From positions 1 to 35,008 of the forward strand of contig JAFRBB010000006.1 of NCBI GenBank assembly GCA_017405085.1: 35,008 nucleotides of DNA, in the 5' to 3' direction. Positions 1-35,008 of the stretch are shown one piece after another. A program made the position numbers and the translations under genes. Under the pieces are notes generated by a model. That model was not told where the DNA came from. It made no database searches and was given only the letters and a program-made list of their open reading frames with translations. Numbering within the stretch: the stretch's first letter is position 1; each line of letters opens with the position of its first letter. This DNA is from Eubacteriaceae bacterium (lineage in GTDB: Bacteria > Bacillota > Clostridia > Eubacteriales > Eubacteriaceae).

Positions 1-333
1 CATGCGAACTTACAGTAGCTTGCAGCCAATCACGCTTCGCCCATGGCTTGCGTTCTTGGGCAAGCCTTGCATGGCACACACATCGGCTCTGTCTTCGCTT
101 ACGCTCGTCAATCACCGTGTCGTGTGCGCAATCGAGCGAAGTGGGTGGAGGGGAGGCAATGTGCTCAGCCACCTTTTCAAATTTGAAATCCGGCTCGGCC
201 GGATTTCTTCCAGAATTATTAATTATTCATCATTCATCATTAATCATTCATCATTCATCATCCATCCTTCCCCTTCGCGAAAAGCGAACCACAGCGAACA
301 GCTTCCTCAGCACAAAAAACATCCCCATTTAAT
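1..333. other. Non-coding, repeat-derived region at the window start
   Basis: I see no credible gene here. The open frames lack a ribosome binding site and run through repeats. Positions 41-74 can fold into a hairpin (CCATG/CATGG outside, CTTGC/GCAAG inside). Positions 74-79 (GCACAC) can pair near 122-127 (GTGTGC). The stretch around 133-155 (GAGCGAAGTGGGTGGAGGGG) resembles the GAGCGTAGCGGGTGGAGGGG of the repeats near 12680 and 13850. The last part is the hairpin/heptamer element listed separately. Confidence 0.6.
161..290 (-). repeat. Hairpin/heptamer element, copy 1 (reverse orientation)
   Basis: A perfect 10-bp stem (GAAATCCGGC at 185-194, GCCGGATTTC at 198-207) is followed by TTCCAGAAT and an array of ATTCATC/ATTAATC-type heptamers at about 216-270. 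The flank at 161-184 is an exact 24-nt inverted match to 12567-12590 beyond copy 5, so copies 1 and 5 form a long inverted pair around the accessory block. Confidence 0.75.
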
Positions 334-362
334 TTGACATTCTCTTAAACAAGATTTATAAT
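334..362 (+). promoter_or_regulatory. Consensus promoter upstream of ChW protein 1
   Basis: TTGACA at 334-339 and TATAAT at 357-362 are both perfect sigma-A hexamers with a 17-nt spacer. Transcription would start near 369, giving a leader of about 290 nt before the start codon at 663. Confidence 0.85.
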
Positions 363-662
363 TCAATAGTGTAGCATTCAAAAGAGTGGTAATCTATCGT
401 CAAAATTGCCATTTCCACCGCCAAACCGATGAAAAACCCGGCGATGGAGGCAAAAAAAGCGAATTCTTAAAACTTTTTTGAATCTACCCTAAAAATTTCT
501 TTATTTCAAAAGAATACTATTGTATTGAACGATATGACAGTTCAATGGAATGAGAAAGGAGGCAATAACCACAGAAAAAGCGAGGAAAGTTTGAAAATTT
601 TATATTTTGTCCCCCAACGGTTTTTTAGGATTCAAAATTTATTTTTTATGAAAGGAAAATCC
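363..662 (+). promoter_or_regulatory. Long leader of ChW protein 1 with a strong hairpin
   Basis: About 290 nt lie between the promoter and the start codon. A two-part hairpin spans 406-453: TTGCC pairs with GGCAA, and CCACCGCC (415-422) pairs with GGCGATGG (440-447) with one mismatch, around a 17-nt loop. No T-run follows, so it is not an intrinsic terminator. A strong AAAGGAGG lies near 553-560 with no normal start codon at a usable distance. I do not recognise a known riboswitch class. Confidence 0.45.
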
Positions 663-3600
663 ATGAAAGCAAAATCTAAAGTTTTGTTAGGCTTGCTCGT
701 CGCGTTGGCGATGATGGTGTTGGCTGTTCCGGCATTCGCCGCCACCACAACCTTCGACGTCACCCTGACCCCGAGCAAGGATGAAGGCCTTGTTGTCTAT
801 ACCGGCAACACCGGCAAACTCAACATCGCCATCAAAGACGATGATAACGTCGGTCAAAATGATGTCTACGAAATCGAAGTGACAGACAAATATGCAACCC
901 AAACTGAAAATGAAAAAATCAAATTCGAAAAAATGACATTAATGGGACCGAGCCCCTCCGGCGATTTGGATGTGCCCACTACCAGCACAACCAAGGTTGA
1001 CAAACACCCCGTTGATATCACCATTACCAAAACCAAAGGTGAAGGTCAGGGTTCCCAGACCATCACCGGTTATGTAGTTGATGTTAAACAAAATCTCGGC
1101 GCTGTTTTGTCAATCGAAAATCTGAAAGCTGCTAAATCCGCGGCTACTGGGACTCATGATATTTTAGCTCGTCCCCTTATCACAGGTGACTCCGCTGAAA
1201 TTTCCGTGGTTCCCGAAAAAGGTTCCGAATCTGATTACAAATATCAATGGCAGATTGCCAAAGTTGGTGCCGATGTCACCGCCGCTGCATATCTCGATTC
1301 AAAAGTATTTGAAGATATTTCCGGCGAAACCGGCGCGACCCTGCAGAAAACCGTCGATATCGACGACAATGGCAAATTTGTCCGCTGTATTGTCACCGAT
1401 AGCGATGGCAACAAAGCTGTAGCCAACGTTAATGTACCGGCGGGCACAACAGATGTGGATGGAACTGCCACAACGACTGCTTACACAGCATACTGCGTGC
1501 GCCTCGATGTCACCGACAATAAATTGGTTTGCGCCAGCCCGACTGAAGATCAAGACGTCTCCGTCATCATGACTCAAACCAAAACTTTGGCCGTGACAGC
1601 CAAAGCCGGCAGAGAACCCTATAATTATAAATGGAAAAAAGACGGCGTGTATCTGGACAGCACCCAAGAAACTTATGTTTCCGGTGAAACCACAGCGAAC
1701 CTGGTGATCACAGGAGACGCTGACAAAGAAGCCGAAGGCGATTATGTCTGCGAAATCACCGACGATCGTAACTCAAAAGTTACCTCTCCTGTCTTCCACG
1801 TCACCGTGGCTGACATGCCCAAATTGACGCTGGAACCCTCTGTCGTTGCTCAAAAAGCGGAATACAACGGAGATAAAACTAGCGCTGATTTTGGAAAACC
1901 GGTTGATGGTAACGGTTCTTCTTTCGTCGCGACCGATGACGGCGAAAAACCCTTAACCTTAACCGCCAATATCGAAAATCCCGCTGATGTCAAATCCGTC
2001 AAATGGGAAACTACCGCAGATGGAACTACCTGGAAGAGCGAAACTCAGGGTCCGAGCACCACTTTCGAAGTCGCTAATCCCTCAGCTGTCAAAGGTGTCA
2101 GAGCCACTGTCGAATTCAAAGACATCCCCTGCACAGCGGGCACCATTGACAAAGCTTTGGTTTACACCACCAACATCTATGTTACCGATGGTTCCTTAAA
2201 CGGTAATGTCTACACCTATATCGGCAACGACGCCACCAAAAACGAAGCTGATAAAGATCCTGAATTTGTCGTCACCCTTCCTGAAGGTGTGTACTGGAAA
2301 ACAGGCGCTGACACAAACTACGCAAAAAATGTAAGCTTAACAGCAGCTACGACTGGTGCCTTTACAATCAACTTGCCGACAACTACTGAAGTTGATAAAG
2401 CTTACTCCGCGGTAGTTACATCCGCTCCGACAGTTGGTGAACGTACAGGTTTGGCCTTTAAAGTTGCTCCGGCAAGCTATCCTGTGACTGTGTCTAAACC
2501 CTATGTCAAAAACATGACCGTCACAATTCCGGCGGATTTCCTTTCCGACAAGCATGACGGTTCCGGTACCCATACCGGTGATGTGGTTCTCCCCGTCAGC
2601 GACGGCGTGGGCTACAAAATTGTCCGTAAAGCGGAAGCCTCGGACTTGACCCTCAAGAAAACATCTGTTCCCTATAATACCAAAGAACAACCCGCCGAAG
2701 TTGTTGCCGCCGGCGACGCCAAAATCGGCGAAATCAGCGAAGTTCGCTATATGCCTAAAGCGACTGCCTTAGCCGGTGTTAACGATGGAGGAACTGCTGT
2801 TCCCTTCATTACAGAAATCGGAACTACAGGTAAATATGCGGTAAACACCAATGGTTTTACTGCTCACCCCGCTGTTGAAAAAGCATTCTACGCAGCACTC
2901 ACTACTGATGTGCCGGTCGATACCGGTGACTACATTGTGGTTTGCAACGTTGCCGCTTCTGACGAACTCGAAAAAGCCGAAAACGTTCTGGTACCCGATG
3001 TTTACACTATCTCACCGGCTAATACGAACACTGTCGAAAAAGATCCGGAAACATTCTTCACCTGGACCAAAGAAAAAGTCTATAACGGCCAAGATCAGGA
3101 TGCCGATGTCAAATTCGCTGACGGCATGACCAAAGCCGGTAAGATTAAAAAAGTTACTTATAAGACAACTGACAAAAACGGCGTTCTAGTGACCGTACAG
3201 CCCAACGCTGTTGGTAAATATCAAATCTATGTGACAACCGAAGCGGATCCCGAAGAAGTTGGAACAAATGAAAATGTTGGCGTTATTCCGTCAGGTGAAG
3301 CTGGAGATACCGATCCCGCTTACATTGGCGATTTCAGAATCACCAAACTCCCCTTGAGTAAAGACCTCTTCAAGATGGATCCCACTGAAGCGGACTACAC
3401 CGGCAACCCCATCGTTCCGGAAATCACTACCGATACAGCCGGCGTGGGCAAAATCGCAGCAGTCCACTACTATCCCGAAGGTTCTGAACAAGAACTCGGC
3501 AGCGCTCCGGTAGCCGCTGGTGTCTACACCGTCAAGATTGATGTTGAAGAAGGCGAAAATTACGAAGCCACCAAAGAACCTCTTGAAGTTGGCACCCTCA

Positions 3601-4169
3601 CCATCAACTCTCAAGAAACCAACAAACCCACCCTCTACATGCGCGGTCACGTGCAGAACAAAGGTTGGGACGCTGAACTCACCGAAGTGAAACCCGGTTC
3701 CGAAACCATGATCGGTACCACCGGTTCCGCTCTCCGTGTTGAAGCCATCGATATCGTTGTTCCCGAAGGTTACACCGTTGGCGGATTCGCTCACGTCCAA
3801 AACGAAGGCGATGTCACTGTCACAGAAGTTCCCGCTGACGCGGTTGACTATCCTGCCGGTGTTCCGGAAGGTTACAAAGTCTATCGTTTCGGTTCCACAG
3901 GCAAAGGTCAACGTCTCGAAGCCATCCAGACCGAAATCAAAGACGCCTCTGGCGCTCTCCTCGAAGGTCTGAAATACCAAGTCCATGTTGAAAACAAAGC
4001 TTGGATGGGTTATGTGGCTAACGGTTCCTTCGCCGGTACCAGAGCGTTAGGTCTCCGTCTCGAAGCGCTCCGCTTCGCGTATGAAGGCACTCCCGCTCCC
4101 ACCGAACCGGAAGCTCCCGCTGAACCGGAAACTCCCGCTGAAGAAACTCCCACCAATCCCGCGGAATAA
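663..4169 (+). CDS. Secreted ChW-repeat surface protein 1 with Ig-like and MBG-like domains
   Basis: This is a 1168-residue exported protein of unknown ligand. I chose ATG 663 over the in-frame TTG at 525 because it gives a clean signal peptide (residues 1-26, ending VPAFA), follows an AAAGGA-type site, and matches the starts of its two paralogues. In order, it has Ig-like domains at about 178-260 and 305-383 (the second with an Ig-like GDYVCEITD strand), divergent beta-rich segments to about 640, three MBG-like repeats at about 665-982 (YTG... G.YTVKID pattern), three ChW repeats at about 990-1139, and a Pro/Glu-rich tail from about 1140 to the end. The first ChW repeat keeps the N-x-G-W core, the second lacks the Trp, and the third has AW. 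There is no LPXTG motif or C-terminal membrane segment. ChW repeats occur in clostridial secreted proteins; binding or adhesion is inference. It shares its C-terminus and downstream DNA with ChW protein 2. Confidence 0.88.
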   Translation: MKAKSKVLLGLLVALAMMVLAVPAFAATTTFDVTLTPSKDEGLVVYTGNTGKLNIAIKDDDNVGQNDVYEIEVTDKYATQTENEKIKFEKMTLMGPSPSGDLDVPTTSTTKVDKHPVDITITKTKGEGQGSQTITGYVVDVKQNLGAVLSIENLKAAKSAATGTHDILARPLITGDSAEISVVPEKGSESDYKYQWQIAKVGADVTAAAYLDSKVFEDISGETGATLQKTVDIDDNGKFVRCIVTDSDGNKAVANVNVPAGTTDVDGTATTTAYTAYCVRLDVTDNKLVCASPTEDQDVSVIMTQTKTLAVTAKAGREPYNYKWKKDGVYLDSTQETYVSGETTANLVITGDADKEAEGDYVCEITDDRNSKVTSPVFHVTVADMPKLTLEPSVVAQKAEYNGDKTSADFGKPVDGNGSSFVATDDGEKPLTLTANIENPADVKSVKWETTADGTTWKSETQGPSTTFEVANPSAVKGVRATVEFKDIPCTAGTIDKALVYTTNIYVTDGSLNGNVYTYIGNDATKNEADKDPEFVVTLPEGVYWKTGADTNYAKNVSLTAATTGAFTINLPTTTEVDKAYSAVVTSAPTVGERTGLAFKVAPASYPVTVSKPYVKNMTVTIPADFLSDKHDGSGTHTGDVVLPVSDGVGYKIVRKAEASDLTLKKTSVPYNTKEQPAEVVAAGDAKIGEISEVRYMPKATALAGVNDGGTAVPFITEIGTTGKYAVNTNGFTAHPAVEKAFYAALTTDVPVDTGDYIVVCNVAASDELEKAENVLVPDVYTISPANTNTVEKDPETFFTWTKEKVYNGQDQDADVKFADGMTKAGKIKKVTYKTTDKNGVLVTVQPNAVGKYQIYVTTEADPEEVGTNENVGVIPSGEAGDTDPAYIGDFRITKLPLSKDLFKMDPTEADYTGNPIVPEITTDTAGVGKIAAVHYYPEGSEQELGSAPVAAGVYTVKIDVEEGENYEATKEPLEVGTLTINSQETNKPTLYMRGHVQNKGWDAELTEVKPGSETMIGTTGSALRVEAIDIVVPEGYTVGGFAHVQNEGDVTVTEVPADAVDYPAGVPEGYKVYRFGSTGKGQRLEAIQTEIKDASGALLEGLKYQVHVENKAWMGYVANGSFAGTRALGLRLEALRFAYEGTPAPTEPEAPAEPETPAEETPTNPAE

Positions 4170-4181
4170 TCCGCGACATTC

Positions 4182-4403
4182 TCAAAAGAGCCCGAAAGGG
4201 CTCTTTTGCGTGATAAGCCCTTGCCGAGCGGCCGGTTGTGCGTTGTGCTTGCACAAAAGCACAGCCGGACATTAGGCAAGGATAACGGACATGAGCACAT
4301 AGCGCAAAAGCGCGGGTGCGAATGCTCGTAGAATTGCGAGAATGCGAAGCATGAAGCAATTCGACGCTTATCGCGTTTTTTTCTTTTTGATGCCGGAAGG
4401 GGG
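4182..4403. repeat. 222-bp direct repeat, copy A (downstream of ChW protein 1)
   Basis: This matches 12267-12488 with one mismatch seen (A/T near 4300). It starts with the gene's terminator and continues into a highly foldable stretch: CCTTGCC near 4219 pairs with GGCAAGG near 4275, and inside it CCGGTTGTGC pairs with GCACAGCCGG and TTGTGC with GCACAA. Short hairpins (GCGC-AAAA-GCGC, then CTCG/CGAG) follow. The minus-strand open frames here look like artefacts of the repeat. Confidence 0.85.
4184..4207 (+). terminator. Intrinsic terminator of ChW protein 1
   Basis: AAAAGAGCCC and GGGCTCTTTT form a perfect 10-bp stem around GAAA, 14 nt after the TAA stop, ending in T4. The A-run on the other arm could let it work in both directions. 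The same terminator follows ChW protein 2. Confidence 0.88.
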
Positions 4404-4481
4404 ATGAGGAGGGGATTAATGATGAATGATGAATGATGAATGATTAATGATTCTGGAAGAAACTCGGCTGTGCCGAGTTTC
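4389..4481 (+). repeat. Hairpin/heptamer element, copy 2
   Basis: The unit begins GATGCCGGAAGGGGG, continues with TGATGAA/TGATTAA heptamers (about 4416-4450), then TTCTGGAA and the stem GAAACTCGGC (4459-4468) with GCCGAGTTTC (4472-4481). A short tail resembling the 'AAAAAGGCTCCCTCC' repeat follows to about 4520. Confidence 0.8.
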
Positions 4482-4569
4482 AAATTGAGAGGAGCTAACT
4501 GCGAAGCAAAAAGGCTCCCTCCGGATTTGTCAAAAACGAACTGCTTGTTTTTTTGATTGGTGGCTTTTC

Positions 4570-4662
4570 GATGCCGGAAGGGGAATGAGGAGGGGATTAA
4601 TGATGAATGATTAATGATGAATGATGAATGATTGTGGAAGAAACTCGGCTGTGCCGAGTTTC
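4570..4662 (+). repeat. Hairpin/heptamer element, copy 3
   Basis: Same layout and orientation as copy 2: GATGCCGGAAGGGG, a heptamer array at about 4598-4632, then GAAACTCGGC (4640-4649) and GCCGAGTTTC (4653-4662). The number and order of heptamer variants differ from copy 2. With copy 4 in reverse orientation at 5193 it brackets the small gene at 4779. Confidence 0.8.
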
Positions 4663-4778
4663 AATTGGATTTTTTATGCCCGGCTTGTCGGTTTTATTAC
4701 GCCGTTCAAAAAATCGATATTGCTTTTTAATTGAAATGGTGTCAGAATCATTTTATCACATTGAGAAAGGACGCATGG

Positions 4779-5132
4779 ATGAAAGCCCAAAATGAAGTGT
4801 TAACCCTCAGTCGATCATTCGGCAGCCGCATCGTGAAGTTGTATCGCTATTTAATCACCGAACACAAAGAATACATTCTGTCAAAACAAATCGTGAGAAG
4901 CGGAACCAGCGTCGGCGCGAACATTCACGAGGCGCGATACGCGCAAAGCCGTTCGGATTTCATCAGTAAAATGCACATTGCCCTTAAGGAGGCGAGTGAA
5001 ACAGAATATTGGCTGTTTCTACTGTATGATGGCGGATACTTGCAGGCATCGTTATATGAGAGTTTGCAGAAAGACTGCGCATCGCTTATTCGTCTTTTAA
5101 CCGCTATACTCAATACATCCAAAAAAAGCTGA
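4779..5132 (+). CDS. Four-helix-bundle protein (TIGR02436/S23-like family)
   Basis: This is a 117-residue, all-helical protein. ATG 4779 was preferred over the upstream TTG at 4731 because AGAAAGGA ends about 7 nt before it and the family begins at this point. The family signature is visible: SRSFGSRIVKLYRYL, then KQIVRSGTSVGANIHEA, then SRSDFISKMHIALKEASETEYWL. Relatives are encoded in intervening sequences of some 23S rRNA genes and as free-standing genes of unknown role; DGR Avd proteins share the fold. Here there is no rRNA gene, reverse transcriptase or template repeat. The gene sits alone between inverted hairpin/heptamer elements, which suggests it moved with them. The biochemical role is unknown. 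Confidence 0.82.
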   Translation: MKAQNEVLTLSRSFGSRIVKLYRYLITEHKEYILSKQIVRSGTSVGANIHEARYAQSRSDFISKMHIALKEASETEYWLFLLYDGGYLQASLYESLQKDCASLIRLLTAILNTSKKS

Positions 5133-5192
5133 GAATCATCAAATCCTTTTATACAGTGGCAACGCCCCAAAGCCCGACAAAAGAATAAAATA

Positions 5193-5262
5193 GAAATCCG
5201 GCCCGGCCGGATTTCCACCACAATCATTAATTGTTAATCATTAATCATTAATCGTTCATCTG
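5193..5262 (-). repeat. Hairpin/heptamer element, copy 4 (reverse orientation)
   Basis: The stem is GAAATCCGGC (5193-5202) with GCCGGATTTC (5206-5215), followed by degenerate ATTAATC-type heptamers to about 5258. It is the most diverged copy. It lies just upstream of the NACHT gene and pairs in orientation with copy 5 after ChW protein 2. Confidence 0.75.
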
Positions 5263-5317
5263 GGGTGCGCCGAAGGCGCGGCAACTTCACAATTTCCGAT
5301 CAATCAAGGAGAAAAAA

Positions 5318-8092
5318 ATGAGATTTTTACACATGTCGGATTTGCATTACAACCCTTCCAATGACGGAAGAACAACGCGAGAGATTAGGAAAAATTTGAT
5401 TGAATACTTGAAAGAGTTGGGGGACGCCGCGAAAGCCGATGAATTGATCATCACAGGGGATTATCGAAACGCGGCCGAACAAAAAGAGGACGAAGGAGAG
5501 ATTACCGAAGTTGTCGAGTTTATTAAAACAATCGCAAAAACTGTCGGCATCACGGATGTCAACCATATTCATCTAATCCCGGGTAATCATGACCGTTCTC
5601 GAGATGATAGCGAAAAAGAAAAAATGGACCGGATTAGAAAAAATTATGATTCGAACATAGGCACCTTTGGGAATGATAAATTAGAGTTCTTGTTGGGGAA
5701 ATTTGGTTATTTCAACAAGGTTTGCGATACATTATATGGCAAAAACAAACCTTGGGACAGCACAGAAAAGCTGCATGCTTATCGTTTTGTCGGCGATACG
5801 GTATTGCTTTATCTGAATACCGCCATTATGCATAATGATGATAAGGATCGTAAGGAATCACGCTTAATCATCGGAAATGACTATCTTGACCAATTGCTTG
5901 ATGAAGTAGAGAGTAATTATCCCGACACCCCCATTGTTGTGCTTGCTCATCATTCGCCGGACTATTTTGAAAGAGAAGAAAAACAGGCCGTGGAAAAGAT
6001 ATTTGAAGATCATTCCAATGTGACGCTTTATCTTTGCGGCGACGCGCATGAAGAATGGGTTCGCAAAGTCAACAATGTTGTGGAAATAACTTTGGGTTGC
6101 CTTAAATATGGGGATCATGTTGATCAATCTTTTCTTATTGGAGATACGGACACTCAGCAATATATTATGTATCATTGGGTTGGGGAATGGGTACGTTATG
6201 AAAAAGTGAATAAACAGATAGAAGCGTATTTTCCTTTATTGCCAAAAGTCATCGATAAAGAGGATTTTAAGAAAGAGCAAAAGCGAGTGAAAAATGAGGC
6301 CATGTTACCCTGGCTAAGGAACAGCCCCTCAATTGTCGGTTTTTTTCCTGACCTTTTCGCTTTTCCAAACTTAAAAAGTGAAAAGAAAAATGAGAAATTC
6401 AGGGATCTGGATGATTTGATTAAGAAAAACAAGGATTCGCACATGGTTTTGACCGGTGAAGCCGGTTCGGGGAAAACCACTTTACTTCGGCAAATGTTTT
6501 TATTTAAAAACAATAGTGGAATTTTTCTATATCTTCACGCGAAAGATTTGACGATATCAAAGAATCAAATGCGACCTTATCAAAAGTTTGTTTGGCTGCT
6601 GCTGACAAACAAAATAAAAAGTGATCAACAATACATTGTTTTACTGGATGGCATTGATGAGGCGTATTTAGATGAAAGCGCGAAGGATGATTTTGAAAAA
6701 TTAATCTATTCGATTGATAAGTTAAAAAACACAAAGGTTTGGTTAGGATGGCGAAAAGACCATTTTTATCATTATAAGATTGACGAGCCATTTCAACAAT
6801 TAATCGGTGAAATTGTTTCATTGTGCTCGTGGGATGAAGGGATGGCAAATGATTATGTTCGGAATTATTCAAAGGCGATTAAAAACCAAAAGCTTTTTAA
6901 AAGCTATAAGAATTTAACACGTAATAACCAAACGATCAAAAAGTTTTGTGAATCACCGATTCAATTAGCTTTGCTGGTCTATTTGTTGGATAACAAAGAA
7001 AATGAAGGCGTGATTGAAAAAGCGCTTTCCAATCCTGATCGAGCCATTTACGCGCTTTACAATATGTTCTTTAAGCAGTGGGTAAAAAAAGAGAAAGAAC
7101 GCGGAACGAGTAACCTTAAAAAGAAAGAAATCAGAAAAGCGCTCAGGGGTATCAGCGAGCGTCTGTATTATGGCAATCAATGCAAGGTCAAAAGCAGCGA
7201 TACCGCGATTAGTGGGTTGTTGACCTTTTCGGTTTTGGGAGATAAAATCGCGAACGGCTTTTCCCATAGAAGTTTTTGCGCGTTTTTTCTCGCGGATAAA
7301 GCGTTTCACGCCGTCAAAGCCGGCGATGTCGATTTAATTGACACGTTTTCCATTCCTATGAGGAATGATGTCACGGACTTTCTAAAAAGTGCCATAAGCG
7401 GCTGTGATAATAATGAAATTGATCAAATTCAAACGAATTTGATCAATACCTACGAACAAATGGATTCACCGAATAAAGCAATTCTTTCAGAATCGGCGCG
7501 AAACAAATTAAAGAAAAATGCCGACGCGCACTTTGTTTTAAAAAATGAGATTATCTATTTGCTTTCAAGGATTACCGATCCTAAAAATCCTCCGGCACGT
7601 GTGACTCGCTTTTTAAAAGAAAAAAACAAAACGGAGACCGATAAATATCTCTTGCTGGATATCGCCTACGCGGCTTGCTTGGTCGGCCCGAAAAAAATAG
7701 CGCTTAAATACGCGAAAGCAATGGAGCCCGACTCTGAAAAAGCGCGGATCAACCGTTCTTGGACAATGGCTTATTTTGGAGATGTTCAGGCGAATCCCCA
7801 TGAATATAAGGATGATCAAAAAGATCCTTGGACAAAATCTCGCGACGTTCGCATGAAGCGTTTTCAGGAGAGAAAATATAAATCTCTGCGCTTTCGTCTT
7901 TTTGACATCCCGCTGCTCCATAGTTTTTACGCCAGCCGGGATTGGGAAGATGTCAATGAAAAAGACTATCAAATCATTAAGCAAGCTGTTATTGACGATG
8001 ATGTTTTTTCTGATGAAGAAAAGCGTTTTCTCGAAAAGAAAAAGAATCAATTGTTAAAGAAATACAAAAAGCGCCTTGACCGCCGACGTTAA
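5318..8092 (+). CDS. Metallophosphoesterase-NACHT (STAND) NTPase, candidate antiphage defence protein
   Basis: This is a 924-residue two-enzyme protein. ATG 5318 follows AAGGAG with good spacing. Residues 1 to about 290 are a calcineurin-like phosphoesterase: D8-x-H10 (SDLHY), G47-D48, G89-N90-H91-D92, a later LAHHSP, and CGDAH where the usual GHxH has Asp for the first His. Residues of about 370-560 are a P-loop NTPase with Walker A GEAGSGKTT (380-388) and the NACHT-type Walker B DGIDE (444-448). The rest, to a Lys/Arg-rich end, looks helical and may be the sensor. STAND proteins of this layout use the C-terminus to sense a trigger, the NTPase to oligomerise and the N-terminus as effector; applied here, that predicts a nuclease or nucleotide phosphoesterase effector. 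The gene is A+T-richer than its neighbours, suggesting transfer. No partner gene is evident. Confidence 0.8.
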   Translation: MRFLHMSDLHYNPSNDGRTTREIRKNLIEYLKELGDAAKADELIITGDYRNAAEQKEDEGEITEVVEFIKTIAKTVGITDVNHIHLIPGNHDRSRDDSEKEKMDRIRKNYDSNIGTFGNDKLEFLLGKFGYFNKVCDTLYGKNKPWDSTEKLHAYRFVGDTVLLYLNTAIMHNDDKDRKESRLIIGNDYLDQLLDEVESNYPDTPIVVLAHHSPDYFEREEKQAVEKIFEDHSNVTLYLCGDAHEEWVRKVNNVVEITLGCLKYGDHVDQSFLIGDTDTQQYIMYHWVGEWVRYEKVNKQIEAYFPLLPKVIDKEDFKKEQKRVKNEAMLPWLRNSPSIVGFFPDLFAFPNLKSEKKNEKFRDLDDLIKKNKDSHMVLTGEAGSGKTTLLRQMFLFKNNSGIFLYLHAKDLTISKNQMRPYQKFVWLLLTNKIKSDQQYIVLLDGIDEAYLDESAKDDFEKLIYSIDKLKNTKVWLGWRKDHFYHYKIDEPFQQLIGEIVSLCSWDEGMANDYVRNYSKAIKNQKLFKSYKNLTRNNQTIKKFCESPIQLALLVYLLDNKENEGVIEKALSNPDRAIYALYNMFFKQWVKKEKERGTSNLKKKEIRKALRGISERLYYGNQCKVKSSDTAISGLLTFSVLGDKIANGFSHRSFCAFFLADKAFHAVKAGDVDLIDTFSIPMRNDVTDFLKSAISGCDNNEIDQIQTNLINTYEQMDSPNKAILSESARNKLKKNADAHFVLKNEIIYLLSRITDPKNPPARVTRFLKEKNKTETDKYLLLDIAYAACLVGPKKIALKYAKAMEPDSEKARINRSWTMAYFGDVQANPHEYKDDQKDPWTKSRDVRMKRFQERKYKSLRFRLFDIPLLHSFYASRDWEDVNEKDYQIIKQAVIDDDVFSDEEKRFLEKKKNQLLKKYKKRLDRRR

Positions 8093-8187
8093 AATTCATC
8101 AATCATTCAAAGGGGATATATTGCATTTCATCATCTTTTCCCATTCTACATTCTCTGTTAAGAAATTGTGACAAATTGAATATTGCC

Positions 8188-8216
8188 TTGCGAAATCTTA
8201 GCGAATCCTTTATAAT
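8188..8216 (+). promoter_or_regulatory. Probable promoter of ChW protein 2
   Basis: TTGCGA at 8188-8193, a 17-nt spacer and a perfect TATAAT at 8211-8216. It leaves a leader of about 170 nt before ATG 8395. The leader contains TAACCACAGA, also found in the leader of ChW protein 1. The rest of the gap 8093-8394 shows no gene. Confidence 0.7.
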
Positions 8217-8394
8217 AGTATTTGGTTGAATGGCTTTTAGTATTCTATTGAGCGATTTAGCCATAACCCCGCATGGTGCGGAAAAATCTGACAAAAGGGG
8301 GAATGAGCATTTCAAAAAAAGGAACAGAAAGGAAAATTTTAACCACAGACCAAACGGAAATACAATTGAGATTTAAAACAAAGAAAGGATAAAC

Positions 8395-11300
8395 ATGAAA
8401 GCGAAAACAACATGGTTGATCGGCTTGTTGATCGCCTTGATGATGGTCGTCACCGCCGTGCCGGCCTTCGCGCAGGACGAACAAACAGCCGAACCCGCGA
8501 ACCAAGATGTTGCCGTTGAAGCGCAGGATGATGAGCCTAACGGTATAAATGTGACCGGGTTTAGCGCGACAAAACCCAGAGCCTATATCGGAGGTAAGAT
8601 CAAGTTTAATGTGACCTTCAGCAAAAACACTTCTGACAATCTTTCGTATAACATCAAGATTACGGATATCACAGAAGCCGTAACAGGAAAAGCAGCTACT
8701 GCTACTACTCCCCAGGTTGCTCCTACGATGAACGCTGTTACTGTGAATAATTATTCGGTCGACACTATGCCCACAACAAACTCCATTGAGATTGAAAGTG
8801 ATCCAATTAATAATGGGACACTAACAGTCATCGGGACACACACTTTTAAAATCACCGTAACTCCGAAAAACGGCCAAGCAACCGATTTGACCGCAAGAGT
8901 CAACGTTGAGGTGCGTGAAGCCCTCTCCGGTTATCAAACAGCGTATACCGAACTAGACGAAGACGGTACAACCTACGTCTTAAAAGGAGAAATCGGTCAG
9001 GAAATACCCCTTTCCGCTTTCGCCAGCGGCGGCTATAACGGCTACACCTATGAATGGCAACGTTCGGTAGAAACCGGCGCGGCTTCTCCTCAAGTCATCG
9101 ACAATAACGCTTGGCAAACATTTGCCACCGGCAATCAGAATACAGTGGCCAAATACACCATGAAATACGGTGATGACAATCACTACATCCGCTGCATCAT
9201 CAAAGACGGCGACGGCAACCAGATTGTCGCTCCGATTCAAGCCAGCAATGGTGGAATTACATCTCAACTCGCTGTAAAACTTCAACCTTCATCCCAAAAT
9301 ACCATCACCATCACGAACCCCGCGGCGGAAAGCACCGTGAAGAAAATGGTTGGGCAGCAATTCCAAACACCAAAAATTGCAGCGACAGGCGGCACCGGCC
9401 CTTCTCCGACTTATACCTACCAATGGAAAAAAGGCGCCGCCAATCTCACAGAAACCGGCTGTAATACTGACCAATATACAATCGCTCACGTCAAACCGGC
9501 CGATGCCGGCAACTACACTTGCGTCGTGACTGACAGCCAAAATAAAGACATTAAAGCCACTTCCAAAAACACCCATTTGGATGTTGTGGCGGCGCCGGAA
9601 TTTTCCATCACGCCGAGTAGCGGCACCAACACCGTGAACACTGAGGCTACATGGGATGAAACAGCAACTCCGGTACCCGGAAACGGTGAAGTGACCCTCA
9701 CCTCCGACCAGGCGGCCAAAGGATTGACCCTTAACTTAAATATCACCGGCGATTTGGGCGGAAGCACCATCAAATGGGCAGGAGGAAGTCTCGCAGGGAA
9801 AACTCAATTTGATAATAAAACCAGTGCCACCATTGACGGTCCGGTAACAGCCGGCGATTACACAGTAACAATGGGCTATCCCTCCTATGAATTGAGCGGA
9901 TCTGGCAAAGAAGCGACCTATACCCTCAAGGTGAAAATTGTCGGCGGCTCCATTACTGCCACCGACGGCGGCATCTATAAACAAGCCGGCAACGGCGCCG
10001 ACACAACCAAAACCGTCAGCCCCGAATATACGTTAAACCTGCCAAGTGGTATGAAATTTAAAAATGTTGCTATTGATAATGATATCTCGGATTGGATTAC
10101 GGACAAACCCGACGGATTGACAGCCAAGGTCACAAAAGTGGAAGTGTTGAATAACGCGTTGACATTTAAGTTTACAGGACCCGCGACGAAGTATCCCTTT
10201 GTCGGCGATTTGAAAGTCACCGTACCGCAGGCAAACATCCAAGACGGTACAGCCGCTGTCACCTTCCCCGTCAGCTCCGCCTATGGCTATCAGATTACAG
10301 ATGCCGTTGACGTAAATGATATCGCGATTAAAACACCTGGCTCGGACAACAGAACAAACGTCTATTACGGCAAGCCGATTCCCGCGGAAATTGTCGGCAG
10401 TCCGGATGCGACCATCGATCTCGGCACAGTCACCGTGAAATATTTGGATAAAGACACGTATGAGAAAATCGCAAATGACAATACTGGCAAAAATAGCGAT
10501 GAAATCAAGGCGCTCCAATATGCCGCAGCGTCTACTACCGCGCCCACCAATGCCGGCACCTATTATGTCTGGGCTAATATAACCAAGAATACCTCAAAGG
10601 CTTATCCCGACGGCGCAACAGGGCTCGGACCGAAGGAATATAAAATCAACCCTGCCTCAAGCGCGACAATGGGTCTCGATAATGGCACCGTGGCAGAAGA
10701 AAAAGACTCTGAAATATATTTCACCTGGACCAAATCCAAGAAAAAAACCGGCAACAAGCTCGACGCTGATGTGGCATTTAAATCCGGCCTGACCAAAACC
10801 GGTAAAATCACCGAAATCAAGTATAAACAAGGTGGCAAGGAAACCATCCCGGTGGATGTGGGAACATACGACATTTATATCAAAACCGCCGATGACGGCG
10901 ATAAAAACAAATGCGAAAATGTCGCCACTTTCAGTACATCTACAAAAATCGGTACCTTCGAAATCACCGACAAGGATCCCGTGCCGGAAACCAAACTTGA
11001 TCCCACCAAGGATCTCTATCAAATGAGCCCGACCTCGGCAACCGCCGACGGCAAGGAACACACCACCACCGTCACAGCCAAGACTGCCGTTGCTGGCAAA
11101 GTCACCGCCACCAACTACTATGACAAAAACGGCACCAAGGTCAGCGGCAGCCCGACCAAAGCCGGTGAATACACCGTCAAAATCGACACCGAGGAAAACG
11201 ACACCTACAAAGCGGCCAAAGACCTCGAAATCGGCACCTTCACCATCAAAGGCGCGACCCCGACGGCGTCCATGTACACCATGGATCCCAAATCCGGTTC

Positions 11301-12258
11301 CTCCGTCACCGCTAACGGCAAAGGCCAAGGCGTCACCGTGACCGCCGATGATCCCAAAGTCGCCGGCGCCCCGACGGTCAAATACTATGACGCCGCCGGC
11401 AAAGCCGTCTCCGGTCAACCGGTCAAAGCCGGAAAATACACCGTGAGAATCGACACCGCCGCCACCGACTATTACGAAGCGGGCAAAGACATCGCCATGG
11501 GTACCTTCGAAATCACCCAAGGCACACCCACCAAAGCGATGAACCTCTACAAACTCGATCCCGCCACCAATCCCTACACCGGCAAAGCCAACCCCACCAA
11601 AGTGGTTGCCGCCGGGGATAACGGCGCCGGCGAAGTGGAAGCCATCCACTACACCAGAAAAACCACCAAAGTCAAAGAATCCGACGAAGGTCCCGTCGCC
11701 ATCGGTGTCTACACCGTCACTGTCGACGCCAAAGCCAGCGATTCCTTCAAAGCGGTGAAAGGTCTGGAAGTCGGTGACTATGAAATCATCGATCAAGGCA
11801 TCTTCCTCCGCGCCCATGTGGAAAACCTCGGTTGGGACAAAACCATGACCGAACTGGAACCCGGCACGGAAAAAACTGTTGGAACCGAAGGCCGCGCCCT
11901 CCGCGTGGAAGCCATCGATATCGCGGTGCCTGCCGGCTACAGCGTCGAAGGATTTGCCCACATCCAAAATCTCGATGACACCAAATGCGTCGTCTTGAAA
12001 GGCAACGAAGCGGATTATCCCGCCGGTGTGCCCGCGGGCTACACGGTCTATCGCTTCGGCTCCACCGGCAGAGGCCTGCGGATGGAAGCCATGCAGATCA
12101 ACCTCAAAGACGCCTCTGGCACCACCATGTCGCAGCTCAAATACTGCGTCCATGTGGAAAACGACGGATGGCACGCTTTCGTGAATAACGGCACCTTCGC
12201 GGGAACCCGCGGCAGAGGCCTCCGTCTGGAAGCGCTGCGTTTCGCTTACGCCAAATAA
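8395..12258 (+). CDS. Secreted ChW-repeat surface protein 2 with Ig-like and five MBG-like domains
   Basis: This is a 1287-residue exported paralogue of ChW protein 1. AAAGGA at 8384-8389 precedes ATG 8395, and residues 1-26 are a signal peptide ending VPAFA. Ig-like domains lie at about 192-282 and 311-399 (GNYTCVVTD). MBG-like repeats lie at about 642-754, 773-859, 873-953, 959-1043 and 1050-1132; the third and fourth are the most regular (AGEYTVKID and AGKYTVRID, then IGTFTI/MGTFEI). Three ChW repeats fill about 1137-1287; the first has NLGW, the second lacks the Trp, the third has NDGW. The protein ends right after the last ChW repeat, without the Pro/Glu tail of protein 1. It has no sortase motif or membrane anchor, so retention would depend on the ChW repeats or other contacts. 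The ligand is unknown; adhesion or matrix binding is inference. Confidence 0.88.
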   Translation: MKAKTTWLIGLLIALMMVVTAVPAFAQDEQTAEPANQDVAVEAQDDEPNGINVTGFSATKPRAYIGGKIKFNVTFSKNTSDNLSYNIKITDITEAVTGKAATATTPQVAPTMNAVTVNNYSVDTMPTTNSIEIESDPINNGTLTVIGTHTFKITVTPKNGQATDLTARVNVEVREALSGYQTAYTELDEDGTTYVLKGEIGQEIPLSAFASGGYNGYTYEWQRSVETGAASPQVIDNNAWQTFATGNQNTVAKYTMKYGDDNHYIRCIIKDGDGNQIVAPIQASNGGITSQLAVKLQPSSQNTITITNPAAESTVKKMVGQQFQTPKIAATGGTGPSPTYTYQWKKGAANLTETGCNTDQYTIAHVKPADAGNYTCVVTDSQNKDIKATSKNTHLDVVAAPEFSITPSSGTNTVNTEATWDETATPVPGNGEVTLTSDQAAKGLTLNLNITGDLGGSTIKWAGGSLAGKTQFDNKTSATIDGPVTAGDYTVTMGYPSYELSGSGKEATYTLKVKIVGGSITATDGGIYKQAGNGADTTKTVSPEYTLNLPSGMKFKNVAIDNDISDWITDKPDGLTAKVTKVEVLNNALTFKFTGPATKYPFVGDLKVTVPQANIQDGTAAVTFPVSSAYGYQITDAVDVNDIAIKTPGSDNRTNVYYGKPIPAEIVGSPDATIDLGTVTVKYLDKDTYEKIANDNTGKNSDEIKALQYAAASTTAPTNAGTYYVWANITKNTSKAYPDGATGLGPKEYKINPASSATMGLDNGTVAEEKDSEIYFTWTKSKKKTGNKLDADVAFKSGLTKTGKITEIKYKQGGKETIPVDVGTYDIYIKTADDGDKNKCENVATFSTSTKIGTFEITDKDPVPETKLDPTKDLYQMSPTSATADGKEHTTTVTAKTAVAGKVTATNYYDKNGTKVSGSPTKAGEYTVKIDTEENDTYKAAKDLEIGTFTIKGATPTASMYTMDPKSGSSVTANGKGQGVTVTADDPKVAGAPTVKYYDAAGKAVSGQPVKAGKYTVRIDTAATDYYEAGKDIAMGTFEITQGTPTKAMNLYKLDPATNPYTGKANPTKVVAAGDNGAGEVEAIHYTRKTTKVKESDEGPVAIGVYTVTVDAKASDSFKAVKGLEVGDYEIIDQGIFLRAHVENLGWDKTMTELEPGTEKTVGTEGRALRVEAIDIAVPAGYSVEGFAHIQNLDDTKCVVLKGNEADYPAGVPAGYTVYRFGSTGRGLRMEAMQINLKDASGTTMSQLKYCVHVENDGWHAFVNNGTFAGTRGRGLRLEALRFAYAK

Positions 12259-12266
12259 GTTTTGAT

Positions 12267-12488
12267 TCAAAAGAGCCCGAAAGGGCTCTTTTGCGTGATA
12301 AGCCCTTGCCGAGCGGCCGGTTGTGCGTTGTGCTTGCACAAAAGCACAGCCGGACATTAGGCAAGGATAACGGACATGAGCACATTGCGCAAAAGCGCGG
12401 GTGCGAATGCTCGTAGAATTGCGAGAATGCGAAGCATGAAGCAATTCGACGCTTATCGCGTTTTTTTCTTTTTGATGCCGGAAGGGGG
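12267..12488. repeat. 222-bp direct repeat, copy B (downstream of ChW protein 2)
   Basis: This is the direct copy of 4182-4403 at a constant offset of 8085 bp, with one mismatch seen. It contains the same terminator and nested palindromes. Similarity continues, less exactly, through the heptamer element to 'AAAAAGGCTCCCTCC' near 12603. Confidence 0.85.
12269..12292 (+). terminator. Intrinsic terminator of ChW protein 2
   Basis: AAAAGAGCCC and GGGCTCTTTT form a perfect stem around GAAA, 10 nt after the TAA stop. It is identical to the terminator at 4184-4207. Confidence 0.88.
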
Positions 12489-12590
12489 CTGAGAGTTGGA
12501 TTAATGATTAATGATGAATGATGAATGATTAATGATTCTGGAAGAAACTCGGCCGAGCCGAGTTTCAAATTTGAAAAGGTGGCTGAGCAC
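12474..12590 (+). repeat. Hairpin/heptamer element, copy 5, with inverted flank match to copy 1
   Basis: GATGCCGGAAGGGGG, then a heptamer array (about 12500-12533), TTCTGGAA, and the stem GAAACTCGGC (12544-12553) with GCCGAGTTTC (12557-12566). The next 24 nt (12567-12590) are the exact reverse complement of 161-184, so the repeat is longer than the hairpin and closes the 12.4-kb block begun by copy 1. Confidence 0.8.
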
Positions 12591-13015
12591 AAAAAGGCTC
12601 CCTCCTTGGGAGAGGGAGCTGTCCGGCTTCGCCGGACTTAAGTGAGCATCCAAATTTTTAATTTGGCAAATGCGAACTTATCGAGCGTAGCGGGTGGAGG
12701 GGGGTTCTCTTGAAATAACCTTACGCTATGAGACATTCTCCGCCGGCTTTTCCGGGCAAAAAGGCCCCCCTAAGTTAGGGGGGCTGGCCGGCGTAGCCGG
12801 TCTGGGGGGTTCTCTTGCGGAACCGTACCGTTAGGCGTCATTCTCCGATAGCTGTTAATGGCAGAACCCCTCCGACTGTTCACCTACGGTGAACAGCCAC
12901 CTCCCCTGATTCAGGGGAGGCTATGTTCTCAGCTGTCGCTTCCGGGCAAAAAGGCCCCCCTCATCGAGGGATCGAGGGGGGCCGGTGCGATAGTGACATA
13001 TTTTCGCCCTAAGGC
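12591..13015. repeat. Cluster of degenerate palindromic intergenic repeats
   Basis: At least three related units follow one another. Each begins with AAAAAGG, then a C-rich/G-rich stem (for example GCTCCCTC 12597-12604 with GAGGGAGC 12612-12619), and often a second hairpin (GTCCGGC 12621-12627 with GCCGGAC 12631-12637). A tail of the type GCGTAGCGGGTGGAGGGGGG follows the first. Further units start near 12760 and 12948, and an inverted-type part near 12870-12930 contains CTGTTCACC/GGTGAACAG. The open frames here are unlikely to be genes. Confidence 0.7.
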
Positions 13016-13017
13016 GC

Positions 13018-13046
13018 TTGCCAAAAGACGAAAAATAAACTATACT
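13018..13046 (+). promoter_or_regulatory. Promoter of the toxin-antitoxin operon
   Basis: TTGCCA at 13018-13023, a 17-nt spacer and TATACT at 13041-13046, about 50 nt before the antitoxin start. Such operons are usually repressed by the antitoxin binding here; I did not identify an operator. Confidence 0.7.
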
Positions 13047-13098
13047 AAAAACAAAGAAACCAAGAAACAAAGAAAAATGATTCTAAGGGGGAACGATG

Positions 13099-13464
13099 AT
13101 GAGACCATCAACATTCAAAACGCTTGAACAAAAACGCGTGAGCATATCCGCCAAACGGCAAATAACCATTCCGCAAAAATTTTATGCCGAATTGGGCTTT
13201 GAACGAGACGCGATCTGCACCATGACAGATGGCATGCTCATCATCGAACCGATGACGCGGATGTCCGGCGGTGAATTCGCGGAGAACATATTGGCGGATT
13301 TGATCGCGGAGGGTTATGCCGGTCAAGAATTATTAATTAATTTCAAAAGACGTCAGGCCGAGATCAGACCGGCAGTCGAAAGCCTTTTGGAGCAAGCGCG
13401 CGACGCGGCAAACGGAAACGGGGAATATGCCGGATATGATGACATCTTTGATTCGGAGGAATAG
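13099..13464 (+). CDS. AbrB/MazE-type antitoxin of a type II toxin-antitoxin pair
   Basis: This is a 121-residue protein. Two adjacent ATGs (13096, 13099) are possible; the second sits 7 nt from AAGGGGG and is preferred. Residues of about 10-50 fit the swapped-hairpin AbrB DNA-binding fold: VSISAKRQITIPQKFYAELG followed by a short strand ending MLIIEPM. The remaining acidic, helical part (rich in Glu/Asp, ending DDIFDSEE) is the expected toxin-binding region. It should bind and neutralise the product of the next gene and repress its own promoter. The stop lies 2 nt before the toxin start, so the two are translationally coupled. The family assignment rests on the N-terminal motif. Confidence 0.82.
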   Translation: MRPSTFKTLEQKRVSISAKRQITIPQKFYAELGFERDAICTMTDGMLIIEPMTRMSGGEFAENILADLIAEGYAGQELLINFKRRQAEIRPAVESLLEQARDAANGNGEYAGYDDIFDSEE

Positions 13465-13466
13465 GG

Positions 13467-13772
13467 ATGGCTGAACTCAGAGTGCTGCCCCCGGCGAGAC
13501 GCTTTATTAAGAAAATCAAAGATAAAGAACTGAAAAAGCTGTATCAACAGGCAATCGATGAAATTTTGGCCGATCCATCCGTCGGAGAAGATAAACACGG
13601 CGATTTGGCAGGGTTGAAAGGCTATGATATCTATTATCGCAAGATTAATTATGAGTTGGCGTATACTGTTGAGTATATCGAGAATGAAGCAGGCGATACG
13701 GAAGTGGTGGTCGTCATTTTGGCCGGAACAAGAGAAAATTTTTATGAGGCACTCAAGCGTTATTGGAAGTGA
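13467..13772 (+). CDS. RelE/ParE-superfamily toxin
   Basis: This is a 101-residue basic protein with the RelE/ParE layout: an N-terminal strand (LRVLPPARRFIKKIKD), a two-helix hairpin (ELKKLYQQAIDEILADPSVGED), then strands with the family's GLKGYDIYYRKINYELAYTVEY and a late VVVVILAGTRENFYEAL. GGAGGA at the end of the antitoxin gene serves as its ribosome binding site. RelE members cut mRNA on the ribosome, while ParE members poison gyrase. The sequence alone does not say which applies, though the Tyr/Arg-rich core and the terminal ENFYEALKRY resemble the RelE/YoeB side. No terminator follows; the next DNA is repeat. Confidence 0.8.
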   Translation: MAELRVLPPARRFIKKIKDKELKKLYQQAIDEILADPSVGEDKHGDLAGLKGYDIYYRKINYELAYTVEYIENEAGDTEVVVVILAGTRENFYEALKRYWK

Positions 13773-13785
13773 GATGATGACTGAG

Positions 13786-13990
13786 TACAAAAAGGCCCCC
13801 CTCGATTAAGTGAGTGTCTAAATTTTTATTTAGCAACGCGAACTTATCGAGCGTAGCGGGTGGAGGGGGGTTCTCTCGCGAACACCTTTCGTTATGTGAC
13901 ATTCTCCGTTATCTTTTTTGGGCAGAACCCCTCCGCCCCTTGATTTGTCATAAGTGGTAGGGTTCACGCGAAGCGTGATAAAGCCCCACA
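13786..13990. repeat. Degenerate palindromic repeat between toxin gene and CGGC gene
   Basis: This copy corresponds to about 12590-12760: ACAAAAAGGCCCCCCTC, AAATTTTTATTTAGCAA, then GCGAACTTATCGAGCGTAGC (shared exactly with the cluster near 12670), GGGTGGAGGGGGGTTCTCT, and a GACATTCTCCG motif. An ACGCGAAGCGT palindrome lies near 13966. No gene is visible in 13773-14096. Confidence 0.7.
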
Positions 13991-14037
13991 ATGTCCATCA
14001 ACCAAAAACCGACAAGAGAACAGCAAAAAAACTATGA

Positions 14038-14066
14038 TTGAAAACCCGCGAAAATCCTGCTATAAT
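14038..14066 (+). promoter_or_regulatory. Promoter of the CGGC-domain gene
   Basis: TTGAAA at 14038-14043, a 17-nt spacer and a perfect TATAAT at 14061-14066, about 30 nt before the start codon. Confidence 0.8.
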
Positions 14067-14096
14067 AATCGAAAAAGAGAGATGGAGGAAGGAAAT

Positions 14097-14459
14097 ATGA
14101 AAGTAGGCATTATTCGCTGTATGCAAACCGAGGATTATTGTCCCGGCACGCGGGATTTCAAAACCGTCGCCAAAAAAGAAGGGGCCTTTGCCGGTGTTGA
14201 GGAAGACATCGAGATCATCGGCTTCATCAATTGCGGCGGCTGTCCGGGCAAACGGGCCGTGGCCCGGGCGCGGGAAATGGTGAACCGCGGCGCCGACACC
14301 ATCGCCTTCGCGTCGTGCATCACCAAGGGGACGCCCATCGGCTACGCCTGTCCCTTTGCCAAAAAAATGATCGACACGGTGGAGAAGGATTTGACGCTGA
14401 AACAGCGCGTCAAAGTCGGCATATTGGATTACACCCATGATGGGCCGAAAGCCAAATAA
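14097..14459 (+). CDS. CGGC domain-containing protein
   Basis: This is a 120-residue cytoplasmic protein. ATG 14097 follows GGAGG (14084-14088) at normal spacing and sits just after the promoter, so the upstream in-frame TTG at 14034 is rejected. The namesake motif NCGGCPGKRAV lies near residues 43-53, with further Cys in IRCMQ, DYCPG, ASCITKG and YACPFAKK. These are the conserved positions of the CGGC family (PF08821 as I recall it), probably metal-binding or redox-active, but no reaction has been assigned to the family that I know of. It is monocistronic, with its own promoter and terminator. No neighbour hints at a pathway. Confidence 0.85.
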   Translation: MKVGIIRCMQTEDYCPGTRDFKTVAKKEGAFAGVEEDIEIIGFINCGGCPGKRAVARAREMVNRGADTIAFASCITKGTPIGYACPFAKKMIDTVEKDLTLKQRVKVGILDYTHDGPKAK

Positions 14460-14485
14460 ACCGTCAGCAAAACCTCATAAGGCAA

Positions 14486-14516
14486 CCAAAAAATCCGCCG
14501 AAAGGCGGGTTTTTGG
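14486..14516 (+). terminator. Intrinsic terminator of the CGGC gene
   Basis: TCCGCC, GAAA and GGCGGG form the core hairpin at about 14494-14509, with CCAAAAA/TTTTTGG extending the stem and a TTTTT run at its 3' side. It starts about 27 nt after the stop codon. Confidence 0.85.
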
Positions 14517-14519
14517 CTA

Positions 14520-14710
14520 ATCGATGAAACAGCAAAAAGGCAATCGAACAGCCTGCCGCCGCGTCCTGTCCTTGATGGGAGATGGCGCCTCTCCTCCTTT
14601 GACCAAACAAGGAAAGCGCCGAATTGTTTGAAAATCAAATGAAAATGAGATGGGTTATTCCCGGAGGACGATCAAATTCTCACAATTGCAAAGATAGGAA
14701 AGGATTGAAC
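14520..14710 (+). promoter_or_regulatory. Leader region of ChW protein 3
   Basis: I found no convincing promoter here. A hairpin is possible: GGCGC (14584-14588) with GCGCC (14616-14620), and inside it TCCTT (14595-14599) with AAGGA (14609-14613). A GGAGG near 14663 has no start codon at usable distance. The true ribosome binding site is the AAAGGA just before ATG 14711. Confidence 0.35.
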
Positions 14711-17700
14711 ATGAAAACAATAGCGAAAGGTTTGTCAGCCTTGCTCATAGTCTTAACCATGATGGTCTTCGCGTTTCCCGCCTCTGCGGCGATGACCTTT
14801 GCCGTCCGCAATGTCACGCCGGCGGCGCCGACCATTTATGACGGGGAAACACCGACCGGCCCGACCTTTACCTTTGACATCACCGACGCGTCCGGCGCGG
14901 CAAGCGACGAATATTCGGTATCGGTGACAGATCCGACAACGGGAGATGGTGCCGCCTTTGGTGCTGATCAAATCAAGATAGCGCCCGAAGGCACCATCAC
15001 CGGTGTGACACGCACCGCCCAAACCGTGTCGGTGACCATTGAAAACATCACCGACGCGCAAAAGGCCGCCGGTACCCATAACCTGCTGGTCAAAGTTGAT
15101 AAAACATCCGGAAACGGGCGAGGCGATCAAACCATCAGAGTGCCTGTTGGCTTTTCGGTGATGCCCACCGCGGTGCTTACCGGCAATATCGCAGGCGGCG
15201 CGGTCGCTGTGCGCGTCGGGCAAGCCATCAATCTTAATGTCGTCGGGGTGGCGCCGGCGAATGGCGAAAATGTGAGCTTTCAGTGGCAGATCACCAAAAC
15301 GGCAGGGAAGCCCGCAACATCCGCCAATCCCGACGACACCACACAATGGGAAAACATGAACGGTCACACAGGCACAACCCTCGGCGCGGCTTTGACCGAC
15401 ACGATGATCGGCAAATATGTCCGCTGCGTGGTCACGGTGAACGGCAAAAAAATTGTCGCGGCCTACACTGCTGAAAACGGCACGGCGAAACACGACGTCC
15501 GATTGGACGCGTCGGACGCGGCAAGCATCACCCTCACCACCGCGAACAAAGACACCACCTATTACGCGGGGCATGAAGACAGCAAGAATGACATTGTTTT
15601 GACGGTGCAGGCTTCCGGCGGAACCAAAGACCCGACAAAGGGCTACAGCTATCAATGGATGAAAAACGGCAAAGCCCTCATCGGACCCGGCGCCGCCGGC
15701 AGCAGCGCTTCCGGAACCATTACCTATACCATCAAACCGAAAGATGAAGCTTTCACGGGAGCCGATGCCGGCGAATACAACTGCGTGGTCTTCGACCAAA
15801 ATGGCCTTGAAGCGACATTGGCAAGCCCCATCCGCATCACCGTCGACACCCCTCCGACGTTGAAAATCAAAGAAGCGGCCGGCGAAGCGGTCACCTACAC
15901 CCATCCGCCTGCCGCGGATCAGCAACACTTTCTCCTGCAAGGCAGCATCAACATTCCCGAGGCGGATTTTGGAAAACCCCTGACCTTGACCGCCGAAACG
16001 ACGGGGCTTTCCCCCACGGGTTACACTTGGTATCGACCGGGTTCCGGGCCTGAAGGTTGGGAGCCAATCGAAGGCGCGAACGCTGCCGCCTACACCATTC
16101 CCAAAGATGACTTAACAATAGGGCAAAGCTACATGGTGAAAGTGACGTTCGGAAAAACCGGCATGTTAAATGATCCCTTGACCTATATCGCGGTGATCAG
16201 GGAAAAAGGCGGCAGTCTGGATGGAGACACGTTGATCTCCGAGGATGGCGGTGTCACCTTCACCAAGAACCCAATCTACACCATCACCCTTGCCGAAGGT
16301 AAGAATTTCAAAAGACCCAATGAGCTGAAAAACGCTAAAACAATTCGAGAATTGGCTTCAGCCGGTGTGGTCATCCAACCCGCCAATGTGATGTTTTACG
16401 CGACATCAATCACCGATGTCACGGTGACGCCATATGACCCGGTGACACATACCCCCGCCGCCTTATCTTTCAGACATGGTACTTTGATTAATACTGATGA
16501 GGGGGGGACTCGGTTAACTCAACCGGTTTTCTCGCCGATGGTGGTTTACGTAGAACAAGAAAATAGAGATTATATGCTCGGCATCACCGGAAGCGGCGCG
16601 GGCTACAAAATCACCCTGCCCCTTGAGGATCATCAAGTCGTGTTTGACATCCCCCAAGATGTGAAAAGGCTCAGCGTGCCTTACACCGGAAAACCTGTAG
16701 AGGCAACCGCCAAAGCCACGGCGGTCGGCGCCGGCAAGTTGTCCAATTACCGCTTCGCGTCGTACATAGGCGATGCCGTGCCGGATATCAAGACGGCAAC
16801 GGCGAAAGCGCCCGTGAATGTCGGGAAATACTACGTCTGGTGCGACGTTGCCGCCGGCGAAAAATACAGTGAGCGAAAAGACGCGCCGGTAGGCGTTTTG
16901 ACCATCGATCGAGTGAATTTGACGCAAGACGACATGACCGACAAACAACGGTCGGCCTTTTTCTCCATCAATCCCCAAAGCGCTGTGTATAACGGCAAAA
17001 ACCAAAAACCTGATGTGCGTTTTGCCGACGGCGTCACCGGAGCCGGAGAAATCAAAGACGTCAAATTTTATGACGCGGCGTTTTATCCCCAAAGAAAAAT
17101 TGAGGTTGATCCGCGCAATATCGGACATTATAAAGTTGCCGTGAAAACCGGGCCGATTGCCGGAAGAACCGACTCCGACGCCAACGTCAAGGCAACGGAT
17201 GATTATGTCGTGGTCGGCGATTTTCATATCACCAAAACCGAACCCACGGCGGCGCTCTACAAAATGGAGCCCGTCAAAGCGGAGTATACCGGAGCTGAAC
17301 AAGCGCCGGTCATCACCCCCGCGAAAAGTGCCGGTGATGTGGACGCGGTTCACTATGTCAAAGACGGTTCTGTCACCGAACTTGCGGGAAAACCCATTGA
17401 CGTCGGCATATACACCGTCACCATTGATACCGCCGAAAGCGATGACTACGCCGCCGTGAAGGGCCTTGAGATCGGCACCTTTGAAATCACCAAAGGCAAA
17501 CCCACCAAAGACCTCTACACCATGGCGCCAATCGAAGCGGCATACACCGGCAAAGCGCAAAAACCGACCATCACCCCCGCCGAAGGCGCCGGTGAAGCGG
17601 ACAGGGTTCATTACTATCTGAACGGCAAGGAAATATCCGGCGACCCCATGGAACCCGGCATCTATACCGTGAAAATTGACACCAAAGAAACCAACACTTA

Positions 17701-18736
17701 CGCCGCCGCGAAAGCCCTTGAGCTCGGCAGCTTTACAATCAAAGGAGGAGCCGCGAAGCAATCCGTGGCCTACCGGGCCCATGTGCAAAATATTGGGTGG
17801 CAGCCTTATTTGACGGATGGCACCATGGCCGGAACCAATGGTCTCGGTTATCGTCTGGAAGCGATAAACATCAACCTGCAGCATCAAAAATACACTGGCG
17901 ACATTGAATACCGCACCCACATCCAAAACATCGGTTGGGAAAGCGACTGGAAAAAGAATGACGCCATGAGCGGCACCAGCAAGCGAGCGCTGCGTCTGGA
18001 AGCCATGCAGGTGCGCCTGACCGGCGAGATGGCTGAAAATTACGATGTGTACTATCGTGTGCACGCGCAAAATTTCGGTTGGCTCGGCTGGGCGAAAAAC
18101 GGGGAAACCTCCGGCACATCAGGCTTTGGCTATCGCCTGGAAGCCATGCAGATCATGCTGGTGGACAAAGGCGGCGCGGCGCCGGAAGTCGCGCCGGATT
18201 CGGTAACCAATAAAGCTTCTGTGGAAAAATACAAATACAAAGATGACGTCAGCGCGAATTGCCTCGTCGCTTATCAAACCCATGTGGAAAACGTGGGCTG
18301 GCAGAATTATACAATGGATGGCGGTGTCGCCGGTACTAGCGGCCTCGCATATCGTCTGGAAGGGATGAAGATTTATCTCAATAACCCAAGATTTAAAGGT
18401 GATATTGAATACTGTACTCACATTCAAAATATCGGTTGGGAAAAACAATGGAAAAAGAATGATGATATGAGCGGAACCAGCGGCAAAAGTCTTCGGTTGG
18501 AAGCGATGCGGGTGCGCTTGACCGGCGAGATGGCCGAAAATTATGATGTGTATTACCGTGTGCACGCGCAGAACTTCGGTTGGCTCGGATGGGCAAAAAA
18601 CGGGGAAGCATCCGGCACAGCAGGCTTTGGCTATCGCCTAGAAGCCATGCAGATCATGCTGGTGGATAAAGGCGGCGCGGCGCCGAGCATCACACCGGAT
18701 TCGACAATGGTTCAACCCTTTGTTGAAACATATTGA
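14711..18736 (+). CDS. Secreted ChW-repeat surface protein 3 with six ChW repeats
   Basis: This is a 1341-residue exported protein. ATG 14711 follows AAAGGA and begins a signal peptide ending FPASA at residue 26; the in-frame TTG at 14624 would bury that signal. Ig-like domains lie at about 159-251, 290-378 (GEYNCVVFD) and 422-482. MBG-like repeats lie at about 653-733, 747-842, 848-930 and 934-1012, the last two most regular (IYTVTID and IYTVKID). Six canonical ChW repeats form two blocks of three, at about 1019-1157 and 1184-1330. All keep the N-x-G-W core and the G-T-x-G ... RLEA ending, unlike the partly degenerate sets in proteins 1 and 2. The two blocks arose by a roughly 501-bp in-frame duplication. 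The protein ends shortly after (QPFVETY), with no sortase or membrane anchor. It is probably a surface adhesin or scaffold; the ligand is unknown. Confidence 0.88.
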   Translation: MKTIAKGLSALLIVLTMMVFAFPASAAMTFAVRNVTPAAPTIYDGETPTGPTFTFDITDASGAASDEYSVSVTDPTTGDGAAFGADQIKIAPEGTITGVTRTAQTVSVTIENITDAQKAAGTHNLLVKVDKTSGNGRGDQTIRVPVGFSVMPTAVLTGNIAGGAVAVRVGQAINLNVVGVAPANGENVSFQWQITKTAGKPATSANPDDTTQWENMNGHTGTTLGAALTDTMIGKYVRCVVTVNGKKIVAAYTAENGTAKHDVRLDASDAASITLTTANKDTTYYAGHEDSKNDIVLTVQASGGTKDPTKGYSYQWMKNGKALIGPGAAGSSASGTITYTIKPKDEAFTGADAGEYNCVVFDQNGLEATLASPIRITVDTPPTLKIKEAAGEAVTYTHPPAADQQHFLLQGSINIPEADFGKPLTLTAETTGLSPTGYTWYRPGSGPEGWEPIEGANAAAYTIPKDDLTIGQSYMVKVTFGKTGMLNDPLTYIAVIREKGGSLDGDTLISEDGGVTFTKNPIYTITLAEGKNFKRPNELKNAKTIRELASAGVVIQPANVMFYATSITDVTVTPYDPVTHTPAALSFRHGTLINTDEGGTRLTQPVFSPMVVYVEQENRDYMLGITGSGAGYKITLPLEDHQVVFDIPQDVKRLSVPYTGKPVEATAKATAVGAGKLSNYRFASYIGDAVPDIKTATAKAPVNVGKYYVWCDVAAGEKYSERKDAPVGVLTIDRVNLTQDDMTDKQRSAFFSINPQSAVYNGKNQKPDVRFADGVTGAGEIKDVKFYDAAFYPQRKIEVDPRNIGHYKVAVKTGPIAGRTDSDANVKATDDYVVVGDFHITKTEPTAALYKMEPVKAEYTGAEQAPVITPAKSAGDVDAVHYVKDGSVTELAGKPIDVGIYTVTIDTAESDDYAAVKGLEIGTFEITKGKPTKDLYTMAPIEAAYTGKAQKPTITPAEGAGEADRVHYYLNGKEISGDPMEPGIYTVKIDTKETNTYAAAKALELGSFTIKGGAAKQSVAYRAHVQNIGWQPYLTDGTMAGTNGLGYRLEAININLQHQKYTGDIEYRTHIQNIGWESDWKKNDAMSGTSKRALRLEAMQVRLTGEMAENYDVYYRVHAQNFGWLGWAKNGETSGTSGFGYRLEAMQIMLVDKGGAAPEVAPDSVTNKASVEKYKYKDDVSANCLVAYQTHVENVGWQNYTMDGGVAGTSGLAYRLEGMKIYLNNPRFKGDIEYCTHIQNIGWEKQWKKNDDMSGTSGKSLRLEAMRVRLTGEMAENYDVYYRVHAQNFGWLGWAKNGEASGTAGFGYRLEAMQIMLVDKGGAAPSITPDSTMVQPFVETY
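17762..18736 (+). repeat. Tandem in-frame duplication of the three-ChW block
   Basis: Sequence from about 17762 recurs from about 18263 at an offset of 501 bp (167 codons). For example GTGCGCCTGACCGGCGAGAT at 18011 matches GTGCGCTTGACCGGCGAGAT at 18512. The third ChW repeat of each block is nearly identical in protein, while the first and second differ more, so the blocks have diverged unevenly or been partly homogenised. Confidence 0.85.
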
Positions 18737-18740
18737 GACA

Positions 18741-18774
18741 AAAGAGAATCCGCCGAAAGGCGGATTCTCTTTTT
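18741..18774 (+). terminator. Intrinsic terminator of ChW protein 3
   Basis: AAAGAGAATCCGCC and GGCGGATTCTCTTT form a 14-bp stem around GAAA, then more T. It begins 5 nt after the stop codon. Its A-rich left arm could also terminate minus-strand transcription arriving from the exonuclease gene. Confidence 0.88.
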
Positions 18775-19238
18775 CATCATGATAATTTGTTGTTAATGCT
18801 TAAGATTTAAAGTCAGCGACACGGGGCAGTGGTCCGAGCCCATGACATCGCCGTGGATGGCGGCGTCCGCCAGAAGGTCTTTGGCGTTTTCGGAGGCGAA
18901 AAAATAGAAGGTGCGCCAGCCAGCGCCAATCTTCCTCGCGTTAAAGCGGCAGCGCTGCCGGCTGTAGGCCGCGGTATCAGGATAGAAAGCAGAGAATCCG
19001 CCGGCGGCGGATTCCCTTTAATCATCATTTTGATTTGTTGTTAATGCTTAAGATTTAAAGTCAGCGATACGGGGCAATGGTCCGAGCCCATGACATCGCC
19101 GTGGATGGCGGCGTCCGCCAGAAGGTCTTTCGCGTTTTCGGAGGCGAAAAAATAATCAATGCGCCAGCCGGCGTTGTTTTTCCTCGCGTTAAAGCGGTAG
19201 CTCCACCAGCTGTAGGCCACGGTGTCGGGATAAAAATA
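18743..19238. repeat. 248-bp tandem duplication across the ChW3 / exonuclease III junction
   Basis: Units 18743-18990 and 18991-19238 align at a constant offset of 248 bp. Each contains the AGAGAATCCGCC terminator followed by the 3' end of the exonuclease III gene on the minus strand. The first unit keeps the better terminator; the second keeps the working gene end, and its terminator stem has decayed (GGC in place of the GAAA loop, broken T-run). Confidence 0.85.
18793..18988 (-). pseudogene. Relic of the exonuclease III 3' end
   Basis: Read on the minus strand, this gives about 64 codons matching the C-terminus of the adjacent exonuclease, including GSDHCPVSLTLNLKH and the stop. It has no start codon, ribosome binding site or N-terminal domains. 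Substitutions hit conserved sites: GWRIDYFFA in the intact copy is GWRTFYFFA here. It is the product of the 248-bp tandem duplication and not a functional gene. Confidence 0.85.
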
Positions 19239-19811
19239 GCGATAGGTGTCAATCCAGCCGTCGGCCAGAAAATCGCTCACCCATTGCCGCTCGATGGGCA
19301 GAAAGCCCGAGCGTTTGGCGTTGCTCTTGGGGTTTTTGAGGTCCATCTCAGTGTGGGCAGTGTTGACGTCGCCGCAGACGATGACTTTTTTGCCTTCGGC
19401 CACCAGGGCGTTCACGTCTTTTTGAAAGCAATCGTAAAAGGCCATTTTGAAGGCGAGGCGCTCGTCGCTCATGCCGCCGTTGGGAAAATAGATATTATAA
19501 AGCGTAAATTCGGGATAGGTCATGACGATGGTGCGCCCTTCGTGATTGAAGGCGTCGTCGGACAGGCCCGTCGTGATGTCCAAAGGTTCGCGTTTGTAAT
19601 AGACGGCGGTGCCGCTGTAGCCCTTGCGTTCGGCGGGATGGAAAAAGGCCTTGTAGCCGTCCACACACGTCAGCGCTTCGGAAAGCTGATCTTCCGTTGA
19701 TTTAATTTCCTGCACGCCGAGGACATCGGGTCCTACGGATGCCACAAAATCGAGAAAGCCTTTTTTTTCGGCGGCGCGAAGGCCGTTGACATTCCAGGAA
19801 TAGAGTTGCAT
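19041..19811 (-). CDS. xth: Exodeoxyribonuclease III (AP endonuclease, ExoA/Xth type)
   Basis: This is a 256-residue base-excision-repair enzyme that cuts DNA at abasic sites and removes 3' blocking groups. ATG at 19811 (minus strand) follows AAGGAG; a longer open frame upstream lacks support. The exonuclease-endonuclease-phosphatase fold motifs are all present: WNVNGLRA (Asn7), GVQEIK (metal-binding Glu), YSGTAVYY, an NIYFPNGG motif, the catalytic CGDVNTAH, WWSYR, and the terminal GSDHCP with the Asp-His pair. The length is normal for the family. It is convergent with ChW protein 3 and divergent from the FGGY kinase, so it forms its own unit. Its stop lies beside the decayed terminator of the tandem duplication; the better bidirectional hairpin is about 270 nt further on, past the relic. 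Confidence 0.93.
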   Translation of the reverse strand: MQLYSWNVNGLRAAEKKGFLDFVASVGPDVLGVQEIKSTEDQLSEALTCVDGYKAFFHPAERKGYSGTAVYYKREPLDITTGLSDDAFNHEGRTIVMTYPEFTLYNIYFPNGGMSDERLAFKMAFYDCFQKDVNALVAEGKKVIVCGDVNTAHTEMDLKNPKSNAKRSGFLPIERQWVSDFLADGWIDTYRYFYPDTVAYSWWSYRFNARKNNAGWRIDYFFASENAKDLLADAAIHGDVMGSDHCPVSLTLNLKH

Positions 19812-19869
19812 GTGATTCTCCTTGTGCCGGATTCGGCGGTGTAATTTGAATGGGGTTTTTCGTGATTGC

Positions 19870-19898
19870 ATTGTAACAAGGCTTTCCCAAAAACGCAA
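19870..19898 (-). promoter_or_regulatory. Promoter of exonuclease III
   Basis: On the minus strand, TTGCGT (19893-19898) and TACAAT (19870-19875) are separated by 17 nt, about 60 nt before the start codon. Confidence 0.65.
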
Positions 19899-19933
19899 GA
19901 GCAGAGCGCCTAACCGGAAGTGTCAACTCATGG

Positions 19934-19962
19934 TTATCATCTTTGCCGTTTTATGTTATAAT
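19934..19962 (+). promoter_or_regulatory. Promoter of the FGGY kinase
   Basis: TATAAT at 19957-19962 with TTATCA at 19934-19939 and a 17-nt spacer. The -10 is perfect and the -35 partial. The transcript would have a leader of about 110 nt with a small GCGG/CCGC hairpin near 19994-20006. Confidence 0.55.
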
Positions 19963-20080
19963 AAATAAAATTAAGCGGGATCAACGGATCCCGGCGGGCA
20001 TACCGCAGCTGTGGAATGTCCGGCTAAAATAAGGAAGACGGATTGCACGGAAAAACGAAATTGATCACAGAGGAAACAAA

Positions 20081-21583
20081 ATGAACTATTTACTCGGAAT
20101 CGACGGCGGCGTGAAAGATGTGCGCGCGGTGCTCTTTGACCTGTCGGGCAAAGAAGTTGACGGCGTCAGCGTGGACGTGGAAGTCACCACCGACGGCACG
20201 GCCTGCGAAACGGATATGAATGCCTATTGGGAAGCGGCGGTCTCCGCGCTCAATCTGCTGGTGAGCAAAGGGGATGTTTCGGCGGAAGATATACTCGGCA
20301 TCGGGGTCACCGGTCAAAGCGACGGTCTTTGGGCGGTGGACGACACCGGGGAGCCGGTGGGCAGCGCCATTTTGGGTTCGGACAGACGGGCGGTCATGGA
20401 AACGGCGGCGGTGCTCAACCGCACGCCGGGGATGGGCAAGCTCATCCACCGGGCCATCGGCATTCCCGTCACCGAAGGCAGCCCGATGATGCTGCTCAAA
20501 TGGCTGAAGAAAAACCGCTTGAAGGAATACAACAAAATCGCCGGGATCATGCTGGCCAAGGACTGGCTGCGCTATAAACTCACCGGCAGACTGGTGACGG
20601 ATTTCACCGATGGGGTGTCCACCATGCTCGAATACCCCGACGGGCGCATTCCGGGACGGATGCTCACCGTGCTCGGCCTCGGCGAAATCGCCGACAAGCT
20701 CCCCGGGGTGTTGCCCTCGGATGCCGTGGCGGGGCGGGTGAGTCCCGAAGCGGCGGCCTTGACCGGACTTAAAGCCGGCACACCGGTGGCGGCGGGGGCG
20801 GGAGCCTACGCCGCGGCGGCTTTCGGCGCCGGCGCCGCTAAAAACGGCGACATGGCGCTGATCACCGGGGACATCAGCATTGCTGGTGTGGTTCGAGACG
20901 CCGGACAATGTGATCCCGCCAAAAACTGGCAGCCCTTTGAAACATACATCGGCCGGGATGTGGGAATGGAGCTCATCTCCACCATCGACATGCAGCGCAA
21001 CATCGACTGGGCCCTTGAAACCTTCGGTCTCAAAGGGGATTATCTTAGGGTTGACAGCATGATCGAAAGCACGCCTCGGGGTTGCGGCGGGCTGGTCTTT
21101 TTGCCCTATCTGTGCGCGGGCCGCGAACGGGAGCTCGGCATCACCCGAAATGCCACCGGCGCCTTTTTCGGCATGACCGAAGAGACGGACACGGCGCAAA
21201 TGCTCCGGGCGGTCTATGAGGCTTGCGCCTATTCCCTCAGAGACGCGATGGCCGATCACGGCGTGGCCAAACGGGTGCTGATGAGCTGCGGCGAGACCAC
21301 CGACGGGGTGTTCCCGCGGATCATCGCCGATTGTCTCGGCGTGGACACGGTGGTGTGCCGGGGCAGAGCCTTTGCCGCCCGAGGCGCCGCGATGGCGGCG
21401 GGGCTTGCGGTGGGGGTCTATCACGACACCGAGGACGCCGTGCATCACTGCTGCAAGGTGGCCCATGTGTATCAGGCCAAACCCGCGGCGGCCTACGAAG
21501 ACAATTTCCTGCTCTATCGGGATTTGCGCCGCGCCTTAAAACCCCTGTGGGATCGCCGGGAGCAAATGATTGGGAAATATTAA
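20081..21583 (+). CDS. FGGY-family carbohydrate kinase
   Basis: This is a 500-residue kinase that should transfer phosphate from ATP to a sugar or polyol. ATG 20081 follows AGAGGAAA. The N-terminal half begins with the phosphate-binding IDGGVKDVRAVLFD and has GVTGQSDGLWAVD, then KDWLRYKLTGRLVTDFTD, where an Asp is expected to contact the substrate. The C-terminal half has AGAGAYAAAAFGAG, FLPYLCAGRE, and the signature-like region around MSCGETTDGVFPRIIADCLG and AFAARGAAMAAG. Its length fits the family. The first glycine-rich loop reads DGGVKD where many members have DxGTTS, so the substrate may be unusual; an L-xylulose-, erythritol- or gulonate-type kinase is possible but not decided. It stands alone, with no sugar transporter, isomerase or regulator nearby, and no clear terminator follows. 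Confidence 0.85.
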   Translation: MNYLLGIDGGVKDVRAVLFDLSGKEVDGVSVDVEVTTDGTACETDMNAYWEAAVSALNLLVSKGDVSAEDILGIGVTGQSDGLWAVDDTGEPVGSAILGSDRRAVMETAAVLNRTPGMGKLIHRAIGIPVTEGSPMMLLKWLKKNRLKEYNKIAGIMLAKDWLRYKLTGRLVTDFTDGVSTMLEYPDGRIPGRMLTVLGLGEIADKLPGVLPSDAVAGRVSPEAAALTGLKAGTPVAAGAGAYAAAAFGAGAAKNGDMALITGDISIAGVVRDAGQCDPAKNWQPFETYIGRDVGMELISTIDMQRNIDWALETFGLKGDYLRVDSMIESTPRGCGGLVFLPYLCAGRERELGITRNATGAFFGMTEETDTAQMLRAVYEACAYSLRDAMADHGVAKRVLMSCGETTDGVFPRIIADCLGVDTVVCRGRAFAARGAAMAAGLAVGVYHDTEDAVHHCCKVAHVYQAKPAAAYEDNFLLYRDLRRALKPLWDRREQMIGKY

Positions 21584-21713
21584 TAACAGTCAACCGCCGT
21601 TTGTGAGGGGATGACCTTCTGCAGCAAGCCATGTCATCACCATTATTACAATTCACGGCGGGCGAGAGCCTGTGATTTGCTCCGCGAAAAATTAAAAAAA
21701 ACTTAAATCGTGC

Positions 21714-21742
21714 TTGCCACGGCAAAAAAAACTTGTTATAAT
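21714..21742 (+). promoter_or_regulatory. Promoter of rpoB-rpoC
   Basis: TTGCCA at 21714-21719, a 17-nt spacer and a perfect TATAAT at 21737-21742. An A-rich stretch (AATTAAAAAAAACTTAAA, about 21690-21707) lies directly upstream and resembles an UP element. The leader to the rpoB start is about 305 nt. Confidence 0.85.
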
Positions 21743-21875
21743 ATCAAATTACAACGAGTTTTTTTGTTTTTTTGATGAAAAATTCAAAAAAATCGCGGAA
21801 AAATTCAAAAAAAGATTAAAAAAATTGCGTGACAGCAAAACAAATGTTTAAAAGAAAAGGTTTGGATGGGACGCG

Positions 21876-21979
21876 AAAACGCTGATCAAAGGCGTTTTGA
21901 AGGCATTTTTTTCACGGTGCCGGATGGGTTCTTTTTGACTGATCAAAGGTCAAATCTCGCATCGAGACCTTTCTTTTTT
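21876..21979 (+). promoter_or_regulatory. Attenuator-like rpoB leader with two identical-loop hairpins and a terminator
   Basis: Hairpin A: AAAACGC (21876-21882), loop TGATCAAAG (21883-21891), GCGTTTT (21892-21898). Hairpin B: TTTGAC (21934-21939), the same loop TGATCAAAG (21940-21948), GTCAAA (21949-21954). The stems differ but the loops are identical. An intrinsic terminator then forms from AAAGG (21945-21949) with CCTTT (21968-21972) and TCTCG (21955-21959) with CGAGA (21963-21967), followed by CTTTTTT. Its left arm overlaps hairpin B, so the two structures exclude each other, as in attenuation. The trigger is unknown. Before hairpin A, 21750-21875 is A-rich with no other clear structure. 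Confidence 0.6.
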
Positions 21980-22055
21980 CATGTCCGAAATTAGGTGGGG
22001 AAGCGGCGGCGCCGCGTCCGAAAACAATGGATCACAACGTAAAGGAGAAACCGAA

Positions 22056-25000
22056 ATGGTACAAGTTCATCCCGTGAAAAGCGGCCTGAGAACCAGACAG
22101 AGCTTTTCCAAAATCAAAGAGGTTTTGGAAATGCCCAATCTGCTCAAGGTCCAGCTGGATTCCTACAACTGGTTTATAAACAAAGGGCTTCGGGAGGTCT
22201 TTGAGGACCTGCACGAAATCACCGACTACACCGGCAACCTCGTGCTGGAATTCATCGACTATTCCCTCGAAGGCGAACCCAAATATACCATCGAGGAATG
22301 TAAGGAACGCAGTCAGACCTATTATCAACCGCTGAAAGTGCGCGTCCGCCTGACCAACAAAGAAAAGGGCGAAGTCAAAGAACAGATGGTCTATATGGCC
22401 GATATGCACAAAATGACCGAAACCGGCACCTTCATCGTCAACGGCGCCGAACGGGTCATCGTCAGTCAGCTCGTCCGCTCCCCGGGATGCTATTACACCA
22501 TCTCCCGGGACAAAACCGGTAAAAAGCTCTACGCGTCCACCATCATCCCCAACCGCGGCGCCTGGCTTGAATACGAATCCGACTCCAACGATTTGCTCCA
22601 CGTCAAAATCGACCGAAACAGAAAGCTCCCCCTGACCTCGCTGATCCGCGCCTTCGGTCTGGGCACCGACGACGCCATTCTCGACACTTTCGGCGAGGAT
22701 CCCCGCCTGGTGGAAACCTTGAGAAAAGACATCGAAAACAAACGCAAGGATCTGGAAGCCAGAGGCTATGATATCGGCAATGAGGAAACGGGCTTTGCCG
22801 ACATCGCTGTCGATGAACGGGACGGTCTCATCGACATTCACAAACGTCTGCGTCCCGGTGAACCGCCGACGGAAGACAGCGCCCGCTCCCTGCTCAACAC
22901 CATGTTTTTCGACGAACGGCGCTACGACCTCGCTCGGGTCGGCCGTTATAAATACAACAAAAAACTGTCCCTGGCCAACCGCATCAACGGACAGATTTCC
23001 GCCGAAACCGTGACCCATCCCGAAACCGGCGAAATTCTGGCAGAACCTGGACAGAAGTTTGACAGAGAAACAGCCTGGGCCGTGCAAAACGCCGGCGTGG
23101 AAAGCGTCGATATCGCCTGCACCTACAATGGGGAAGAGGCGGTGTGCCGAGTCATCGGCAACGGTTTTGTCGATATCCACGCCCAGGACATTCCCTTTGA
23201 TATCAGTGATATCGAGATCAAAGAACTGGTCTACAAACCGTCTCTCGATGCCATTTTGGAAGACGACACCCTCACCGATGAGGACAAACACGACGCCATC
23301 AAATACGGCATGGACATGCTGATGCCCAAGCACATTTTGACCAGCGATTTCTTCGCCAGCGTCTCCTATTTCCTCGGTCTCGAATACGGCATCGGCCGCG
23401 ATGACGACATCGACCATTTGGGCAACCGCCGTCTGCGCAGCGTCGGCGAGCTTCTTCAAAATCAATTCCGCATCGGCATCACCCGGATGGAACGGATGGT
23501 CCGCGAACGGATGAGCGCCCAGGACGACGAAATCCTTACGCCCCAAAACCTCATCAACACCCGTTCAGTCAACGCGGCGCTCAAAGAGTTTTTCGGAAGC
23601 TCTCAGCTTTCCCAGTTTATGGACCAGAACAACCCGCTGTCCGACCTCGGCCACAAGCGTCGTCTGTCGGCTTTGGGTCCCGGCGGTCTCTCCCGTGAGC
23701 GCGCCGGTTTTGAAGTTCGCGACGTACACCACAGCCATTACGGCCGCATGTGCCCGATCGAGACTCCCGAAGGTCCCAACATCGGCCTCATTGGTTCTCT
23801 GGCCACCTATGCCAGAGTCAACGAATACGGCTTTATTGAATCCCCCTACCGCAAAGTGGTCAACGGCGTGGCGACGGACGAAGTCAAATACCTCGACGCC
23901 GAGGAAGAAGGGGAATATACCATTGCCCAGGCCAATGAGCCCCTGGATGAAAACGGACGCTTCACCAATCGCCACATCACCTGCCGTAAAGGGCTCAAGC
24001 GTGATTTTGTCATGGCGGATCCCGACGAAGTGGACTTCATGGACATCTCGCCGCTTCAGGTTGTCTCCGTCGGCTCGGCCCTGATTCCCTTCCTGGAAAA
24101 CGACGACGCCAACCGGGCCCTCATGGGCGCCAACATGCAGCGTCAAGCCGTGCCGCTGCTCATCCCCAAGGCTCCGGTGGTCGGCACCGGCATGGAAGCC
24201 AAAGCCGCCCGCGACTCCGGCGTCTGCGTCATTGCCAAGCGCTCGGGCACCGTGGTCTATGTTTCGGCGGACACCATCCGCATCCGCCCCGACGAAGACG
24301 AAGGCACCCTGGACATCTACAACCTGCTCAAATACAAACGCACCAACCAGGGCAACTGCTACAACCAAAAACCCCTAGTGAGCAAAGGACAGCACATCGA
24401 CAGCGAGGAAATTATCGCCGACGGTCCCGCCACCGAAATGGGTGAGCTGGCCCTCGGCCGCAACGCCTTGATCGGGTTTATGACCTGGGAAGGTTACAAC
24501 TACGAAGACGCCGTCCTCCTAAACGAAAATCTTCTGAAGGAAGACAAATACACCTCCATTCACATTCAGGAACACGAATGCGAAGCCAGAGAGACCAAAC
24601 TCGGTCCCGAAGAGATCACCCGGGACATTCCCAACATCGGGGAAGACGCCATCAAAAACCTTGATGAAGACGGGATTATCTATGTCGGCGCCGAAGTCAA
24701 ATCCGAAGACATTCTGGTCGGGAAGGTCTCGCCCAAGGGTGAAACAGACTTAAGTCCCGAGGAAAAACTGCTCCGGGCCATCTTCGGTGAAAAGGCCAGA
24801 GAAGTCCGCGATACCTCCCTGCGCATGCCCCACGGGGAAGAGGGAATTGTCGTCGACGTCAAGGTCTTCTCCCGGGCCAACAAGGACGAGGATTTAAAAC
24901 CCGGCGTCAACACCATGGTGCGCGTCTATGTCGCCACCAAACGCAAAATTTCCGTCGGTGACAAAATGGCCGGCCGTCACGGCAACAAAGGGGTTATCTC

Positions 25001-25886
25001 CCGCATCCTGCCCCAGGAGGACATGCCTTTCCTCCCCGACGGCACGCCCCTCGACATCGTCCTCAATCCTTTGGGGGTTCCCTCCCGTATGAACATCGGG
25101 CAGGTCCTCGAAGTGCATTTGGGTCTGGCCCTCAAAGAGCTGGGCTGGCACATTGCCACACCGGTCTTTGACCCCGCCGGCGAAAAGGATATCGAAGAAT
25201 TGCTCAAAAGAGCGGGTCTGCCCGGCGACGGCAAGATTCAGCTCTATGACGGGCGCACCGGCGAACCCTTTGACAACAAAGTCACCGTCGGCTACATGTA
25301 TTATCTCAAGCTTCACCATCTGGTCGATGACAAAATGCACGCCCGCTCCAACGGCCCCTACTCGCTGGTCACCCAGCAGCCTCTGGGCGGGAAAGCCCAG
25401 TTCGGCGGACAGCGTTTCGGGGAAATGGAAGTCTGGGCGCTGGAAGCCTACGGCGCCGCCCACACCCTTCAGGAAATTCAAACCATCAAATCCGACGACG
25501 TGGTCGGCCGGATCAAGGCCTACGAAGCCATCATCAAAGGCAAAAACATTCCGAAGCCCGGTCTGCCCGAGGCCTTCAAGGTCATGCTCAAAGAACTGCA
25601 AAGTCTGGCGCTGGACGTCACGGTTTACGACAAAAAGGCCGGCAAAATGGATGTCCTCGAAATGGACAACGCCCAGGAAGCCTATGATAACGGCGAGTTC
25701 GAACGCCATGATCACCGCGAGGAATCCCGTCTGGACATCGACGATTCCGGCGACGGCATGATCGCCGATATGCAAGACGACGGATTTTACGATGATGTCG
25801 ACGACGATGACGGCGCCACCGATGATGCTTTCACCGATATGATCAACATCATCAGCGATGACGAAATCGACGGCGATTTGTCTTAA
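22056..25886 (+). CDS. rpoB: RNA polymerase beta subunit
   Basis: This is a 1276-residue core RNA polymerase subunit, forming part of the active site and the rifampicin pocket. ATG 22056 follows AAAGGAG (22041-22047); the in-frame upstream start at 21981 lies just past the leader terminator and lacks a site. Conserved regions run through the protein: [35 protein letters not shown] with [12 protein letters not shown] (the rifampicin region, wild-type in appearance), [43 protein letters not shown], and the C-terminal [18 protein letters not shown]. The last 50 or so residues are strongly acidic, with runs of Asp, beyond the usual end of the core. rplJ-rplL, the usual upstream neighbours, are absent; rpoC follows after 19 nt. 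Confidence 0.98.
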
Positions 25887-25905
25887 TTGGGAAAGGAGCA
25901 GCAAA

Positions 25906-30123
<4,218 letters not shown>

Positions 30124-30136
30124 ACCTTAAAAAAAC

Positions 30137-30167
30137 GGCAGTCCGATTGACGGATTGCCTTTTTTTT
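30137..30167 (+). terminator. Intrinsic terminator of rpoB-rpoC
   Basis: GGCAGTCCG (30137-30145) pairs with CGGATTGCC (30151-30159), one G-U included, around a 5-nt loop and followed by eight T. It separates rpoBC from the ribosomal-protein operon. Confidence 0.9.
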
Positions 30168-30178
30168 GCTCACGCATC

Positions 30179-30208
30179 TTGACAAAGTCAAAGGGATTTT
30201 GTTATACT
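30179..30208 (+). promoter_or_regulatory. Promoter of the L7Ae-rpsL-rpsG-fusA-tuf unit
   Basis: TTGACA at 30179-30184 and TATACT at 30203-30208 with an 18-nt spacer, immediately after the rpoC terminator and 50 nt before the next start codon. Confidence 0.85.
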
Positions 30209-30257
30209 TCTCAAGTATGCGCTCGCATGATATTTTAAATTGCGTAAGGAGTGTGTC

Positions 30258-30497
30258 ATGGAAGATTTCAACGCCCTGCCCAAGGTCGTGGGTCTCAAAC
30301 AGACCCTCAAAAACCTCAAGGCGGGCCGAATCGACAGAGTTATTCTCGCGGCGGACAGCGACGACTTCATCATCGAAGAAGTCAAAAAGGCGTGTTTGGA
30401 GCAATCCGTTCCCATCGCCTCCGCCGAAAGCAAACGTGCCCTTGGCAAGGCCTGCGGCATCGAACGGGCCGCGGCTGTTGTCGGCATATTGAAATAA
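30258..30497 (+). CDS. rplGB: L7Ae/L30e-family RNA-binding protein (YbxF-like)
   Basis: This is a 79-residue protein of the L7Ae/L30e/S12e/Gadd45 group. ATG 30258 follows AAGGAG (30246-30251); an in-frame TTG at 30240 overlaps that site and is rejected. The family features are GLKQTLKNLKAGRIDRVILAAD, a helix with IIEEVKKACLEQSVPI, and the closing ALGKACGIERAAAVVGIL. Bacterial relatives (Bacillus YbxF/RplGB) bind kink-turn RNA and are encoded, as here, between rpoC and rpsL. Its exact role on the ribosome or in other RNAs is not settled. It shares a promoter with the str operon. A weak AAGCCC/GGGCTT hairpin just after its stop may reduce read-through. Confidence 0.88.
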   Translation: MEDFNALPKVVGLKQTLKNLKAGRIDRVILAADSDDFIIEEVKKACLEQSVPIASAESKRALGKACGIERAAAVVGILK

Positions 30498-30610
30498 GCC
30501 CGACGGGCTTTGCCGTCATCGGACGGATTTTCCATTCGATTAAACACCGGTTGTTTAGAAAACCGCCGGCGCTTTAATAAAAAATCTTTTAAGAGGAGGT
30601 GCAGCACTGA

Positions 30611-30985
30611 ATGCCTACCATTAATCAGCTTGTAAAGCAGGGAAGAAAAACAGCGGAACTTAAGACCAAAACACCGGCCTTAAAGCAAAACCCCCAAAAA
30701 CGCGGCGTCTGTACGGCGGTCAGAACATCGACCCCGAAGAAACCGAACTCGGCGCTTCGTAAAATCGCCAGGGTTAAACTTGTGAACGGTATGGAAGTCA
30801 CCGCTTACATCCCGGGTATCGGCCACAATCTGCAGGAACATAGCATTGTTCTCGTCAAAGGCGGCCGTGTTAAAGACCTGCCCGGTGTCCGTTACAAGAT
30901 CATTCGCGGCGCGCTGGATACAGCGGGCGTCGAAGATCGCAAACAAGCTCGATCCAAATACGGTGCGAAGAAACCCAAAAAATAA
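30611..30985 (+). CDS. rpsL: 30S ribosomal protein S12
   Basis: This is a 124-residue decoding-centre protein of normal length. ATG 30611 follows GAGGAGGT (about 30592-30600), with slightly long spacing of about 11 nt. The invariant regions are present: [31 protein letters not shown] (whose Lys is the usual streptomycin-sensitive residue), [13 protein letters not shown] and [17 protein letters not shown], ending in a basic tail. Nothing in it suggests a streptomycin-resistance substitution. It lies second in the L7Ae-str unit. Confidence 0.98.
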
Positions 30986-31147
30986 GTAGTGCATCATGCT
31001 GTCCCGTTTGAAACGGACAACTGATTTCGGCTTTGCCGAGTGTTTATTATATTTATTATAACAAAACAGCACAACGACATTGGATGTCGAGTACCGATGA
31101 AGATCGACTGTTGTTACAGTCATAAATTCGTTAAGGAGGGAAGATAA
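30986..31147 (+). promoter_or_regulatory. rpsL-rpsG intercistronic region with hairpin and possible promoter
   Basis: This 162-nt spacer is long for these genes. CCGTT and AACGG pair near 31004-31016, extended by TGT/ACA, and TCGGC/GCCGA forms a second small hairpin near 31027-31039. A possible promoter has TTGCCG (31033-31038), an 18-nt spacer and TATAAC (31057-31062). In E. coli, S7 represses its own operon by binding the same intercistronic position; whether this region does so is untested. Confidence 0.4.
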
Positions 31148-31618
<471 letters not shown>

Positions 31619-31639
31619 GCGCGATAAGGAGATAGATTT

Positions 31640-33715
31640 TTGGCCAGAGAATATAGCTTAGAAAACACCAGAAATATCGGCATCATGGCGCACATCGACG
31701 CCGGTAAAACCACAACAACCGAACGCATTCTCTATTATTCCGGTAAAATCCACAAAATCGGAGAAACCCACGACGGCGCTTCTCAGATGGACTGGATGGA
31801 ACAGGAACAGGAACGCGGCATCACCATTACATCGGCTGCCACGACCTGTTATTGGAAGGGAAACCGCGTCAACATTATCGACACCCCGGGACACGTGGAC
31901 TTTACGGTTGAAGTTGAACGTTCCCTTCGTGTGTTGGACGGCGCCGTTGCCGTTTTCGACGCCAAAGCCGGTGTTGAACCCCAATCGGAAACCGTCTGGC
32001 GTCAAGCCGACGAATACGATGTTCCCCGAATGGTCTACATTAACAAAATGGATGTCACCGGCGCGGATTTCTTCATGTCCGTTGACTCCTTGGTCGATCG
32101 TTTGGGAGCCAATCCGGTGTGCATTCAACTGCCCATTGGAGCGGAAAGCAACTTTATCGGCATCATTGACTTGATCAAAATGAAGGCGGAAATCTACAAA
32201 GATGATATCGGTGAAGAAATCGAGATTACCGACATTCCCGACGACATGAAAGATCAGGCCGAAGAATATCACGATAAAATGCTCGAACAGCTTTCGGAAG
32301 TCGACGATACCCTGATGGAAAAATATCTTGAAGGCGAAGACATTTCCGAAGAAGAAATCAAAGCAGCTATCCGTAAGGGTACCGTCGAGCTCAAACTCGT
32401 CGCGGTAACCTGCGGTTCATCCTACAAAAACAAAGGCGTGCAGATGATGATGGATGCCGTGGTCGACTTTATGCCGTCACCGCTGGACATCCCCGCCATC
32501 AAAGGCGTCAACCCCGATACGGAAGAACCCGATGAACGTCATCCTTCGGACGACGAACCGTTCTCCGCGTTGGCCTTCAAAATCATGACCGACCCCTATG
32601 TGGGTAAACTCGCCTTCATGCGCGTCTATTCCGGTACCTGCCAATCCGGTTCTTATGTCTACAACTCTTCCAAAGGCAAACGGGAACGCTTCGGCCGTAT
32701 CCTGCTCATGCATGCCAATCACCGTGAAGAAATCACCGACGTCTACACCGGCGATATCGTCGCCGCCGTCGGCCTCAAAGACACCGGAACAGGGGACACC
32801 CTGTGCGACAAAGACCATCCCATCATTTTGGAATCCATGGTCTTCCCGGAACCGGTTATCGATGTGGCGGTCGAACCCAAAACCAAAGCCGGTCAGGAAA
32901 AAATGATGATCGGTCTTCAGAAGCTTGCCGAAGAAGACCCGACCTTCAAAACCCACACCGACGAAGAAACGGGGCAAACCATTATTTCGGGGATGGGTGA
33001 ACTCCACCTCGATATTATCATTGACCGTTTGCTTCGCGAATTTAAAGTCGAAGCCAATATCGGTAAACCCCAGGTGGCTTACCGTGAAGCTATCACCAAA
33101 AAAGTCGACGCCGAAGGCAAATTCGCGCGTCAATCCGGTGGTCGCGGTCAATACGGTCACTGCCTCATCACCCTTGAACCTTTGGAACCCGGCGAAGGCT
33201 TTGTCTTTGAAAACAAAGTGGTCGGCGGTGCCATTCCCAAAGAATACATCGGACCCGTGCAACAGGGGATTGAAGAAGCCATGGCCAACGGCGTTTTGGC
33301 GGGTTATCCCGTTGTTGACGTCAAAGCCACGGTCTACGACGGTTCCTATCACGAAGTCGACTCCTCGGAAATGGCCTTTAAGGTGGCTGGTTCCATGGCC
33401 TTTAAAAACGGGATGCGCAAAGCAGCGCCCGTCATCATGGAACCCATGTTCAAACTTGAAGTGCTCATCCCCGAAGAATACATGGGCGATGTCATGGGCG
33501 ATATCAACTCCCGCCGCGGCCGCGTGGAAGGGATGGAAGCCCGCGCCAACGGCAGCCAGGCCATCAAAGGCGTCGTGCCGCTGGCGGAAATGTTCGGCTA
33601 TGCCACATCCCTCAGAAGTAAAACTCAGGGACGCGGTATCTACACCATGCAGTTCTCCCACTATGAACCGGTGCCGAAGAGCATTTCCGAAGAAATCATG
33701 GAAGGCAAAAAATAA
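31640..33715 (+). CDS. fusA: Elongation factor G
   Basis: This is a 691-residue translocase GTPase. The start is TTG at 31640, fixed by AAGGAGAT (31626-31633) and by the family N-terminus [18 protein letters not shown]-domain motifs: [12 protein letters not shown] (residues 17-28), the switch [19 protein letters not shown] and NKMD. Later domains show [23 protein letters not shown] and the C-terminal [16 protein letters not shown]. The length is normal. It is translated from a weak start codon but a strong ribosome binding site, between rpsG and tuf. Confidence 0.97.
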
Positions 33716-33815
33716 GCGAATCGCTTAAAATTTTGCCCCGCTAAAGATGCATTCATCGCGCCGGATTAACCGCCGGCGCAAAACCACTATCAAAAATCGA
33801 AAGGAATAACCAATC
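33716..33815 (+). promoter_or_regulatory. fusA-tuf spacer with a G+C-rich hairpin
   Basis: GCGCCGG (33758-33764) pairs with CCGGCGC (33773-33779) around an 8-nt loop. No T-run follows, so it is more likely a processing or stabilising structure than a terminator. I see no clear promoter. Confidence 0.45.
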
Positions 33816-35006
33816 ATGGCAAAAGAAAAATTTGAAAGATCAAAACCGCATGTAAATATCGGAACCATCGGTCACGTTGACCACGGTAAAACCACTTTGA
33901 CCGCTGCCATCACCCTCGTGATGAACAAACGTTTCGGAACCGGTGAATACGTCGAATTCGAAAACATCGACAAAGCTCCCGAAGAAAGAGAACGCGGTAT
34001 CACCATTTCCACCGCTCACGTCGAATACGAAACCGAAAAACGTCACTATGCTCACGTTGACTGCCCCGGCCATGCCGACTACGTCAAAAACTTGATCACC
34101 GGTGCCGCTCAGATGGATGGCGCGATCCTCGTCGTTTCCGCCGCTGACGGTCCGATGCCCCAGACCCGTGAACACATCCTGCTTTCACGTCAGGTCGGTG
34201 TTCCCTACATCATCGTCTTCTTGAACAAAGCCGATATGGTCGATGACGACGAACTCATCGAACTCGTCGAAATGGAAGTTCGCGAACTCTTAGACGAATA
34301 TGATTTCCCGGGCGACGACACACCGATCATCGTCGGTTCCGCTCTCAAAGCTCTGGAAGATCCCGACAGCGAATGGGGCGACAAAATTGTCGAACTCATG
34401 AACGCGGTCGATGACTACATTCCCGAACCGGAACGCGATACCGACAAACCCTTCCTGATGCCTGTGGAAGACGTCTTCTCCATCACCGGCCGCGGTACCG
34501 TTGCCACCGGTCGTGTTGAAAGAGGGGTTGTCCACGTTGGTGACGAAGTGGAAATCGTCGGCCTCAAAGAAAGCCGCAAGACCACCGTTACCGGTGTTGA
34601 AATGTTCCGTAAAATGCTCGATGAAGGCCGCTCCGGCGACAACATCGGCGCGCTTCTCCGCGGTGTCGACAGAACCGAAATCGAAAGAGGACAGGTTCTC
34701 GCGCAACCCGGTTCCATCCACCCGCACACTCACTTCACCGCTCAGGTTTATGTTCTGACCAAAGAAGAAGGCGGCCGCCACACACCGTTCTTTGACGGCT
34801 ATCGTCCGCAGTTCTACATCAGAACAACTGACGTGACCGGTGATATCAAATTACCCGAAGGCGTCGAAATGGTTATGCCCGGGGACAACATCGAAATGGA
34901 AGTCACCTTGATTACGCCCATCGCCATCGAAGAAGGCGGCCGCTTCGCTATCCGTGAAGGCGGACGTACTGTCGGTTCCGGCGCTGTTGCCAAAATCATC
35001 GACTAA
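33816..35006 (+). CDS. tuf: Elongation factor Tu
   Basis: This is a complete 396-residue EF-Tu, ending two bases before the window end. ATG 33816 follows GAAAGGAA. G-domain motifs: GHVDHGKTT (residues 19-27), the switch [24 protein letters not shown] and NKADM. Domains 2 and 3 show [17 protein letters not shown], the [17 protein letters not shown] region, [18 protein letters not shown] and the closing [14 protein letters not shown]. It delivers aminoacyl-tRNA to the ribosome. Many bacteria carry a second tuf copy; none is in this window. Confidence 0.98.
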
Positions 35007-35008
35007 TC

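Follow-up and report, generated by a model that had tools for sequence, protein, structure and literature searches.

What sets the amount of core RNA polymerase in a bacterium is, to our knowledge, little understood outside E. coli, where rpoBC is co-transcribed with rplJL and its output is set by partial termination or feedback upstream of rpoB. The stretch of Eubacteriaceae bacterium DNA analysed here (35,008 nucleotides of contig JAFRBB010000006.1, hereafter the window) presents the same loop twice in its rpoB leader. A promoter specific to rpoB precedes the element, and rpoB itself follows it (Table 1). The two hairpins described in the original prediction, with different stems, an identical loop and C-G closing pairs, are all present, and we refer to them as A and B.

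Table 1. Features of the rpoB leader and its surroundings, in window coordinates.
Feature	Positions	Strand	Details	Basis
Sigma-70 promoter	21714..21742	+	TTGCCA-17-TATAAT with TG extension	11/12 matches
P1 5' strand (basal stem)	21850..21868	+	AAAAGAAAAGGUUUGGAUG; inner part GAUG at 21865-21868	RNAalifold in two clades, own-versus-cross test, folds
P2 5' strand	21869..21872	+	GGAC; encloses hairpin A, pairs with 21928-21931	Hand-trimmed alignment; untrimmed in clade 2; weaker in clade 1
Hairpin A (P3)	21876..21898	+	Loop UGAUCAAAG at 21883-21891	Folds, conservation
Middle hairpin	21902..21921	+	GGCAUU...GGUGCC; variable, missing in some genera	Folds
P2 3' strand	21928..21931	+	GUUC	Hand-trimmed alignment
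Hairpin B (P4)	21934..21954	+	Loop UGAUCAAAG at 21940-21948	Folds, conservation
Local terminator-like hairpin	21945..21972	+	-6.8 kcal/mol; excludes hairpin B and P1	Pairing not conserved
P1 3' strand	21960..21972	+	CAUCGAGACCUUU	Own-versus-cross test, RNAalifold
U-tract	21970..21979	+	Directly after P1; candidate premature termination site	Near-fixed distance in relatives
rpoB RBS	22041..22047	+	AAAGGAG	Sequence
rpoB (RNA polymerase beta)	22056..25886	+	ATG at 22056	Relatives' alignment begins at 22056
rpoC (beta')	25858..30123	+	Upstream ORF start overlaps rpoB	ORF coordinates
Intrinsic terminator after rpoC	30137..30159	+	9 bp, 6 GC, U8	
Separate promoter for L7Ae-like gene, rpsL, rpsG, fusA, tuf	30179..30208	+	TTGACA-18-TATACT	Sequence; recurs elsewhere

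The repeat shared by hairpins A and B is, in its full length, the 11-mer CTGATCAAAGG, at 21882-21892 and 21939-21949. Both hairpins are closed by a C-G pair and then by U.G, and because the U.G pairs, the true loop is the seven nucleotides GAUCAAA. The position beside the loop is U.G in 31 hairpins and C-G in one, and this replacement in a relative argues that the position is a pair and the loop seven nucleotides long. In a set of 33 different hairpins (A and B together), pairing is kept in 96.1% of cells, and seven of the eight pairs show changes in both strands. The covariation score of 0.92 compares with 0.27 in shuffles, and sliding the partner strand gives no more than 0.24; GAUCAAA itself is invariant (33/33). 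Because the stems change their sequence yet keep their pairing around an unchanging loop, the twin hairpins are evidently a selected RNA structure. The loops, being strictly conserved while the stems covary, look like recognition sites, which supports the suggestion that they are recognised by a protein or RNA.

Could the pair be something other than an RNA structure? Two hairpins sharing an identical loop of at least 7 nt arose in 30 of 3000 dinucleotide shuffles of the window's leader, so that the chance of a twin loop within a single leader is about 1%, and conservation in relatives rules chance out. Chance apart, the pair might be DNA operator repeats, or part of a leader peptide with repeated -DQR- codons, and we regard this whole group of explanations as very improbable. 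Both loops do fall within one open frame of 42 codons in the window, as the peptide would need. However, the spacing of the loops is not a multiple of three in 7 of 20 leaders, most leaders have no ORF across both loops, the stems covary in a manner that a DNA site would not require, and conservation across the family counts against all three. An antisense partner within the leader was also considered and rejected, since TTTGAT there is not conserved. Matches to CTTTGATCA in six genomes include the rpoB sites themselves and show no obvious clustering as from rRNA operons.

Relatives were collected by the N-terminus of RpoB, the family being Eubacteriaceae (the set includes Eubacterium aggregans, E. 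barkeri, Pseudoramibacter porci and rumen Eubacterium). GAUCAAA is found in 38/38 rpoB leaders of the family. A search for the paired-loop motif at rpoB of relatives, proposed earlier as a check, recovered it: 20 leaders from eight genera carry two GAUCAAA hairpins (start-to-start spacing 33-68 nt), and 18 leaders of one genus, g3, which we infer to be Acetobacterium-like, carry a single copy, placed in a longer hairpin with an internal loop and in a different leader layout. This g3 element (L040-L057), one AACUGAUCAAAGGGGA in its longer hairpin, lies about 95 nt after the predicted start and has a variable outer stem. The g3 leader, otherwise different, is itself highly conserved, for example in CACAACAGGCAAAUUUGGG...UAUUUUUGCGAGGGGUGAU before rpoB.

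Outside the family, the paired motif was absent from 32 rpoB leaders of other families of the same order and class, and rpoB leaders of other families gave no identical-loop hairpin pairs except for one chance A+T case (L093). We scanned 84,980 named genomes for TGATCAAAGRN{20,50}CTGATCAAAGG, finding 55 loci. Both stems reach at least 4 bp in only ten, all of them Eubacteriaceae rpoB leaders; an eleventh locus (L115), with a bulge in stem A, is also a Eubacteriaceae rpoB leader. A covariance model of the hairpin gave two strong matches per twin-loop genome, both at rpoB, with one or no match at the strict cut-off in two genomes whose hairpins are less regular (G006 and G002). Among 391 genomes of the class there were few other matches, one of them at order level (G055); those inspected among the rest were single and lay within open coding frames. 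Judged by the genome scan and the inspected covariance-model matches, the element is found only at rpoB and only in Eubacteriaceae. A genome-wide regulon was rejected: the window's genome contains 19 TGATCAAAGG sites, and only the two at rpoB form hairpins presenting the loop.

The twin hairpins are parts of a larger fold common to the leaders, in which P1 closes the whole, P2 surrounds hairpin A (together with the middle hairpin in some genera), hairpin B follows and the 3' strand of P1 comes last. The spacers are constant: P2 follows P1 after no more than 1 nt and is separated from hairpin A by 2-4 nt and from hairpin B by 2-3 nt, while 4-6 nt lie between hairpin B and P1. In an alignment of P1, P2, A and B that was built from this hypothesis, with the P1 and P2 segments picked by hand, 98% of cells are paired (at most 48% when slid) and 21 of 23 pairs have changed on both sides. 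Untrimmed RNAalifold runs recovered P1, A and B from eight leaders of clade 1, and P1, P2, A and B from five leaders of a second clade; P2 is the least certain helix in clade 1. These alignments show a domain closed by P1, with P2 bearing hairpin A, a separate hairpin B and the same loop on both. The layout proposed originally is supported in that the element lies between a promoter of its own and rpoB, and it overlooked the basal stem P1.

One way for such a domain to be held together is by RNA alone. The loops contain the self-complementary UGAUCA, present in both loops of the twin-loop leaders, and their palindromic GAUC might kiss and so fold the domain, which would then respond to a small molecule, an ion or temperature, or be a constitutive structure. 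We consider this distinctly unlikely: the loop is kept equally well where only a single copy exists, the AAA outside the palindrome is just as invariant, no compensating loop change occurs in 38 leaders, and the distances from junction to loop differ between A and B.

Which stem, then, ends in the U-tract? The hairpin put forward in the original prediction, a terminator-like structure overlapping hairpin B with a U-tract to 21979 and preceding the rpoB ribosome binding site, is present in the window, where it overlaps loop B and the 3' arm of hairpin B. We used a fixed-window own-versus-cross test on 13 representative leaders, ranking the duplex formed by each leader's own strands against between-genus chimeras (chance rank 0.5). 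Outer P1 beats the chimeras, with a mean rank of 0.16 (the test fails for L030, L032 and L039), whereas the local terminator, which pairs AAAGG of loop B with CCUUU, is no better than chimeras at 0.49. The local hairpin is weak, at between -0.3 and -7.2 kcal/mol, and none was seen in L034 or L039. Wherever a leader has a U-tract, closure by P1 gives a fold that is 1.8 to about 14 kcal/mol more stable than the combination of the 5' part with the local terminator. In most genera the 3' strand of P1 continues straight into a U-tract, and in 13 of 20 leaders this tract starts 28-30 nt after GAUCAAA of loop B begins. An A-tract faces it on the 5' side of P1; the U-tract is weak or missing in three leaders (L029, L034 and L063). 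The ranks, the fold stabilities and the position of the U-tract indicate that the conserved terminator-like element consists of P1 and the U-tract and has the twin-loop domain as its head. At the sequence level the leader has the anatomy of a transcription attenuator, that is, a promoter, a leader and a U-tract-ended stem before the first gene.

These results bear directly on the idea of an ANTAR-like switch, in which a factor on both loops would stabilise hairpin B, exclude the local terminator (21945-21979) and raise rpoBC transcription. In the targets of ANTAR proteins (EutV, NasR, AmiR), recognition takes place at the loops, which are hexanucleotides that begin with A and have G as their fourth letter (PMC3369931). 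The rpoB leader recalls them in its paired shared-loop hairpins, in its conserved loop letters and in a second hairpin beside a terminator; there are two tandem hairpins in 20 leaders and one in the Acetobacterium-like genus, and in the window hairpin B does overlap the local terminator. However, the rpoB loop is GAUCAAA, of seven nucleotides and U.G closed (33/33 hairpins), rather than a hexanucleotide with A1 and G4, and on this loop rule we rejected identity with ANTAR target RNAs. Both hairpins, moreover, are enclosed by P1, and relatives do not conserve the overlap between hairpin B and the weak local terminator. The ANTAR domain PF03861 occurs in 38 of 40 family genomes, and none was found in G002 (97% complete), which carries the element. 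We think a switch of this kind quite unlikely. The original proposal of a switch between hairpin B and the local terminator is not supported by the rank and stability comparisons, and as a negative feedback device it would have the wrong sign, since a factor stabilising hairpin B would raise read-through.

An alternative in which the U-tract is no terminator is a post-transcriptional role, either in mRNA processing or stability (e.g. as an entry site for RNase III or RNase Y) or in control of rpoB translation. It would accommodate the genera in which the U-tract is missing or weak, and the ribosome binding site is only some tens of nucleotides to about 180 nt downstream. Nevertheless, that site lies outside the conserved structure in the leaders examined, and the near-fixed position of the U-tract and the facing A-tract fit a terminator better, so we judge a post-transcriptional role unlikely.

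If the leader is a control point, what does it control? From the promoter position, the RNA is predicted to start near 21749 in the window, and a similar strong sigma-70 promoter lies 5' of the element in all 24 family leaders checked, where loop A follows the predicted start by 37-135 nt. The start of the window's leader (21759-21829) is occupied by A+T-rich repeats, both inverted and direct, with a long T-run facing A-runs; the sister genome L027 does not keep their sequence. Upstream of rpoB, its frame stays open as far as an ATG right after the U-tract, without a ribosome binding site, both here (21981-22055) and in the sister genome; we rejected this ORF start at 21981, since it has no ribosome binding site and relatives start at 22056. 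At the other end of the unit, a promoter comparable to that at 30179-30208 follows rpoC in five further genera, one of which also has a clear terminator there (making two genera with the window). With a promoter between them in six of six genera examined, rpoBC is, as far as promoter placement can tell, uncoupled from the str operon in Eubacteriaceae. The upstream neighbours of rpoBC vary among genera (an FGGY kinase in the window, other genes elsewhere). Given its own promoter, the promoter or terminator after rpoC and these differing neighbours, rpoBC looks like a transcription unit of its own with the leader as its control point.

We compared the element with known leaders. The Lacto-rpoB RNA motif (RF01709), which takes its name from rpoB, is a candidate structured RNA found in Firmicutes (PMC2864571) and is listed only for Lactobacillales. 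Its covariance model matched none of 40 Eubacteriaceae genomes, with Lactococcus lactis matched as a positive control, and seven leaders of the family likewise showed no match even when E values up to 10 were allowed. No family of Rfam 15 (including r-protein leaders, riboswitches and T-box) reaches or nears its gathering score over the leader. In E. coli, L4 binds a hairpin of the S10 leader and, once bound, favours termination at the U-run that forms the base of this hairpin, ahead of the operon that encodes L4. A similar protein-promoted termination at a U-run before the operon is what we propose for rpoB; the rpoB leader differs in targeting rpoBC, in its two identical loops and in having no Rfam r-protein leader match. 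As in E. coli rplJL-rpoBC, output would be set upstream of rpoB, but in Eubacteriaceae rpoBC has its own promoter and a structured leader. Within the partial coverage of the literature searched, no rpoB leader of such a kind is described, and the element looks like an apparently undescribed, lineage-specific leader RNA with attenuation-like anatomy.

The explanation we prefer, to which we would give an even chance, is that of a cis-regulatory leader RNA specific to Eubacteriaceae rpoBC: a factor docked on the twin loops would stabilise the domain closed by P1 and so bring about premature termination at the U-tract, as feedback on RNA polymerase. From the observed structure, conservation and position of the element we infer a binder, termination, its sign and the feedback. 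One trans-acting factor would dock on both of the twin loops, because two identical, invariant loops are carried on stems of free sequence; it would probably be a protein that is dimeric or has two binding sites. Binding would lock the domain and P1, so that P1 and the U-tract act as an intrinsic terminator before rpoB; it should favour termination because P1 closes the domain and abuts the U-tract. Without the factor, P1 closure would be slower or incomplete and RNA polymerase would read through. Since rpoBC is the sole target, the signal would most simply be how much RNA polymerase is present, or else a factor bound to the enzyme, with negative feedback as the result; this is the weakest step. 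Against this explanation, P1 pairs over a long range, with about 100 nt enclosed, and its base is rich in A+U, which is unusual for an intrinsic terminator; the leaders with a weak or absent U-tract, those in which the outer P1 test fails, and the single loop and other layout of the Acetobacterium-like genus also count against it.

A more specific form, possible but in our view doubtful, is that RNA polymerase, as free beta/beta' or as holoenzyme, or else a factor bound to it, is the direct ligand of the twin GAUCAAA loops, in which case the leader would be a sensor of enzyme concentration, terminating its own transcription when the enzyme is in excess. The significance of the element is that it is compact, strongly conserved and dedicated to rpoBC, combining an exact recognition loop with a predicted site of output. 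Eubacterium limosum and other tractable acetogens allow it to be tested, and its regulator should be reachable by pull-down.

The window has other features away from rpoB. Two Clostridiales-1 RNA copies (RF01699; 4212-4372 and 12297-12457, at 105 and 103 bits) each lie shortly 3' of a gene for a large ChW/Ig-like surface protein (525-4169 and 8395-12258). A small gene pair at 13096-13772, in which a weak YwpF-like match (13096-13464) is followed by a ParE-like toxin (PF15781, 13467-13772), is possibly a toxin-antitoxin module.
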